Source: Fervidobacterium gondwanense DSM 13020 (GTDB lineage: Bacteria > Thermotogota > Thermotogae > Thermotogales > Fervidobacteriaceae). Taken from it: a stretch of DNA of 64,000 bases. The stretch covers positions 1 to 64,000 of the forward strand of contig NZ_FRDJ01000007.1 in the NCBI RefSeq assembly GCF_900143265.1, in the 5' to 3' direction. Under the pieces are notes generated by a model. It worked only from the letters and a program-made list of their open reading frames with translations, was not told where the DNA came from and searched no databases. The position numbers were made by a program, and so were the translations under genes. Shown piece after piece: positions 1 to 64,000 of this stretch (within the stretch, counting starts at the first letter, position 1; every line of letters begins with the position of its first letter).

Positions 1-87
1 AGGAGAGTTCTCAACAGTCCCACTACCGATGAAATCAGAAAAGAAAGAAAGATAGTTCTTTGAGACATCAATAGCTAAAATAGCCAA
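1..87 (-). CDS. IS110-family transposase, N-terminal fragment cut by window edge
   Basis: The minus strand reads from a TTG start at 85-87 through 29 open codons to the window edge. The peptide begins (M)AILAIDVSKNYLSFFSD, which matches the first beta strand and the first catalytic Asp (AIDVSK) of DEDD/RuvC-like IS110 transposases. A strong ribosome binding site, GGAGGTG, lies at 94-100 with good spacing. IS110 enzymes recombine circular intermediates of their element into short target sites. Only the start is visible, so it is not known whether the gene is intact. The family call rests on this short N-terminus plus the structured noncoding DNA behind it. Confidence 0.72.
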   Translation of the reverse strand, partial: MAILAIDVSKNYLSFFSDFIGSGTVENSP

Positions 88-103
88 AGGAATCACCTCC
101 GGA

Positions 104-230
104 TTGAGTACAGCCTTACAACCTCGCGGTACATAAGAAAACGAGGCAAAACATTTTCCGGCAAGTAAAAAGCTGTACTCTAGTTAGGCAATCTTATTTA
201 AGAGAACAAAGTCTCAAGGAGGGGCAACCT
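104..230 (-). ncRNA. candidate IS110 bridge RNA / noncoding left end
   Basis: The noncoding DNA directly upstream of the transposase start folds well on the minus strand. An outer 9-bp inverted repeat (GCTGTACTC at 172-180 against GAGTACAGC at 106-114) encloses large internal loops. Inside it is a 5-bp stem (CGAGG at 142-146 with CCTCG at 122-126). A small hairpin (TCTC/GAGA) sits near 203-215, which would be 5' of it. IS110 elements are known to encode a bridge RNA with a 5' stem-loop and looped donor- and target-binding hairpins in this noncoding end. Location and shape fit, but RNA ends, element boundary and guide sequences cannot be set from one copy. Confidence 0.35.
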
Positions 231-326
231 GAAACTATTTTACCAGAGGTGTTAAAAAATATGCATTCAATTTTCAAAGACCAATTTTAATTTTTACCGA
301 ACTTATTATACGAGGGAGGGCTATAC

Positions 327-5308
<4,982 letters not shown>

Positions 5309-5347
5309 TAAAATAAGCGTGGGTAAAATGTGTAGGGGGAGATATGA

Positions 5348-6391
5348 TTGAACTTAAAGAAGATATTAATTAACGTTATAATAGCTGTGATAATAGGCTT
5401 AGCTATTGTTAACATCGTTGGACTTTTCTTTGCAAAGCAAGATCCAATAACAGCTCTAAGGTCATTTCCATTGAAGGGATTTGGTATACTCATAGTCCTA
5501 CTTTTTTTAGATTACTCAATACAAGCCATCAGAACAATGGTCTTTGTTAGGTTCATGGGGTATAGATTGTCTTTTTGGCGTTCTTTTGAAAACTTCTTTT
5601 TCACAATCTTCTTTTCGTTCGTAACACCTATGTCTATTGGTGGTCAGCCTTTTCAAATCTATCATTTGACAAAGAATGGAATTTCCTCACATGACGCAAC
5701 TAATATATCCATAGTTAGAATGTTTGAGGGAATCATAATTGTTTCTGTTGTAGATATAATATTTCTCAAAGATGTAGTAGGAATTCTCAGAGGAACTGTC
5801 GGTCTATCTGTTATAATTGTTGGCTTCTTAGTTACTTTAGGTATCAGCATTGCCGGATTTATTGCCTTTGTTAACAAAGAATTTTTGTACAAGATTTTCA
5901 AATTCTTCTTGAAATTCACAAAATCTGAAAAGATACAAGAGAAAGAAATAAAGGCCCTTGCATGGCTTGATAATATGAGTGCATCAACGAAAACACTGCT
6001 ATTAAAAAATTATTGGATTGTTTTAGTTGATGTTGCTCTTGGTATTTTAGTATCTGTATTGTCTCCACTGATGCTTAAGTTATCTATAGAATATGTGAGT
6101 CATGTAAAAGTACCTCTAACTACTATTTGGGGTGTCATCTCAATGCTTAATACTATCGTGTACTATGTACCTACTCCGGGTTCAAGCGGTGGTATAGAGG
6201 GATTCTATCAAATGGTGTTCTCACACATATATGGTGCTCGAGCATCAATGACTGGTATATTCGTGTTTAGGCTTGTAACATATTATCTCATAATATTTAT
6301 AGGTCTATTCTTGATGATGCGTTTCACAAGATTTAAGGAGGAGGTTGAGAGTGTTGGGCAAGAAGGAAGAAGTATGGATGATAATAAGTGA
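5348..6391 (+). CDS. UPF0104 / YbhN-type integral membrane protein
   Basis: This 347-residue polytopic protein has about eight hydrophobic segments. It resembles the UPF0104 (YbhN/AglD) family, which is related to the membrane domain of lysylphosphatidylglycerol synthase. Family-like stretches are the conserved TPMSIGGQPFQIYHLTKNG (about 97-115) and the PTPGSSGGIEGFY loop (about 276-288). Many members flip or modify lipids, but the substrate here is unknown. The start is TTG at 5348, placed by AGGGGGAGA just upstream. The 3' end overlaps the phosphodiesterase gene. Confidence 0.8.
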   Translation: MNLKKILINVIIAVIIGLAIVNIVGLFFAKQDPITALRSFPLKGFGILIVLLFLDYSIQAIRTMVFVRFMGYRLSFWRSFENFFFTIFFSFVTPMSIGGQPFQIYHLTKNGISSHDATNISIVRMFEGIIIVSVVDIIFLKDVVGILRGTVGLSVIIVGFLVTLGISIAGFIAFVNKEFLYKIFKFFLKFTKSEKIQEKEIKALAWLDNMSASTKTLLLKNYWIVLVDVALGILVSVLSPLMLKLSIEYVSHVKVPLTTIWGVISMLNTIVYYVPTPGSSGGIEGFYQMVFSHIYGARASMTGIFVFRLVTYYLIIFIGLFLMMRFTRFKEEVESVGQEGRSMDDNK

Positions 6392-6848
6392 TTCGCATGA
6401 TAACATACCAAACGTCAAGAAATTTATTGAAATAGCAAAGCAAAAGGGCGTAACTCATATTTTTCATCTGGGTGATATAGTTTCACCGTTTGTGGCGCCG
6501 TGTTTTTTGATTGATGAGATTGAATTCTTCGGTATCTTTGGAAACAATGATGGTGAGAAGCTGTTCTTGATGCAGAAATTCCAAAACAAACTCCACAATC
6601 AGCCGTACGAAAAAGAACTTCACGGCTTCAGAATATTTTTGATGCATGAGCCGTACGCTCTTGTTCCCGCCATAAAATCGCAACTCTATGATTTTGTCTT
6701 CTACGGTCATACACATCAGCTTGATATACGAACAGAAGGAAAGACTCTTGTCATAAATCCGGGTGAATCATGCGGATATCTGACAGGAAGGTCAACAGCA
6801 GTAATATTGCGACCGGAGCAAAAAGAATACGAAATACTGGAGCTTTGA
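6351..6848 (+). CDS. YfcE/MJ0936-type metallophosphoesterase
   Basis: A small calcineurin-like phosphodiesterase. All metal-binding motifs are visible in order: DSHDN near the N-terminus, LGDIV, GNNDGE, MHEPY and GHTH. YfcE and MJ0936 hydrolyse model phosphodiesters; the in vivo substrate is not known. The start is taken as GTG at 6351, because AAGGAGGAGG ends at 6344. A TTG at 6345 would overlap that site, and another TTG follows at 6354. The 5' end overlaps the UPF0104 gene by about 40 bases. The protein is about 165 residues, normal for the family. Confidence 0.88.
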   Translation: MLGKKEEVWMIISDSHDNIPNVKKFIEIAKQKGVTHIFHLGDIVSPFVAPCFLIDEIEFFGIFGNNDGEKLFLMQKFQNKLHNQPYEKELHGFRIFLMHEPYALVPAIKSQLYDFVFYGHTHQLDIRTEGKTLVINPGESCGYLTGRSTAVILRPEQKEYEILEL

Positions 6849-6859
6849 AGCTTGAGAAT

Positions 6860-7540
6860 ATGGGTGTAATTGAACAAAAATATGAGGAAATGCTTCACAG
6901 ATTAAACGAGATAGTTGAATCAGTCTTAAACATTGCAACGAACACGGAATGTATCGTCTGTGGAAAACAAAGTTTTGGAAAGAGGCTTTGCGAAGATTGT
7001 GTAAAGGTTATTGATGGCCCGCCGTCAATGACTGGAAGATTCATACAAAACATTGAAGTCAAATACTTCGGAATATACGAAGAGAAACTCAGAGACTTTA
7101 TTCTCGCTTACAAATTTAGAAATCATCATTCTCTTTCCAAAGTATTCTCCAAGATGCTTTCGCAAACGATTAAGCTACATTTAATAGCCGCAGATTTCAT
7201 AGTATATATTCCAGCTACTAAAACAGCTAAGAACAAACGGGGATATGACCATATGTACCTTATTGCGAAAGCACTTTCAAAAGAAATTGGAATACCTGTT
7301 TTAAAAGCGCTAACGGCTCTTCGAGAAACAGATCAACTCCAGACTACTGATAGAACCGAGGCTGTGAGAGGAAAATTTGCGTTAGTAGATAGTGCAGATC
7401 GGAAGATATCAGATAGAAACATTATCCTTATAGACGATGTTCTTACTACAGGAAGCACGATAAAAGAAGCAATAAAGATACTAAAAATTGCAAAGCCAAG
7501 AGCAATACATCCGATTGTGGTTGCAATGAATAAGAATTAA
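6860..7540 (+). CDS. comF: ComF-like phosphoribosyltransferase-domain protein
   Basis: The protein has a ComF layout: a short N-terminal CxxC...CxxC zinc motif (CIVCG...CEDC) and a type I phosphoribosyltransferase fold. The PRPP loop is LIDDVLTTGST near the C-terminus. PATKTAKNKRGYDHM matches the conserved ComF region. ComF proteins act in DNA uptake/competence, and family members outside competent species have no settled role. The start is uncertain: ATG at 6860 is used, but the frame is open upstream to another ATG at 6770 that would overlap the phosphodiesterase gene heavily. Confidence 0.82.
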   Translation: MGVIEQKYEEMLHRLNEIVESVLNIATNTECIVCGKQSFGKRLCEDCVKVIDGPPSMTGRFIQNIEVKYFGIYEEKLRDFILAYKFRNHHSLSKVFSKMLSQTIKLHLIAADFIVYIPATKTAKNKRGYDHMYLIAKALSKEIGIPVLKALTALRETDQLQTTDRTEAVRGKFALVDSADRKISDRNIILIDDVLTTGSTIKEAIKILKIAKPRAIHPIVVAMNKN

Positions 7541-7570
7541 ATGTACGAAATAGTGCGTGGAGGTGTTAAT

Positions 7571-7822
7571 ATGAACGGGCTGAATGAAAAATATATAAAA
7601 GAGAATACAAGCTTTGAAGAAATTGCTGAACACTTTCCCTATCTGATATCACCGTTGCTCGAAATTGGTATCAAAGTTATAGTCTGCGGTGATGTAAAAT
7701 GGGGAACGCTTGGCGAAGAAATCGAACGAATGGGTTTAAATAAAGACGAGATTTTAGAAAAACTGAATAAAATTGCTATAGAGCAAGGGGGACCTGTAAA
7801 ATCGCTGAAATTGGACCTGTAG
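7571..7822 (+). CDS. DUF1858 domain protein
   Basis: A small 83-residue protein resembling DUF1858, a helical domain often found alone or beside redox proteins. Recognisable parts are the segment SFEEIAEHFPYLISPLLEIG and the following short cysteine-containing stretch VCGDVKWGTLGE. The start is ATG 7571, since GGAGGTG sits at 7559-7565. An in-frame ATG at 7541 lies right behind comF but has no such site. The function is unknown. It is last in the 327-7822 gene run, and its stop lies inside a terminator hairpin. Confidence 0.75.
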   Translation: MNGLNEKYIKENTSFEEIAEHFPYLISPLLEIGIKVIVCGDVKWGTLGEEIERMGLNKDEILEKLNKIAIEQGGPVKSLKLDL

Positions 7823-7832
7823 GCGATTTTTT
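7798..7832 (+). terminator. intrinsic terminator overlapping the DUF1858 stop codon
   Basis: AAAATCGC (7798-7805) pairs with GCGATTTT (7823-7830), followed by two more T. The loop is long (17 nt), so strength is moderate. It closes the long plus-strand run that begins with rnr. Confidence 0.5.
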
Positions 7833-7868
7833 AAACTTAAAATGTCTTATTAGTTTCTTAACATAACA

Positions 7869-7877
7869 TGATATAAT
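7869..7877 (+). promoter_or_regulatory. extended -10 promoter for the sugar-binding protein
   Basis: TGATATAAT, a full extended -10 hexamer, lies 66 bases before the start codon. No good -35 hexamer is seen, as expected for an extended -10 promoter. Confidence 0.55.
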
Positions 7878-7942
7878 AGTATGCTACGGTAGTATGGTAA
7901 GAATCTTCGATTCTTCATAATCAAACGGGAGGTGTACAGGGT

Positions 7943-9202
7943 ATGAAGAAGTTCCTTATCGTCAGCTTGTTAGTCTTAGCGGTCACGTTCTTCGGTGCTA
8001 CGAAAGTGGTCTTTTGGCATGCCATGGGTGGTGCACAGGGTGAGACACTCAACCAGATAGTTAAGGCATTCAACGAATCACACCCTGATATCGTTGTTGA
8101 AGCGGTATATATTGGTAACTACAATGCATTGCAGCAGAAACTCCTTGCTGGCGTCCAAGCAGGTCAGCTTCCAACTATTTCACAGGCATATGCAAACTGG
8201 ACAGCAAAGCTCTTGCAGAGCAAGATCGTTGAACCATTGAACAAGTATATAAATGATCCAAAGATAGGTATGACCAAAGCTGAATGGGAAGACGTATTCA
8301 AAGCTTTCAGAGACAACTGTACATGGGGAACAACAGTATATGCAGTACCTTTCAACAAGAGTCTTTACATTTTCTACTATAATGCAACGGCATTTTCAGC
8401 AGCTGGCGTAAGTGCGCCAAAGTCAATAAATGAGCTTCTTTATGCATCCAAGGCATTGACAAAAGATAAGAACAAAGACGGAAAACCAGATGTATATGGC
8501 TTCGCATTCAGAACAACAGTTGACACATTCCAAATTTTCCTAATGATGCGCGGTGGCGACATTGTTAAGCTCGGTAAAGATGGCAAATATGTTTCTGCAA
8601 TAGACTCACCAGAAACCAGAGAAGTTCTTACGTTCTTCAAAAAACTGCTTGACGATAAGGCTGCGTTCGCACAAGGCGGTTATTTGAACGACATATTTGG
8701 TCAAGGCACGGTGTTGTCCTACATCGACACAATAGCAGGTAGAACATACGTTGAACAATCAGCGAAGGGTAAATTCCAGTGGTCATGGGCACCAGTACCA
8801 GTTTGGAAGACAAGAAACGTTCCGTTCGCAGGTACAGATGTAATAATGTTCACAACGGCTAAGGAAGAGGAAAAAAGAGCTGCTTGGGAATTTATGAAGT
8901 ACTTAATCTCTCCAGAAGTCACAGCTTACTGGGCAGTCAATACTGGTTACTTGCCAGTCAGGAAAGCAGCACTTCAAACGACAATTTGGAAGAACGCAGC
9001 CAAAGCAGACCCATTGCTTGAAATACCACTACAGCAGATTGACAATGCGAAGATGGACCCACAACTCTCAGTTTGGACAGAAATTAGAAACGTAGTCAGC
9101 ACAATGTTCAATGACTTTATCAACGGTAAAGTTGATATGGAAAGTGCTATCAAGAAAGCAGATTCTGAAATTAAGAAATACCTCGCAGAAGAATACAAAT
9201 AA
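7943..9202 (+). CDS. ABC sugar transporter, periplasmic substrate-binding protein (UgpB/COG1653-like)
   Basis: A 419-residue family 1 extracellular solute-binding protein. A clear signal peptide covers about residues 1-19 (MKKFLIVSLLVLAVTFFGA). No lipobox cysteine is present, so the protein is predicted to be freely periplasmic. The mature start VVFWHAMGGAQGETL and the GNYNALQQKLLAG segment are typical of glycerol-3-phosphate/sugar-binding proteins of this group. It has its own promoter and terminator and no permease or ATPase beside it. It probably serves an importer encoded elsewhere; the sugar cannot be named. Confidence 0.88.
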   Translation: MKKFLIVSLLVLAVTFFGATKVVFWHAMGGAQGETLNQIVKAFNESHPDIVVEAVYIGNYNALQQKLLAGVQAGQLPTISQAYANWTAKLLQSKIVEPLNKYINDPKIGMTKAEWEDVFKAFRDNCTWGTTVYAVPFNKSLYIFYYNATAFSAAGVSAPKSINELLYASKALTKDKNKDGKPDVYGFAFRTTVDTFQIFLMMRGGDIVKLGKDGKYVSAIDSPETREVLTFFKKLLDDKAAFAQGGYLNDIFGQGTVLSYIDTIAGRTYVEQSAKGKFQWSWAPVPVWKTRNVPFAGTDVIMFTTAKEEEKRAAWEFMKYLISPEVTAYWAVNTGYLPVRKAALQTTIWKNAAKADPLLEIPLQQIDNAKMDPQLSVWTEIRNVVSTMFNDFINGKVDMESAIKKADSEIKKYLAEEYK

Positions 9203-9228
9203 TTGTTATTATCAAGAAGTTGGAAAGC

Positions 9229-9254
9229 AGAGCCCCGAAATGGGGCTCTTTTTA
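9229..9254 (+). terminator. intrinsic terminator after the sugar-binding protein
   Basis: AGAGCCCC (9229-9236) pairs with GGGGCTCT (9242-9249) around a 5-nt loop and is followed by a T-rich tail. This is a canonical terminator that isolates the binding-protein gene as a monocistronic unit. Confidence 0.9.
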
Positions 9255-9263
9255 TTTGTGTTG

Positions 9264-9272
9264 TGATATAAT
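9264..9272 (+). promoter_or_regulatory. extended -10 promoter for the ABC-2 exporter pair
   Basis: TGATATAAT lies 52 bases before the GTG start of the ABC ATPase and just after the preceding terminator. No clear -35 is present. Confidence 0.5.
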
Positions 9273-9323
9273 CTTATTAGTAATGCTAACTTTCATTTGT
9301 GTAACATTCACGGAGGTGGTAAT

Positions 9324-10214
9324 GTGTTATTGGAGGTACAAGATCTTACCAAATTTTACGGAAAGAAAATAGGAATTGAAAATGTCAGTTTCATAGTTAA
9401 TGAGAAAGAGATAGTGGGGTTTGTAGGTCCGAACGGTGCTGGAAAATCAACAACGATTAGAACAATTATGGGATACCTAATACCAGATGCTGGAGATATA
9501 AAAGTATTTGGAGAGAAAGTTAACCAGAAAAGTCTTCCAAAATTAGTTGAAAAGATAGGGTACGTACCGGGTGAGACTAACTACTACGATGATGCTCGAG
9601 TTATAAAGATACTGGAGCTTTACAAAAGTTTTTATAAGAATTTTGATGACAATTATTGTGAACAGCTGTGTAAAATCTTTGATATACCTTTAAACAAAAA
9701 ATTTGAGGAATTATCTATGGGTAATAAGAAAAAAGTTTCGATAATTCAAGCACTTGCACACAAACCCAAACTGCTTATTATGGACGAACCAACAAATGGG
9801 TTGGATCCTTTTGTGCAAAAAACATTTTACAAAATATTGCTTGAACAGAAGGAAAGTGGCGTTGGTATATTTCTGTCATCTCACGTGCTGAGCGAAGTTG
9901 AGAAGCTTTGCGATAGGGTTATATTTATAAAAGAAGGGCATATCGTAACGCCTCCAAAGTTCAAGAGGAGCATGAAGAAAATAGTTGTGAGCTTGAAAGA
10001 AGCCAATAGCATAGACAACATAAGTTCAAAGTTTGCAGAATTTGTCGAAATAAATGAGGGTATAGAGAACGGAGGGTACATAATTTATTTTGATGGAAAT
10101 CCAGAAAAACTGAAGGAATTAATTTTGAACCTTGACTTTTCCGATATAAGCGTAGAAGACTTGGCTTTAGAGGATGTTTTTGAAGAACTCTATAAGCCTT
10201 CTCAAGAGAATTGA
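9324..10214 (+). CDS. ABC-2 type exporter ATPase subunit
   Basis: The ATPase of a two-component ABC-2 exporter. Visible motifs are Walker A GPNGAGKST, the degenerate-looking signature LSMGNKKKV, Walker B LLIMDEPTNGLD and the H-loop SSHVL. The signature reads LSMGN rather than LSGGQ, which is common in CcmA/BcrA-like exporters. The start is GTG 9324, placed by GGAGGTGG at 9312-9319. The C-terminal extension after the ATPase core is typical of the family. It is followed by its membrane partner 30 bases downstream. The substrate is unknown. Confidence 0.88.
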   Translation: MLLEVQDLTKFYGKKIGIENVSFIVNEKEIVGFVGPNGAGKSTTIRTIMGYLIPDAGDIKVFGEKVNQKSLPKLVEKIGYVPGETNYYDDARVIKILELYKSFYKNFDDNYCEQLCKIFDIPLNKKFEELSMGNKKKVSIIQALAHKPKLLIMDEPTNGLDPFVQKTFYKILLEQKESGVGIFLSSHVLSEVEKLCDRVIFIKEGHIVTPPKFKRSMKKIVVSLKEANSIDNISSKFAEFVEINEGIENGGYIIYFDGNPEKLKELILNLDFSDISVEDLALEDVFEELYKPSQEN

Positions 10215-10244
10215 CCTAACGACAAAAGAAAGGGGATGGAATAG

Positions 10245-11045
10245 ATGCAAGTTTTCAAATGGGAATTCAGGAGAAATCTTAAATCACTTCTTATTTGGCT
10301 GATATTTATCATCGGTATTCAGTATATGTATTCTGCACTCTTTCCAAGTTTCGCTGGTGAGGGCGGGCTTTTCAGCTCTAAGATGCAACTGTTGCCCAAA
10401 GCCTTCCTAAAGCTTTTTGGTATTGACCAAATTGATTTTTCAAATATACTCCACTTCTTTGCAATGCAAGGGCAGATTTGGATTTCGCTCTTCGCAACTT
10501 TCTACGTCATGCGCTTAGCATCGTCAATGCTTTCCAAAGAAGAACACGAAAAAACTGTCGAATTCCTTTTGTCAAAGCCAATAAGCAGAAGCAGGTATGT
10601 TTTTGAAAAGCTCCTTGTAGTTACTGTTATACTTCTGATCTACGATACAATAATCTCTTTCGCACTTTTGTGGATGTTCAACACTTACAAAGTTAAACCG
10701 TTTGACACAAATCTTTTCTGGTATATTTCACTATCTTTCTGGGCTGTGCATATTTTTATGGCCCTTATTGGGAACGTGCTTTCAACGATTTTCAGAAAAA
10801 GGACACTGGCAGATGCGGGTACAATATTTGCACTCGGGTTTTTCTACATACTCGGCTTAATCGCAAGGGTGTATGAAGAATACTCTTATGTTAAAAAATT
10901 CACTCCTTTTGGTATTTTTGACCCAGCGGATATTATTAAAACCGGTGAGTTCCACTGGCTCGCGTTTTCAATAGTTGTTTTGATGTATTTTGTTGGATTT
11001 GCTTTTTGTATTGTTTATTACAACAGAAAAGATATATACGCTTAA
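10245..11045 (+). CDS. ABC-2 type exporter membrane subunit
   Basis: A 266-residue membrane protein with about six hydrophobic segments. ABC-2 features are the N-terminal FKWEFRRNLKSLLIW segment and the EEHEKTVEFLLSKPISRSRYVFEKL motif (about 105-125). That motif is the conserved cytoplasmic coupling region of these permeases. It pairs with the ATPase encoded just upstream to form an exporter, probably for a peptide, drug or lipid. A good ribosome binding site (AAAGGGG) precedes the ATG. Confidence 0.85.
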   Translation: MQVFKWEFRRNLKSLLIWLIFIIGIQYMYSALFPSFAGEGGLFSSKMQLLPKAFLKLFGIDQIDFSNILHFFAMQGQIWISLFATFYVMRLASSMLSKEEHEKTVEFLLSKPISRSRYVFEKLLVVTVILLIYDTIISFALLWMFNTYKVKPFDTNLFWYISLSFWAVHIFMALIGNVLSTIFRKRTLADAGTIFALGFFYILGLIARVYEEYSYVKKFTPFGIFDPADIIKTGEFHWLAFSIVVLMYFVGFAFCIVYYNRKDIYA

Positions 11046-11070
11046 ATCAACAAATGAACTAAAAAATAAC

Positions 11071-11106
11071 GAGCCGCCTTTTTAAAAAGGCGGCTCAATT
11101 TTTTGT
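11071..11106. terminator. bidirectional intrinsic terminator between convergent operons
   Basis: GAGCCGCCTTTTT pairs with AAAAAGGCGGCTC at 11071-11096, a 26-base palindrome. A T-run follows on the plus strand, and the A-run before it gives a T-run on the minus strand. It can stop both the ABC-2 exporter operon and the opp operon. Confidence 0.88.
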
Positions 11107-11110
11107 ATTA

Positions 11111-12295
11111 TTACAGACTTCCTGGGAAGTGACATGCTACAAAATGCTCAGGTTTAATTTCTCTTAGCTCCGGCTTTTCCTTTGAACAAATTGGTTTTGC
11201 AACTGGGCACCTCGGGTGGAACGGACAACCGCTTGGCGGATTAACTGGACTTGGAACGTCGCCCTGGAGTATTATCCTCTGCTTTTTGAATTCCGGGTTT
11301 GGTACTGGTATTGCACTCATGAGCGCTTTTGTGTATGGGTGCAGTGGTTCATCAAATAAGTCCTTTTTGAGAGCTGTTTCTACAACTTTACCAAGGTACA
11401 TGACAACGACTCTGCTTGAAATGTATTTAATCAACGACAAATCATGTGAAATGAACAAGTATGTCAAATTGTGCTCTTTTTGAAGGTCCATCATGAGGTT
11501 TATAACCTGAGACCTAATAGAGACATCAAGAGCAGCTACCGCTTCGTCTGCGATTATAAGCTTCGGATTCATCAGCAATGCTCTTGCGATACCTATTCTT
11601 TGCCTTTGACCACCGGAGAACTCGTGTGGGAATCTGTACATGTGATTCTTGTGAATGCCTACTTCTTCAAGCGCTTTACCAACTCGGTCAATAGCTTGGG
11701 ATTTTGTAATCATACCGTGTGCGATAGGACCTTCAGCAAGTATGTTCTTTACTCTCATTCTTGGATTAAGAGAACTGTACGGGTCCTGAAAAACAATTTG
11801 GATATCCCTTCTAAATTGAAGGCGTTTTTCTTGCAAATCGTTTGTAAGATAGTTCACCAGAGCTTCTTCTCCGCTCTTGGTGAAGATTTCAAAATACTTC
11901 TTGTCTACATCGTCTTTTGGAACAAAACCCTCTTCTTTGAATTTGTCTATGTAATTCTTTTTGACATACTGCTTTGCTTTCCAGCTTGGAAGGAAGTAAT
12001 GTGTTGTATCTTCACCATCCACAATAATCCTTCCGGATGTTGGTTCATACAACCTTAGAAGTGTCATACCAACAGTCGTCTTACCGCAACCGGATTCGCC
12101 AACGAGACCAACAGTTTCACCTTTGTACACATTAAAACTTACGCCATCGACTGCCTTTACCCAGGCTACAATTCTTTTGAAAACACCAGCCTTGATTGGA
12201 AAGTGTTTAACGAGATTATCAATTCTGAGGAGAACCTGCTTTTCAGAAGTTGTGTTGCTCATCGTTGAATTGTTTTGTGTCCTTACTTCGCTCAT
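11111..12295 (-). CDS. oppF: oligopeptide/dipeptide ABC transporter ATPase (OppF/DppF type) with large insertion
   Basis: The second ATPase of a peptide importer. Walker A is GESGCGKTT (about 66-74), Q-loop [11 protein letters not shown] (from 170), signature SGGQRQR, Walker [13 protein letters not shown]. The C-terminal oligopeptide-transporter domain includes the cysteine motif GCPFHPRCP...C typical of a cluster in OppD/F. At 394 residues it is longer than usual. About 60 extra, charged residues (about 98-158) lie between Walker A and the Q-loop. It overlaps oppD by four bases (ATGA), so translation is coupled. Confidence 0.93.
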
Positions 12296-13317
12296 GCTCC
12301 TTCACCAGCCTTCAATATTTTTTGAGCTTCTTCAACTTTGCGGTAGAAGAAGCATCTTGAGAGATGTCCTGGTTCTACCTCAACAAGTGGTGGCATCTCA
12401 ACGGAGCATTTATCTTCTTTGAATTCACACCTGTTGCTGAAACGGCAACCAACTGGGAAGTGAAGTGGATCAGGTACCATACCGGGTATGCTGTAAAGCC
12501 TGTCTTGTTCAATATCAAGCCTCGGTATAGCATTTAAAAGACCCCAGGTGTATGGGTGTTTTGGCTTTTTGAAAATTGTCTTTACATCAGATGTCTCCAT
12601 AACCTTACCGCCGTACATAACAACGACACGGTCTGCATTCTCTGCAATGACCCCTACGTCGTGGGTAATCAATATAATTGCCATTCCGTATTCTTTTTGT
12701 AATTCCTTCATCAATTCGAGTATCTGAGCCTGAATAGTAACATCGAGAGCAGTCGTTGGCTCGTCTGCTATGAGCAATTTGGGCCTGCATGATAGAGCCA
12801 TAGCTATCATTGCTCTTTGCCTCATACCACCGGATAGTTCGTGTGGGTATTCGTCGACGCGTTTCTCAGGTTCAGGAATTCCAACTTTTCTCAACATATC
12901 GATTGCCATTTGCCTTGCTGTTTTCTTATCAACATCTTGGTGGAGCAATATAGCTTCCATTATCTGTTCACCTATTGTGAAAACTGGGTTGAGTGCAACC
13001 ATTGGTTCTTGGAATATCATCGCAATTTCGTTACCTCTGATCTTTCTCATTTCGTCATCGTTAAGTTCAAGCAAGTTCTTCCCATTGAAAATGATTTCGC
13101 TACCTTCTTCGATCTTTCCTTTTGGGTCAAGAAGTCTTAATATCGTCAACGATGTGACACTTTTACCACTTCCTGATTCACCAACGATACCAAGTGTCTC
13201 ACCTTCGTAGACTTCGAAATCCACACCGTCGACAGCTTTAACAACGCCATCTTCTGTATAGAAATAGGTTCTCAAATTACTTACCGTTAATAGTGGTGTC
13301 TTTTCCAATTTCTTCAC
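12292..13317 (-). CDS. oppD: oligopeptide/dipeptide ABC transporter ATPase (OppD/DppD type)
   Basis: The first ATPase of the peptide importer, 341 residues. Walker A is GESGSGKS, Q-loop [11 protein letters not shown], signature LSGGMRQR, Walker [13 protein letters not shown] and H-loop ITHDVGV. The C-terminal OppD/F domain carries the cysteine cluster [14 protein letters not shown]...C. Unlike oppF, it has no insertion after Walker A. It lies between oppC and oppF and hydrolyses ATP to drive peptide uptake by OppBC. Confidence 0.95.
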
Positions 13318-13326
13318 CTCCAGCCG

Positions 13327-14271
13327 TCATTTAAGTCTTGGGTCAAATACGTCTCTTAGAGCATCACCGACGAGGTTCCAAGCAAGAACGAAAAGTACCA
13401 TTGCCATACCTGGATAGAAAACGGCATACCAGTAAGTGAAAGCCGACCCGCTAGTTCCGAGTATCCAGTTACGCGTAAAATTAAGCATTGAACCCCAATC
13501 TGCGTATCCGACCGGTGCGCCAAGTCCAAGGAATGACAAACCAGCAGCAGTGATAACAAGGGAACCCATACGCATTGATGCTTGTATAAGAACTGGGAAA
13601 ATTGTATTTGGTAAGATATGCCTCATGATTATGAAATAGTCCTTTATTCCGAGTGCCTTTGCTGCAAGAACGAATTGTTCTTCTTTCACTTGAAGGATAT
13701 TAGCTCTTATAAGCCTTGCAGCACCCATCCAACCAAATACGGTCATTGCAATCATCACCTTGTCAAGACCATTTCCAAGAATTGTGGTTAGAACCATCGC
13801 AGCAAGCAAAAAAGGAATAGACATGAAAACGTCCGTTATCCTCATGAGAATTTCGTCTAACCAACCACCGTAGTAACCGGCGATAGAACCAATTATTATA
13901 CCAAAAATGGTTGAGATGATAGTCACCGTTAAACCTATAAAGAACGCAGTTCTTGTACCCCACACAACACCGTAGAATATATCCCTACCTTGAATCATAC
14001 CGAATGGATGTTCCGCTGACGGTGGAACAGGTTCGGAACTCCACGTAATGATAGGCATTATGTAAGGATCATCAAGTTTCGTCGGGTTTCCATTTTCATC
14101 TAACATGAGAGGGTTCAACGGTTTAGCAATAAGAGGTGCAAAAATTGCCACTAAGATGAAGAAAGCTAATAGGACAAATCCAAGAACAGCGGAAGGGTTT
14201 CTTAAAATTTTCCGCATCACTCTCTTAAATTCTGTATTTGTTTTCGTTTTGGTAACTACATTTTCGCTCAT
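13327..14271 (-). CDS. oppC: oligopeptide/dipeptide ABC transporter permease (OppC/DppC type)
   Basis: An inner-membrane permease of the peptide importer. An N-terminal cytoplasmic leader is followed by RNPSAVLGFVLLAFFILVAIFAPLIA, a typical DppC/OppC first membrane helix. The EAA-like loop KALGIKDYFIIMRHILPNTIFPVLIQ marks the ATPase contact. The C-terminus NLVGDALRDVFDPRLK is the family hallmark. The start is the ATG at 14271, placed by GGAGGTG at 14279-14285. An upstream in-frame ATG at 14289 would overlap oppB and lacks such a site. Confidence 0.94.
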   Translation of the reverse strand: MSENVVTKTKTNTEFKRVMRKILRNPSAVLGFVLLAFFILVAIFAPLIAKPLNPLMLDENGNPTKLDDPYIMPIITWSSEPVPPSAEHPFGMIQGRDIFYGVVWGTRTAFFIGLTVTIISTIFGIIIGSIAGYYGGWLDEILMRITDVFMSIPFLLAAMVLTTILGNGLDKVMIAMTVFGWMGAARLIRANILQVKEEQFVLAAKALGIKDYFIIMRHILPNTIFPVLIQASMRMGSLVITAAGLSFLGLGAPVGYADWGSMLNFTRNWILGTSGSAFTYWYAVFYPGMAMVLFVLAWNLVGDALRDVFDPRLK

Positions 14272-14285
14272 TTTCTGGCACCTCC

Positions 14286-15323
14286 TCAACCAAGTCTGAC
14301 TCTTGGGTCGAATACTGCGTAAAGTATGTCAATGATGAGGTTACCAAGGACAAGTATAGTTGAGTAGAACAGAGTGTTTCCAAGCACTGTTGCGTAGTCA
14401 AGTTGTACAGCAGCCTCTGCTGCAAGTCTACCTATACCTGTTCTGTTGAATATGACTTCAACGATAACCGTACCAGAGAGAAGACCGATGACCATTGCAC
14501 CTGCAACTGTGACAACAGGTATCATCGCATTTCTTTTTGCGTGTTTGTGAATTACATCATGTTCGGCAACACCTTTTGCTCTTGCCGTTCTAACATATTC
14601 CTTAGAAAGAACTTCAAGCATACTTGATCTTGTTATTCTAAGCAAGTATGCCCACCAGAGGAATGAGAGCGTCATTACAGGACCTATGATATGTCGCAAT
14701 GCATCCCAGAAAATGTCAAGTCTTCCGTTTATCAAAGCATCAATTGTCAAAAGATGAGTGACTTTTAGGTATTCAGGCGATTTGACAACTTCTTCTGCCC
14801 ATTGTGACAGATTTCCTGGCGGGAACCAGCCAAGGACAGAGTAGAATACCATTAATATGAGCAATCCGAAGACAAAATCTGGGAATGACCATCCAACGAT
14901 AGCAAATATTCTTATAAAGTGGTCTAAAAACTTGTCACGATTTACTGCAGCCGCTACACCGAGCCATATACCTACACCAACTACTGGTAACAAAGCGTAG
15001 AGTGCAAGTTCAAGCGTATACGGGAACCTACTCCAAATAGCTTTTAGAACTGGCTCTTTACCGACTTGAGACCAACCCAAATCTCCTTTTAATGCATTCC
15101 AGAGCCACTTTCCATATCGTTGAACAAACGGATCGTTAAGCCCATACTTTTCTTTTAACGCATCGAGTTCGCTTGGTGTTAACTTGTCGAAAACGTTGGG
15201 GTTCACGTACGAAGCGAGAAGTTTATCTGGTCCGAGAATCTGAAAGAGACTGAAGATGATCAGTGAGACACCAACCACTATCAGTGGTAACAAAAGTAAC
15301 CTCCTGATGATAAACGTGGTCAA
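14286..15323 (-). CDS. oppB: oligopeptide/dipeptide ABC transporter permease (OppB/DppB type)
   Basis: The partner permease and first gene of the oppBCDF operon, 345 residues. The N-terminus FIIRRLLLLPLIVVGVSLIIFSL, the EAA-like loop ARAKGVAEHDVIHKHAKRNAMIPVVT and the C-terminus DILYAVFDPRVRLG are all family signatures. The start is a TTG at 15323 behind AGGAGGTGGG. No oppA binding-protein gene is adjacent. One or several peptide- or oligosaccharide-binding proteins encoded elsewhere must supply substrate, so a sugar substrate is not excluded. Confidence 0.94.
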   Translation of the reverse strand: MTTFIIRRLLLLPLIVVGVSLIIFSLFQILGPDKLLASYVNPNVFDKLTPSELDALKEKYGLNDPFVQRYGKWLWNALKGDLGWSQVGKEPVLKAIWSRFPYTLELALYALLPVVGVGIWLGVAAAVNRDKFLDHFIRIFAIVGWSFPDFVFGLLILMVFYSVLGWFPPGNLSQWAEEVVKSPEYLKVTHLLTIDALINGRLDIFWDALRHIIGPVMTLSFLWWAYLLRITRSSMLEVLSKEYVRTARAKGVAEHDVIHKHAKRNAMIPVVTVAGAMVIGLLSGTVIVEVIFNRTGIGRLAAEAAVQLDYATVLGNTLFYSTILVLGNLIIDILYAVFDPRVRLG

Positions 15324-15390
15324 CTAAACCCACCTCCTATAAGAATTTTAAAAAATTGAGATTGTAGGGTGTTTTACTTTTACTTCATAA

Positions 15391-15418
15391 ATTATAACAC
15401 CAATGCCGTGATTATCAA
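15391..15418 (-). promoter_or_regulatory. sigma-A type promoter of the opp operon
   Basis: On the minus strand TTGATA (15413-15418), a 16-bp spacer and TATAAT (15391-15396) form a near-consensus promoter in the gap between uvrC and oppB. The leader is about 65 bases. The opp operon can therefore be transcribed independently of uvrC. Confidence 0.7.
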
Positions 15419-15434
15419 CTTACTTAACATTAGT

Positions 15435-17120
15435 TTAAACATCTCTGAGACCAGATAGTTCACTTAGCAAACTTTCTGCAGCCTTTTTTCCTATTAATTG
15501 CTCGATTTCTGCCCTTGACGCATTTCTCAATTCATCAACCGAAGTGTAACGTTCAAGTAATAAGCGTTTGCGTTTTGGACCTATCAATTTTATATCATCT
15601 AAAACGCTTCTTAGCGATTTCTTAGATGATAACTCGCGAGTAAACTTATTGGCTACGCGGTGCGTTTCGTCCCGTAACTTTACTAAAAGTCTTAGTACTG
15701 GATGATTGTAGTCTAACCTTACCATGCCATGTTTTGTAACTATTATCTCTTCCTCTTTTGCTAAACCTATAACATCACAGTCCTTGTTGATTTCTTTCAA
15801 AGCATTATATGCAGAATTTACTTGCCCAATTCCACCATCGACAAACAATAAATCCGGCAACTCATGTTTAACATATCGTCGTTTTACGACCATCTCTATG
15901 CTTTTGAAGTCATCAAGCACATCGCCTAATTTGTATCTCCTATATTCATCTTTCTTCACTTCTCCGTTTTCGAATACTACAAGCGATGCGACAGTGTTCT
16001 TACCTGCCAAATGTGAGATATCAATGCCTTCTATTCTCTTCGGGAATCTGCTTAAACCAAGAAGTTCTTTCATCTGTTTTAAAATAGATCTATTAGAGAG
16101 TATGAGACCAACTTCGTAGTTCAAGTTGTCAACAGCTTTATTCAATATTTGCAATTGTTCATCATTACTTGGAATAATGAATCTTACATTCAAAATCTTT
16201 TCAAGCTCTGCTATACTCTTTGTCCTATGCTCTACTAATATCATTTCAGGTATATCTGAATTCTTTGTCAGATAGAACTGTTCGATAAAATCTTCTAAAG
16301 AACCGTCAAATTCGTAGACCAGTTTTGCTATCAGATAACCTGAACGGATTTTCAGAACCAAATATGTACCGTGTTTTCCTGCAACTGCATCAAGGTTAAT
16401 ATTTTCGCTTAAGACAACCCCTTGCATTTCCATAACTTTGTTGAAGTTGAGCAGTATATCGCGGTATTTTGCTGCATTTTCAAAATCCAGTAGCTTTGCA
16501 TGCTGCTCCATCTTAGATTTCACGTAATCTACGACATTTAAGAACTGACCTTTCAAGACTCTCATCAGTTCCGAAATTCTTTGGTTGTATTCCTCTTTGC
16601 TCTCCTCACCTATGCATACACCTGAACACAATCCAAGATGATAATCCATGCATGGTTTCTTAACGAGCCTCAAATCTCTCTTACATGTTCTAAACTTGTA
16701 GACCTTTCTAAGCACTTCAAACAACTGTCTCGTAAAAGATACGTTAGTAAAGGGACCAAAGAATAGCCCAAAACCCTTCCGTGCACGGACAATTTCGAGG
16801 TACGGAATTTCGTCTTCAGAAACTCTAATGTACGGATACACCTGCGTATCTTTCAGCATCGCATTGTATTTTGGTTTGTGTTCATAAATCATATTGGCTT
16901 CAAGGATAAGAGCTTCCTTTTCGTTTTCCAGTATCATTATCTCTAAATCGTCCGCTTCCTCGACTATGAGTTTACTCTTCCCTTCCTTGGCTTTAAAATG
17001 AGACGTTAACCTCTTCTTGAGGTCTTTAGCTTTGCCTATATATATGTACTCTTTATCTTTCTTGAAAAAATATACACCTGGTTTGTGTGGTATATTTTCT
17101 ATTCTTTCAATATTCAACAC
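15435..17120 (-). CDS. uvrC: excinuclease ABC subunit C
   Basis: The endonuclease subunit of nucleotide excision repair, making both incisions around a UvrAB-bound lesion. The GIY-YIG domain opens with KPGVYFFKKDKEYIYIGKAKDLKKRL (about 12-37). A cysteine-rich segment (CKRDLRL...CMDYHLGLCSGVC) lies at about 145-170, a UVR motif at about 195-230. The RNase H-like C-terminal nuclease includes GIDISHLAG and LLFVDGGIGQV. Terminal helix-hairpin-helix repeats follow (about 510-555). At 561 residues it is typical for thermophiles. The start is GTG behind AGAGGTGG. Confidence 0.95.
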   Translation of the reverse strand: MLNIERIENIPHKPGVYFFKKDKEYIYIGKAKDLKKRLTSHFKAKEGKSKLIVEEADDLEIMILENEKEALILEANMIYEHKPKYNAMLKDTQVYPYIRVSEDEIPYLEIVRARKGFGLFFGPFTNVSFTRQLFEVLRKVYKFRTCKRDLRLVKKPCMDYHLGLCSGVCIGEESKEEYNQRISELMRVLKGQFLNVVDYVKSKMEQHAKLLDFENAAKYRDILLNFNKVMEMQGVVLSENINLDAVAGKHGTYLVLKIRSGYLIAKLVYEFDGSLEDFIEQFYLTKNSDIPEMILVEHRTKSIAELEKILNVRFIIPSNDEQLQILNKAVDNLNYEVGLILSNRSILKQMKELLGLSRFPKRIEGIDISHLAGKNTVASLVVFENGEVKKDEYRRYKLGDVLDDFKSIEMVVKRRYVKHELPDLLFVDGGIGQVNSAYNALKEINKDCDVIGLAKEEEIIVTKHGMVRLDYNHPVLRLLVKLRDETHRVANKFTRELSSKKSLRSVLDDIKLIGPKRKRLLLERYTSVDELRNASRAEIEQLIGKKAAESLLSELSGLRDV

Positions 17121-17163
17121 TTAAATACCACCTCTGTTAAATTCTGAATATTTCCAAAGTTAA

Positions 17164-17172
17164 TTATATATC
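17164..17172 (-). promoter_or_regulatory. possible -10 region for uvrC
   Basis: TATAAT on the minus strand at 17164-17169 lies 44 bases before the uvrC start. No convincing -35 is visible, so this is a weak call. Confidence 0.35.
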
Positions 17173-17387
17173 ATTGTGCGAAAACATCTACTGTTAAGAT
17201 GATAAATCTACAGAAGAAAAGCCTTCTTACTTAAACAAAACAAAAAGTTAACGAAACTTAATAAGTTTTTCCTTGAAGATTGACAAATATCCGTGTAAAC
17301 TTGTCATAAGTGTTAAGTGGTGTTGCACAATAATTCGCAAGCTGTGTGATTCATGTACAATTAATTGGAAACTTGGGGGTGCAGTAT

Positions 17388-18965
17388 ATGCCCGAGAAGT
17401 ATATAGTTGTGACTGGCGGAGTGCTCAGCGGAATAGGTAAAGGAATATTCTCTGCTTCTTTGGCAAGAACACTAAAAGAAGCAGGGGTGGACATTAATGT
17501 TTTAAAAATAGACCCGTATTTAAATGTCGATGCAGGAACAATGAATCCAAATCAACATGGCGAGGTCTTTGTAACAGATGACGGTTACGAGGCAGATCTT
17601 GATTTGGGGCATTACGAAAGATTCCTCGGAGTTAGCATGACAAGAAAAAACAACATAACGGCAGGGCAGATATACTCTGCAATTATCCAAAGAGAACGCG
17701 AAGGAAAGTATTTAGGTTCAACTGTTCAAGTTGTTCCTCACGTTACATCTGAAATTAAAGAGCGAATTACTTCCATGCCTGGTAAGGTTCTGTCTATAGA
17801 GATTGGTGGTACGGTTGGAGACATAGAGGGTGAAGTATTTCTTGAAGCTGTCCGCGAACTCGCATTTGAAAAGAATAGAAATGATTTTCTCTTTATTCAC
17901 GTAACGTACGTACCGTATTTGAGAGTAACGAATGAATTCAAGACTAAACCAACACAACAGTCAGTTCAGTTGCTAAGAAAAATTGGTATACAGCCTGACA
18001 TAATAGTTGTACGAAGTGAAATGCCTATCGATTCGCAAAGTCTTTACAAGATAGCTTTGTTCAGCGGTGTTTCAAGGGAAATGGTTATAAACCTTCCGGA
18101 CATAGGAAATGTGTATCAAATTCCTGAAACGCTTTACGAAGCTGGTGTGCATAAGCTTGTAGCAAATAGATTGAACTTACAACTTGAGGATAAACCACTC
18201 AACTGGACGTATCCGAAATCTTTCAAACCTTACAGAATTGCACTCGTTGGTAAATATCTTGGAACAGATGATGCGTACAAGAGCATAATTGAATCGATAT
18301 TTTTAGCTGGGGTGCAAAAACCGGTTGTAATAGACGCACAAGAACTTGAAGAGCTTGACGATGAAGGTGTTGCTCAAAAACTCTCTTCATTTGACGCACT
18401 GATTATTCCCGGCGGTTTTGGAAGAAGAGGAATAGAAGGGAAAATAAAGGCTATAAAATACGCAAGGGAAAATAGAAAACCAATACTCGGAATATGCCTT
18501 GGTATGCAACTTATGGTTATAGAATTCGCAAGAAACGTTTTTAACTTAAAAGATGCGAATTCAACAGAGTTCTATGAAGATACACCACATCCAGTTGTTA
18601 ATATGATGGAAGAGCAGAAAAAGATAATGAACCTCGGTGGCACGATGAGGCTTGGAGCTCAAAGAATGGAGGTTCTGAAGGGAACGAAATTGTACTCTAT
18701 ATATGGCGAAGATGCGGTTCATGAAAGGCACAGGCATAGATACGAAGCGGATACTGACAACTATGGTTTTATGTACAAACTCCCCGGAGAAGAAGGTTAC
18801 AAACTTACAATTTCAGGCAGAGCTGAGTTCTTAGAAGCCGTTGAGTTGGACAATCATCCATTCTTTGTAGGTGTACAGTACCACCCAGAGTTCAAGTCGA
18901 AAGTAGGCGCTCCACATCCAATATTCTTGAGTTTAATAAAAGCAATTGAGGAGGTTAACAGGTGA
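17388..18965 (+). CDS. pyrG: CTP synthase
   Basis: It converts UTP to CTP with glutamine or ammonia and ATP. The N-terminal synthase domain begins KYIVVTGGVLSGIGKG with the P-loop-like GIGKG, followed by KIDPYLNVDAGTMNPNQHGEVF. The glutaminase domain has the nucleophile in GICLGMQ (Cys at about 377) and the His/Glu pair in QYHPEF. The ATG at 17388 follows GGGGGTG, and the in-frame ATG at 17346 has no such site. Length is 525 residues, normal. The stop overlaps the next start (GTGA). Confidence 0.96.
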   Translation: MPEKYIVVTGGVLSGIGKGIFSASLARTLKEAGVDINVLKIDPYLNVDAGTMNPNQHGEVFVTDDGYEADLDLGHYERFLGVSMTRKNNITAGQIYSAIIQREREGKYLGSTVQVVPHVTSEIKERITSMPGKVLSIEIGGTVGDIEGEVFLEAVRELAFEKNRNDFLFIHVTYVPYLRVTNEFKTKPTQQSVQLLRKIGIQPDIIVVRSEMPIDSQSLYKIALFSGVSREMVINLPDIGNVYQIPETLYEAGVHKLVANRLNLQLEDKPLNWTYPKSFKPYRIALVGKYLGTDDAYKSIIESIFLAGVQKPVVIDAQELEELDDEGVAQKLSSFDALIIPGGFGRRGIEGKIKAIKYARENRKPILGICLGMQLMVIEFARNVFNLKDANSTEFYEDTPHPVVNMMEEQKKIMNLGGTMRLGAQRMEVLKGTKLYSIYGEDAVHERHRHRYEADTDNYGFMYKLPGEEGYKLTISGRAEFLEAVELDNHPFFVGVQYHPEFKSKVGAPHPIFLSLIKAIEEVNR

Positions 18966-19687
18966 GAGTACGAGAACTTTTGGCGGACTACCACATACAC
19001 AGCAACTATTCACCGGACTCAGAATCGGAAATTCTTGATATCATCAACGCTGCAAGGGAGAAGAAAATAAAGCATATAATAATAACTGACCACTATGAAC
19101 TTGCTGATGAACATGCAAACACTATTGATATCGATACATACAGAAAAGAAATGGAAAGATATTCACTACCAGTAGGGGTTGAACTCGGTTGGGATGGAGT
19201 TAAAGAATTGAACGTAGATACGAAGAAATTTGACTATGTTCTCCTGTCGCACCACTACGTAGAAGAACCTATAAATCAAGAATCGTATAGGAACTATCTT
19301 TTGCGTTTGTATGATATAATGAAAAGATTTGATGGATACCATGCTTTGGCACACCTCGACTTTCCGAGAAGGTATCAGAATCAGAATGAGCCCTTCTCAA
19401 AGGAACTTTTTGATATAATAACAGACATTTTAAAGCTCTTGATAAGTCAAGGAAAGTCCTTAGAAATTAACACAGCCAGCATTGAATTATACGGAGAACC
19501 AAATCCATCGTTCGAGATTTTAAGGCTTTATAAATCCCTTGGCGGAAGGAATATAACCATAGGGTCAGACGCACATAGTTTAAACCAAATAGGAAGAGGC
19601 GTTGAAAGAGGTATTGAAATACTTAAAGAATTGGGTTACAATTATATCTTAGTGCTGGACACAGAATGGCGGGAGGCGAAAATTTAA
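18962..19687 (+). CDS. PHP-domain phosphatase, histidinol-phosphatase-like
   Basis: A 241-residue PHP-fold metal hydrolase. Metal-binding motifs are ADYHIHSNYSPDS near the N-terminus, ITDHYE (about 41), GVELGW, LSHHYVE, HLDFPRRY and the C-terminal GSDAHSLNQIGRG. The pattern matches HisK-type histidinol-phosphate phosphatases. No other histidine genes are nearby and the PHP family is broad, so the substrate is uncertain. The GTG start overlaps the pyrG stop by four bases, indicating coupling. Confidence 0.75.
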   Translation: MRVRELLADYHIHSNYSPDSESEILDIINAAREKKIKHIIITDHYELADEHANTIDIDTYRKEMERYSLPVGVELGWDGVKELNVDTKKFDYVLLSHHYVEEPINQESYRNYLLRLYDIMKRFDGYHALAHLDFPRRYQNQNEPFSKELFDIITDILKLLISQGKSLEINTASIELYGEPNPSFEILRLYKSLGGRNITIGSDAHSLNQIGRGVERGIEILKELGYNYILVLDTEWREAKI

Positions 19688-19723
19688 AGAGTTTTCAAAT
19701 AAAATAACAGGGAGGTATGGAAC

Positions 19724-20317
19724 ATGGAAATTAGCGCACAAATGGTTAAAGAACTACGCGAAAGAACCGGTGCAGGTATGATGGATTGTAAGAACGCACT
19801 TACGGAAGCGAATGGAGATGTCGAAAAAGCTATTGAAATTCTCAGGAAGAAAGGTCTCGCAAAAGCAGCAAAAAAAGCCGGAAGAGAAACGAACGAGGGA
19901 CTTATCATTTCCTACGTCCACCACAACGGAAAACTCGGCGTTCTTGTAGAACTTAACTGTGAAACAGACTTCGTTGCAAGAACAGATGAATTCAAAGAAC
20001 TTGGAACAAAGATAGCTATGCACATTGCAGCGATGGCTCCAAGATGGGTTAAGAGAGAAGATGTACCAGCTGATGTTATTGAAAAGGAAAAAGAAATATA
20101 CAGAGACCAGCTTAAAGATTCCGGAAAGCCAACACAAGTCATTGAAAAGATAATCGAAGGAAAACTCGAAAGCTTCTATCAGGACTACTGTCTGCTCGAA
20201 CAAAAATATGCCCTTGACCAGACAATAACAATTAAGGACATGATTCAGCAAGCAATCGCAAAGATTGGAGAGAATATCCAAGTTTCAAGATTTGTCAGAA
20301 TGCAGATCGGTGAGTAA
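19724..20317 (+). CDS. tsf: translation elongation factor Ts
   Basis: A guanine-nucleotide exchange factor that recycles EF-Tu. The N-terminal UBA-like module [20 protein letters not shown] and [24 protein letters not shown] are diagnostic. [22 protein letters not shown] is the EF-Tu-contacting core, with the TDFV motif. At 197 residues this is the short, single-core form seen in Thermotogota and some thermophiles. A good ribosome binding site (GGGAGG) precedes it. In many bacteria tsf follows rpsB; here the upstream gene is a PHP phosphatase. Confidence 0.95.
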
Positions 20318-20354
20318 TACTGAAGAATTTAAAATCATAACAGTTTAAAAGAAT

Positions 20355-20389
20355 ACCGCAGTAAGTTTTTCACTTACTGCGGTTTTTTT
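20355..20389 (+). terminator. intrinsic terminator after tsf
   Basis: ACCGCAGTAAG (20355-20365) pairs with CTTACTGCGGT (20373-20383), an 11-bp stem followed by a run of T. Strong and canonical. Confidence 0.92.
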
Positions 20390-20502
20390 GTTTGTATGTA
20401 TTTCGTTCACTTTTGAATTTTTGCATTTCATACTTAATTTTGTGCTTTTCATTCTAAGATTTCTACGTTTTATCCTCACAATGGTTTAAATTATTGCTAT
20501 GG

Positions 20503-20511
20503 TGTTATAAT
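20503..20511 (+). promoter_or_regulatory. extended -10 promoter for the prepilin genes
   Basis: TGTTATAAT, an extended -10 element, lies 36 bases before the ATG of the first prepilin gene and after the tsf terminator. No clear -35 is seen. Confidence 0.5.
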
Positions 20512-20546
20512 ACAAATGTAAATCTTGAAAAAGGGAGGTCGGTAGT

Positions 20547-20972
20547 ATGAGAAAAGGTTTTACGTTGGTTGAACTCTTGATAGTCTTGGCGGTTATCGCA
20601 GCGCTCATGGCAGTTGCAACACCACTTGCATTGAACGCAGTGAAAAACGCAAAGGCAAGCCAGGTTGCGCAGAACTTCAGGAACATTAAAACAGCGGTTG
20701 AGAACTACTGGAATACAGAAAAACCAACAGCAGCGGCGGCGATTACGGGGATTTCGATTGGTACACTTGTTAGTAGCAAATATCTAAGCGCAACACCGAC
20801 GAATTTCTCAGTTGCGGTTACAACAGGAACAGGTGGAGTTTACAACTGTACGATAACATACTCAGGTAAAGATGTTGACGCAGACAAAGTAAGAAGCAAT
20901 GGAATGGGAGAAGTTCAGGGAAATACAGGTGCCGACTTAACACTTACATTCAACTTGCAAAAATGGTGGTAA
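20547..20972 (+). CDS. type IV pilin-like protein
   Basis: A 141-residue prepilin with a very short leader (MRKG) and the N-methylation motif FTLVELLIVLAVIAALMAVATP, including Glu5 of the mature protein. The prepilin peptidase would cut after Gly4 and the hydrophobic helix would drive fibre assembly. The remainder is Ala/Thr-rich and globular, without cysteines suggesting a disulfide loop. It could be a pilus subunit or a pseudopilin of a type II-like system; no assembly genes are nearby. A paralogue follows. Confidence 0.85.
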   Translation: MRKGFTLVELLIVLAVIAALMAVATPLALNAVKNAKASQVAQNFRNIKTAVENYWNTEKPTAAAAITGISIGTLVSSKYLSATPTNFSVAVTTGTGGVYNCTITYSGKDVDADKVRSNGMGEVQGNTGADLTLTFNLQKWW

Positions 20973-20989
20973 TTTATCTGGATTAACAA

Positions 20990-21019
20990 CCAATCCCCCG
21001 GAAACGGGGGATTGGCTTT
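20990..21019 (+). terminator. GC-rich hairpin between the two prepilin genes
   Basis: CCAATCCCCC (20990-20999) pairs with GGGGGATTGG (21006-21015), followed by CTTTT. A strong stem with a short T-tract probably reduces rather than abolishes read-through, which would set a higher level for the first pilin. Confidence 0.65.
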
Positions 21020-21034
21020 TAAAGGATGAGGTAT

Positions 21035-21484
21035 ATGCTGACGAAGCCGTTTGTGTCTCTAAAATTCCGTCTTGGCTTCACCATAGTTGAATTGCTTATA
21101 GCAATCATGATCATTTCTCTTTTAATGACGGTAGCGTTAACTTTAATCCCTTCAACGAAGATTTACGAGAACACACGAACTAGTAAAATTGCACAGCAGT
21201 TCAAAAATCTTGAGAAGGCTGTTCAGAACCACGTTAATTTTGAGAAGCCCGATTCGTTAACTTCACTTTCTATATATTTGCTGGAAGAGAAAGAATATAT
21301 TTCTGCTGTTCCCAAAACGTTTTTCGTTTCTGGAACAAATTTTGTTAATGGCGTCAGTTCTGTTTTTATCGACTATGCTGGAAACGACGTACCTATTGAG
21401 AAACTTAGAGAATATGGCCTAAGTGAAGCAACAACTGTTGGGAACAATATACGAGTTGAGTTAAGAATCCACAAATCTTGGTGA
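21035..21484 (+). CDS. second type IV pilin-like protein
   Basis: A 149-residue prepilin-like protein with a longer, basic leader (about 13 residues) and the class III motif GFTIVELLIAIMIISLLMTVALT. After the helix it shares layout with the upstream pilin: the SKIAQQFKNLEKAVQNHVNFEKPDSL stretch parallels SQVAQNFRNIKTAVENYWNTEKPT. The C-termini also match in style (ending in a basic residue and Trp). The two genes are therefore tandem duplicates that diverged. The start is the ATG at 21035, since GGATGAGG precedes it; an ATG at 21026 is also in frame. It may be a minor pilin. Confidence 0.8.
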   Translation: MLTKPFVSLKFRLGFTIVELLIAIMIISLLMTVALTLIPSTKIYENTRTSKIAQQFKNLEKAVQNHVNFEKPDSLTSLSIYLLEEKEYISAVPKTFFVSGTNFVNGVSSVFIDYAGNDVPIEKLREYGLSEATTVGNNIRVELRIHKSW

Positions 21485-21490
21485 TCTTCT

Positions 21491-22288
21491 TTATTCTTTT
21501 TTCCCACCAAATCTTCTTACCCATTCTTGTGCGATGAAAGCCCCAACATCCTCTGCAAATGTTCCTGGTCCAAACCCTGCGTCAAATCCGAGCTCTTTTG
21601 CAAGCTCGTGTGTTATCCTTGGTCCACCGACAACAACGATGACATCTTTCCTTATACCTTCCGCTTCGAGCAACTCTATAAGGTTTGTTAAATTTTTTAT
21701 GTGGACATTCTTTTGTGTCACTGTCTGTGATACAAGAAGTGCATCTGCTTTAACTTCTATCGCTTTTGCAACGAACTCTTCGTTGGGTACCTGGCTTCCC
21801 ATGTTGTAAACTTCGAACATCTTGTACCTTTCAAGCCCGTAATGTCCAGCAAAACCTTTCATGTTGAGTATTGCATCAAGACCAACAGTGTGAGCATCTG
21901 TCCCCGTTGTTGCACCAACGATGACAAGCTTTCGCCCGATATTATTTTCTATGAACTCGTCTATTTCTTCCATGGTCATTCTGTGAACTTCTACTTTCGG
22001 GACTTTTATCGCCATGTAGTCAACTGTATGGACGCATTCGCCATATCCGACAAAGAATGTAAAGCCTTCTGTGAGCTGGTGGTGGTAGACTATCATTGGA
22101 TTATCAAGTCCCATTTTTTTCATCAGAATCTTCGCCGCTTCAACAGCTTCATCTCCATCTGGAACTGGAAGTGTAAAGCTCACTTGCACTTTTCCGTCGT
22201 TCATTGTATCTCCATACGGTTTTATTGCTTGTAAATTCAACGTCTTATCGTATTCCTTTTTCTCAAGCGAGTACAGTCCTCCGCTCAT
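21491..22288 (-). CDS. kamE: lysine 5,6-aminomutase, beta (B12-binding) subunit
   Basis: The small subunit of the adenosylcobalamin/PLP-dependent 5,6-aminomutase, which moves the terminal amino group of beta-lysine (or D-lysine) to carbon 5. The base-off cobalamin motif DAHTVG gives the cobalt-ligand His133. Lys144 in NMKGF is at the position known to hold PLP in the characterised enzyme. Both numbers match that enzyme exactly. The C-terminal half is a Rossmann B12 domain (VVVGGPR). It is last in the eleven-gene lysine operon, 36 bases after kamD. Confidence 0.93.
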   Translation of the reverse strand: MSGGLYSLEKKEYDKTLNLQAIKPYGDTMNDGKVQVSFTLPVPDGDEAVEAAKILMKKMGLDNPMIVYHHQLTEGFTFFVGYGECVHTVDYMAIKVPKVEVHRMTMEEIDEFIENNIGRKLVIVGATTGTDAHTVGLDAILNMKGFAGHYGLERYKMFEVYNMGSQVPNEEFVAKAIEVKADALLVSQTVTQKNVHIKNLTNLIELLEAEGIRKDVIVVVGGPRITHELAKELGFDAGFGPGTFAEDVGAFIAQEWVRRFGGKKE

Positions 22289-22324
22289 TTTATCGCACCT
22301 CCAAATCGGTCGTTATCTATTATT

Positions 22325-23881
22325 TTATTTCCCTCTATTAAGCATCTTCTCAACAAACGGGTTGTAGTAATACTGTCCTTTTTCGAAAACACCGTCGAGT
22401 CCTTTTCCACCTTTCATCGGTCTCTTTGTGTTCGCAAACACGCCTTTTTCAAGCGATTTGAAGAGCCCGTCTTCACGCATTTTCTCAAGTAGCTCGATAG
22501 CTTGGTCGAGAACTTCCTGCGCTCGTTTCTGAATTATCCCACCGGGTTTGAATATCACTTCGTCACCTAAGTTTTTCATGTTGTTGAATATGTATTTCGC
22601 AGTGTCAATTGCTATATACCTGTCTGACAGGAATGGTGTGTGTATGGCTTCTGTCATCATTCCAAGAAGCTGGATTCCTTGTTTGGTCCAGATACCGATG
22701 ACGTTGAACATAGCATCTTGGACAAGGCCTCTAAATATGTTTCCTGTCATGAATCGTGTCGGCGGCATGTATTTAAGCGGTGCTTTGGGGAAGAGCTCTC
22801 TCGATAACTGTGCCTGAGCAAGTTCGTAGAGAAAACCATTTTCAAGCGATGGATCCATTTCGAAAGCATGTCCAAGTCCCATCTGCTCTTCTGGTATGCC
22901 TGCAAGCAATGCGAGTTGTTCGTTTATGAGTTGTGAGGATATAACCGTGTATCCTTGTTCGTATGCATCAGCCGTCGTGAGATAATTGTCTTCTCCAGTA
23001 TTTATGATTATACCCGCATATCCGAGAATTATCCTTGAGAAGTATTGGTCAACCATCGTCCTTATCATGTTGATGTCCCTGAATAGTATCCCGTACAGTG
23101 CATCGTTGAGCATGACATCGAGCCTTTCAAGCGCGCCAAGTGCCGCAATTTCTGGCATGCACAGTCCTGAACTGTAGTTGGTCTGCCTGATGTATCTTTT
23201 TACTTCTCTTCCTACTTCATCCAATGCTCTTCTCATAATTTTGAAGTTTTCTTGTGTGGCAAACGTACCACCAAAACCTTCAGTTGTTGCTCCGTAAGGT
23301 ACGTAGTCGAGTAAGCTCTGAGCAGTTGACCTGATGACTGCTATTATATCCGCACCTTGCCTTGCAGCTGCTTGTGCTTGTACAACGTCTTCGTATATGT
23401 TTCCAGTTGCGACGATAACGTATACATATGGTTGTGCTGGGTCGCCGAGTTCTTTAAGCATCTTTTCGCGCTCCGCTTTTTTCTCGTCGATTATTTTAAT
23501 GGCTTTATCAGCAAGTCCATCGACGACACCGCGTATATCGTTAATGTCGTGCACTGGAAGTTTTGATAAATCAAGCTTTTCTGATGCAACAGCCTCTGCA
23601 ATTTGTTGAGGTGTCATTCCAGTTTCAAGTATCGCATTCCCTATGTACAGTGCTGCACCATTTTGCAACACGCCTTTTTCTTTGAGGTGATCAACAACAA
23701 CATTCGGTAAAGGTATTCCCTCGTCATTTATGCCATCAATACCAAAAAAGCGGCATATCGTCCTCTCAACACTCACTGTTGAGTACTTCTGGACAAAGTT
23801 CGTAACATCAACAGCGATATCTTTTGCAAGCTCACGTGCTCGCTCAACCTTCTTCGGGTCTATACCGAGTTTGCTTTCCAT
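22325..23881 (-). CDS. kamD: lysine 5,6-aminomutase, alpha subunit
   Basis: The large, TIM-barrel catalytic subunit of 5,6-aminomutase, 518 residues, which is normal for the family. Recognisable blocks are RTICRFFGIDGINDEGIPLPNVVVDHL near the N-terminus, YVPYGATTEGFGGTFATQENF and YSSGLCMPEIAALGALERLDVMLNDALYGILFRDINM. The protein works with KamE and forms 3,5-diaminohexanoate from beta-lysine. GGAGGGG on the minus strand just before the ATG supports the start. Confidence 0.93.
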   Translation of the reverse strand: MESKLGIDPKKVERARELAKDIAVDVTNFVQKYSTVSVERTICRFFGIDGINDEGIPLPNVVVDHLKEKGVLQNGAALYIGNAILETGMTPQQIAEAVASEKLDLSKLPVHDINDIRGVVDGLADKAIKIIDEKKAEREKMLKELGDPAQPYVYVIVATGNIYEDVVQAQAAARQGADIIAVIRSTAQSLLDYVPYGATTEGFGGTFATQENFKIMRRALDEVGREVKRYIRQTNYSSGLCMPEIAALGALERLDVMLNDALYGILFRDINMIRTMVDQYFSRIILGYAGIIINTGEDNYLTTADAYEQGYTVISSQLINEQLALLAGIPEEQMGLGHAFEMDPSLENGFLYELAQAQLSRELFPKAPLKYMPPTRFMTGNIFRGLVQDAMFNVIGIWTKQGIQLLGMMTEAIHTPFLSDRYIAIDTAKYIFNNMKNLGDEVIFKPGGIIQKRAQEVLDQAIELLEKMREDGLFKSLEKGVFANTKRPMKGGKGLDGVFEKGQYYYNPFVEKMLNRGK

Positions 23882-23922
23882 AACGTATCCCCTCCAATCT
23901 TTTGCTAATTTTTCCAGTCTAT

Positions 23923-25401
23923 TTATTTTTTTCTTAAGTTATTTTTCGCTTCATATACTAAATCTTCGCTAATATTCAAAATCTCCATCACTCTCAATGC
24001 TTCCTTTGGAACGGATGTGCCATTGTCCGGAATTAAAGAGTAATCCATCAAATCTTGAATATCTTTCAGCAACAAGTTCGTATTCTGAACAGGCTTTAGT
24101 CCTTTTACTCTGTACCGCCTTTCACATTTTATATCATCAAAATGCGTGACTATCAACGTCCAACAATTTGTGCTGTCAAAGGCTTTTACTATAGCATTCA
24201 CTATTGCTGAGCCTTCGTATGGATTCGTTGTTCGGGCAGGTTCGTCTATGAGAATTAAAGCTTTCCGTTTCTCCTTAGCGATTTTGTAAGCTTCATCTAT
24301 CATGAGAATTTCTGAAGCGAATGAAGATAGCCCGCTCAACGGCTTTTGTGTATCTTCGGTTACCAGAGCTATTGCACTTACAACGGGTAGCACCGAGTTT
24401 TTCGCAGGGACGAAAAACCCGAGCAGAGCCATGTACTCTATCAACGCTACCGTTCTTAAAACTACGCTCTTGCCTGACATGTTTGCACCGACAATCAAGG
24501 TTACGCCTTCTTCTATGGTTACATCAACAGGTTGATAATTTTTTCCTTTTTTTTCAAGCTCATTTCTCAACTGCGGGTTGAACATTCCGGTGATTTTTAT
24601 CTTATCACAATTATCATAGCCGCTCAGGTTCGGCTTTGAAAGGTTCAAATCGTTTGCAAGGCGTGCTTTTGCAAGTATCACATCGAGATACTGTACTTTA
24701 TCTATTGCTTCGCTTAAAGCTTTTGAATAGGTTTTCAGACTCATGCTGATTTTCTCTAATACTTCAGCTTCAAGTTCGTGCTCTCTCTGAGTTAGCTCGA
24801 GCATTTGAGGATTGTCGGATGAATCCGCAAATTTATTAAGCTCTTCTTTCAGAATTGTTCTCTTCTTCTGTCTAATTTCTTTAAGCCTTTCGTCGTAAGC
24901 ATCGTATATATAAAACGTTGGAATCCGCAACCCCTCTGGGTCGAGTATATCTAACGGTTTTGAGAGATCAGGAATATGGAAACGTTGTTCAATTGACAAG
25001 ATTTGTGGTATGCTCTGCGATGCGTTAGAAAAGAGCGCTTCTATTTTCCGTCTCAGGTTTTCGGAGACAATTAGAAAGTTTTTCAGTTCAAAGAGTTCTA
25101 TTTCGTCCAATACATTGCCGTCTGATAATCTTTTGAGCGTATGCGAGATGTCTATAACGCATTCAAGGTCATGCTCAATCTCTTCTATATACTTAGAAAA
25201 AACTGGACTTTTCAATATGCTCAATAACACCTCCGTGTCCTCAAGATGTTGATCAATCTTCTCAGCACTCAATGGTTGGAGGTGTTTAAAATAAATATGC
25301 CCCATGGGTGTTTTAGGAGCAATTTGCTCTTTTATGTATGCAGAACCCGTGAGTCTTTCGAAATCTTCTCTTTTTGAAGGTATAAGCATGATGGTAGACA
25401 T
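23923..25401 (-). CDS. MutS-like ATPase of the aminomutase cluster
   Basis: A 492-residue protein whose C-terminal half is a MutS-type ABC ATPase. Walker A is GANMSGKSVVL (about 301-311) and Walker B is ALILIDEPARTTNP (about 380-395), followed by a conserved GSAIV and VTHFDD. The N-terminal half is helical and lacks the MutS mismatch-recognition domain (no F-x-E motif) and nuclease domains. It is therefore not a normal repair MutS. Similar genes are known from lysine and ornithine 5,6-/4,5-aminomutase clusters, where a role in aminomutase maintenance has been suspected. It sits between kamD and a P-loop protein gene. Confidence 0.78.
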   Translation of the reverse strand: MSTIMLIPSKREDFERLTGSAYIKEQIAPKTPMGHIYFKHLQPLSAEKIDQHLEDTEVLLSILKSPVFSKYIEEIEHDLECVIDISHTLKRLSDGNVLDEIELFELKNFLIVSENLRRKIEALFSNASQSIPQILSIEQRFHIPDLSKPLDILDPEGLRIPTFYIYDAYDERLKEIRQKKRTILKEELNKFADSSDNPQMLELTQREHELEAEVLEKISMSLKTYSKALSEAIDKVQYLDVILAKARLANDLNLSKPNLSGYDNCDKIKITGMFNPQLRNELEKKGKNYQPVDVTIEEGVTLIVGANMSGKSVVLRTVALIEYMALLGFFVPAKNSVLPVVSAIALVTEDTQKPLSGLSSFASEILMIDEAYKIAKEKRKALILIDEPARTTNPYEGSAIVNAIVKAFDSTNCWTLIVTHFDDIKCERRYRVKGLKPVQNTNLLLKDIQDLMDYSLIPDNGTSVPKEALRVMEILNISEDLVYEAKNNLRKK

Positions 25402-25439
25402 TTTTCATTTCCACCTTTTTTCAAATTGATATTATCGTA

Positions 25440-26435
25440 TTATTCCACTTTCCTGACATCAATTATTGGAATATCGATATATTTTTTAAGTTCGGTGATT
25501 ATTTCTTCGGAGTTGAGCATGTAACCTGTTGGCGAAAATGGATTTACTGTGATTCCGATGATGTTTGCTTTCTTGAAGACTCTAATCCTCGGTTTGTATT
25601 TCGTGTACGTTTCATGTGATACGAATATCTTTGTGAAATCCTGAATGATTATCTCTTTATCGTGCAGTACCTTGAGTACATTGTCGGTAAGAGCACCTGG
25701 GATATAGATTCTGTCTATGTTTTTTATATCCATTTCCCTTAATTTGCTCAAGTGAAGCGCAGACTGAACCTTTGCATCTTTCCATTCGCCACCGCTATAA
25801 ACCATTATATTCTCTGCTTTTGAGAGCATTTGATATTCGCTATCCTCTATTTCAGGCAACATACATAAAGAATACACATATCTTGTATGTCGAATAATTT
25901 CTGACTTGTTGAGTGAATATGCAGCACCGGTAGCTAAGATAATACCCTCTGCGATAAACGGTGAAGCTTGGCTGAAACGAGAGAGCGCACCGTCGATAAT
26001 CACAATGTCTGCATATGCACTAAGAAGCCGAGTAATTCTCTTCATCCAGTCAGTTGATGGAGGACCTGATAGGATAACTCTTCCCGGTTCGAGTGCCCGC
26101 GCGATTATCAATCGTCCTGTTGATGTATGTTCTTTTGAAACGTGAAGAATTTCCGAGAGGATTCTCTTTCGTTTGAAGAATACGTCAGTTGTTGTATATA
26201 CGAAATCCAAATCAACATGCACGGATGGTTTAAGAGTACCGTAGACCAAATCTTTCTCTTCACCATCCGTGCCTATAGATGTTAATGCTACCTTTCTTAA
26301 ATGCTTAATTTTACTAACTATGTAATTCAACGTCTCTGTTTTTCCGGTGTTCTTTTCTATACCGATTATCGCAATTACCTTATTTTTGACAATTTTGTCA
26401 ACAAGAGTGCTTACACCATCAAGCAAATTCATCAA
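25440..26435 (-). CDS. P-loop nucleotide-binding protein of the aminomutase cluster
   Basis: A 331-residue protein with an N-terminal Walker A (IIGIEKNTGKTETLN, about 22-36). A Walker B-like stretch ADIVIIDGALSRFSQ lies near 140, an architecture like nucleotide-dependent maturation or chaperone proteins of the SIMIBI class. No membrane segments or signal peptide. Its gene overlaps the MaoC gene by four bases and is followed by the MutS-like gene. Genes of this kind accompany kamDE in lysine-fermenting bacteria. A role in loading or reactivating the B12-dependent mutase is an inference from context. Confidence 0.7.
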   Translation of the reverse strand: MMNLLDGVSTLVDKIVKNKVIAIIGIEKNTGKTETLNYIVSKIKHLRKVALTSIGTDGEEKDLVYGTLKPSVHVDLDFVYTTTDVFFKRKRILSEILHVSKEHTSTGRLIIARALEPGRVILSGPPSTDWMKRITRLLSAYADIVIIDGALSRFSQASPFIAEGIILATGAAYSLNKSEIIRHTRYVYSLCMLPEIEDSEYQMLSKAENIMVYSGGEWKDAKVQSALHLSKLREMDIKNIDRIYIPGALTDNVLKVLHDKEIIIQDFTKIFVSHETYTKYKPRIRVFKKANIIGITVNPFSPTGYMLNSEEIITELKKYIDIPIIDVRKVE

Positions 26436-26836
26436 ACTTTGACCAGCGCCTCACCTTCGATTGCATATTCGCCGTTTTCTTTTACAACAAGAGTGTCCAT
26501 CAAAACGCGTCTCTTATCTTTATCTATCTCCTTCACGACGAGCTTTACGGTGACTTCTTCACCAACGTATACTGGGCGCTTAAATTTGGCATTCTGCATT
26601 AGATATATCGTGCCTGCACCTGGGAATTCAGTTCCAAGCACAGATGATATGATTCCGAGTGAAAGAATTCCATGAGCTATCCTTCCGCCGAATATCGTGT
26701 TCTTTGCGAAGTCTTCATCCAGATGTACAGGGTTCTTGTCACCTGTTGCCTCTGCGAAGAGCTTTACCATCTCGTCTGTGACTATCTTCTTTACTTCATA
26801 CACTTGTCCAACGTAGAGTTTTTCAATGTCAACCAT
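26432..26836 (-). CDS. MaoC-family (R)-specific enoyl-CoA hydratase-like protein
   Basis: A 134-residue single hot-dog domain protein. The hydratase-2 motif is present: ATGDKNPVHLDEDFAKNTIFGGRIAHGIL, with the Asp/His catalytic dyad, as in PhaJ. Such enzymes hydrate crotonyl-CoA to (R)-3-hydroxybutyryl-CoA. The lysine pathway encoded here makes crotonyl-CoA, so this is a plausible substrate. The start lies four bases after the kamA stop, and the 3' end overlaps the next gene by four bases. It is firmly embedded in the operon. Confidence 0.82.
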   Translation of the reverse strand: MVDIEKLYVGQVYEVKKIVTDEMVKLFAEATGDKNPVHLDEDFAKNTIFGGRIAHGILSLGIISSVLGTEFPGAGTIYLMQNAKFKRPVYVGEEVTVKLVVKEIDKDKRRVLMDTLVVKENGEYAIEGEALVKV

Positions 26837-26840
26837 ATTC

Positions 26841-28115
26841 TCATTCCCTTCTCATCTTTTTCTCTTTCCACTCTTTGATTCTATCGTGCCTTTCAAGATG
26901 AGCTGGTTCTATGCTGATTTTCTTGTCAGTAAATAGGCTTGCAACACCAGAGAATTTGTACTTTTCCCTGTATTCGGAATCATCAACATCGCTTGTTATG
27001 TCTTCAGGTTCATGATAAGCAACAATTACGCCTTCGTAGTTTCTAAGAATGACTGTGTGGTCAGACATAGATATTACGTAGTTCGGCATTACCCTTATTT
27101 TTCCACCGCCGGCTGGTGCATCAACAACAAACCATGGAACAGCAAATCCAGATGTGTGTCCAATGAGAGCTTCCATTATTTCAAGCCCTTTCTTAACAGA
27201 AGTTCTGAAATGGCTCAAGCCCATGGAAAGGTCGCATTGGTAAATGTAGTAAGGTCTCACACGTATTTTCACAAGCTGGTGCATGAGTTCCATCATTATG
27301 TAAGGGCTATCGTTAATACCTCTGAGTAGAACTGATTGATTACCGAGAGGTATACCCGCATCTGCGAGCATTTCACACGCTCTCGTTGATTCTGGAGTAA
27401 CTTCCTTAGGATGATTGAAGTGCGTGTTTATCCATATTGGATGATATTTCTTGAGCATATTAGTCAACTCTGGTGTAATCATCTGAGGCAAAACAACAGG
27501 TGTCCTTGTACCGATTCGGATTACTTCAACATGCTTTATCTTCCTCAATTCTTTGAGTATATACTCGAGCATTTCAACACCAACAAGTAGTCCGTCTCCG
27601 CCAGATATAAGGACATCTCTTACTTGCGGTGTTTCCCTTACGTATTCAATCATCGCATCAATTTCTTGCTTTGTTCTTGACCTGTCGTGTTGACCTGCGA
27701 ATCTTCTTCTTGTACAGTGCCTACAGTACATTGAACACATGTCGGTAACGAGCATGAGTACCCTGTCTGGATATCTGTGCGTTAGTCCAGGCACAGGTGA
27801 ATCTTCATCTTCATGAAGCGGGTCCATCATGTCCCATTGGGACGTGAAAAGTTCTTTGACAGTTGGAACAGCCTGCCTTCTTATTGGACATTTTGGATCA
27901 TTTGGATCCATCAAGCTTGCATAGTACGGTGTGATAGCCATTCTAAGCGTCTTTAAGGCGTTCCTAACGCCTTCCTCTTCTTCTGGTGTTAGGTTTATAA
28001 CCTGCTTAAGCGTGTCAACATCCATTATTCGGTTTCTTATCTGCCACTTCCAGTCGTTCCATTCTTCTTCTGTCACGTTTTTCCAAAGTGGAATGTCTTT
28101 AAAGTATCTTGCCAT
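26841..28115 (-). CDS. kamA: L-lysine 2,3-aminomutase (radical SAM)
   Basis: It catalyses the first pathway step, L-lysine to L-beta-lysine, using a [4Fe-4S] cluster, S-adenosylmethionine and PLP. The radical SAM motif is [13 protein letters not shown] (about 131-143). [11 protein letters not shown] follows, and the PLP-lysine region is [17 protein letters not shown] (about 331-347). The C-terminal zinc-site region of the clostridial enzyme is not obvious here. At 424 residues it matches family length. AGGAGGC precedes the ATG. It lies between kdd and the MaoC gene. Confidence 0.95.
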
Positions 28116-28135
28116 ACTTCAGCCTCCTCAACCGC

Positions 28136-29173
28136 TCAAATATACAGTTTCTCAAACAATTCTCTAATCTCTTTAGATTCTCTCAATATGTTCAGGGCTA
28201 CTTCCGCATGTCCCTTCGTGTATCCGTTTCCAATAATCATCGTCACGTCTTTGCCAACACCCTCAGCACCGAGTGCGGCCCTTGTAAATGAAGTTGCCAT
28301 GCTGAAGAAGTAGACTGTCCCCTCGTCTTTTGTAATTAAAATCGAGGACATTTCTGTGGCTGGAACGTTTACGTTGTTTATCACCACATCGCAGTAACTT
28401 CCACCTGTCACTTCCATCACTTTTTGGTACACTTCAACTGGTTTTGTCGCATCGGCAATTATAACGTGATGAGCTAATTTTAGTTCTTCTATGCGCTTAG
28501 CATTTTCAGGTGAATATTCTACGACTATTACTTTTCCATCTTTCCCAACCGCTTTCATTGCCTCGTAAGCGCAGAGAACTCCAGATTTTCCACCGCCACC
28601 GATGATACATACCGTCATTCCAGGCTTTACAAGTTTCTGCGTCTGCGCAGGGGCACCTGCGACATCAAGGACAGCCAATGCGAGCTTTTCTGGTATATCA
28701 TTGGGTAGTTTTGCGTATATTCCACTCTCAAAGAGTATCGCTTTACCTTCTATGTCAACCTGATCAGTTTCAACGTTAACTTTCAAGATTTTGTCAATTC
28801 TCAGAGGTGTAAGTGATAGCGAGACAAGTGTTGCTATCTTGTCTCCAACTTTGAGGTCCGTTGGAAAATCTGGTCCGATTTCTTCGATAACGCCTATAAG
28901 CATTCCTCCAGAACCTGTTACTGGGTTCTGCAGTTTTCCTCTATCAGCTACGATCTTTAATATTGTATCCTTTATGCATTCAACGTTCCCATGGCAAGAT
29001 TCTTCGATTTGTGTGAAACTTGCGGAATCTACATTCAAGGTTTTCACATCGATGAGCATTTCATTAGTATAAATTTCCATGGTGTTATCGATTTTCGTAG
29101 CGGCTTGTGGCAATGTTCCTTTTGGTTCTATAACCCTGTGTGTTCCAAACGGGCATCCCTTTATGCTTTTCAT
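28136..29173 (-). CDS. kdd: L-erythro-3,5-diaminohexanoate dehydrogenase
   Basis: It oxidises 3,5-diaminohexanoate to 5-amino-3-oxohexanoate with NAD(P)+, releasing ammonia. The 345-residue protein has a zinc-less MDR-like fold. The N-terminus KGCPFGTHRVIEPKGTLPQAA is characteristic of Kdd. The dinucleotide motif is VCIIGGGGKSG (about 188-198), followed by VVEYSPENAKR, where the Glu suggests NAD preference. Identification is reinforced by direct neighbours kce and kamA. Confidence 0.93.
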   Translation of the reverse strand: MKSIKGCPFGTHRVIEPKGTLPQAATKIDNTMEIYTNEMLIDVKTLNVDSASFTQIEESCHGNVECIKDTILKIVADRGKLQNPVTGSGGMLIGVIEEIGPDFPTDLKVGDKIATLVSLSLTPLRIDKILKVNVETDQVDIEGKAILFESGIYAKLPNDIPEKLALAVLDVAGAPAQTQKLVKPGMTVCIIGGGGKSGVLCAYEAMKAVGKDGKVIVVEYSPENAKRIEELKLAHHVIIADATKPVEVYQKVMEVTGGSYCDVVINNVNVPATEMSSILITKDEGTVYFFSMATSFTRAALGAEGVGKDVTMIIGNGYTKGHAEVALNILRESKEIRELFEKLYI

Positions 29174-29197
29174 GTCTTTACCTCCTCATTTGGCGAT

Positions 29198-30013
29198 TCA
29201 TTTGGTAATTCCAAGAATTTTCCTTGCTTCCTGCGGTGTTGCAATTTCCCTTCCGACTTCTTTTGCAATCCTCACTACTCTCTCAACAAGCTGTGCGTTG
29301 CTTGTAGCGAGTTCGCCTTTTCTGTAGTAGATATTGTCCTCAAAACCAACTCTAACGTGTCCACCCATAAGTATTGAATGTACTGCTAAAGGAAGTTCGT
29401 ATCTGCCTATTCCTGCGACTGACCAGGTGCACCCGGCAGGTAGTTTATGCACCAAAAACACTAAATCTTCGATGTTACCAGTCATCGCACCAGGGACTCC
29501 GAGAACGAAGTCAAAATGAAGAGGTAATTCTAATAATCCTTTTTTTACAAGTCTCAAGGCATTTTCTATCATTCCCGGTTCGAAGACTTCAATCTCTGGT
29601 CTTATTCCAAGCTCTTTCATTCTTTTGGCGAGCAATTCCATAAAAGAAGGTGAGTTCATAAACACGTCGTCACCAAAGTTACAAGAACCGGCAGATAACG
29701 TCGCCATTTCTGGCAAGGCATCGAGGCACTGTATTCTCTCTTCAGGTTTGTGCCAGACTGCTCCGCCTGTTGAGAATTGGATTATAATGTCGCACTTCTC
29801 CTGTATTTTCTTCTTTATCTCAGCGTACACTTCTTTAGATTGCGTTGGCGTGCCGTCCGGCATTCTTGCGTGTATATGTGCAATCGATGCACCCGCTTGC
29901 CAGCATCTGTATACTTCCTGTGCTATTTCATCGGGCGTTACCGGAAGATTTGGCTGTTGCTGCTTTGTTACCTCAGCACCGGTAACAGCAACCGTGATTA
30001 TCAGCTTTTCCAT
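29198..30013 (-). CDS. kce: 3-keto-5-aminohexanoate cleavage enzyme
   Basis: A BKACE-family zinc enzyme that reacts 5-amino-3-oxohexanoate with acetyl-CoA to give acetoacetate and 3-aminobutyryl-CoA. The start MEKLIITVAVTGAEVTKQQQPNLPVTPDEIA and the zinc ligands in IAHIHAR are diagnostic. QFSTGG, GSCNFG and MGGHVRVGFEDN are further BKACE motifs. The start is set at 30013, where GAGGTGAAAATT precedes the ATG; an in-frame ATG at 30145 would add 44 unrelated residues. Length is 271 residues, normal. Confidence 0.94.
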   Translation of the reverse strand: MEKLIITVAVTGAEVTKQQQPNLPVTPDEIAQEVYRCWQAGASIAHIHARMPDGTPTQSKEVYAEIKKKIQEKCDIIIQFSTGGAVWHKPEERIQCLDALPEMATLSAGSCNFGDDVFMNSPSFMELLAKRMKELGIRPEIEVFEPGMIENALRLVKKGLLELPLHFDFVLGVPGAMTGNIEDLVFLVHKLPAGCTWSVAGIGRYELPLAVHSILMGGHVRVGFEDNIYYRKGELATSNAQLVERVVRIAKEVGREIATPQEARKILGITK

Positions 30014-30044
30014 AATTTTCACCTCACAATATGAACAGTTAAAA

Positions 30045-30449
30045 CTATTGTTCTTCGTGTTTGTACCTTTGCTTATCTTTAGGAACAACGCAAGTACCAC
30101 TTGCTCTGCACACAAGAATTGGTTCTTCCAAAACCTCGGCTGCACTATCGTTTATGTCAGGTCTCGACCTTATCACTTTGTAAGCTTCAAATTTCATCTT
30201 TCGCGAAGTTCTACCTACTTCGATGATTTCACCACGTGCTTCTATGTAATCTCCCGCATAAACTGGTGCGAGGAATTCCACACTGTCGTATGCCCTGAAA
30301 AGTCCCTCGTCCCCATCGAATCTAATCAATAATTCAGTAGCAACATCTCCAAAGAGCTGGAGCATCTTCGCACCGTCTACAAGATTTCCGCCATAATGAG
30401 CATCTGCTTGGCTCATTCGAACCCTAATGATTGCTTTTGGCAAATCCAT
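30045..30449 (-). CDS. kal: 3-aminobutyryl-CoA ammonia-lyase
   Basis: A 134-residue hot-dog-fold protein that eliminates ammonia from 3-aminobutyryl-CoA to give crotonyl-CoA. [33 protein letters not shown] at the N-terminus and [20 protein letters not shown] are characteristic of Kal. It belongs to the same fold as acyl-CoA thioesterases, which is the main alternative. Placement between kce and the CoA-transferase genes makes Kal much more likely. Confidence 0.92.
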
Positions 30450-30479
30450 ACATATTGCCCCCTAATTTTGGATTTCTTT

Positions 30480-31130
30480 TTAGAATTTCTTAAGATCTTT
30501 CGATACGATTAATCTTGCTTCTGTGAGTTTCAAAACTTCTTCAAGTGTTGTTTCTTCTGCAATTTCTTCCAAGACAAGTCCCTCGTCTGTTGGTCTTATA
30601 ACGGCAAGTTCTGTCACTATTAAGTCAACTCTCCTAACTGATGTGAGAGGAAGCGTGCATTTTTTCAATATTTTCGGTTCCCCCTTTGCCGTATGGGTCA
30701 TCGCTACTATTACCTTCTTTGCACCTGTTACAAGGTCCATTGCACCGCCCATACCCGGTATCATCTTACCAGGAATCATCCAGTTTGCGAGGTGTCCTTC
30801 CTCATCAACCTGCAATCCACCAAGCACAGTTACGTCCAAATGCCCACCGCGGATAATTGCAAATGAAAATGCGCTGTCAAAGGTCATAGCTCCTGGGAGT
30901 GCTGTAATAAACCCCGCACCCGCATTCGTCAAGTCTTTATTCTCAAATCCTTTCTCCGGTTCAGGACCCATTCCGATTATTCCGTTTTCACTTTGGAAGA
31001 AGACGTGTACACCCTTTGGTATGTAATTCGCCACCAACGTTGGCAAACCAATTCCTAAATTTACAAGGTCTCCTTCTGAAAGTTCCATGGCAACTCTCTT
31101 AGCAATCTTTTCTTTTGGATCTACTGGCAT
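30480..31130 (-). CDS. atoA: 3-oxoacid/butyrate-acetoacetate CoA-transferase, beta subunit
   Basis: The beta subunit of a class I CoA-transferase, 216 residues. The catalytic glutamate lies in [11 protein letters not shown] (about 45-55), in the S-ENG motif. [23 protein letters not shown] and [18 protein letters not shown] are family blocks. In lysine fermentation the enzyme moves CoA from butyryl-CoA to acetoacetate, giving butyrate and acetoacetyl-CoA. The gene starts one base after the alpha-subunit stop, so translation is coupled. Confidence 0.9.
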
Positions 31131-31131
31131 A

Positions 31132-31785
31132 TCACTTCACCCCCGATACTACGACATAGTCAACAAGTACACCTGGTGTTTTGACCTCATCAGGTGGAAT
31201 CGAACCTACCGGGACTATCTCTTCAACTTCAACGATAACAATCTCTGCCGCGAGTGCCATAAGTGGGTTGAAATTGGTTGCGGTAAGGTTGTAGACGAGA
31301 TTTCCATAATAATCGCACTTCTTTGCCTTTATCAATGCAACATCAGCTTTGAGCGGCAATTCGAGCAGATATTTCTTACCCTCTATCTCTATGACCTGCT
31401 TTCCATTCTCAACAATAGTTCCAACACCTGTTGGAGTCAGAATTCCACCAAGACCTGCACCACCAGCGCGCACACGTTCAGCCAATGTGCCCTGTGGTAC
31501 GAGTTCTACTTCCAACTCTCCAGCGATCATCTGTCGTTGCGTTTCTGGGTTAGTTCCGATGTGTGAGACTATGACCTTCTTGCACAGTTTATTCTTTACG
31601 AGCTTGCCAACGCCTCTGTCTTCAAATGCCGTGTCGTTTGCTATAACGGTCAACTCTCCAATCTTCTTCTCGACAACTTTATCGATTATCCCTTCAGGTG
31701 TTCCAACACCTAAGAATCCACCTATCATCACTGTAGAACCAGGCTTTATATATTCAACTGCTTCATCGAACGATATGATTTTCAA
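31132..31785 (-). CDS. atoD: 3-oxoacid/butyrate-acetoacetate CoA-transferase, alpha subunit
   Basis: The alpha subunit of the CoA-transferase and first gene of the lysine operon, 217 residues. It begins [34 protein letters not shown], with the glycine-rich CoA-binding GGF-G motif. [13 protein letters not shown] and [16 protein letters not shown] are class I signatures. It pairs with the next gene product. The exact acyl-CoA substrate cannot be told from sequence; butyryl-CoA/acetoacetate is inferred from the pathway. GGGGGAA precedes the ATG. Confidence 0.9.
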
Positions 31786-31840
31786 ACCAATTCCCCCTTT
31801 CTTTGACTAAGGTCTCGCAAATATGTACTTATCCATTATC

Positions 31841-31849
31841 AGTATATCA
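31841..31849 (-). promoter_or_regulatory. candidate promoter of the lysine fermentation operon
   Basis: On the minus strand TGATATACT, an extended -10 element, lies 56 bases before atoD. No clear -35 was found at the right spacing. No obvious operator was found, so how lysine controls the operon is not visible. Confidence 0.45.
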
Positions 31850-32021
31850 TTGTAAAGAAAGAGTTTCTAATGTTAAGAAAACAAAATTGAAAACGCATAA
31901 CGAAGGAAAAATGAGCATAAGAAAGAAAAGTTTAGAAATCAATATCCCTAAAGTTTATAGAAAAAGGCTTTCAATTAACAGAGAGTTAGCTTGTAGGGTT
32001 TATTAATTCATGAGTTCGTTG

Positions 32022-32027
32022 TATAAT
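32022..32027 (+). promoter_or_regulatory. -10 element for pgeF
   Basis: TATAAT lies 55 bases before the pgeF start. No -35 of quality is at the expected distance. The remainder of the 296-base gap between atoD and pgeF holds the divergent atoD promoter and nothing else that could be supported. Confidence 0.4.
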
Positions 32028-32081
32028 CGATTAACAATAATCATGGTGAACCTGACATGGAATAATAGAGGGGGATAAGAA

Positions 32082-32885
32082 ATGAAAAAATACCTTGGTA
32101 ACTATATATTGGAGGATTGGAATGGTGTTTACATCCTCAAATCACCACTAATGAGTCAGTTTCCGGAACTAAAACATTTCTTCACAACGCGAAAAATCGA
32201 TAAGTATGCCGATTCAGAAAACTTTGGTGAACTTAATATGTCGGTCTCAAGTGAAGACTTCACCAGACATTTCGAATTCCTCGCGAAGAAGTTGAACATA
32301 AGCACAAACAGATGTGTCTTCTCCCACCAAGTTCACAGCAAAAATGTTAAGATAGTGACGAGCAATGATATAGGAGAGCCATACTGGAATAGAAAACTGA
32401 AGGATATAGATGGTCTTATAACAACCGAGAGAAACTTGTATTTGGTGACATCTTATGCTGACTGTATGCCAGTTGTGGCATACGACCCTGTTAGAAAGGC
32501 TGTAGGAGTGGCACATTCTGGTTGGAGAGGAACTCTGCAAGAAATAGCAAAAGAACTCATTCTAAAAATGAACAGTGAGCTTGGCTGTAGACCAGAAGAT
32601 ATCTTTGTCACTGTTGGACCATCCATAGGTCCAGATAGCTTTGAAGTCGGTCCCGAGGTCGCTACAGAATTTTTCATGAAATTTGGTAAGGAAGTAATAA
32701 TAGAAAAGAACGATAAATTGCACGTAGATCTCTGGAAAGCTTTGGAAATAACACTTTCCTCCGTAGGTGTGAAACATGTGGAATTTTCAAATATAGATAC
32801 TTTCAAGCATACAGAATATCTGTATTCTTATAGAAAAGAAAAGACTAAGAAGAGATTTGCAGCAGTTGTTGGGATAATGGAGTAA
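32082..32885 (+). CDS. pgeF: YfiH/PgeF-type laccase-domain protein (peptidoglycan editing factor)
   Basis: A 267-residue protein of the YfiH/YlmD/LACC1 family. Catalytic signatures are SHQVHS (about 82), SYADCMPVV with the Cys (about 126-134) and GVAHSGWRGT (about 142-151), together giving the His/Cys/His zinc site. E. coli PgeF removes wrong amino acids from UDP-MurNAc precursors, while related proteins act as purine nucleoside phosphorylases or adenosine deaminases. Which activity dominates here is unknown. GAGGGGGA precedes the ATG. Confidence 0.88.
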   Translation: MKKYLGNYILEDWNGVYILKSPLMSQFPELKHFFTTRKIDKYADSENFGELNMSVSSEDFTRHFEFLAKKLNISTNRCVFSHQVHSKNVKIVTSNDIGEPYWNRKLKDIDGLITTERNLYLVTSYADCMPVVAYDPVRKAVGVAHSGWRGTLQEIAKELILKMNSELGCRPEDIFVTVGPSIGPDSFEVGPEVATEFFMKFGKEVIIEKNDKLHVDLWKALEITLSSVGVKHVEFSNIDTFKHTEYLYSYRKEKTKKRFAAVVGIME

Positions 32886-32928
32886 TATTAAGAATCATAG
32901 CAATTTTCTAACAGGGGAGGAAAAGAGA

Positions 32929-33597
32929 ATGAAAAGGATAAGATTTGGAGACGTTCTATCAGTTTTGTTCTTTGCACTACTTGGTTATTTGCTTATCAAC
33001 AAGAGCACGCGCGAAGTTTATTTGCATCTAAATTCGTCACATCCATATATATTGGGTTTCTTAAAAGTTGGTATTCTCGCAACTTTTGGGGAAATATTAT
33101 CAACAAGAATAGTAACCGGTAAATACAAAATACTTGTCGGATTACCCTATAGGTTTGTAGTCTGGGGATTCTTGGGCGTTGTATTCGTTGCTATATTTGA
33201 GCTGTTCGGGTCTGGGACTAAAGTACTGCTTGAGAAAAATCTTCTTCCGTATGCAGAAAACACAAGAACGTTTCTTCAAGCGTTTTACACAAGTGTTCTT
33301 ATGAATCTGATATTTGCCCCTACGTTTATGGCGTTACACAGGATAACAGATGCCTACATTGACTTGAGTCAAGGAAAAATAAGAAATATGCTTAGAATCG
33401 AATTGAATACCGTACTGGAACACATCGATTGGAAAACCTTTGTAAGTTTTGTTTTAGGAAAAACTATACCATTTTTCTGGATTCCTGCTCATACAGTCAC
33501 GTTCCTCTTACCTTCAACTTACAGAGTTCTTGTTGCTGCGTTGTTGTCCGTTGCTTTGGGAGTTTTGCTGACGTTGAGAAAGAAAGCGAAAGCATGA
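32929..33597 (+). CDS. polytopic membrane protein, possibly Mpv17-like
   Basis: A 222-residue integral membrane protein with about five hydrophobic segments. It is not a firmly recognised family. The layout (GEILSTRI early, a central WGFLGVVFVAIFELFG helix, a late FFWIPAHTVTFLLPSTYRVL segment) is reminiscent of Mpv17/PMP22-like proteins, but this is only a resemblance. It follows pgeF by 43 bases with its own GGGGAGG site, so it may be co-transcribed. Its stop is one base from that of the converging cysteine hydrolase gene. Confidence 0.55.
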   Translation: MKRIRFGDVLSVLFFALLGYLLINKSTREVYLHLNSSHPYILGFLKVGILATFGEILSTRIVTGKYKILVGLPYRFVVWGFLGVVFVAIFELFGSGTKVLLEKNLLPYAENTRTFLQAFYTSVLMNLIFAPTFMALHRITDAYIDLSQGKIRNMLRIELNTVLEHIDWKTFVSFVLGKTIPFFWIPAHTVTFLLPSTYRVLVAALLSVALGVLLTLRKKAKA

Positions 33598-33598
33598 A

Positions 33599-34207
33599 TT
33601 ATTCAATAGCTTTCAGAATTTGTAAGATTTCGTCTTTGTTTGCAATCACTCCGAATCCATGCGCTATGTTTTTCAATGAGGCGTAGTGGTACCATTCGTC
33701 TTTATCCCAAAGACAGTCTTCAACCATCACTATTTTGTAACCCCGGACAAATCCGCTTCGGGCTGTTGTTTCGCAACAAAGATGGGTCATAACACCGGTT
33801 ATGATGAGTTGATTAACATTCTTTGATTTGAGCAAATCATTCAGATTTGTGTCGTAGAATGCATCATAAGTGCTTTTTTCAATAAGGTTGTCAAGCAGTT
33901 CTTGTGGCACAAGAGGAACTGCCCATTCATTCGTAACGACGTTCCCCCACCAGCTGTGCATATTATCGTTCCAACCTTTGTGGATTGTTCCGATGACTGG
34001 GATGTCCTTTTTAATGGACTTAACTTCTGTTAAGAGCTGTATAATATTTTTCAGAATGCGCTCAGAACCCCTTAAATATGCAGGCGCATCTTTTTGAAAA
34101 AAGTAATTCTGCACGTCTATAACTAATATCGCAGGATTGAGCAAGGACAAACTGTGCTTTTCTTTTTCCAAATAGAACACATCTTCACCTTCCTTACCGT
34201 TCAACAA
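33599..34207 (-). CDS. isochorismatase-like cysteine hydrolase
   Basis: A 202-residue member of the isochorismatase/nicotinamidase superfamily. The catalytic Asp is in ILVIDVQNYF (about 32), a candidate Lys is in TIHKGWND (about 77) and the nucleophilic Cys is in TGVMTHLCCETTARSGF (about 136-152). The preceding cis-peptide motif GVMTH is typical. Substrates in the family range from isochorismate to nicotinamide and ureidoacrylate, and none can be assigned. It overlaps the 117-codon-class gene upstream by 14 bases and forms a small operon with it and the DUF1576 gene. Confidence 0.82.
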   Translation of the reverse strand: MLNGKEGEDVFYLEKEKHSLSLLNPAILVIDVQNYFFQKDAPAYLRGSERILKNIIQLLTEVKSIKKDIPVIGTIHKGWNDNMHSWWGNVVTNEWAVPLVPQELLDNLIEKSTYDAFYDTNLNDLLKSKNVNQLIITGVMTHLCCETTARSGFVRGYKIVMVEDCLWDKDEWYHYASLKNIAHGFGVIANKDEILQILKAIE

Positions 34208-34526
34208 ACATCTCTAAAGTAATCGAGTCCACCTTTGCTTCTATTTCAAATTTCTTCATGTAAGGCGCAATAGCGAAAATATCTTGTAGACTTCCAACTT
34301 GTGTGGCAAGAGACGAATAATATCTCAGCTCAGGGTGGTCTTTTATTTTTGAGAGTTTTTTTAATTCCAGTATTACATCATCAGTCGCTTTGATGTTTGC
34401 TTCAAGCATTACATAGAAATTCTTGTCGGATACTACAATTTCCGATGAAACAAGGTGGGCACCGTTTTTTAACAAATAATAAGTCATCTCATTCATAACT
34501 GAAACGATAAGCTTTTCAATTTCCAT
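34194..34526 (-). CDS. hypothetical protein in the DUF1576 operon
   Basis: A 110-residue cytoplasmic protein with no family recognised. It starts MEIEKLIVSVMNEMTYYLLKNG and alternates predicted helices with beta strands. No cysteines, metal motifs, signal peptide or membrane segments stand out. The ATG at 34526 is used because GGGGTGA precedes it; an upstream in-frame ATG at 34547 is inside the DUF1576 gene. It overlaps both neighbours, so it is translated as part of the three-gene unit. The overlap suggests a function tied to the membrane protein or the hydrolase. Confidence 0.65.
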   Translation of the reverse strand: MEIEKLIVSVMNEMTYYLLKNGAHLVSSEIVVSDKNFYVMLEANIKATDDVILELKKLSKIKDHPELRYYSSLATQVGSLQDIFAIAPYMKKFEIEAKVDSITLEMFVER

Positions 34527-35760
34527 TTCTTTCACCCCACTTCTCAACGATTCTGTTCTTTATATTTTTAACAGCTTCTATTAATGGTAAAAGGAAAAGT
34601 GCCACAAAACCTCCTGAGAAACCATTATTGTAGAGGTTCATTCCAAAATGTAAGCTTCCAATGTTCAAGACAAGTGCGCTGTGGAGGTATCCAGCGATTA
34701 TTCCCCAAATAAACCCGAATTCACCTGCTATAGGTGCCAATGTGGTTCCAAACAGAACAGCTAAGACCATTATAGGACTATTTACAGGTTGAGAATTTGT
34801 TAGTGCTCCTATCATAACACCAAGAAAGACAGGTGCAATATTCTTTGGATGTTTTCCCAACGCTCCGAAACCAGCCAACGTCATTATTCCGCCGATGGTT
34901 GGTCCATTGAGCGGTGCACCAACCAACAAGACGTATGACGTACCTATCAAACCAAGTATACCAACGTTCATAAACGCAATTGCCTCATTTTCCAAAAGCA
35001 CAAAGTCTGTTAGAAGTTTTCCCGAATATTTGAATATGCTTTTGTATTTCGCAAATGTCCAGCCGTTCAGTTTTAGCCCATACAACAGAATGAGATAAAA
35101 GAAGGTGTATACAAAGATAGACAGCAACAATTGATTTTCAGTGTGCCATATCAATCGAGGTTCTGGATGTAAATCATACGCTCTCAATATTCCACCGATA
35201 AACATTCCTAACAAACCAGCAGTGAAACCAATGTTGTAGAGGTTATATCCTCTGTGCAAAGTTAGAGCAAAGCTTCCGAGTGGTGGAAGGAAGAATCCAA
35301 TTATCAAGACGATTATCAAACCGATATAATCAAAACCTTTGTCAAGAACAAGATGCGTTGTTATAGGTGCGAGTGCTGTTCCAAAGTACGAAACGTATAG
35401 GTAAGTTCTCACATTTTCACCAATAACAATTGAATAAAGAAATACTCCCGCAACAATTGGCCATACATTGAAGATATTCTTACCAAATAACGCGAAGCCA
35501 CCAATAGTCATCACTGCTGCAACCGAAACACCCGTTGGGTTGATTTTGAGAAGCTTAAAGATAAATGTAAAGGCAAGCATCAAAAATCCGCTGTTTAAGA
35601 AAGCTCCTCCTAATCCTGCAATTTCAAAGTAATCCGTAATTAAATAATCAGGTGATTTGATAATATGAATAAGTTCTTCAATTATGTTAAACCCTCCGAC
35701 AGCAATGCCAAAAACAATAAAAATAAAGGAAATGGTAAATAAAAATCTATACACCACCAC
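34516..35760 (-). CDS. DUF1576 integral membrane protein
   Basis: A 414-residue polytopic protein with about eleven hydrophobic segments. It resembles DUF1576, an uncharacterised family. The protein shows an internal duplication. GTALAPITTHLV with LHRGYNLYNIGFTAGLLGMFIGG in the first half parallels GTTLAPIAGEFG with LHFGMNLYNNGFSGGFVALFLLP in the second. GGFALFGKN parallels GGFGALGKH. Such inverted or tandem repeats are typical of transporters, so a transport role is likely but the substrate is unknown. It is first in its operon. Confidence 0.8.
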   Translation of the reverse strand: MVVYRFLFTISFIFIVFGIAVGGFNIIEELIHIIKSPDYLITDYFEIAGLGGAFLNSGFLMLAFTFIFKLLKINPTGVSVAAVMTIGGFALFGKNIFNVWPIVAGVFLYSIVIGENVRTYLYVSYFGTALAPITTHLVLDKGFDYIGLIIVLIIGFFLPPLGSFALTLHRGYNLYNIGFTAGLLGMFIGGILRAYDLHPEPRLIWHTENQLLLSIFVYTFFYLILLYGLKLNGWTFAKYKSIFKYSGKLLTDFVLLENEAIAFMNVGILGLIGTSYVLLVGAPLNGPTIGGIMTLAGFGALGKHPKNIAPVFLGVMIGALTNSQPVNSPIMVLAVLFGTTLAPIAGEFGFIWGIIAGYLHSALVLNIGSLHFGMNLYNNGFSGGFVALFLLPLIEAVKNIKNRIVEKWGERNGN

Positions 35761-35787
35761 AAATCACCCCTATTTTGATATATTTTT

Positions 35788-35809
35788 CACAGTGATTATA
35801 TCACAGTGT
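35788..35809 (-). promoter_or_regulatory. DUF1576 operon promoter with embedded repeats (possible operator)
   Basis: On the minus strand TGATATAAT (35795-35803) forms an extended -10, 35 bases before the start codon. It lies between two copies of TCACAGTG (plus strand 35788-35795 and 35801-35808). GTGAT/ATCAC across its centre is a perfect inverted repeat. A repressor binding here could also reach the divergent TTGACA at 35825. Confidence 0.5.
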
Positions 35810-35824
35810 TTTTTTGTTTCGCTA

Positions 35825-35853
35825 TTGACAAAAATCTCCGAAAATGTTAAACT
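35825..35853 (+). promoter_or_regulatory. promoter of the ABC exporter leader transcript
   Basis: TTGACA (35825-35830), a 17-bp spacer and TAAACT (35848-35853) make a good promoter. It predicts a leader RNA of about 300 nt before the first exporter gene. Confidence 0.65.
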
Positions 35854-35922
35854 ACTTCTGTAAAAACTTTGCAAAGCGAACTTTTGCTGAAAATTACAGC
35901 GAAATGAAAGGAGGGTTGTCCG

Positions 35923-35997
35923 ATGAAGATGACAAAGCAAGCATTAATTAAAGTTAATAAGACCTTTTTCAAAGGACAACCCTGTGTTGGAGGTTAG
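35923..35997 (+). CDS. 24-residue leader peptide upstream of the ABC exporter genes
   Basis: A short reading frame starting MKMTKQALIK and ending FKGQPCVGG, then TAG. It has one of the best ribosome binding sites in the window: AAAGGAGGG at 907-915 of the 35-kb block, seven bases before the ATG. It lies between a promoter and an intrinsic terminator. Part of its own ribosome binding site (35912-35921) can pair perfectly with codons 18-21 (35974-35983). It has no recognisable domain and is probably a regulatory leader whose translation senses ribosome state, as for the BmrB leader of Bacillus bmrCD. A functional peptide is not excluded. Confidence 0.65.
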   Translation: MKMTKQALIKVNKTFFKGQPCVGG

Positions 35998-36061
35998 AAC
36001 CCAGACCTTTAGATTTTCCAAACTTGTCTAACTCCGTACAATTTATGAGGCCAAAATAGAT

Positions 36062-36096
36062 ACTCCACGGGTTGTTCCGTGGAGTTTTTTGTTTTC
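36062..36096 (+). terminator. intrinsic terminator / attenuator before the ABC exporter genes
   Basis: ACTCCACGG (36062-36070) pairs with CCGTGGAGT (36077-36085) around GTTGTT and is followed by six T. It sits downstream of the leader peptide and 64 bases before the first exporter gene, in the same transcript. Its loop and stem base (GGGTTGTTCC, 36069-36078) can instead pair with GGACAACCC (35974-35982), leaving one bulged base. That pairing would prevent termination. Confidence 0.85.
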
Positions 36097-36159
36097 AAAT
36101 AGTGCAGTCATAGTCACATTCGAGACTTCTGAGGATTTCAAAATTTTGGGGGGATTGAG

Positions 36160-37995
36160 ATGGAGAAAGTATACGGCAAATCAAAGAAAGGATACATTGA
36201 TAACCTAAGGATGTTAAATAAGTTCATGAAAGGCAGTCGAGTTTCTTACTTCGTAGCCATAGTTTCGACTGCATTAGCTACGTTCCTATCAATTCTGACA
36301 CCACTTGTTATAAGGTTTACACTCGATAATTTGATAGGAAGAAAAGAAATCGATTCACAACTTGTAAGACGTTTAGTGAATCTTGTTGGATATGAGTTTC
36401 TTTCACGAAACATATGGATAGTGGGCGTCTTTATCGTTCTGCTTACTTTATTGAATGGACTTTCAAGCTACCTGAGAGGAAAGTATTCTTCAAAAGCTGC
36501 GGAAGGGTTTGCAGAGAGGCTAAAGAACGCTCTGTTTGAAAAGATAATCAAAGTTCCTGTAGAATTTCACAGCAAATACAGTTCCGGGGAGCTCATTCAG
36601 AGGTGCACCTCTGATGTAGAGACAATCAGGAATTTCCTTGCAAATGAATTAGTTGAAGTCAGCAGAACAATTTTTCTAATAATAATGGTCATGTATACTA
36701 TGCTTCGAATGGACAAAGTGCTAACCGGAATCGCAGTGGTAACGATTCCTGCATTGATTGGCGTATCATACTGGTTTTTCAAAATGGTAGAGAAGTATTT
36801 TAAGATGGCAGATGAAGCTGAAGCGGAAATGACGACGGTTGTACAAGAGAATATAACGGGAATACGGGTTGTAAAAGCTTTTACCCTCGAAAGAGAGCAG
36901 ACAGAGAAGTTTCAGAGTAAGAACCTGAACTTTCAAAGGCTTGACTATAAACTGTATGTTTTGTTTGCAAGATACTGGGCAGTGAGCGATTTTATAGCTC
37001 TCGTTCAGATTGCGCTCGTGAGTATCTTTGGAATATTCTTTACAATTTCTGGGAAGATTACATTAGGCACGTTCATTGCATTTACAAGTTATGTTGGTAT
37101 GTTCCTTTGGCCAGTAAGACAGCTTGGAAGAATTCTTTCGAATTTAAGCAAGATGAATGTGTCTCTCAACAGGGTCGGGGAGATATTGAAACATGAAGAC
37201 GAGACATCGGATGAAGTTTCAGAAAGTGAAGAGATAAGGGAATGGACATTCAGAGGTGAAATAGAATTCAGGAATGTATCGTTTAAATACGGTGATAATG
37301 AAGTGCTTCGCGGTGTTTCTTTCAAAATCGATGCTGGAGAAACAGTAGGGATATTTGGTCCTACTGGGTCTGGAAAATCGACTCTTCTTAATCTATTGCT
37401 GAAGCTCTATACTAACTATGAAGGTGAGATACTTATCGACGGAATTGAGTTAAGAAATATTCCAAGAAAGGTGCTGAGAGAGAATATAGGCTTTGTTTCA
37501 CAAGAGCCATTCCTGTTTTCCAAGCAAGTTGATGAAAACGTTGCAATAACAAAAGAAACGATAGATATGGAAGAAGTTATGTATGCAACAACTACAGCAT
37601 CTTTGCATGATGATATCGAGACTTTTCCAAACAAATATAAGACAATCATAGGTGAACGTGGTGTCACACTTTCAGGCGGCCAAAGACAAAGGATGGCGAT
37701 AGCAAGAACCATAATTAGAGAATATCCTGTGTTGATATTTGATGATTCCATGAGCGCCGTTGATACCGAAACTGAATACAAGATACGTTTGGCTTTAAGA
37801 GAACGAACAAAGGGACTAACTACTATCATAGTCTCTCATAGAATTCCAAGTATAAAACACGCAGACAAGATAGTCGTTTTGGAAAATGGCATTGTTACGG
37901 CTATAGGCAAGCACGAGGAGTTGATAAAAATTGATGGGATTTACAAGAAAGTTTGGAAAATTCAGTCGTTGATCGAAGATGAGTACAGAAGCTGA
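36160..37995 (+). CDS. heterodimeric ABC exporter, subunit with degenerate ATPase site (TM287/BmrC-like)
   Basis: A 611-residue type IV ABC exporter half: six transmembrane helices (about 30-320) fused to an ATPase domain. Motifs are Walker A GPTGSGKST (about 403), signature LSGGQRQR and Walker B LIFDDSMSAVD. The catalytic Glu after Walker B is replaced by Asp529, as in the degenerate site of TM287/288 and BmrCD. The downstream gene supplies the other half. Likely a multidrug or lipid flippase-type exporter. Expression appears controlled by the leader/attenuator just upstream. Confidence 0.9.
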   Translation: MEKVYGKSKKGYIDNLRMLNKFMKGSRVSYFVAIVSTALATFLSILTPLVIRFTLDNLIGRKEIDSQLVRRLVNLVGYEFLSRNIWIVGVFIVLLTLLNGLSSYLRGKYSSKAAEGFAERLKNALFEKIIKVPVEFHSKYSSGELIQRCTSDVETIRNFLANELVEVSRTIFLIIMVMYTMLRMDKVLTGIAVVTIPALIGVSYWFFKMVEKYFKMADEAEAEMTTVVQENITGIRVVKAFTLEREQTEKFQSKNLNFQRLDYKLYVLFARYWAVSDFIALVQIALVSIFGIFFTISGKITLGTFIAFTSYVGMFLWPVRQLGRILSNLSKMNVSLNRVGEILKHEDETSDEVSESEEIREWTFRGEIEFRNVSFKYGDNEVLRGVSFKIDAGETVGIFGPTGSGKSTLLNLLLKLYTNYEGEILIDGIELRNIPRKVLRENIGFVSQEPFLFSKQVDENVAITKETIDMEEVMYATTTASLHDDIETFPNKYKTIIGERGVTLSGGQRQRMAIARTIIREYPVLIFDDSMSAVDTETEYKIRLALRERTKGLTTIIVSHRIPSIKHADKIVVLENGIVTAIGKHEELIKIDGIYKKVWKIQSLIEDEYRS

Positions 37996-38018
37996 AAAAG
38001 TAAGGTGGTGCAATAGTT

Positions 38019-39818
38019 ATGGAAGAAAAACTTGATAATATAAGCCGAAAGAAAGAACGAATTGATGTAAAGCTTTGGCAGGGTTTTTTCGAGTTTCTGA
38101 AAAAATACAAGATAAAAGTGTTACTTCTCCTATTAGTCATGGTATTAGTTGGCCTAATTGAAGCTACATTTCCTTACCTTACAAGGTTTGCAATTGACAC
38201 TTTCGTTGTACCTAAGAGCTTCAACGGGTTCTGGAAATTCATAGCTGCATTTTCTTTGCTTACAACAATTCAATCGATAAATACATATGTCTTAATTGTT
38301 CTTGCAGGAAAAATCGAGACTGGAATGACACGAGACATAAGGAATTCTGCATTCTCTAAGCTACAAAAACTCCCGTTAAGCTTCTTTGATGCTAACGGAA
38401 CAGGACCGCTCATAGCCAGAATTATGTCGGACGTGCAAAGAGTTACCGGAATTTTATCATGGGGAATGGTTGATACGGTTTGGGGTATATCTACAATGAC
38501 ATTTATCACGTTCTACCTTTTTAGGTTGAACTGGAAAATGGCTCTTTTTGTTGTTGGCAGCATACCTGTGATTTTCTTTGTGAGTCTGTACTTCCAAAAG
38601 CTTATTTTGAGACATTATCGAATAGTTAGAAGGTACAATTCGGAAGTTACAGGAAAATTCAACGAAGGAATTCTCGGAGCAAAAACAACAAAAATTCTTT
38701 CAGTTGAAGAAAAGACTATTGCAGAATTTTCACAGCTAACCTCAAAGATGAGGCAAGAGGCAATAAAAGCTTCGGTAATATCTTCGATATACACACCAAT
38801 TATTGTCCAAATAGGTAGCATTGTTACGGCACTAATTCTCGTGTATGGCAGCAAAAACTTAGAGCAAGGAAGTATCACATACGGGACTTTGGCGGCTTTC
38901 ATCTCTTACTCTATCCAATTTTTTGAGCCGCTGCGCGAACTTTCACGTGTCATGGCTGATGTTATCTCTTCACAGGCTGCTGGCGAACGTGTTATGGAAG
39001 TATTGCGAGCGCAATCAGAAGGTGAATCAAGTAGAGAGTACGCCTTAGCTGAGTTTGGCTTTGAGGGGAACGTGGAGTTTAGGAATGTTTCTTTCAAGTA
39101 CAATACAAGTGACATGGTTCTCAAGAATTTTAATTTAAAAGTTAAAAAGGGAGAGAGAATCGCAATTGTTGGACCGACAGGTTCTGGCAAGTCAACAATA
39201 GTAAACTTACTTGGGCGCTTCTATGAACCTACAGAGGGCAAGATATATTTTGATGGGGTTAACTACACAGAAATTGATTTGCGAACTCTCAGAAAGAACA
39301 TTGGATATGTACTCCAAGTTCCACACCTTTTTAATGGAACTATTGCAGAGAACATAGCTGTTGGAAAACCCGGTTGTACTCTTGAAGAAATTGTTGAGGC
39401 AGCAAAGGTTGTGAACGTCCACGACTACATTGTCAAACTGAAAGACGGCTATAATACACTCGTGGGAGAAGGTGGAACAAATCTCTCCGTAGGTCAGAGA
39501 CAGTTAATAGCTTTAGCGAGAGTAGTCTTGGCAAATCCAAAAATCATAGTTATGGATGAAGCAACCAGTTCAATAGATGCCCACACAGAACATATAATCC
39601 AAGAATCTATCGATAAGATCTTACACGGAAGGACGAGTTTTGTAATAGCTCACAGATTGTCAACTATACGGAGTGCTGACCGGATTTTGGTCATAGAAAA
39701 CGGAGAAATAATAGAAGACGGAAGTCATGAACAGCTTATGAAAAAGAGAGGGCACTATTACCGACTATATATGCAACAATTCGTAGAGGAAAAGGAGAAA
39801 GAGTTGTTCAACGTGTAA
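38019..39818 (+). CDS. heterodimeric ABC exporter, subunit with intact Walker B (TM288/BmrD-like)
   Basis: The 599-residue partner half-transporter, with six transmembrane helices and an ATPase domain. Walker A is GPTGSGKST and Walker B is IIVMDEATSSID with the catalytic Glu514 intact. The signature is LSVGQ (489-493) rather than LSGGQ. In a heterodimer this altered signature faces the degenerate Walker B of the other subunit, so the pair has one consensus and one degenerate site. The gene starts 23 bases after its partner, behind AAGGTGG. Confidence 0.9.
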   Translation: MEEKLDNISRKKERIDVKLWQGFFEFLKKYKIKVLLLLLVMVLVGLIEATFPYLTRFAIDTFVVPKSFNGFWKFIAAFSLLTTIQSINTYVLIVLAGKIETGMTRDIRNSAFSKLQKLPLSFFDANGTGPLIARIMSDVQRVTGILSWGMVDTVWGISTMTFITFYLFRLNWKMALFVVGSIPVIFFVSLYFQKLILRHYRIVRRYNSEVTGKFNEGILGAKTTKILSVEEKTIAEFSQLTSKMRQEAIKASVISSIYTPIIVQIGSIVTALILVYGSKNLEQGSITYGTLAAFISYSIQFFEPLRELSRVMADVISSQAAGERVMEVLRAQSEGESSREYALAEFGFEGNVEFRNVSFKYNTSDMVLKNFNLKVKKGERIAIVGPTGSGKSTIVNLLGRFYEPTEGKIYFDGVNYTEIDLRTLRKNIGYVLQVPHLFNGTIAENIAVGKPGCTLEEIVEAAKVVNVHDYIVKLKDGYNTLVGEGGTNLSVGQRQLIALARVVLANPKIIVMDEATSSIDAHTEHIIQESIDKILHGRTSFVIAHRLSTIRSADRILVIENGEIIEDGSHEQLMKKRGHYYRLYMQQFVEEKEKELFNV

Positions 39819-39986
39819 AAAACGAGTTTAGTAAGATTATTAGCTTTAAATCCGGAATTGGAAGAGATAATAGAAGGAATAAAAAGATTTTTTACTCTTT
39901 TGTATTCAAGAGAATGATTTTGAGATTTCGTTTATAAGTGATTGTGTATTAGACTATGTATATCCAAAATACCTGGAGGTGAAAGA

Positions 39987-40979
39987 ATGTTGAAGAGGTT
40001 ATTGCTTGCTTTAATGATATTGACTGTTCTTCTTGGTAGTTTTGCTTTTTCAAAGAAACTTGTCGTCTATTCAAGTGTTGACGAAGCAAATGCTCGAAAG
40101 ATACTCACTGCATTTACAAAAGATACCGGTATAGATGTTGACTTTGTTTTTCTCTCTTCAGGTCCGGCTTTAGCGCGAATCGAAGCTGAAAAGCAGAACC
40201 CACAAGCAGACGTGTGGTTTGGCGCACCTATGGAGAACCATATCATAGCTAAGGAAAGAGGGTTAACCCAACCATACAAGATTACTATGCCTAAAGAGAT
40301 ATCGTCAAGGTTCTATGATAAGGAAGGATTCTATTATCCAATTTATATGAATCCGCTTGGAATTGGCGTGAACATGACCATGCTTGAAAAGATGAAACTA
40401 CCTCTTCCAGAAAGTTGGAACGACTTACTCAAAACTGTTTATAAAAAGACAATACAGTACCCGAACCCGCAATCATCAGGAACAGGATATAGCTTTGTTA
40501 CAGGTCTGATAAAGATTTTAGGCGAAGACGCTGCTATGAAATTCTTAAAGCTTATGGCTAAGAATGTTCAGACGTACACTCAGAGTGGTACAGCACCTTC
40601 CAAAGCGGTAGGTATAGGTGAAGCAGTCTTTGGAATACAATTCACACCTGCATTCTTCCAGTTCATGGATCAGGGTTACAATGTTAAAGTCGTCTTTCCA
40701 AAAGAAGGAGTTCCATATGAAGTTGCCTGTATGTCAATAATAAAGGGTGCAAAGAATATTGAAGAAGCCCAGAAACTTGTTGAATGGATTCTTTCGAAAA
40801 AGGGACAACAAGAGATTATCAATCAAAAAACATATTTTTATCCAATTCGTACAGATGTTGACTTTGGAAATTTGCCACCACTCTCTTCGATAAAACTGAT
40901 ACATGTTGATCCTAAATGGGCAGCTGATAACAAGACAAGGATTGTGAATAGGTGGATTAACGAGGTTCTACCTTACTAA
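39987..40979 (+). CDS. Fe(III)-type ABC transporter substrate-binding protein
   Basis: A 330-residue periplasmic binding protein. The signal peptide covers about 1-21 (MLKRLLLALMILTVLLGSFAF), with no lipobox Cys. The mature start KKLVVYSSVDEANARKILTAFTKDTGI and the segment PQADVWFGAPMENHIIAKERGL fit the FbpA/AfuA/FutA group. The same fold also binds thiamine, phosphonate or polyamine ligands. Iron is favoured by the FbpB-like fused permease and FbpC-like ATPase that follow. The start at 39987 is set by GGAGGTG. Confidence 0.82.
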   Translation: MLKRLLLALMILTVLLGSFAFSKKLVVYSSVDEANARKILTAFTKDTGIDVDFVFLSSGPALARIEAEKQNPQADVWFGAPMENHIIAKERGLTQPYKITMPKEISSRFYDKEGFYYPIYMNPLGIGVNMTMLEKMKLPLPESWNDLLKTVYKKTIQYPNPQSSGTGYSFVTGLIKILGEDAAMKFLKLMAKNVQTYTQSGTAPSKAVGIGEAVFGIQFTPAFFQFMDQGYNVKVVFPKEGVPYEVACMSIIKGAKNIEEAQKLVEWILSKKGQQEIINQKTYFYPIRTDVDFGNLPPLSSIKLIHVDPKWAADNKTRIVNRWINEVLPY

Positions 40980-40998
40980 AACCTCTTTTCTTTAGAAG

Positions 40999-41022
40999 AA
41001 GGGGCTGTGTGCCCCTTTTTCT
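40999..41022 (+). terminator. terminator between binding protein and permease genes
   Basis: AAGGGGC (40999-41005) pairs with GCCCCTT (41011-41017) followed by TTTC. In importer operons such a hairpin commonly lowers permease expression relative to the binding protein. Confidence 0.7.
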
Positions 41023-41064
41023 GTTAATTTTAGTGCTTCAAGACTTGGTCGTGAGGTGAATACG

Positions 41065-42756
41065 ATGAGTTATTCCAAAGGTGAAATAAAAGCCCATCTA
41101 CTGAAACTCTTAAATGAACCTGCTTTGCTTATAACAATAGTTCTGATTTCTGGACTCTTGATAGTTTTTATATTGCTTCCTTTGTATAAGATTTTTCAAA
41201 TAAGTCTCATCAACGACGATGGAAAATTTACGCTAAATGTCTATAAAAGTGTTTTAGAGAACAACTATTTCAGGCGAGGGTTTACAAATAGTATTCTTGT
41301 GGCAACTCTTACTGCTATTTTCGGTACATTGGTTGGTTATCTGTTCGCTTACACAATTAATAGAACAGACATACCATTCAAATCTTTTTTTAGAACGATA
41401 GCTATAATGCCCATAATATTTCCACCGTTTGTTGGTGCACTTTCACTTATCATGCTTTTTGGAGCAAATGGGCTCATAACTTCAAGACTGCTTGGAATGA
41501 CAAATGTTTACATTTATGGATTACCTGGCTTAATGGTTGCACAAGTTCTATGTTTCTTTCCAGTTGCTTTCATAACTTTGGACGGGGTACTTTCTACGAT
41601 AAGCCCAACTTTAGAAGATGCTGCTTTTAACCTTGGAGCTAACCGGTGGCAAGTATTCTATAAGGTGATACTTCCCTTGTCGGCACCTGGAATTGCAAGC
41701 ACTATGCTTGTGCTTTTTATTGAATCACTTGCTGACTTTGGTAATCCATTAATACTGGCTGGAAGTAAGTTTCCTATTCTGTCTGTCCAAGCATACCTTC
41801 AAATAACTGGAATGTACGACTTGAAAGGTGGAGCTGCATTATCTGTTTGGCTATTACTTCCATCATTACTGGCTTTCATATTGCAGAAGTACTTTGTTGA
41901 TAAGAAGAAGTATTACACGGTAACTGGAAAACCAACGATTTCTGTTCTTAAAAGTGTAAGTGAGCCCGTTAAGTGGATACTCTTTGGTATATGCTCATTC
42001 ATTGTCCTATTCATACTCCTTGTCTATGGCGTTATATTTTGGGGAGCATTCACAAAAGCATGGGGAGCTAATAACGAATTTACACTTGAGAATTTCAAAT
42101 ACGTTTTTGACGTAGGACTGAATTCGATTAAAGGAACCCTCACAATAGCAGCTATTTCAACCCCTATTTCTGCAATTCTTGGTATGGTTATTGCGTTCTT
42201 GGTCGTTCGGAAAGTTTTTCCTGGAAAAAGGGTCATGGAATTTATATCACTACTTAGTTTCGCTGTTCCTGGCACCGTAATCGGAATAGGTTACATTCTT
42301 GCTTTTAATAGTCCACCACTCCTTCTAACAGGGACGTTGGCTATTTTAGTACTGAATTTTGTATTTAGGTATATGCCTGTTGGGATTCAGTCGGGAGTAG
42401 CCTTGCTAAATCAGGTTGACCCTTCAATAGAAGAGGCTGCATTTACTTTGCGTGCAACGAACAGGCAAGTGTTTACGAAAATCACTTTACCACTTATAAC
42501 ACCTGCTTTCTTCTCAGCACTCGTGTTTGCTTTTGTTCGTGCTATGACTGCGATAAGCGCTGCTATATTCTTAGTTTCAAGTCGGTGGAATCTTGTTACT
42601 GTTCAGATTCTCAGTCAAACTGAATCGGGTAGACTTTCCGAAGCTTGTGCTTTTTCTTTATTGCTCATAGTAATAATAATGGTCTTTATAGGCGTATTAA
42701 AGGTTTTCTTGAAGAATAAGGTCAGTATCAGCAACTATTCATCGGTAAGGAGTTGA
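41065..42756 (+). CDS. Fe(III)-type ABC transporter permease (fused, FbpB-like)
   Basis: A 563-residue permease with about twelve membrane helices. It is two fused permease domains, each with its own EAA loop: EDAAFNLGANRWQVFYKVILPLSAPGI in the first half and EEAAFTLRATNRQVFTKITLPLITPAF in the second. Fusion of two domains is typical of FbpB/SfuB ferric permeases. The start is ATG 41065 behind GAGGTG. It lies five bases before the ATPase gene, so the pair is coupled. Confidence 0.88.
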   Translation: MSYSKGEIKAHLLKLLNEPALLITIVLISGLLIVFILLPLYKIFQISLINDDGKFTLNVYKSVLENNYFRRGFTNSILVATLTAIFGTLVGYLFAYTINRTDIPFKSFFRTIAIMPIIFPPFVGALSLIMLFGANGLITSRLLGMTNVYIYGLPGLMVAQVLCFFPVAFITLDGVLSTISPTLEDAAFNLGANRWQVFYKVILPLSAPGIASTMLVLFIESLADFGNPLILAGSKFPILSVQAYLQITGMYDLKGGAALSVWLLLPSLLAFILQKYFVDKKKYYTVTGKPTISVLKSVSEPVKWILFGICSFIVLFILLVYGVIFWGAFTKAWGANNEFTLENFKYVFDVGLNSIKGTLTIAAISTPISAILGMVIAFLVVRKVFPGKRVMEFISLLSFAVPGTVIGIGYILAFNSPPLLLTGTLAILVLNFVFRYMPVGIQSGVALLNQVDPSIEEAAFTLRATNRQVFTKITLPLITPAFFSALVFAFVRAMTAISAAIFLVSSRWNLVTVQILSQTESGRLSEACAFSLLLIVIIMVFIGVLKVFLKNKVSISNYSSVRS

Positions 42757-42760
42757 GAAA

Positions 42761-43852
42761 ATGAGTCTTGAACTGAGAGAGGTAAGAAAAGTATTTAAGA
42801 ACTATGGAGTTGAGACGGTAACGGTTGAGAATTTTAATTTAACAGTTGAAAAAGGGCAATTCGTTACACTGCTTGGTCCATCCGGATGCGGAAAAACTAC
42901 CACACTGAGAATGATTGCGGGCTTTGAAATTCCAAGTTCTGGTAAGATAATTCTCGACGGAAAGGATGTAACAAACGAACCACCAAATAAGAGAAATATT
43001 TCTATGGTATTTCAAAGTTACGCACTTTTTCCTCACATGACAGTCGAAGAGAATATAGCTTTCGGACTGAGAATAAAGAAAATGACAAGTTCTGAAATCA
43101 AACAAAAGGTCAAATGGATAATGGATATAGTAGGATTAATCGGACTCGAAAGACGAAGGCCGGAACAACTTTCAGGAGGTCAGCAGCAGCGGGTTGCGTT
43201 AGCAAGAAGCCTTGTAATGGAACCGAGTGTTTTATTACTGGACGAGCCTCTTTCAAACCTTGATGCCAAACTCAGAGAAGCAATGAGGATTGAGATAAGA
43301 AGGATTCAAAAAGAACTTAACATAACCGCTGTGTACGTTACGCATGACCAAATAGAAGCAATGAGCATGTCAGATTTGGTTGTAGTCATGAACAATGGGA
43401 AAATAATGCAGGTTGGGAATCCATTTGAAATTTACGCAAGACCAAGAAATGAATTTGTTGCAGATTTCATTGGGAAAGTGAATTTGATAGACGCTTTTGT
43501 TGAAGACGACAAGGATGAAAAACTGGAATTAAGATGCGATATTTTCTATAATAAATTCTTCTCGATTTCCAAGATGTTTCAAGCAAAAAAGGGTCAGAAG
43601 GTCAAGATTGTAATTAGACCCGAGGCTTTCAGACTTTCACCTCAGGGTATCGATAATTCGAACTGCATCAAAGGAAAAGTTCTCTCATCTATCTTTGTAG
43701 GAGCAGCAGTTGAGTGCGAAATACAAGTATCTAATAGTGTCATAAAATCCGTAATATCAAATCCTATTGAAAATGCAATCCCTGATATAGACTCAGAAAT
43801 TAAACTATACTTTTCAAATGAAAGTCTATGGATCATAAGTTCCGAAAAATAA
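42761..43852 (+). CDS. Fe(III)/polyamine-type ABC transporter ATPase (FbpC/PotA-like)
   Basis: A 363-residue importer ATPase. Walker A is GPSGCGKTT (about 40), signature LSGGQQQR, Walker B VLLLDEPLSNLD, and the H-loop lies in VTHDQIEAM. A C-terminal TOBE-type regulatory domain is present (about 245-360), including VKIVIRPEAFRLS. The pattern fits the CUT1/FbpC/PotA branch. With the upstream binding protein and fused permease it completes an importer, most likely for ferric iron. Confidence 0.88.
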   Translation: MSLELREVRKVFKNYGVETVTVENFNLTVEKGQFVTLLGPSGCGKTTTLRMIAGFEIPSSGKIILDGKDVTNEPPNKRNISMVFQSYALFPHMTVEENIAFGLRIKKMTSSEIKQKVKWIMDIVGLIGLERRRPEQLSGGQQQRVALARSLVMEPSVLLLDEPLSNLDAKLREAMRIEIRRIQKELNITAVYVTHDQIEAMSMSDLVVVMNNGKIMQVGNPFEIYARPRNEFVADFIGKVNLIDAFVEDDKDEKLELRCDIFYNKFFSISKMFQAKKGQKVKIVIRPEAFRLSPQGIDNSNCIKGKVLSSIFVGAAVECEIQVSNSVIKSVISNPIENAIPDIDSEIKLYFSNESLWIISSEK

Positions 43853-43875
43853 AGCCCCGATGATGGGGCTTTACT
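43850..43875. terminator. hairpin at the end of the iron importer operon
   Basis: AAAGCCCC (43851-43858) pairs with GGGGCTTT (43865-43872). The plus-strand tail is poor in T. On the minus strand the stem is followed by TATTTTTC, so it serves best as the terminator of the converging yhhQ transcript. Confidence 0.65.
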
Positions 43876-43891
43876 TAACTCAAGACTTAAC

Positions 43892-44596
43892 TCAAGCGTT
43901 TTTAGAACTGAATAACTCAAAATTTCCTTCATCATCTCTCAAAAATTTCACGCCAACATAAACAACCCATGTGTCGATATAGTCAAGCAAAAATTCGACT
44001 ATCGTTGTTGTAAGGAATATTTGGAAATAAGTTCTTAAATCTACCAATCCTACGAACGCAATCGTTACAAATATCAAGTTATCTAAAATTTGGCCAATCT
44101 TTGTGGCTGCATTATTCCTTAACCAAAGCTTTGTTCTTCCTTTAAGTGCATGGTGTATCCATACTGCTGTGTAACCTGATAATATGAATGCCGTCCAGCT
44201 TGCAAACGCTATCCTTGGTGTTACTGCAAATACCTGCGAAAGATAGCTTTGGGCGAAATCGTTCGATGATGGTGAGTAGCTTGTGTAAACAAGTCCCAAA
44301 AGAACGAAGGCAAATTGTGCGAAAAATCCAACCCATACAGCTTTTCTTCCTTCCTCTTTTCCGTAAACTTCTGTGATTATCGAGTATATAACAAAAGCCA
44401 TACCCATGCTCATGTTCGCAGCTGTTACTTCCATTCCAAATAGATTGAAGAGCTTAGCAACACCAAGGTTGGAGGCTATGATGAGCGTTGAAAGCGCAAC
44501 GTACGCTCCTTCCTTCTTCATGAACCTTAGAGCCAATAGTATGATAAGCGATGAAAGAACATACTCTAACCCGAGTACAAGAGCGTTGTACATCAC
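43892..44596 (-). CDS. yhhQ: queuosine precursor transporter (YhhQ/VUT family)
   Basis: A 234-residue membrane protein with about six helices, from the DUF165/VUT family. Members import queuosine precursors such as preQ0/preQ1. Typical segments are ITEVYGKEEGRKAVWVGFFAQ and RIAFASWTAFILSGYTAVWIHHALK. FVGLVDLRTYFQIFLTTTIVEFLLDYIDTWVVY is the conserved C-terminal part. No queuosine synthesis genes or preQ1 riboswitch were noticed nearby, fitting salvage. It ends the minus-strand run that begins with the STAS gene. Confidence 0.87.
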   Translation of the reverse strand: MMYNALVLGLEYVLSSLIILLALRFMKKEGAYVALSTLIIASNLGVAKLFNLFGMEVTAANMSMGMAFVIYSIITEVYGKEEGRKAVWVGFFAQFAFVLLGLVYTSYSPSSNDFAQSYLSQVFAVTPRIAFASWTAFILSGYTAVWIHHALKGRTKLWLRNNAATKIGQILDNLIFVTIAFVGLVDLRTYFQIFLTTTIVEFLLDYIDTWVVYVGVKFLRDDEGNFELFSSKNA

Positions 44597-44614
44597 TTTT
44601 CCCTCCCAAAAAGT

Positions 44615-44950
44615 TTACTGATCTGATAGAGCTTCGCTTAAATGTTCGTACACTTTTATTATTCTGTCCAGGCCTGTCAATTCGAAAAGCCTTTTTATGT
44701 TCTTGTTCGGTGATACTATTTTTAAGTATCGAGATTCAGCTATCAATCTTTTGTAAATTCCAACGATTATACCTAAGCCGTAGCTGTCTATATTCTCAAC
44801 AGCTGACATATCGAAGACGATAATCGTTTGTTTCCTAGAAGTGATGAATTCTCTAACAACCCAGTCTTTGAACTGTGCAGCGTTAGTAGTATTCAACGAA
44901 CCTGTCATTTTGATAGCCACGGCGTTATCAAATTCGGTATAATCGTACAT
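44615..44950 (-). CDS. STAS-domain anti-sigma factor antagonist-like protein
   Basis: A 111-residue single STAS domain of the SpoIIAA/RsbV type. The phospho-acceptor region is VENIDSYGLGIIVGIYKRL, where Ser56 aligns with the regulated serine. Strands VAIKMTGSLN and TIIVFDMSAV are typical. Such proteins bind serine-kinase anti-sigma factors in partner-switching pathways. No partner kinase, phosphatase or sigma factor gene is adjacent, so its pathway here is unknown. Confidence 0.85.
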   Translation of the reverse strand: MYDYTEFDNAVAIKMTGSLNTTNAAQFKDWVVREFITSRKQTIIVFDMSAVENIDSYGLGIIVGIYKRLIAESRYLKIVSPNKNIKRLFELTGLDRIIKVYEHLSEALSDQ

Positions 44951-44974
44951 TTCAAATCAGCCTCCTTTTTAGAT

Positions 44975-46336
44975 TTATAAAAATCTATGTATTACGTACG
45001 TTACAAAACTTGATGAGAGGAGTGTTAAACAAGCTGTGAAAAATGTTTCTTTAATAAACTTTTTGTTATTCATCTCTATCCCATAGTATGCCAAAATCCT
45101 TGACCACATAACGCCTGCAAGGGCACCTATCAGAGTTATGTTACCACCAATGTTTGAGCCAAGCACCAAACTCATCGCATAATTGAGAGGCTTTTGATAA
45201 AGTGCTTGAGCGAAGAAAATAGTCATCGGTTGATTAACCATAACGTTCGCTGCAAAAGCTGTTATGAAAGCTGTTGCAACTGTGCCAATAAGTTCGTTTG
45301 GAAAATTAAAAAGAGTTCCAACGTATCTCGTGACACCAAAAGTGGTAAATATGTGCACGAAAACAAAGAAGGTGACAACCATTGGTAGCATCTTCCAAGG
45401 AACTCTTCTAATAGTATCTACAACAAACGTCAAGTTATAATCAAAATTCTTAAATTCAACAACTACCTCATCGCGTTCTGACATGACATCTGAAAATGAA
45501 AGGTTTAATAAAATATAGATACCTGAGAATATTAATATCGATTTCCAAAGTTGTAAACCATAAAGGTCCCCAGTTGCAATAACTAAAAAGAATATCACAA
45601 ATATGCCGGAAGACAGGAAGGCGTACCTTTTGTCCTTTATAACTTCCTTTGTTTCTTCAAAATGGACACTTATCTTATCAGATAATATTTTTTTGTACTT
45701 CGCATAAAATCCTATAACCGACGTTAAGATTGCTGCAAGTGTTGGGAAAAACATTAGTTTTGCGTAGTTTGAAAAATTTAAAGAGTACGCTTGGGCTACT
45801 ATAACGTTTGTAGGATTGCCTATGTAGAAAAACATGCTCCAGGTATTAGAAGCGAAAAATACAGAAATCAAGTACGGTAAAGGATTTATACCGGCATACT
45901 GACTGATATACACGATGATTGGTGTCAGAGTTAAGGTGACTATGTCATTAGATGTGAAGACTGTCATTACTCCAGCCAGTAAAACGAGGCTGAAAAACAG
46001 CTTCTTGCCAGTACCTGCACTTTTTGTAAACTTGTAAGCAATAACTTTTAACACACCTGATGCGTCTAGTGAGCTGCATATATATGCTGAACCAAAAAAT
46101 ATAATCAGTATTTGCCACGGCACAATATTCATCTGTGGCATCATCGCTGATTTTATAGTTGTTAACGAAGCTATGCCAGAGGCTATTAAGAGACCAAGAA
46201 CAGCCAAAGATACTCTCGCATAATCGAGAATTACTCTCTTGTTTTTAAAAACTATCTCAGGCTCTTTTATAACAAGATAAACAGTGGCAAAAAACAAATG
46301 TATCGTGATGATTGTGGCAATCATCAATCTCACCAA
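44975..46336 (-). CDS. ArsB/NhaD-like ion transporter
   Basis: A 453-residue polytopic protein with about eleven hydrophobic segments, from the ion transporter superfamily (CitMHS/ArsB/NhaD). Recognisable blocks are SNDIVTLTLTPIIVYISQYAGINPLPYLISVFFASNTWSM split around the first re-entrant hairpin, and GNPTNVIVAQAY. The second copy is NVMVNQPMTIFFAQAL and GSNIGGNITLIGALAGVMW. The paired NP/NxG hairpins are the family hallmark. It could carry arsenite, Na+/H+ or dicarboxylates; no ars gene is next to it. Confidence 0.78.
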   Translation of the reverse strand: MVRLMIATIITIHLFFATVYLVIKEPEIVFKNKRVILDYARVSLAVLGLLIASGIASLTTIKSAMMPQMNIVPWQILIIFFGSAYICSSLDASGVLKVIAYKFTKSAGTGKKLFFSLVLLAGVMTVFTSNDIVTLTLTPIIVYISQYAGINPLPYLISVFFASNTWSMFFYIGNPTNVIVAQAYSLNFSNYAKLMFFPTLAAILTSVIGFYAKYKKILSDKISVHFEETKEVIKDKRYAFLSSGIFVIFFLVIATGDLYGLQLWKSILIFSGIYILLNLSFSDVMSERDEVVVEFKNFDYNLTFVVDTIRRVPWKMLPMVVTFFVFVHIFTTFGVTRYVGTLFNFPNELIGTVATAFITAFAANVMVNQPMTIFFAQALYQKPLNYAMSLVLGSNIGGNITLIGALAGVMWSRILAYYGIEMNNKKFIKETFFTACLTLLSSSFVTYVIHRFL

Positions 46337-46360
46337 ACATTTTCATTAAACTTGTGTAAA

Positions 46361-47308
46361 TTACAAAAGTAGCCCTTTGATTATGAGATCAGTAGCTTCT
46401 TCTTCTGTGAGTCCTTTTGCCATAAGTGTTTCAAGTTGCTTTTCACTCACGCGCCCTATAGAGGCTTCGTGTGTCAGTTCTGCTAAATCGTTAGTTATTT
46501 TTAAAACAGGGGTTGTCGAAACAATCACTTTTTCACCTTTGGTAATTTCCTCACACGAAATATGAGCACGCGAGTACGGAGCATTTCCATAAGCTTCATT
46601 AAGAACATTCACTTTTGATTCATCAAGCCCAACCACGACAGTTTTTGCGAGGCCTCTTGCATGTTCACCGCTCAAATGAACAACTTCATTGATGTATACC
46701 TCGTCATCTTTTGACCCTTTTACCTTTGATATTAATTCACCAACAGCGTTCTCTTTCAATTCCAAATTCATTATTACGTTGAGCTTCCCTACTCTTGTCT
46801 TGGTTAAATGGAATGTGTTTTTGTATACAGCATCTGATTCCACAATAGCATTTGTAGTTGTATTGAGTGTTATTGTCCCAAAATCACTGTGATAGTGCTC
46901 GTCGTAATATTCCATAATTGCACCGGATTCAACTATAACATTGGAAACTGCGTTGTGCGTAAACTCTTCTGCTTGTGGAAAAACACAATGTGCTATGAAT
47001 CTAACACGAGCGTTTTTCTTAACTCTTATGTTAAATATGACCCTTTGATATCCCTTCTTTTCGACAAAGCCCGTGCAGACGTGAATTGGGAGCGGAATTT
47101 CAACGCCTTCCTCTATCTCCATATCTACTTGCACACCATCTTCAAAAGTTGTGGGAACAAGTTTTAAACCGCTAACGTTGTTGAGACCGATAACTTTGTT
47201 ACCACTAATTATTATCGACGCAATTCTTTTATCCATGAATTTCGATGCATCTGTACCAAGCTTCTCCGCTGTTTTGACGATGGTTTCAAACTCTTTCCTC
47301 ACGTCCAT
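46361..47308 (-). CDS. SufB/SufD-like scaffold of a minimal SUF system
   Basis: A 315-residue protein with the right-handed beta-helix core of SufB/SufD and a short N-terminus. It is much shorter than classical SufB (about 470). The HCVFPQAEEFTHNAVSNV, HYHSDFGTI and GEHARGLAKTVVVGLDESKVNVLNEAYGNAPYSRAHISCEEITKGEK segments are typical. In the last, the Cys near a Glu is a candidate cluster ligand. Paired with SufC alone, it resembles the minimal SmsCB-type system of anaerobes. It would assemble Fe-S clusters in the cytoplasm. It overlaps sufC by one base. Confidence 0.85.
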   Translation of the reverse strand: MDVRKEFETIVKTAEKLGTDASKFMDKRIASIIISGNKVIGLNNVSGLKLVPTTFEDGVQVDMEIEEGVEIPLPIHVCTGFVEKKGYQRVIFNIRVKKNARVRFIAHCVFPQAEEFTHNAVSNVIVESGAIMEYYDEHYHSDFGTITLNTTTNAIVESDAVYKNTFHLTKTRVGKLNVIMNLELKENAVGELISKVKGSKDDEVYINEVVHLSGEHARGLAKTVVVGLDESKVNVLNEAYGNAPYSRAHISCEEITKGEKVIVSTTPVLKITNDLAELTHEASIGRVSEKQLETLMAKGLTEEEATDLIIKGLLL

Positions 47309-48039
47309 TATCTCATCTCCCCATTAAGAGGTACATTTGGATGTTCGCACACTTCGCATGTACCTCTGAATGCTTTCAGAACGTCTTCGGTCTTGCCATG
47401 CATGAGTATCTTACCTGCACATATAAGATAGCCATAATCGGTATTGTAAACCATCTCTTCGCGGTGTGTTATGATTATTGGAGTACCACCATACTGACTT
47501 ATATAATTGACAACATCGTTTATAATGTTTAAACTCATCAAATCAATCCCAGAATCTGGTTCATCTAAGATTACGTACTTTGGCTTCAGCAGAATGATGG
47601 AAGCCAATTCGACTCTTTTCCGTTCACCGCCACTCAGAGTCTTATCTACATATCTATTTAGATACAACTTAGGATTCAAACCCACAAATTCTAATGATTC
47701 TATTAGTTCACTCTTTTGAATTGTTAGTTTTCCACCAAGAGTAAGATAATTCTCAATCGTGAGCCCATCAAAGCGTGCTGGTTCTTGCCACATCAAAGTA
47801 AGACCGAGCTTTGCTCGTTCAGTTACTGACAGGGAAGTTATATCTTTATTGTCAAGTAGAATCTTACCTTCGAACGGTTTGTAAGAACTAAGTCCCATAA
47901 TAACGTATCCTATTGTACTTTTTCCTGCTCCGTTGGTTCCTATGACAACGTATTTGTGTCCTGGAATGAACTTCATGTTGAGATTGTATAGTATCTGTTT
48001 TTCTTGAGTTTTGTAAGAAACGTTTTGAAGCTCTAACAT
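47308..48039 (-). CDS. sufC: SufC-type Fe-S assembly ATPase
   Basis: A 243-residue cytosolic ABC ATPase. Walker A is GTNGAGKSTIG (about 34), signature LSGGERKRVELA and Walker B YVILDEPDSGIDLMSL. The PDSGID variant after Walker B is characteristic of SufC. It energises Fe-S cluster assembly on the SufB-like partner encoded directly downstream. No sufS, sufU, sufD or sufE is present in the window, so the cysteine desulfurase, if used, is elsewhere. Confidence 0.92.
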   Translation of the reverse strand: MLELQNVSYKTQEKQILYNLNMKFIPGHKYVVIGTNGAGKSTIGYVIMGLSSYKPFEGKILLDNKDITSLSVTERAKLGLTLMWQEPARFDGLTIENYLTLGGKLTIQKSELIESLEFVGLNPKLYLNRYVDKTLSGGERKRVELASIILLKPKYVILDEPDSGIDLMSLNIINDVVNYISQYGGTPIIITHREEMVYNTDYGYLICAGKILMHGKTEDVLKAFRGTCEVCEHPNVPLNGEMR

Positions 48040-48057
48040 CTACCTCAACTCCTGTCT

Positions 48058-48762
48058 TTATTTTATTAAATTCCTAACAATTCTCTCACCTTTACAAATA
48101 GGAACTGATGGAAAAACGTCTATCTTTTGGCAAAAATCAACATCTCTTCCAAATCCAAGTTCGATTAGTTTTTGAGAATGTGTTCCCGAAAAGTCGGGCC
48201 TTCTAATGGCTTCCCATGTTCTTAGGGCTATTAAAGAACTATCAGATAGAGAATACCTTTTGCATTCGGTGAGCTTTGAAATAATAAAACCGGCAAGTTG
48301 AGTGTCTTCATATGATACTTCGGATTCATTACCTGCACATATTATGGCAATATTTTCGTATGCAGATAATTGTTCAACTACATAAGAAATGTTCAAGAAA
48401 GCAGCGATATAAACATTTCCTGCGATTTTCTTTGCCTTTTGTATGGCTTTAGTTCCGTTCGATGTAGTCAATATGATTCCTTTTCCGCTGACTACTTCTT
48501 CTGAATATTCCAATGGTGAATTTCCCAAGTCAAACCCTTGAGGTTTGATGCCATTTCTCTCTCCTGAAAGTATTAAATCAGGTTGAATCCTTTTAATATC
48601 GACTGCTTCTTCAATTTTTCCAACAGGAATTACAAATCTTGCACCATTTGACAGTGCGGTAACTATTGTTGATGTTGCACGCAGAACGTCTATAACAATT
48701 GCTGCTTGAAAAGTGTATGATATCGTATCAAGTTCATTATGCGTAAGAAAAGTTGTTAACAC
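48058..48762 (-). CDS. 2-phosphosulfolactate phosphatase family protein (ComB-like)
   Basis: A 234-residue protein of the ComB family. AIVIDVLRATSTIVTALSNGA at the N-terminus, SGERNGIKPQGFDLGNSPLEY and ILTTSNGTKAI are diagnostic. Archaeal ComB makes sulfolactate for coenzyme M. Bacteria of this kind are not known to make coenzyme M, and no comA or comC is nearby, so the true substrate is uncertain. The start is GTG 48762 behind GGGGTGA, which itself lies in an inverted repeat carrying a -10 box. The gene lies 18 bases before sufC and is probably the head of the comB-like/sufC/sufB-like unit. Confidence 0.82.
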   Translation of the reverse strand: MLTTFLTHNELDTISYTFQAAIVIDVLRATSTIVTALSNGARFVIPVGKIEEAVDIKRIQPDLILSGERNGIKPQGFDLGNSPLEYSEEVVSGKGIILTTSNGTKAIQKAKKIAGNVYIAAFLNISYVVEQLSAYENIAIICAGNESEVSYEDTQLAGFIISKLTECKRYSLSDSSLIALRTWEAIRRPDFSGTHSQKLIELGFGRDVDFCQKIDVFPSVPICKGERIVRNLIK

Positions 48763-48770
48763 AACAAAAT

Positions 48771-48801
48771 CACCCCAATGGTATTATACACCATTGGGGT
48801 G
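48771..48801 (-). promoter_or_regulatory. perfect 12-bp inverted repeat around a -10 box
   Basis: CACCCCAATGGT (48771-48782) and ACCATTGGGGTG (48790-48801) are exact reverse complements. The 7-base centre gives TATAAT on the minus strand (48783-48788), and one arm contains the ribosome binding site of the ComB-like gene. It could be a repressor operator, an RNA hairpin hiding the ribosome binding site, or a terminator of the upstream GGDEF/EAL gene (tail ATTTTGTTG). Confidence 0.55.
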
Positions 48802-48934
48802 AATATGTATTTACTACATGTGTCATGTTTGTGAAAAGAATTTAATCTTCTTTCTCATTTTTCAAACCAACTCAGATGGTATTTGTCTGAATTTGTTAGT
48901 AACATAACAGAATGTGCTATCTAGTTCAGTTCTT

Positions 48935-51550
48935 TCAAATTTGCTGTTGACCCTTTTTGCTTATATTTTGATGAACAAGCAATAGGAAATCTCTTACGGG
49001 CATTGGCTTTCCAAAATAATATCCTTGAAAGAGTTTGTAACCTATCATACTAAGAACTTCAAGCTGTGTGGTATTCTCTACACCCTCGGGGATAGCTTCC
49101 AGATTAAAAGATTTTGCAATGTTGTATATCGCTTCGAGAAGTTTTATAGAATGTTTGTCATCTGGCAATCTGAAAACAAAGGACCTGTCTACTTTTATCT
49201 TCTTGAGTGGGAGTATCGTTAGATAAGAAAGAGACGAATAGCCCGTACCAAAATCGTCAATACACAGTTGACAACCGAACTGCAATAGTTTATCAATATT
49301 ATCGCGCACAGTTTGGTTCATGTCTATCAATATATTTTCTGTGAATTCAATAACAATCTTCTTTGGAGGAATATTGTAAGACGAAATTATTTCCTTAAAA
49401 CGTTCAGCCATCTGAGGATCTCTCAATTGAACAGGACTTACATTGATGTCTATGAAGTCAAGGTTGTCTTTTTGTTCAGATAAAATCTCACAAACCTGTC
49501 TTAGTATTTCCTCACCGACTGACGTAATCATTCCATTTTCTTCCATAAGCTGGATAAAATCTACTGGCGGTATGATGGTACCATCTTTCTTTATCCACCT
49601 TACAAGAGCTTCTGCCCCAACAATATCTGAATAGGAATTGCAGATTGGTTGAAGGAAAATCTTAAGTTCACCATTGTAGAAGGCTTCCTTAATCGCCCTT
49701 TCTTTTGCAGCGTGTTCTTGCAGTTCGCTGTCAATAATTGCGTTGTAGAAAACAATATTGTCCTTAGCTTCTTTGGCTCTAATGAGTGCTAAATTTACCT
49801 TTCTTAACACCTCCTCAGATGTATCGAAGGAATTAAACACATGTACTCCGAAAGCAAATTTTATGTCGATAAATTCGCCCTGAATGTTATATGTTTTAGT
49901 TAATTCCTTCTCTATCTTTGAAATTATGTCATTCACAACTTTCTTTCCTGCTTGGTATGTCTTACCAAGCTTCTCTAAGAATATCCAAAATTCATCGGCA
50001 TACGGGTGCGATATAGTATCACCTTCGCGAAGGACGGTTCGTAATCTTTTTGCTATTTCTCTTAGCAGTTCATCACCAATGTTATGACCTCTTATGCTGT
50101 TTATCATTGAGAAGTTCCTAACGTCCAATGTGATTATAGCGTGATAATCATCAATCGAAGAAAATTCAAGAGAACTTGCGAGTTTTCTGATGAAATAATG
50201 TCTCGTATACAATCCCGTTAAATTATCCCTTTGCAAAACTGTCCTCGCAAGATTTATAGCTTCCTTCTCAGAAGTAATATCCGTATAAATAGCATATATT
50301 AACCTTTCTGAATCAGATTCAACAACTGAAACTGTTATTCGCACTTCAACAAGCGCTCCGGATTTTCTCCTTCTCACCGTTTCAACTTTGAGGCTTCCTT
50401 GTTCTAGGGCGAGGTTTATCAGTTTTTGCGCTTCAGATTCAAGATTTTCTGGAAGGACAAGAGCATCAATATTTTTGCCTATTATTTCTAGTTTCTTGTA
50501 CCCAAAGATATTTTCAAATTGTTTGTTACAATCAATAACCGTTCCGTATTGGTTAAGCACCACGACACCGTCAGGAATATTTTCAAGAAGTGTATTTAAG
50601 AGCATCGAAGTGCTGATGTGCTCCCTTTTGGTAATTACTTGTTCTGTAACATCCTCAATAACCATCAAGAAAGAGTCTTTTAACTCGGCTTTTGAAATTT
50701 TGAAAAAATCACCATTGTACTCCAAGATTTGCCCTATTTTGTCAAGCAAATCTATTACAAAATCGTTTTTTCTGCCTAAAATTTCCTCTTTTCTCAATCT
50801 AAGATACCTAAGTGCAGCTTTGTTGATATCTACAATTCTCAGGTCCTTATCAAGTATTATATACCCATTGTGTGAGCTATCGAATGCATGATATCGTACA
50901 CCCAACGCTGTTCTTCTCCAAAATACGTTTATTGCACTAATGTTTAAAATCAAGATTAAAGTTGACAGAGAAAGAAATAATAGCGGGTAGTTGAAGTTAA
51001 ATAAATATGCAAAAAAAGATAAAAATATACCAAGAGAAATCGAGCCTACTATCAAAAACTTGGTTTTCCTCGGGAGTCGACTTGTTCTAATAATTTTAAA
51101 AATTCCAAATGTGATCACAACTGCTGTATAAACTGAATAGGTCCAAAGAAATGAACTACCATGCGGTCTGTGTCTGCCGTGATAAATGTCACTTTGTATG
51201 GTGCCTATCCAAAAAAGATTGTGTATTTTATTTGTTAGTGCTAAAATAAGATACAGGGTGGGTAGAAGATAAAGCGTAAAGCTCCTGACATTCTTTCTCT
51301 CTACTTCTGAGAGCTTGGTAAAAAAGGAAAACAGTATAACTGGCACGTATAGTAATATGAGGTCTTGAATCATTTCCAAACGAACAATATTGTCCACCTC
51401 AAACTTGATATATTCAATAAAAGATAATGTTAAACCTACAATAGATAACCAAATATCTGAGTAAGATATCTTATAAACTCTTCTGTCAAGTACATAAATA
51501 ACGTTTATTAGAGAGATGACAAATCCAATAAGTGCGACAATTTTGTAAAT
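48935..51550 (-). CDS. membrane PAS-GGDEF-EAL signalling protein, probably started by AUU
   Basis: A c-di-GMP signalling protein. The N-terminus holds about seven membrane helices, followed by PAS domains, a GGDEF domain and a C-terminal EAL phosphodiesterase. The GGDEF motif is degenerate (YADEF), so cyclase activity is unlikely. EAL residues look intact: EALVRW, ENILID, IDDFGTGYSSL, KVDRSFV, EGVE. The first canonical start is GTG at 51397 (820 residues), but it lacks a ribosome binding site and cuts into the membrane domain. The frame is open upstream to ATT at 51550, six bases after AGGAGGG, adding 51 residues that include a hydrophobic helix (IVALIGFVISLINVIYVL). The ATT start is preferred here. 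Confidence 0.8.
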   Translation of the reverse strand: MYKIVALIGFVISLINVIYVLDRRVYKISYSDIWLSIVGLTLSFIEYIKFEVDNIVRLEMIQDLILLYVPVILFSFFTKLSEVERKNVRSFTLYLLPTLYLILALTNKIHNLFWIGTIQSDIYHGRHRPHGSSFLWTYSVYTAVVITFGIFKIIRTSRLPRKTKFLIVGSISLGIFLSFFAYLFNFNYPLLFLSLSTLILILNISAINVFWRRTALGVRYHAFDSSHNGYIILDKDLRIVDINKAALRYLRLRKEEILGRKNDFVIDLLDKIGQILEYNGDFFKISKAELKDSFLMVIEDVTEQVITKREHISTSMLLNTLLENIPDGVVVLNQYGTVIDCNKQFENIFGYKKLEIIGKNIDALVLPENLESEAQKLINLALEQGSLKVETVRRRKSGALVEVRITVSVVESDSERLIYAIYTDITSEKEAINLARTVLQRDNLTGLYTRHYFIRKLASSLEFSSIDDYHAIITLDVRNFSMINSIRGHNIGDELLREIAKRLRTVLREGDTISHPYADEFWIFLEKLGKTYQAGKKVVNDIISKIEKELTKTYNIQGEFIDIKFAFGVHVFNSFDTSEEVLRKVNLALIRAKEAKDNIVFYNAIIDSELQEHAAKERAIKEAFYNGELKIFLQPICNSYSDIVGAEALVRWIKKDGTIIPPVDFIQLMEENGMITSVGEEILRQVCEILSEQKDNLDFIDINVSPVQLRDPQMAERFKEIISSYNIPPKKIVIEFTENILIDMNQTVRDNIDKLLQFGCQLCIDDFGTGYSSLSYLTILPLKKIKVDRSFVFRLPDDKHSIKLLEAIYNIAKSFNLEAIPEGVENTTQLEVLSMIGYKLFQGYYFGKPMPVRDFLLLVHQNISKKGQQQI

Positions 51551-51685
51551 ATATATCCCTCCTCATATTTTTTTCACATTAATTTTATCACAGCAACATC
51601 ACTAGTCACACTTATGTATAGAGAAAAACGATAAAATTTTAAAAAAATATGCACCAGGAAAGAATATCGTGAAAGGATGGAGAAC

Positions 51686-52810
51686 ATGACAAATTTTGAT
51701 TCTGTAATGCTTCATGAGTTCTTGAATGGAAAGTACAGAATAACAACCGCGGTAGAAATTACAGAGGATAACTTGAAATATCTATACACGCCAGGTGTTG
51801 CTCAAGTTGCACAGCAATGTGCAGATGATCCGAAACGCACTTTTTTATATACGAGACGAAAGCATGCTGTCGCAGTCATAAGCGACGGGAGTGCAGTTCT
51901 TGGACTTGGCAATATTGGTCCGTACGGAGCACTACCCGTAATGGAAGGAAAGGCTATTCTTTTTAAAGAATTTGGTGATTTGGATGCTTTCCCAATATGT
52001 CTGAAAACGCAAAACGTGGATGAAATTGTATCTATTGTAAAGAACTTAGAACCATCGTTCGGTGGTATAAACCTTGAAGATATCTCCGCTCCAAGGTGCT
52101 TTGAAATACTAGAAAGGTTAAACGAGGAAATGAACATACCTGTTTTCCACGATGATCAGCAAGGAACTGCAGTAGTAGTTATCGCAGCTCTTTTAAATGC
52201 ACTGAAGTTGGCGGGGAAAAATATAGAAGATGTGAGAATAGTTGTTAATGGAATAGGGGCTGCCGGGTATAATATCGTTAAACTACTTATAGAATTTGGA
52301 GCCAAGAGTGTTATTGCTTGTGATATCAATGGTATACTAAATGAGAAGACAGGACTACATAAATATCATCTTGAAATCGCAAAACTCACAAACTCAGGTA
52401 ATATTAGTGGCTCTTTAAGAGATGCACTGAAAGGCACAGATGTTTTTATCGGCGTTTCTAAAGGAAACATTTTGAATGGTGATGATGTGAAGCTTATGAC
52501 ACGAGATCCGATAGTTTTTGCTCTTGCTAATCCAATACCAGAGGTTCCACCAGAAGTGGCATACGAGAATGGTGCATTTATTGTTGCAACAGGTAGGTCA
52601 GACTATCCAAACCAAGTTAATAACCTTTTGGCTTTTCCCGGAATCATGAGAGCAGCAGTAGAAAAACAAAGGAAGATAGACAAAGCACTATTGATTAAAG
52701 CAATTGAAGCATTAGCCAATTTCAAAGCTCCTGAGAGGTTTTCAATTTTGCCGAAGCCTACCGATAAAAGAGTACATATGGAAATCTACAATAGTTTGAT
52801 AAGCATTTGA
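51686..52810 (+). CDS. NAD(P)-dependent malic enzyme (decarboxylating malate dehydrogenase)
   Basis: It decarboxylates malate to pyruvate with reduction of NAD(P)+. The 374-residue length fits the short bacterial form. LYTPGVAQVAQ, VISDGSAVLGLGNIGPYGALPVMEGKAILFKEFGDLDAFPICL and PVFHDDQQGTAVVVIAALLNAL are family signatures covering substrate, Lys and metal sites. The Rossmann motif NGIGAAGYNI lies at about 190. The start at 51686 is preferred over the in-frame ATG at 51677, because AAAGGATGGAG overlaps the latter. The preceding 135 bases show no clear promoter. Confidence 0.92.
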   Translation: MTNFDSVMLHEFLNGKYRITTAVEITEDNLKYLYTPGVAQVAQQCADDPKRTFLYTRRKHAVAVISDGSAVLGLGNIGPYGALPVMEGKAILFKEFGDLDAFPICLKTQNVDEIVSIVKNLEPSFGGINLEDISAPRCFEILERLNEEMNIPVFHDDQQGTAVVVIAALLNALKLAGKNIEDVRIVVNGIGAAGYNIVKLLIEFGAKSVIACDINGILNEKTGLHKYHLEIAKLTNSGNISGSLRDALKGTDVFIGVSKGNILNGDDVKLMTRDPIVFALANPIPEVPPEVAYENGAFIVATGRSDYPNQVNNLLAFPGIMRAAVEKQRKIDKALLIKAIEALANFKAPERFSILPKPTDKRVHMEIYNSLISI

Positions 52811-52824
52811 AGGGAGGCATCGAA

Positions 52825-53238
52825 ATGAAAATTGCGCGAAGTATTGTAAGTGCATTCTGCCTTTTATTCTTTTCATTCACATTTGCTGCGACAACACCTT
52901 CACCAGCTGGAAGGTTGTATGTTTTCTTCAACACTGAAAACTTTATAGGGGTTGAAGTTAGGACAGATGTTAATCCGTACTCTCATATTTTTAGTAATGT
53001 TGGATTAAATTATATCTCTGCTGGCTTTAGACTCTCATCTTCTCAGACACGCGGACTGTATATTGCCCCAATGATTTATTATCCTTACAACAATGAGTTG
53101 AATTTTGCATTTGTCGCTGGTTATGAGCTCAGGGTTGAAAATTTAAAGAATTTGTACTTTTCTTTTGAAGGTGGAGCAAAAAAATTGAACAATAAGCCTG
53201 AAGCGTTTGTTAATTTCGGTGCGAACTTTCTATTCTAA
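52825..53238 (+). CDS. small secreted, beta-barrel-like protein
   Basis: A 137-residue protein with a signal peptide (about 1-22, ending TFAA). The mature part is made of alternating aromatic-rich strands: RLYVFFNTENFIGVEVRTD, GLYIAPMIYYPY, LNFAFVAGYELRV, LYFSFEGGAKK. It ends in Phe (FGANFLF), as outer-membrane beta-barrels often do. About eight strands would fit. No family is recognised. The ATG at 52825 follows GGGAGGC and lies 15 bases after the malic enzyme stop. It may be a small protein of the outer sheath (toga). Confidence 0.6.
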   Translation: MKIARSIVSAFCLLFFSFTFAATTPSPAGRLYVFFNTENFIGVEVRTDVNPYSHIFSNVGLNYISAGFRLSSSQTRGLYIAPMIYYPYNNELNFAFVAGYELRVENLKNLYFSFEGGAKKLNNKPEAFVNFGANFLF

Positions 53239-53276
53239 AAATACGTGAGTAATTATATATATCAAGGGGGGTTTTT

Positions 53277-53960
53277 ATGAACATTGCCGGATTACTACCT
53301 GCAATCGTCAATTCCGTCGCTGTTCTTATTGGAAGTTCAGTAGGGACATTGTTAAAGAAAGGAATTTCAGATAAGTACAAGAGAATACTATTTTTTGCCG
53401 TTGGCTTATCAACATTTGGGATAGGAATAAAAATGATTTTAGAAGTCAACAATTTTCTTATTGTCCTTTTCTCTATGGCATTTGGTGGGTTACTTGGTGA
53501 ATTTTTTGATATTGAGGGGAAGCTAAAAATAATTGGTGATAAGATGAAAGAAGGCGACTTTTCAACGGGTTTTGTCACGGCGTCATTGCTCTTCCTTGTA
53601 GGTCCTATGACTATCGTTGGCTCTATCACAGCAGGTCTTAAAGGCGACGGTAGCATTATTTACACAAAATCACTTCTCGATTTCATATCATCTATAGTAC
53701 TTTCATCTACTTACGGTATAGGTGTTATGGTATCAGCTTTCAGCGTTCTTGTTGTTCAAGGGGCAATAACACTTTTTGCAGGGTCGTTGAAATTCCTTAG
53801 CGAGCCAGTTTATTTGAATGATCTTGTAGCTGTTGGTGGATTAATGGTTCTCGGAATAGGTTTTAGGATACTTGAAGTAAAGGACACATGGGTCGGTAAT
53901 TTCCTACCGGCTTTGATTTTTTCACCTTTTCTAACGTTCATAACTCTCTTGCTGAAATAG
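53277..53960 (+). CDS. DUF554 family membrane protein
   Basis: A 227-residue integral membrane protein with about six hydrophobic segments, recognised as DUF554 (YdfK-like). Conserved pieces are AIVNSVAVLIGSSVGTLLKKGI near the N-terminus, FSTGFVTASLLFLVGPMTIVGSI and LSSTYGIGVMVSAFSVLVVQGAITL. The function is unknown, and transport is often guessed. AAGGGGGG precedes the ATG. It ends at a strong bidirectional terminator. Confidence 0.85.
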   Translation: MNIAGLLPAIVNSVAVLIGSSVGTLLKKGISDKYKRILFFAVGLSTFGIGIKMILEVNNFLIVLFSMAFGGLLGEFFDIEGKLKIIGDKMKEGDFSTGFVTASLLFLVGPMTIVGSITAGLKGDGSIIYTKSLLDFISSIVLSSTYGIGVMVSAFSVLVVQGAITLFAGSLKFLSEPVYLNDLVAVGGLMVLGIGFRILEVKDTWVGNFLPALIFSPFLTFITLLLK

Positions 53961-53972
53961 CAAAGCAAATTA

Positions 53973-54004
53973 AAACAGCCCCTTCACACACGAAGGGGCT
54001 GTTT
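53973..54004. terminator. bidirectional terminator between DUF554 and superoxide reductase genes
   Basis: AAACAGCCCCTTC (53973-53985) pairs with GAAGGGGCTGTTT (53992-54004), a 13-bp stem with a 6-nt loop. T-rich sequence follows on both strands, so it ends both converging transcripts. Confidence 0.88.
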
Positions 54005-54018
54005 ACATATTAATGTTT

Positions 54019-54375
54019 TTACTCTTCTACAACAACGTCCTTTGTACCTTCCCAAAGTCCGTGAATGTTGCAGTATGAAAGGGCTATAAGTTTCGAGTTC
54101 TTTTCAAGTTTAATTTTGACTTTGACGATTGGTTCTTCGAGTGTTGGTGAGAAATCGTATCTGCCTATTCTAAGTATGTATGGAGCGCCTTCAGGCATAG
54201 CATAGAGTTCTATCCAAGCAATGTGGTGTTCCACTGTATTTGGGTGTGGAATTTCTTTACCTACCGAGACTTCAACTTCGAACCACTCACCTTTCTTCAC
54301 TTTGTCAGGACCGCAAATTACTGGAACGTGTTTTTCACCTTTAAAATCACCTGTTTTTACAAAGTCACCTATCAT
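54019..54375 (-). CDS. superoxide reductase (neelaredoxin type)
   Basis: A 118-residue one-iron superoxide reductase, which reduces superoxide to peroxide without making oxygen, a typical anaerobe defence. The iron site is complete: Glu14-Lys15-His16, His44, His50, Cys102 and His105 (in SYCNIHG). There is no N-terminal desulforedoxin domain, so it is the class II form. It lies downstream of rubrerythrin and perR in the same direction. A GGGGTGA site precedes the ATG. Confidence 0.93.
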   Translation of the reverse strand: MIGDFVKTGDFKGEKHVPVICGPDKVKKGEWFEVEVSVGKEIPHPNTVEHHIAWIELYAMPEGAPYILRIGRYDFSPTLEEPIVKVKIKLEKNSKLIALSYCNIHGLWEGTKDVVVEE

Positions 54376-54421
54376 TTTCTCACCCCCTAATTAGCTCATC
54401 AATAAAGTTCAGTTGCAAGTT

Positions 54422-54925
54422 TCAAAACTCAACAAAAGCAGACTTAGAGGCACCACATACTGGACACTTCTCGGGTGCTCCTTCTTCTGTTGTGTATCCA
54501 CACACGGAGCAAATGTAGATTTTCTCAGCTTCGTAATCCTTTCCTTCATTGACAAGGTTAAGGGCTTTCTTGTACATTTCAGCATGTATCTTCTCTGCTT
54601 CAAGGGCATAGTGTGTGCTTATTTGAGCTTCTTTTTCACCCTGTAATTTTGCAGTCTCCTTATAGACAGGGTACATCTCCTCTACTTCAAACGTTTCCCC
54701 AGCGATACAGGATTGAATATTTTGTTGGTTGTCGCCAAGCTTTTTCAATGCCTTAAAGTGATTTCTTGCATGAACAAACTCTGCATACGCTATGGCTTTA
54801 AACAGATTTGCCAGTTTCTTGAACCCCGCTTTTTCTGCCTCGTCAGCAAAAATAAGGTACTTCATGTGAGCCATAGACTCGCCAGCAAACGCATCTTCCA
54901 AAAACTTCTTTGTCATATCCCTCAT
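54422..54925 (-). CDS. rubrerythrin
   Basis: A 167-residue peroxide-reducing protein. The N-terminal four-helix diiron domain has the expected EXXH-type pattern (AFAGESMAHMKYLIFADEAEKAGF, AEFVHARNHFKAL). The C-terminal rubredoxin-like domain carries CSVCG...CPVCG for one Fe. It removes the peroxide generated by the superoxide reductase encoded next. An AGGGAGG site precedes the ATG. It is preceded by perR in the same direction. Confidence 0.93.
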   Translation of the reverse strand: MRDMTKKFLEDAFAGESMAHMKYLIFADEAEKAGFKKLANLFKAIAYAEFVHARNHFKALKKLGDNQQNIQSCIAGETFEVEEMYPVYKETAKLQGEKEAQISTHYALEAEKIHAEMYKKALNLVNEGKDYEAEKIYICSVCGYTTEEGAPEKCPVCGASKSAFVEF

Positions 54926-54961
54926 GCTTACACCTCCCTATGAAAGTCTTACGCATATAAT

Positions 54962-54981
54962 CTGGCTTTTTAACAAGCCAG
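54962..54981. repeat. inverted repeat between perR and rubrerythrin
   Basis: CTGGCTT and AAGCCAG form a 7-bp stem (54962-54968 with 54975-54981). The tails are AT-rich but not T-runs on the minus strand. It may be a weak terminator or attenuator within the stress operon. Confidence 0.45.
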
Positions 54982-55004
54982 TATTTTAATAAACAATTGC
55001 AATC

Positions 55005-55427
55005 TTATTTCAAGCAGCTCTTGCAAATACCAACAAGTGTGAGCTGAACGTTTTGTACCTCATGTCCATCTACACTTGAGATCTCTGGTAATTCTACTTC
55101 CAATTCTATGTCGTATATTTTCTTACATTTAGTGCAGTAGAAGTGATGGTGATTTTGCCTTACAAAATCGTACCTTATCGCATCCGGTGTGATTATAACC
55201 TTGACAAGCCCTGCGGAAGCAAGTGTTCTCAGTGTATTGTAAACAGTTGCCCGTGAAAGTACTGGAAGTTTTGCTTCCTTAACAAAGTGTTCGTAAATTT
55301 CGTCTGCAGATGGATGATCGTATGAATTTCTTAAATATTCAAGTATCTCAACTCTGTGAACTGTTGGCTTAACCCCCTTGGCTTTAAGAAGTTCCATGAC
55401 TTCATCAACCGTAGCTTTTTTTACCAT
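55005..55427 (-). CDS. perR: Fur-family peroxide-type regulator (PerR-like)
   Basis: A 140-residue winged-helix repressor. RATVYNTLRTLASAGLVKVI is the DNA-recognition helix region. HHHFYCTKCKKIYD and GICKSCLK hold the four zinc cysteines. The Asp in KIYDIE corresponds to the metal-binding Asp that favours PerR over Fur. Together with rubrerythrin and superoxide reductase downstream, a peroxide-sensing role is likely. The start is set at 55427, correctly spaced from GGGAGG; in-frame ATGs at 55433 and 55454 are alternatives. Confidence 0.86.
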   Translation of the reverse strand: MVKKATVDEVMELLKAKGVKPTVHRVEILEYLRNSYDHPSADEIYEHFVKEAKLPVLSRATVYNTLRTLASAGLVKVIITPDAIRYDFVRQNHHHFYCTKCKKIYDIELEVELPEISSVDGHEVQNVQLTLVGICKSCLK

Positions 55428-55525
55428 CTTCATGCCTCCCACTTTTTGATACAATATTTTACGAAGTACAATCTTATTGTATCACAAACTTTGAAGAACG
55501 TGCAATGGGTAACCGTAATTTCACA

Positions 55526-55540
55526 TTATATTAATTATAT
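55526..55540. promoter_or_regulatory. Per/Fur-box-like palindrome upstream of perR
   Basis: TTATATTAATTATAT matches the 7-1-7 Per box (TTATAAT-N-ATTATAA) at 12 of 14 positions. It lies between perR and the divergent cysE promoter. The region is AT-rich, so chance similarity is possible. Confidence 0.4.
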
Positions 55541-55580
55541 CTTATCATTTATAAAAGAATTTTCTTGTAACTCTTTTCAC

Positions 55581-55608
55581 TTGACATAGTCGTACTTCGT
55601 GATATAAT
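55581..55608 (+). promoter_or_regulatory. consensus promoter of the cysE-cysteine synthase operon
   Basis: TTGACA (55581-55586), a 16-bp spacer and TATAAT (55603-55608), with an extended TGA before the -10, make the closest match to consensus in the window. Confidence 0.85.
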
Positions 55609-55677
55609 TAGGTAAAACTAAGTCGATTATTCATCTTGAATTATTCAATCTTGACAGTAGAGGTGATTTCAGATGGG

Positions 55678-56379
55678 GTGCGGAGTTTGAACATTTTAGG
55701 TTTGTTCAGAAAGATGAGTTCTTTGATTGAAAGGCTATTGCAAGCAAGAAAGTACATCAGGCTTGACAAAGAAGCTCTAAAGCAGAATGACCCTTCTTTT
55801 GAGAGTTCCTTTCAGTTCTTTTTCCACGCTGGTTTTCGCTCTTTAAGGATGTACCGCATATACCATGCCTTCTACATGTCCGATTTTAAATTCTTAGCTT
55901 ACTTTTTGTATCATATGAATAGAATCTTGTACTCTGTAGATATACATCCTGCCGCACAATTAGAGCCAGGGGTAGTCATAGACCATGGAACGGGACTGGT
56001 GATTGGCTCAACAGCTGTGGTAGGGAGTGGTACCGTGTTATACCATGGTGTAACCCTTGGTGCTAAATACATCACAAAGGGAAAACGTCACCCGACTGTT
56101 GGTAGAAATGTGATAATAGGTGCAGGTGCAAAGGTTTTGGGACCAATCACTATCGGTGATGGGGCACGAATTGGTGCAAATAGTGTAGTAATTGCAGATG
56201 TTCCGGAAAATGCCACAGCCGTTGGAATTCCTGCAAGAATTATTGTCAGGAAAACAAACTATGATGAAAATACAAATTGTGTAGATTGTTATAAGGCTGT
56301 GAACGGAGAAGTGAGTGATGGTCTTTGTCTAATTTCTGAAGATGACTATTCATCAGTTCACAAGGAGGCAGTGATATGA
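55678..56379 (+). CDS. cysE: serine O-acetyltransferase
   Basis: It acetylates serine with acetyl-CoA, the first step of cysteine synthesis. The N-terminal helical part is followed by a left-handed beta-helix of hexapeptide repeats. VDIHPAAQLEPGVVIDHGTGLVIGSTAVVGSGTVLYHGVTLG is split by the catalytic His in DHGTG. HPTVGRNVIIGAGAKVLG follows. A C-terminal extension contains NCVDCY. The start is uncertain. GTG 55678 is used because AGAGGTGAT lies ten bases upstream; TTG 55636 in the same frame is also possible. It overlaps the next gene by four bases. Confidence 0.9.
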   Translation: MRSLNILGLFRKMSSLIERLLQARKYIRLDKEALKQNDPSFESSFQFFFHAGFRSLRMYRIYHAFYMSDFKFLAYFLYHMNRILYSVDIHPAAQLEPGVVIDHGTGLVIGSTAVVGSGTVLYHGVTLGAKYITKGKRHPTVGRNVIIGAGAKVLGPITIGDGARIGANSVVIADVPENATAVGIPARIIVRKTNYDENTNCVDCYKAVNGEVSDGLCLISEDDYSSVHKEAVI

Positions 56380-57278
56380 AAAAATCGGTTGAGCATTCCG
56401 TTATATCGAGAATTCAGAATTTGCAAGTAGGCGAGACTCCTTTGTTATATTTGGAAAAATACGGTGTGTATGCCAAATTTGAAAAGAATAATCCAACCGG
56501 CAGTGTTAAAGATAGACCCGTATACTTTATGGTTCTTCAAGCAGTAAAGGATGGACTCATAGGTGCGAATACTACAATTGTAGAACCTACGAGTGGCAAT
56601 ACGGGAATCGCTTTGGCATGGATTGGTGCTAAACTGGGTTTGAGAGTAATACTCACAATGCCAGAAAGTGTGTCTGTTGAGCGAAGGCATATTTTGAAAA
56701 GCTACGGAGCGGATATTATACTAACAGAGAATATGACAAAGGCTGTGGAAAAAGCAAAGGAAATTTCTAACAATATCAATGTGTTCATACCTAATCAGTT
56801 TGACAATCCCAATAATGTTAAAGCACACTTGGTTACTACGGGCCCAGAGATATTGCGTCAAATGAAATATAACGTAGATGCCTTTGTTGCGGGCGTTGGA
56901 ACTGGTGGTACTATCACAGGTGTTGGACATGTTTTGAAAACGTTTGATACTTCCTCAAAAGTAATCGCAGTTGAGCCGAAACAATCGGCGGTATTAAGTG
57001 GTCAGACACCTGGGAAACACAGAATACAAGGAATAGGTGCCGGTTTTGTGCCAGGAATTTTCGATAAATCTGTCGTCGATGAGATTTTGCAAGTTGATGA
57101 TGAAGAAGCTTTAAAGTTTACACAAAGGCTTTGGAAAGAAGGAATATTTGTTGGGATATCCGCGGCAGCTAATCTTATAGGTGCTTTGATGGTCAAAGAG
57201 AAATACAACTTGGAGAGAGTTGTCACTGTTTTCCCGGATGATGGAATGAAATATCTGTCAGTATTGTCACAGCATTAA
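56376..57278 (+). CDS. cysK: cysteine synthase (O-acetylserine sulfhydrylase)
   Basis: A 300-residue PLP enzyme that replaces the acetyl group of O-acetylserine with sulfide. The PLP lysine is Lys45 in NPTGSVKDRP, and the phosphate/substrate loop is PTSGNTG (71-77). GTGGTITGVGHVLK and the C-terminal FPDDGMKYL are typical. It could equally be labelled CysM. Coupling to cysE by a four-base overlap (ATGA) supports the cysteine role. The next 488 bases carry no protein gene. Confidence 0.92.
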   Translation: MKKSVEHSVISRIQNLQVGETPLLYLEKYGVYAKFEKNNPTGSVKDRPVYFMVLQAVKDGLIGANTTIVEPTSGNTGIALAWIGAKLGLRVILTMPESVSVERRHILKSYGADIILTENMTKAVEKAKEISNNINVFIPNQFDNPNNVKAHLVTTGPEILRQMKYNVDAFVAGVGTGGTITGVGHVLKTFDTSSKVIAVEPKQSAVLSGQTPGKHRIQGIGAGFVPGIFDKSVVDEILQVDDEEALKFTQRLWKEGIFVGISAAANLIGALMVKEKYNLERVVTVFPDDGMKYLSVLSQH

Positions 57279-57287
57279 ATGTGATTA

Positions 57288-57372
57288 TATATAAACAAAC
57301 GTGTGCACGCCTGTGGCGTGCACACTGAAAATAACGGACAGCTCCCACCTATCCCCAGTACCCCCATTATCG
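57288..57372 (-). ncRNA. candidate small RNA, antisense to the flanking genes' direction
   Basis: A strong minus-strand promoter (TTGACA at 57403-57408, 18-bp spacer, extended TGATATACT ending at 57379) points into a short stretch without a reading frame. The predicted RNA starts near 57372. Its 5' part AUAAUGG can pair with CCGUUAU about 30 nt later. The enclosed loop has four G-runs (5, 4, 2 and 3 G). The RNA ends in an 11-bp GC-rich hairpin (57301-57325, loop ACA) followed by GUUUGUUUAU. Promoter, structure and terminator together make a compact gene of about 85 nt. No known RNA family was recognised. Confidence 0.5.
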
Positions 57373-57378
57373 CTACAA

Positions 57379-57408
57379 AGTATATCACTTTATATCAAAT
57401 TTTGTCAA
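57379..57408 (-). promoter_or_regulatory. promoter of the candidate small RNA
   Basis: On the minus strand TTGACA (57403-57408), an 18-bp spacer and TATACT (57379-57384), with TGA just before the -10. No protein gene lies downstream on this strand within range. Confidence 0.65.
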
Positions 57409-57486
57409 ATTTTCCGAGAGTTTTTGAAACAAATGCTTGAATAGGCGCATAAATAAATGCTTGTGACAACTTTTGATATCGTAGTA

Positions 57487-57514
57487 TTGACAGGATGAGA
57501 CTTTCTGATAAAAT
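57487..57514 (+). promoter_or_regulatory. promoter of the pyr operon
   Basis: TTGACA (57487-57492), a 16-bp spacer and TAAAAT (57509-57514). It predicts a leader of about 245 nt that begins just before the PyrR-binding hairpin. Confidence 0.75.
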
Positions 57515-57542
57515 TTTACTTGAAAATCTTGGGGGTGGTTAA

Positions 57543-57562
57543 TTTGGTCCAGAGAGGCCAAA
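57543..57562 (+). promoter_or_regulatory. PyrR-binding anti-antiterminator hairpin
   Basis: TTTGG and CCAAA close a hairpin whose loop is TCCAGAGAGG. This loop is the conserved PyrR recognition sequence of Bacillus-type pyr attenuators, with the same stem-loop geometry. It is in the untranslated leader between promoter and terminator, so UMP-bound PyrR would favour termination. The pyrR gene itself is not in this window. Confidence 0.85.
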
Positions 57563-57689
57563 ACCGTTTGGGTAAACTATCTGAAAGTGTAATTAACATT
57601 GAGAATTGCACATCCTTTCAGCAAATATGGCTTAAAGGACAAAATTCTTTGTTTTGTTTTTCTTCAAAATGCAATATTTTATTATTTTC

Positions 57690-57728
57690 AAAAGGGACCT
57701 CTTTAATGAAGTCCCTTTTATTTTCTTT
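57690..57728 (+). terminator. attenuator terminator of the pyr operon
   Basis: AAAAGGGAC (57690-57698) pairs with GTCCCTTTT (57711-57719), followed by TATTTTCTTTC. It lies 40 bases before pyrC within the transcript and is the terminator half of the PyrR switch. The 125 bases between the PyrR hairpin and this stem hold no gene. Confidence 0.88.
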
Positions 57729-57766
57729 CTCATATCCTTCAAAACTTATATTTGGAGGGATAGTTG

Positions 57767-58933
57767 ATGAAGATTTTTGATTTGAATTCAAGTAGTTTGA
57801 AGTATTTTGACAACTTGGAGCTCTTGAATTTTCCTGAAAATGTTCGAAATACAGATAATCTTGTAATATCACCTCCATTTGTAGATTTGCATACCCACGT
57901 TAGGTTAAACGCACAAGAAGATTATGAATCACTAAGTAGAGCTGCCATTGCAGGTGGTTTTGGGGTATGCAATATTCAACCCAACACCGTCCCAAAGCTT
58001 GAAAGCTTGGAAGTGCTTCTCAAACATGTCGAGCTTTCAAGAGAGAAACCTGTTAACTTTCTGCACACAATAAGCTTTTTTGGAGAGATTAATGACATTT
58101 CCACAGTTGACCATGTTTCAAATAGGATTACTGGTTTTTCAACAGACGGAATGCGTTACGATTCAAAGGAGCTTTACGCTTCATTTGCTACGAAAAAAGC
58201 CGCTCTTCTTTTCGACCATTCTCAGCTCCATGAAATTCCTGGTGATTTTTACATAGGAACGCAATTGCCAAACTCAATAAGAACTTATTCAAATGAAGCG
58301 ATAGCGATTTTCAGAACCGTTTTAACAGGTTTAGAGTTTGGCTATACATCATTTCATATACAACATGTATCCACAGCGACGTCTCTTGAGGTAGTTCAAT
58401 ATCTGAGAAGGTTTGCTAACATAACATGCGAAGTCACACCACACCATGTGTTTTTCACCCCTGACATGATTTCGAACACAACTCAAAAGATAAATCCGCC
58501 GATTTCAAAAGACAGAGAAATATTGAGAGAAGCTTTGAGAAAAGGTATTATAGACTGCTTTGCAACAGACCACGCACCGCACAATCCTAAGGGGGATAAT
58601 TTCGAGAATGCGCCTTACGGAAGCTCGCATATAGAGATTGCATTTTCAGTCTATTATACATTGTTTGAAGATATTGAACTTGTTCTGAGAAACCTAACTC
58701 TTAACCCTCTCAAAGTGATAAAAAGGTCATATGAAGAGCTTGGAATAAAATATCCACATGATGCTGTTCTAATAGATGCATCCGCTGAGTATACAGTAGA
58801 TAGCAGTAGATTCTTTAGTCTTGGAAAGAATTGTGCGTTTGATGGTTATAAACTGAAAGGTCAGGTGGTAGGTTTCAGAAGGAACGGAAGGTGGGTGTAT
58901 TGGAATGGTGAGTTCATCGATAAGGCAATTTGA
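57767..58933 (+). CDS. pyrC: dihydroorotase
   Basis: It cyclises carbamoyl-aspartate to dihydroorotate in pyrimidine synthesis. The amidohydrolase metal motifs are visible: DLHTHVR (about 40-46) and FATDHAPHNPK (about 266-276), plus EVTPHHVFFTP. The 388-residue protein has the short, degenerate-looking middle region of some dihydroorotases. The start is ATG 57767 behind GGAGGGA; a TTG at 57764 is in frame. It is the first gene of the operon, downstream of the PyrR attenuator. Its end overlaps pyrK by 29 bases. Confidence 0.9.
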   Translation: MKIFDLNSSSLKYFDNLELLNFPENVRNTDNLVISPPFVDLHTHVRLNAQEDYESLSRAAIAGGFGVCNIQPNTVPKLESLEVLLKHVELSREKPVNFLHTISFFGEINDISTVDHVSNRITGFSTDGMRYDSKELYASFATKKAALLFDHSQLHEIPGDFYIGTQLPNSIRTYSNEAIAIFRTVLTGLEFGYTSFHIQHVSTATSLEVVQYLRRFANITCEVTPHHVFFTPDMISNTTQKINPPISKDREILREALRKGIIDCFATDHAPHNPKGDNFENAPYGSSHIEIAFSVYYTLFEDIELVLRNLTLNPLKVIKRSYEELGIKYPHDAVLIDASAEYTVDSSRFFSLGKNCAFDGYKLKGQVVGFRRNGRWVYWNGEFIDKAI

Positions 58934-59648
58934 TGGTTCAAGCGAGAAAAAAACAAAGTATAACGTTTTCGAACTGTCAAAAAGAGAGATTATGGAAATA
59001 ACAGTCGACACTTTTTTAATAACGTTCGAGGAAAAAATTGACTTTTCACCCGGACAGTTTTGTATGGTAGACGTTAATGACTTCGGACTTACCCGAAAGC
59101 CTTTTACTCTCGGAAGTGATGCTGAAGGACGAATCATGATTTCGGTAAAGATAGTTGGGGCTGGAACAGAATACATTGTGAAAACACAAAACAAATTGAA
59201 CATATTAGCTCCGCTCGGCAGGGGATTCTTGCCACCGAATAAGAATGGTGCGATAATTGTCGCGCCTTCTTGCCTTGCCGAGGGCCTTGAGCTATCAAGA
59301 TACTTCGATGTTCCATTATTTGTAGCCTCAAGAACAAATTTAAACGATGATATTGTACAACACTATGGACTAAACTACATAATAGGTGATTACGATTATA
59401 TCTATTTGCTTGAAAAACTAAAATTTTCAAATTTCGAATGGTTCTTTGTATCGGGTTCCAAAAAGATGGAGGAAATCACAACTAAACATCTTTCAGCCGA
59501 AGGTATAAAGGAGGTATTCGTCTCGCTTAACGAGTATATGGCTTGTGGAATAGGTGCGTGCAAAGGATGTGCAGTTGAAACGACAAGTGGCATTAAGCAC
59601 GTGTGTCAAGATGGTCCTGTCTTTAGAGGTGATGAAATATGGAGATGA
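58905..59648 (+). CDS. pyrK: dihydroorotate dehydrogenase electron transfer subunit
   Basis: The FAD and [2Fe-2S] subunit that passes electrons from PyrD to NAD+. Ferredoxin-reductase-like motifs are FSPGQFCMVDVNDFGLTRKPFTL for FAD binding and CGIGACKGCAVETTSGIKHVCQDGPVF, whose four Cys hold the 2Fe-2S cluster. At 247 residues the length is normal. It overlaps pyrC upstream (29 bases) and pyrD downstream (10 bases). Its presence makes the dehydrogenase the NAD-linked class 1B type. Confidence 0.93.
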   Translation: MVSSSIRQFDGSSEKKTKYNVFELSKREIMEITVDTFLITFEEKIDFSPGQFCMVDVNDFGLTRKPFTLGSDAEGRIMISVKIVGAGTEYIVKTQNKLNILAPLGRGFLPPNKNGAIIVAPSCLAEGLELSRYFDVPLFVASRTNLNDDIVQHYGLNYIIGDYDYIYLLEKLKFSNFEWFFVSGSKKMEEITTKHLSAEGIKEVFVSLNEYMACGIGACKGCAVETTSGIKHVCQDGPVFRGDEIWR

Positions 59649-60505
59649 AAAAATCAGGAAATAAGTTGAACCTCCGAACACCTATTGTTATCGCGTCTGG
59701 ACCAGGAGGTTTTGGAGAGTACTTTGAAATTCCTACGATAGACTGGGCCCTTGTTGGAGCTTACACACTCAAAACGGTTACGTTAAATAGGAAAATTGGA
59801 AACAAACCTCCGCGTATATACGCTAAGGATGGATACGTTATCAATAGAATCGGATTAGAAAATCCCGGTTTCGAAGGTTTTAAAGCACTTATGGAGGAAA
59901 GGGGATTAGAGGAAGTAATATCACATGTTCCGGTCATACTGAGCGTTGGTGGTGATACTTTCGATGAATACGTTGAACTTACAAGACTTTTAAAACCTTA
60001 TTTGAATCGATTCATAGCTATAGAATACAACTTCTCTTGTCCAAACGTTCAACACGGTGGGCTATCTATAGTGTCTGATAAAAACGAGTGGCGAAGATTG
60101 TTACAAGTGGTACGTAAAGAAACAGATTCATTTATAATCGCAAAGCTCGGTATCGAGGGTGGTTTTATCGAGCAGATGGCAGAGGTTGCAGCATCTGAAG
60201 GCTGGAACGGCGTAACCGTAATTAACACTATAAGGGGGTTAATGATAGACGGGGAAAATCGTGTGGTACTGGGTGGCTTATCAGGTCCGAATCTTTTTCC
60301 AATAGCTCTGCGTGCTGTTTATGAGGTGAGGAAAAGACTGCCAGATATTTACATCATCGCTTCTGGTGGTGTATACACACCTGATGATGCAAAGCTGATG
60401 ATTGAATTCGGGGCGGATGCCGTGAGTATAGGTAGTGCACTGTTTAAGAACGAGTCTGTGTTAAATGAAATCGGAAAATCATTGCAAGGTATCCAAAATA
60501 CTTGA
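59639..60505 (+). CDS. pyrD: dihydroorotate dehydrogenase, catalytic subunit (class 1B)
   Basis: It oxidises dihydroorotate to orotate using FMN, in partnership with PyrK. RTPIVIASGPGG at the N-terminus, IEYNFSCPNVQHGG (with the Cys that acts as base in class 1 enzymes) and NTIRGLMIDGENR are signatures. IIASGGVYTPDDAKLMIEFGADAVSIGSALF is the phosphate-binding end. Length is 288 residues. It is the third gene in the pyr operon, 15 bases before pyrF. Confidence 0.94.
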   Translation: MEMKKSGNKLNLRTPIVIASGPGGFGEYFEIPTIDWALVGAYTLKTVTLNRKIGNKPPRIYAKDGYVINRIGLENPGFEGFKALMEERGLEEVISHVPVILSVGGDTFDEYVELTRLLKPYLNRFIAIEYNFSCPNVQHGGLSIVSDKNEWRRLLQVVRKETDSFIIAKLGIEGGFIEQMAEVAASEGWNGVTVINTIRGLMIDGENRVVLGGLSGPNLFPIALRAVYEVRKRLPDIYIIASGGVYTPDDAKLMIEFGADAVSIGSALFKNESVLNEIGKSLQGIQNT

Positions 60506-60520
60506 ACAGGGGGTGTGTTT

Positions 60521-61213
60521 ATGATTATGTTAGCAGAGGAGCAACAAAGACAAATCGTGTACGAAAGCGATATCAGGAAAGCTCATGTGCGAATAACTGA
60601 ACCTGTACTCAGTCTTGATATGGAAAATCCTATCGAGTTTGTGCAAAAATACGGGAGTTTTGAGTACGTTAAAGTTGGACACAACCTGGCAGTAGAAGGA
60701 AAAAGGGTGCTTGATTACTTTTTAGAAAATGGGTATAAGGTGATTTTAGACTTGAAATTCTCGGATATCCCCTCAACTGTTGCAAGGTCTGTTCGTTCTT
60801 GGGACCATCCTGCGATTGTTGGTTTTACCGTACATGCAAATTCTGGGTTGGAAAGTGTGAAAGCTGCATTAGAATCAAGTGGAAAGAGGATATTCACAGT
60901 CATAAAGCTTACTTCAATTCCTGGGAAGTTGGAAGACTTCAAGGATGTTATAATTGGACTTTCAAGACTCGGCGCTTCTTTTGTATTACCTGGTCAGTGG
61001 GCTATCGCTATGAGGAGATACATAGGTGGTTCGATATTGGTGCCAGGAATCAGAATGGAACAATCAAAGGATGACCAGAAAGACGTTATCTCATTGTGGG
61101 ACATTTTTGGAATTGCAGATTTCGCAGTTCTTGGAAGGGAGATTTACAAATCTAAGAATCCTGATGAAAAGATAAACGAAATTAAGGAAAGGGTGAAAAC
61201 ATGGAGAGAGTAA
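60521..61213 (+). CDS. pyrF: orotidine 5'-phosphate decarboxylase
   Basis: It converts OMP to UMP. The catalytic Asp-Lys-Asp array is in ILDLKFSDIPSTV (about 75-87). KVGHNL earlier, and LVPGIR near the end for phosphate binding, complete the site. The N-terminus has an extra approximately 20 residues before the first barrel strand (LSLDMEN). The ATG at 60521 follows GGGGGTG. The 3' end overlaps pyrE by 13 bases. Confidence 0.92.
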   Translation: MIMLAEEQQRQIVYESDIRKAHVRITEPVLSLDMENPIEFVQKYGSFEYVKVGHNLAVEGKRVLDYFLENGYKVILDLKFSDIPSTVARSVRSWDHPAIVGFTVHANSGLESVKAALESSGKRIFTVIKLTSIPGKLEDFKDVIIGLSRLGASFVLPGQWAIAMRRYIGGSILVPGIRMEQSKDDQKDVISLWDIFGIADFAVLGREIYKSKNPDEKINEIKERVKTWRE

Positions 61214-61821
61214 TGGAAAGAACAGGTGATATGGAAAAACGTGTCTTGGAAATTTTAAAAGAGACTAACGCACTTCTTGAAGGACATTTTATACTTTCCT
61301 CAGGTTTACACTCAACAAATTATGTGCAGTGTGCGAAAGTCTTCGAATATCCAAAGTATGGAGAAGAAGTTGGTAAACTTTTGGCTGAAAAGATAAAAGC
61401 CTCAAACATTGAAATCGACGTGGTAGTTGGTCCGGCTCTGGGTGGTGTCATAGTCGCATATGAGGTAGCGAGGAGCCTTGGTGTAAGGGGTATTTTTACC
61501 GAGCGAGAAGATGGACTAATGAAACTGAGAAGAGGATTTGAAATAAGGGAAAACGAAAAGGTGCTGATTGTGGAGGACGTCGTAACAACAGGCAAATCTA
61601 CACTTGAGGTTGTTGAAGTTGTCAATTCATGCGGTGGAGAAATAGTAGGTTTTGCAAGTATTATTAACAGGTCAGGCAAAGAAAATCCTTTTGGACAAAG
61701 GAAACCCTACTTTTATTTAGTAAAACTCGATTTTCCAACTTACAATCCTGAAAACTGTCCACTTTGCGAATCGAATATCCCTGCAATAAAACCCGGCAGT
61801 CGAAAGCTTAACGCTAAGTAG
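61201..61821 (+). CDS. pyrE: orotate phosphoribosyltransferase
   Basis: It joins orotate and PRPP to give OMP. ALLEGHFILSSGLHSTNYVQCAKVFEYP at the N-terminus and the PRPP loop VLIVEDVVTTGKSTLEVVE (about 119-137) are diagnostic. VVGPALGGVIVAYEVAR and FTEREDG form the rest of the site. A C-terminal Cys pair (NCPLCE) is present. At 206 residues it is of the longer OPRT form found in archaea and some thermophiles. It is the last gene of the operon; its stop lies in a terminator hairpin. Confidence 0.93.
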   Translation: MERVMERTGDMEKRVLEILKETNALLEGHFILSSGLHSTNYVQCAKVFEYPKYGEEVGKLLAEKIKASNIEIDVVVGPALGGVIVAYEVARSLGVRGIFTEREDGLMKLRRGFEIRENEKVLIVEDVVTTGKSTLEVVEVVNSCGGEIVGFASIINRSGKENPFGQRKPYFYLVKLDFPTYNPENCPLCESNIPAIKPGSRKLNAK

Positions 61822-61840
61822 TTTCGCTGCCGGGTTTATT
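61788..61840. terminator. bidirectional terminator spanning the pyrE stop
   Basis: AAACCCGGCAG and CGAAA (61789-61805, one T bulged) pair with TTTCG and CTGCCGGGTTT (61822-61837). T-rich sequence follows on both strands. It ends the pyr operon and the converging aldolase transcript. Confidence 0.82.
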
Positions 61841-61856
61841 AAATGCTCTAAATATT

Positions 61857-62510
61857 TTATTTTTGCCTGTACGATGTGATATACTTTTCCCTTAGCAATC
61901 TTGCGTGTTCCATTGGAAGAAGAGAAACATTTCCAACTTTCAGCGCTTCAACGTATATTTGGGCGGTCTTTTCTGCTATCAATGTCGCTATGAACGCCTC
62001 TTGGAGGTTCTCACCCACGGTCACAAGACCGTGGTTTTTTAAGAATACGCAGTTATTTGTTCCAAGAGCCTCAAGAGCTTTTTGGGCAAGTTCTTCTGTG
62101 CCAGGTAGTGCGTACTCTGAGACTTTTAATGTTTCTCCGAGAATCATCACAGCATCTTCCACTATCGGTGGAATTTCTCTTTGCGTAATTGAAACTATCG
62201 TGCTGTATATAGGATGAGTGTGAATTATCGCACCAACGTTTGACCTATTTAGATATATCTGAATGTGCAAAGGCAACTCACTCGATGGTTTTAAGTTGCC
62301 AAAAACTTTTTGTCCTTCCATGTCAACAACGCATATATCTTTCGGCTTCAATTTATCGTAGGGATAACCTGAAGGAGTAATATACACATATTCTCCGGAC
62401 TTTACACTGATGTTGCCCCATGTTCCTTTTGTAAGCCTTTCGGCTGAAACTTTTTTTGCATATTCTATGACTTCTTGCGCTATCTTTATATTGAATACTA
62501 CGTTTTGCAT
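61857..62510 (-). CDS. class II aldolase (L-fuculose-phosphate aldolase-like)
   Basis: A 217-residue class II aldolase/adducin-fold enzyme. Typical motifs are GTWGNISVKSGEYVYITPSGYPYDKL, SSELPLHIQIYL with the catalytic Glu, and the zinc ligands in IIHTHPIYST and FLKNHGLVT. Fuculose-, ribulose- and rhamnulose-phosphate aldolases share this pattern, as does methylthioribulose-phosphate dehydratase, so the substrate is not fixed. It is downstream of galK in the same direction, suggesting sugar catabolism. Confidence 0.84.
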   Translation of the reverse strand: MQNVVFNIKIAQEVIEYAKKVSAERLTKGTWGNISVKSGEYVYITPSGYPYDKLKPKDICVVDMEGQKVFGNLKPSSELPLHIQIYLNRSNVGAIIHTHPIYSTIVSITQREIPPIVEDAVMILGETLKVSEYALPGTEELAQKALEALGTNNCVFLKNHGLVTVGENLQEAFIATLIAEKTAQIYVEALKVGNVSLLPMEHARLLREKYITSYRQK

Positions 62511-62541
62511 AGTGATCTTTTCCTTTCTGTTTTTCCAATTC

Positions 62542-63615
62542 TCAGATACTGTCGACTCTGAATACTCCAGAGCTTGTTTCTACATTCATCAAAGAAGGTG
62601 TAATACCATATTTCATCGTATACATTTCAGCTACTTTCTTAAAAATCTCTTCAAAGTTATCTCTTGCCAACACAATAACACTACCACCAAATCCTGCTCC
62701 AACTATCCTTGCACCGAGCACGTCTGGATATTTTCTCAGTTCCTCTATAAGAAAGTCAATTTCCTCACACGAAACTTCGTAGTTATCTCTTAGACTCTCA
62801 TGAGACTCGTATAGATAACGGCCTACGAGAAGAAGATTGTCTGATTCAAGAGCCGATAGGGTTTTTAAAACACGCTCGTTCTCTGTAATTACATGTAGTG
62901 CGCGTTTTCTCAGCACAGGATCGGAAAGTCTATCAACATCATCCATTGTTACATCACGGAACGATGACTTTTTCATAGATTCCAAAGCAAGCTCGCATTC
63001 GTGTCTGCGTCTGTTGTACTCCGAGTTTCCCAACTCGTGCTTTATTCCTGAGTTAATGAGATACAACTTTGCACTGTCCAAATACAATGGCACATATTTG
63101 TACTCTCTCGTCATAGTGTCAATAAATAGTGCGTGGTCTTCTTTGGAGAGTGCAACAGCGTACTGGTCCATTATGCCACATCTAACGCCTACAAAATCTA
63201 CTTCACATTCGTGCGCTATCTTTGCAAGTTCCTCTCGTTCTATTTCATATCCCATAAGTTGAGAAATAGCGTATCCAACCCCTACTTCTAACGCAGCGGA
63301 GCTAGAAAGACCAGCTCCCATGGGAAGTTCCGAATCTAAAATCATGTTGAACGGTTCCACTTTGTATCCGTGCTCTCTAAGCTTCACTATCATACCAATG
63401 ACATAATCAGCCCAGGAGTTAGTCTTTAAAGGTGCTTCGAATTCAATCCCCTTCTTAACCTGTTTTGAGAATATTTTGAATCTCTCAGAAGATTCAATTT
63501 CAATTTTTACATACTTCTTAATCGCAAACGGGAGTATGTAACCGTCGTTGTAGTCTGTATGTTCACCTATAAGGTTCGCTCTTCCTGGAGAATAAACAAC
63601 TATTTTGTTTGCCAT
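62542..63615 (-). CDS. galK: galactokinase
   Basis: It phosphorylates galactose at C1 in the Leloir pathway. The GHMP kinase is 357 residues long. The galactokinase signature is GRANLIGEHTDYNDGY (11-26), the ATP-binding loop is LPMGAGLSSSAALE (97-110), and the C-terminal GARIVGAGFGGSVIVL is motif 3. It lies two bases after the galT stop and is therefore translationally coupled to it. The putative aldolase follows 31 bases later. Confidence 0.95.
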   Translation of the reverse strand: MANKIVVYSPGRANLIGEHTDYNDGYILPFAIKKYVKIEIESSERFKIFSKQVKKGIEFEAPLKTNSWADYVIGMIVKLREHGYKVEPFNMILDSELPMGAGLSSSAALEVGVGYAISQLMGYEIEREELAKIAHECEVDFVGVRCGIMDQYAVALSKEDHALFIDTMTREYKYVPLYLDSAKLYLINSGIKHELGNSEYNRRRHECELALESMKKSSFRDVTMDDVDRLSDPVLRKRALHVITENERVLKTLSALESDNLLLVGRYLYESHESLRDNYEVSCEEIDFLIEELRKYPDVLGARIVGAGFGGSVIVLARDNFEEIFKKVAEMYTMKYGITPSLMNVETSSGVFRVDSI

Positions 63616-63617
63616 AC

Positions 63618-64000
63618 TTAGATCTCGACCTCCACATTTCTTAATTCTCTTGCAGCTTCTTCAGGAATTTTGGGATTGATAAACGCCCATGTTCCTGTTT
63701 CAACACTTGCCATCCATTTGATCTTGTCTTTGTCGCGCTTTACAGGATTAAACTCGATGTGAAAATGGAAAGCATGATCATATTTAATGTAGTTTACAGG
63801 TGACTGAAAGAGCATCATCATGTAGGGGAATGCTTGTTTGAATAACAAGTCATACTTCATTGTAACAACTTTTAGAGCTTTTGACAAGAGATGCCTCTCA
63901 TCATTTTTTAGCTCTGCGAGTGTGCTTACATGGCGTTTCGGATAAATGTGTACCTCATAAGGCCACCTGGCATAAAATGGTACGAGGGCGATGAAAGAAT
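63618..64000 (-). CDS. galT: galactose-1-phosphate uridylyltransferase, C-terminal part (cut by window edge)
   Basis: The minus-strand frame is open from the window edge to a stop at 63618, giving 127 residues of the C-terminal part. Visible pieces are VPFYARWPYEVHIYPKRHVSTLAEL and FQSPVNYIKYDHAFHFHIEFNPV, followed by ASVETGTWAFINPKIPEEAARELR. These match the zinc-dependent thermophile-type GalT, including the HFHIEF region. An internal TTG at 63887 is not the true start. It exchanges UMP between UDP-glucose and galactose-1-phosphate and is paired with galK. Confidence 0.92.
   Translation of the reverse strand, partial: SFIALVPFYARWPYEVHIYPKRHVSTLAELKNDERHLLSKALKVVTMKYDLLFKQAFPYMMMLFQSPVNYIKYDHAFHFHIEFNPVKRDKDKIKWMASVETGTWAFINPKIPEEAARELRNVEVEI

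Follow-up and report, generated by a model that had tools for sequence, protein, structure and literature searches.

A putative ribosome-sensing attenuator leader ahead of a heterodimeric ABC exporter in Fervidobacterium gondwanense, with counterparts in Clostridia

The exporter genes and their leader

The window, a stretch of 64,000 nucleotides from Fervidobacterium gondwanense DSM 13020 (contig NZ_FRDJ01000007.1, positions 1 to 64,000), carries two adjacent half-transporter genes on the plus strand. The first (36160-37995) encodes a subunit of 611 aa with a degenerate catalytic site, its Walker B motif ending in DD and residue D529 being invariant in 8 orthologs, and the second (38019-39818) encodes a subunit of 599 aa with a canonical DE Walker B motif. 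Two neighboring half-transporters, one of them with a degenerate site, make up a heterodimeric ABC exporter. The preliminary description of the locus had likened this exporter to BmrCD as a homolog; its heterodimeric nature stands, but orthology with BmrCD is not demonstrated, since TM_0288 and others outscore YheI/YheH among the solved exporters. The nearest matches of the exporter among 61 related genomes are from the same genus and family and share 47-57% identity with it. The divergent neighboring gene (34516-35760, minus strand) encodes a DUF1576 membrane protein (Pfam PF07613, E 1e-102).

The leader occupies positions 35825-36090 on the plus strand. It begins with a promoter that runs from TTGACA at 35825 to TAAACT ending at 35853 (10/12 consensus, 17-nt spacer, extended -10 with TG), followed by a Shine-Dalgarno (SD) sequence, GGAGG (35910-35914), that is conserved in alignment A1 and serves a leader ORF of 24 codons encoding MKMTKQALIKVNKTFFKGQPCVGG (ATG at 35923 to TAG at 35995-35997). 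An intrinsic terminator, ACTCCACGGGTTGTTCCGTGGAGT plus a T run (36062-36090, with the hairpin at 36062-36085), completes the leader. The elements named in the preliminary description are in place at the coordinates given there, and the leader presents a short, translated-looking ORF between a promoter and an intrinsic terminator. The interval between the promoter and the SD also holds a small hairpin, TTTGCAAAGC(A/G)AACTTTT (35867-35885), which is found upstream of the SD in L007 and L008 as well.

Three strands within the leader can pair in mutually exclusive ways. Strand 1, GGGTTGTCC (35913-35921), overlaps the SD and stops just short of the ATG; strand 2, GGACAACCC (35974-35982), lies inside the ORF; and strand 3, GGGTTGTTCC (36069-36078), covers part of the 5' arm and the loop of the terminator. 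Strand 2 pairs with strand 1 over the SD as an anti-antiterminator (off) or with strand 3, with one bulge, as an antiterminator (on), and the positions of both pairings were verified. The sequence and duplex energies further suggest that UGGAG, 3' of strand 2 (35988-35992), is a potential partner of CUCCA (36063-36067). This pairing, absent from the preliminary description, would lengthen the antiterminator and cover the lower terminator stem, and a similar GGAG is found 3' of strand 2 in four of the eight family leaders. A third hairpin that had been described across the ORF stop (35989-36035) was rejected: the complementary letters are present, but the stretch from strand 2 to the terminator folds no better than shuffled sequence (z +0.69), and none of seven relatives has an equivalent.

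In the predicted fold of the free window-leader RNA (-61 kcal/mol, z -2.97), strand 1 pairs with strand 2 and the terminator hairpin is present. A chance origin would mean that an ordinary promoter, a small ORF and a terminator were left between two genes and happen to hold complementary letters, and an ORF of just 24 codons with an unconserved peptide is what such a remnant might look like. When the SD and terminator were held fixed and the intervening DNA was dinucleotide-shuffled, however, none of 400 shuffles contained a site that pairs equally well with both partners (observed -20.1, best shuffle -17.1). This result, together with the conservation of the layout in 8/8 orthologs and its broad occurrence among Clostridia, makes chance complementarity hardly credible.

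Conservation in the family and the proposed switch

Upstream DNA could be read for eight exporter orthologs in the family, counting the one in the window; a ninth, L009, is truncated by a contig edge. A lack of conservation of the ORF or of the alternative pairings in relatives had been put forward as a finding that would overturn the attenuator reading, and the reading survived this check: promoter, SD, AUG, strands 1, 2 and 3 and terminator are kept in 8/8 orthologs, and the strands carry compensatory changes (e.g., GGGUUGCCC/GGGCAACC/GGGUUGCCC). The strands of L007 co-vary in this manner, reading GGGTTGCCC on the SD side, GGGCAACC in the ORF and GGGTTGCCC in the terminator. All eight leaders have a TTGAC-type -35 box 52-85 nt 5' of the SD block, strand 2 begins +47 to +60 nt from the ATG in all eight, and the leader ORFs are 16-39 codons long. 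The start region of the ORF falls within the anti-antiterminator in the family leaders, and in L002, L003, L004 and L006 the 1:2 helix extends to the AUG. For strands 1 and 2, 91.7% of the aligned cells are paired in register compared with 20-51% when one strand is slid by 1-3 columns, and two pairs are altered on both sides; for strands 2 and 3 the values are 95.8% and 29-59%. Shuffling letters among the eight close relatives reached the observed 1:2 percentage in 145 of 500 trials, and so this percentage alone is no proof of 1:2 covariation.

No such leader was found upstream of the distant Thermotogota exporters L010-L015. Across 103 genomes from the phylum, a covariance model of the eight family leaders (R1) matched strongly only the eight known leaders; its weak matches elsewhere in Thermotogota were ordinary terminators, apart from a terminator scar, L028, in G012. 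A strict DNA pattern recovered only four of the eight known copies. L028 (G012:C4:105955-106064) consists of a lone terminator, ACTCCATGGGTTGTCCAACTCATGGAGT plus a T run, with the same upstream neighbor as in L003 and the exporter gone, and is a scar of exporter loss.

By its anatomy, as read from the sequence, the leader belongs with the ribosome-mediated transcription attenuators of the trp/bmrB/vmlR kind, having a mutually exclusive anti-antiterminator, antiterminator and terminator that are conserved in relatives. We consider it very probable that the leader would act as a ribosome-sensing transcription attenuator of the heterodimeric ABC exporter, with strand 2 released to disrupt the terminator when a ribosome is halted on the first codons. 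If the leader carries no ribosome, strands 1 and 2 would pair and the terminator would end transcription. During normal translation, the ribosome would reach the stop codon just beyond strand 2 and cover that strand, and the terminator would again form. A ribosome held on the first few codons would instead mask strand 1 and leave strand 2 bare to capture strand 3 as it emerges from RNA polymerase, whereupon the terminator would fail and the exporter be made. The holding agent would be a ribosome-binding antibiotic, as analogy with vmlR and bmrCD and the nature of the downstream genes suggest. The basis for the proposal is comparative: the three-strand layout, changes that preserve the 1:2 pairing, the open ORF, the position of its stop, the unconserved peptide and the association with efflux and resistance-type genes.

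Constrained folding is consistent with these states in most of the family. In six of the eight leaders, free RNA had 1:2 pairing close to 1 and 2:3 pairing close to 0. When the region from the SD to +16 was masked and only the 5' arm and loop of the terminator were present (37 C), 2:3 pairing reached 0.72-0.98 in seven of the eight, in six of them rising from about 0. L005 favors 2:3 even without a ribosome (0.76 unmasked), and L008 hardly forms it when masked (0.03). With the complete terminator at equilibrium, the terminator beats the antiterminator in seven of the eight leaders despite the masked start, and switching must therefore be kinetic, with the antiterminator forming first. We infer that the antiterminator wins by speed, and that termination and read-through take place in cells. 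The edge of an initiating ribosome lies at about +16 (vmlR toeprint, PMC9226507); strand 2, at +51, is calculated to stay free until roughly codon 12 of leader translation, and a ribosome sitting on the stop codon overlaps strand 2. The ribosome edge and the stop position thus define three states: untranslated and off, translated to the stop and off, and held early and on. The order of events first proposed for the locus, in which a held ribosome frees strand 2 and strand 2 then breaks the terminator, fits both the constrained folding and the finding that the stop codon lies shortly beyond strand 2.

Clostridial leaders and copies before other genes

Alignment of the eight exporters led to 80 relatives, mostly clostridial, with 38-48% identity. 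In a tree, the family exporters adjoin the clostridial ones and are far from other Thermotogota exporters; an old transfer, in one direction or the other, is likely. Many of the clostridial relatives have a leader of like design whose strands differ in sequence and still pair, such as AGGTTATAAACATG with CATGTTTATGACCT in L056, GGCAGGCAAAATG with CATTTTGCCTGCC in L115, and GGTCGTG, CACGACCTATG and CATAGGTCGT in L058. About half of the upstream regions in the first clostridial set have no candidate or a pairing that is not significant. Among the clostridial and family upstream regions with a candidate, 20/48 leaders showed pairing of the SD-start region with the ORF at p<=0.01, compared with 0/43 exporter starts and 3/152 other gene starts. 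A second set of 59 further clostridial loci gave p<=0.01 in 26/48 and p<=0.05 in 40/48. Several clostridial leaders, the GC-rich group L078, L095, L098, L107 and L115, have 2:3 pairing at chance level. A count of the best 9-mer pairings separated too poorly from shuffled sequence (sum 215 vs 189), and duplex energies were used instead; by this measure strand 2 prefers its own terminator arm over those of other loci, also when Clostridia are taken alone (-223.6 vs -171.0, 0/5000 permutations).

A set of 53 leaders contains 36 distinct strand pairs. In these loci, which were picked for good pairing, 405 of 424 strand positions pair, against a mean of 263 after exchanging strands among loci, a count that is not an independent test; the stop position and reading frames are more telling. 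The stop codon lies 5-21 nt beyond strand 2 in 45 of the 53, with a peak at 11-13. In the clostridial and family comparison above, with no ORF required, the frame of the start codon (frame 0) stays open as far as strand 2 in 21/23 leaders, against 0/23 and 10/23 for the other frames.

These features bear on two alternatives. In the first, one particular drug would make a defined nascent peptide stall the ribosome, as in leaders of the ErmCL or RLR type. The leader ORF does appear to be translated, given its SD and open frame, and strand 2 frequently encodes QP or RP. Nevertheless, no conserved arrest motif of this type is found, the peptides are dissimilar across the eight family leaders, and strand 2 is read in all three frames among the 53 leaders (22/20/11), differing in frame even within the family (L003, L006). 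In L007 and L008, moreover, the stop codon precedes strand 2 by 4 nt, so the ORF ends before strand 2 is reached. We therefore regard an arrest peptide as very improbable. The second alternative, that a riboswitch or protein-binding attenuator senses the pump substrate directly and that the ORF is incidental, appeals to the fact that terminator/antiterminator switches can operate without translation and that ABC-leaders of unknown mechanism have been described by Naville and Gautheret in 2010 (PMC2965389). Against it, there is no conserved aptamer; Rfam returned no family at gathering score, with only chance matches in the window and a tRNA in one relative. In addition, the SD and start region are always part of one helix, and the openness of the ORF and the position of its stop are conserved. 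Direct sensing by RNA or protein is, in our estimation, likewise very improbable.

An RNA model built from clostridial leaders alone (R2) finds the window leader precisely where it lies (L001:1246-1431, 26.6 bits, E 0.028). Across 150 genomes R2 gave 60 matches, 48 of which lie 42-437 nt 5' of the exporter. Most of the remaining readable matches, together with a second batch, leaving L217, L218 and L221 aside, sit ahead of other efflux or resistance-type genes, a placement that is expected if the signal is ribosome inhibition. They precede MFS pumps (L215, L220, L226-L228), other two-gene ABC exporters (L230, L232, L233), a GNAT acetyltransferase (L216) and DJ-1-like plus GNAT genes (L224, L231), and for L219 the downstream gene, some 700 nt away, encodes a SpoU/RlmB-like rRNA methylase. 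The genes behind L219, L216, L231 and L224 are candidate intrinsic resistance genes. In the G106 family, R2 matched none of 100 genomes; it missed even G106, which has a leader with other strand sequences, and this blank is thus uninformative.

Several loci show particular arrangements. At L215 (G138:C1:1288900-1293500), two consecutive MFS efflux genes have one leader copy each. In L129, L131, L137, L068 and other clostridial leaders, tandem, nearly identical terminators (CCATAGG..CCTATGG) precede the exporter, the second one without the GTG part of strand 3. At L225 (G287), the leader is intact and the first gene of the exporter is split into several frames.

Comparison with known attenuators and implications

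The preliminary description named BmrB as the known parallel. The leader ORF, terminator and antiterminator before the heterodimeric multidrug ABC exporter of Bacillus subtilis bmrB-bmrCD, which is induced by 50S-targeting drugs, are indeed alike (PMC4191407). The BmrB ORF is longer, however, and contains its three structures internally, at nt 60-162 and off the SD (PMC4191407), whereas strand 1 here overlaps the SD and the switch is not confined to coding sequence away from it. The closest parallel is instead Bacillus vmlR. The B. subtilis vmlR leader likewise has an anti-antiterminator, antiterminator and terminator, with the uORF inside the anti-antiterminator; the initiating ribosome breaks the anti-antiterminator, the SD and start codon of the uORF are essential, drug-held initiating ribosomes switch the leader on, and the uORF sequence varies naturally (PMC9226507). 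The vmlR uORF is only 3 codons long and regulates an ABC-F factor (PMC9226507), while the ORFs described here have 16-46 codons, none being so short, and would control efflux pumps. A further difference from vmlR is that the end of the ORF carries strand 2, with the stop just beyond, and finished translation would provide a second route to the off state.

The rli80 leader of Listeria hflXr also combines a short ORF with an anti-antiterminator, antiterminator and terminator and is induced by stalled ribosomes, but its 14-codon ORF encodes an RLR arrest motif, of which there is no conserved counterpart here, and it precedes a different gene (PMC6310831). The ABC-leaders resemble the present leaders in placing premature terminators and antiterminators before ABC transporter operons, one of them before a multidrug exporter in lactobacilli; the mechanism is left open there, and the text considered describes no SD-overlapping three-strand design (PMC2965389). 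Searches of open-licence papers returned no relevant case in Clostridia or Fervidobacterium and no description of the leader.

Induction of the exporter by ribosome inhibitors would follow by analogy with these systems, and from sequence comparison the leader has the look of a sensor for antibiotics that block the ribosome, one that is widespread and uncatalogued. On balance, we favor the possibility that it is an RNA sensor of early-arrested ribosomes that is mobile and independent of the peptide, placed before unrelated efflux and resistance-type genes in Clostridia and one Thermotogota family, for which the untranslated and fully translated leaders are both off and arrest within the first few codons is the only signal. 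If that is the case, one RNA design would connect ribosome inhibition with many pumps of Clostridia and thermophiles that are so far unstudied, and would provide a sequence rule for locating intrinsic drug-inducible resistance genes. It would also explain how a leader with no conserved peptide may sense many drugs, and would mean that antibiotic-type attenuation reaches a thermophilic lineage outside the Firmicutes.
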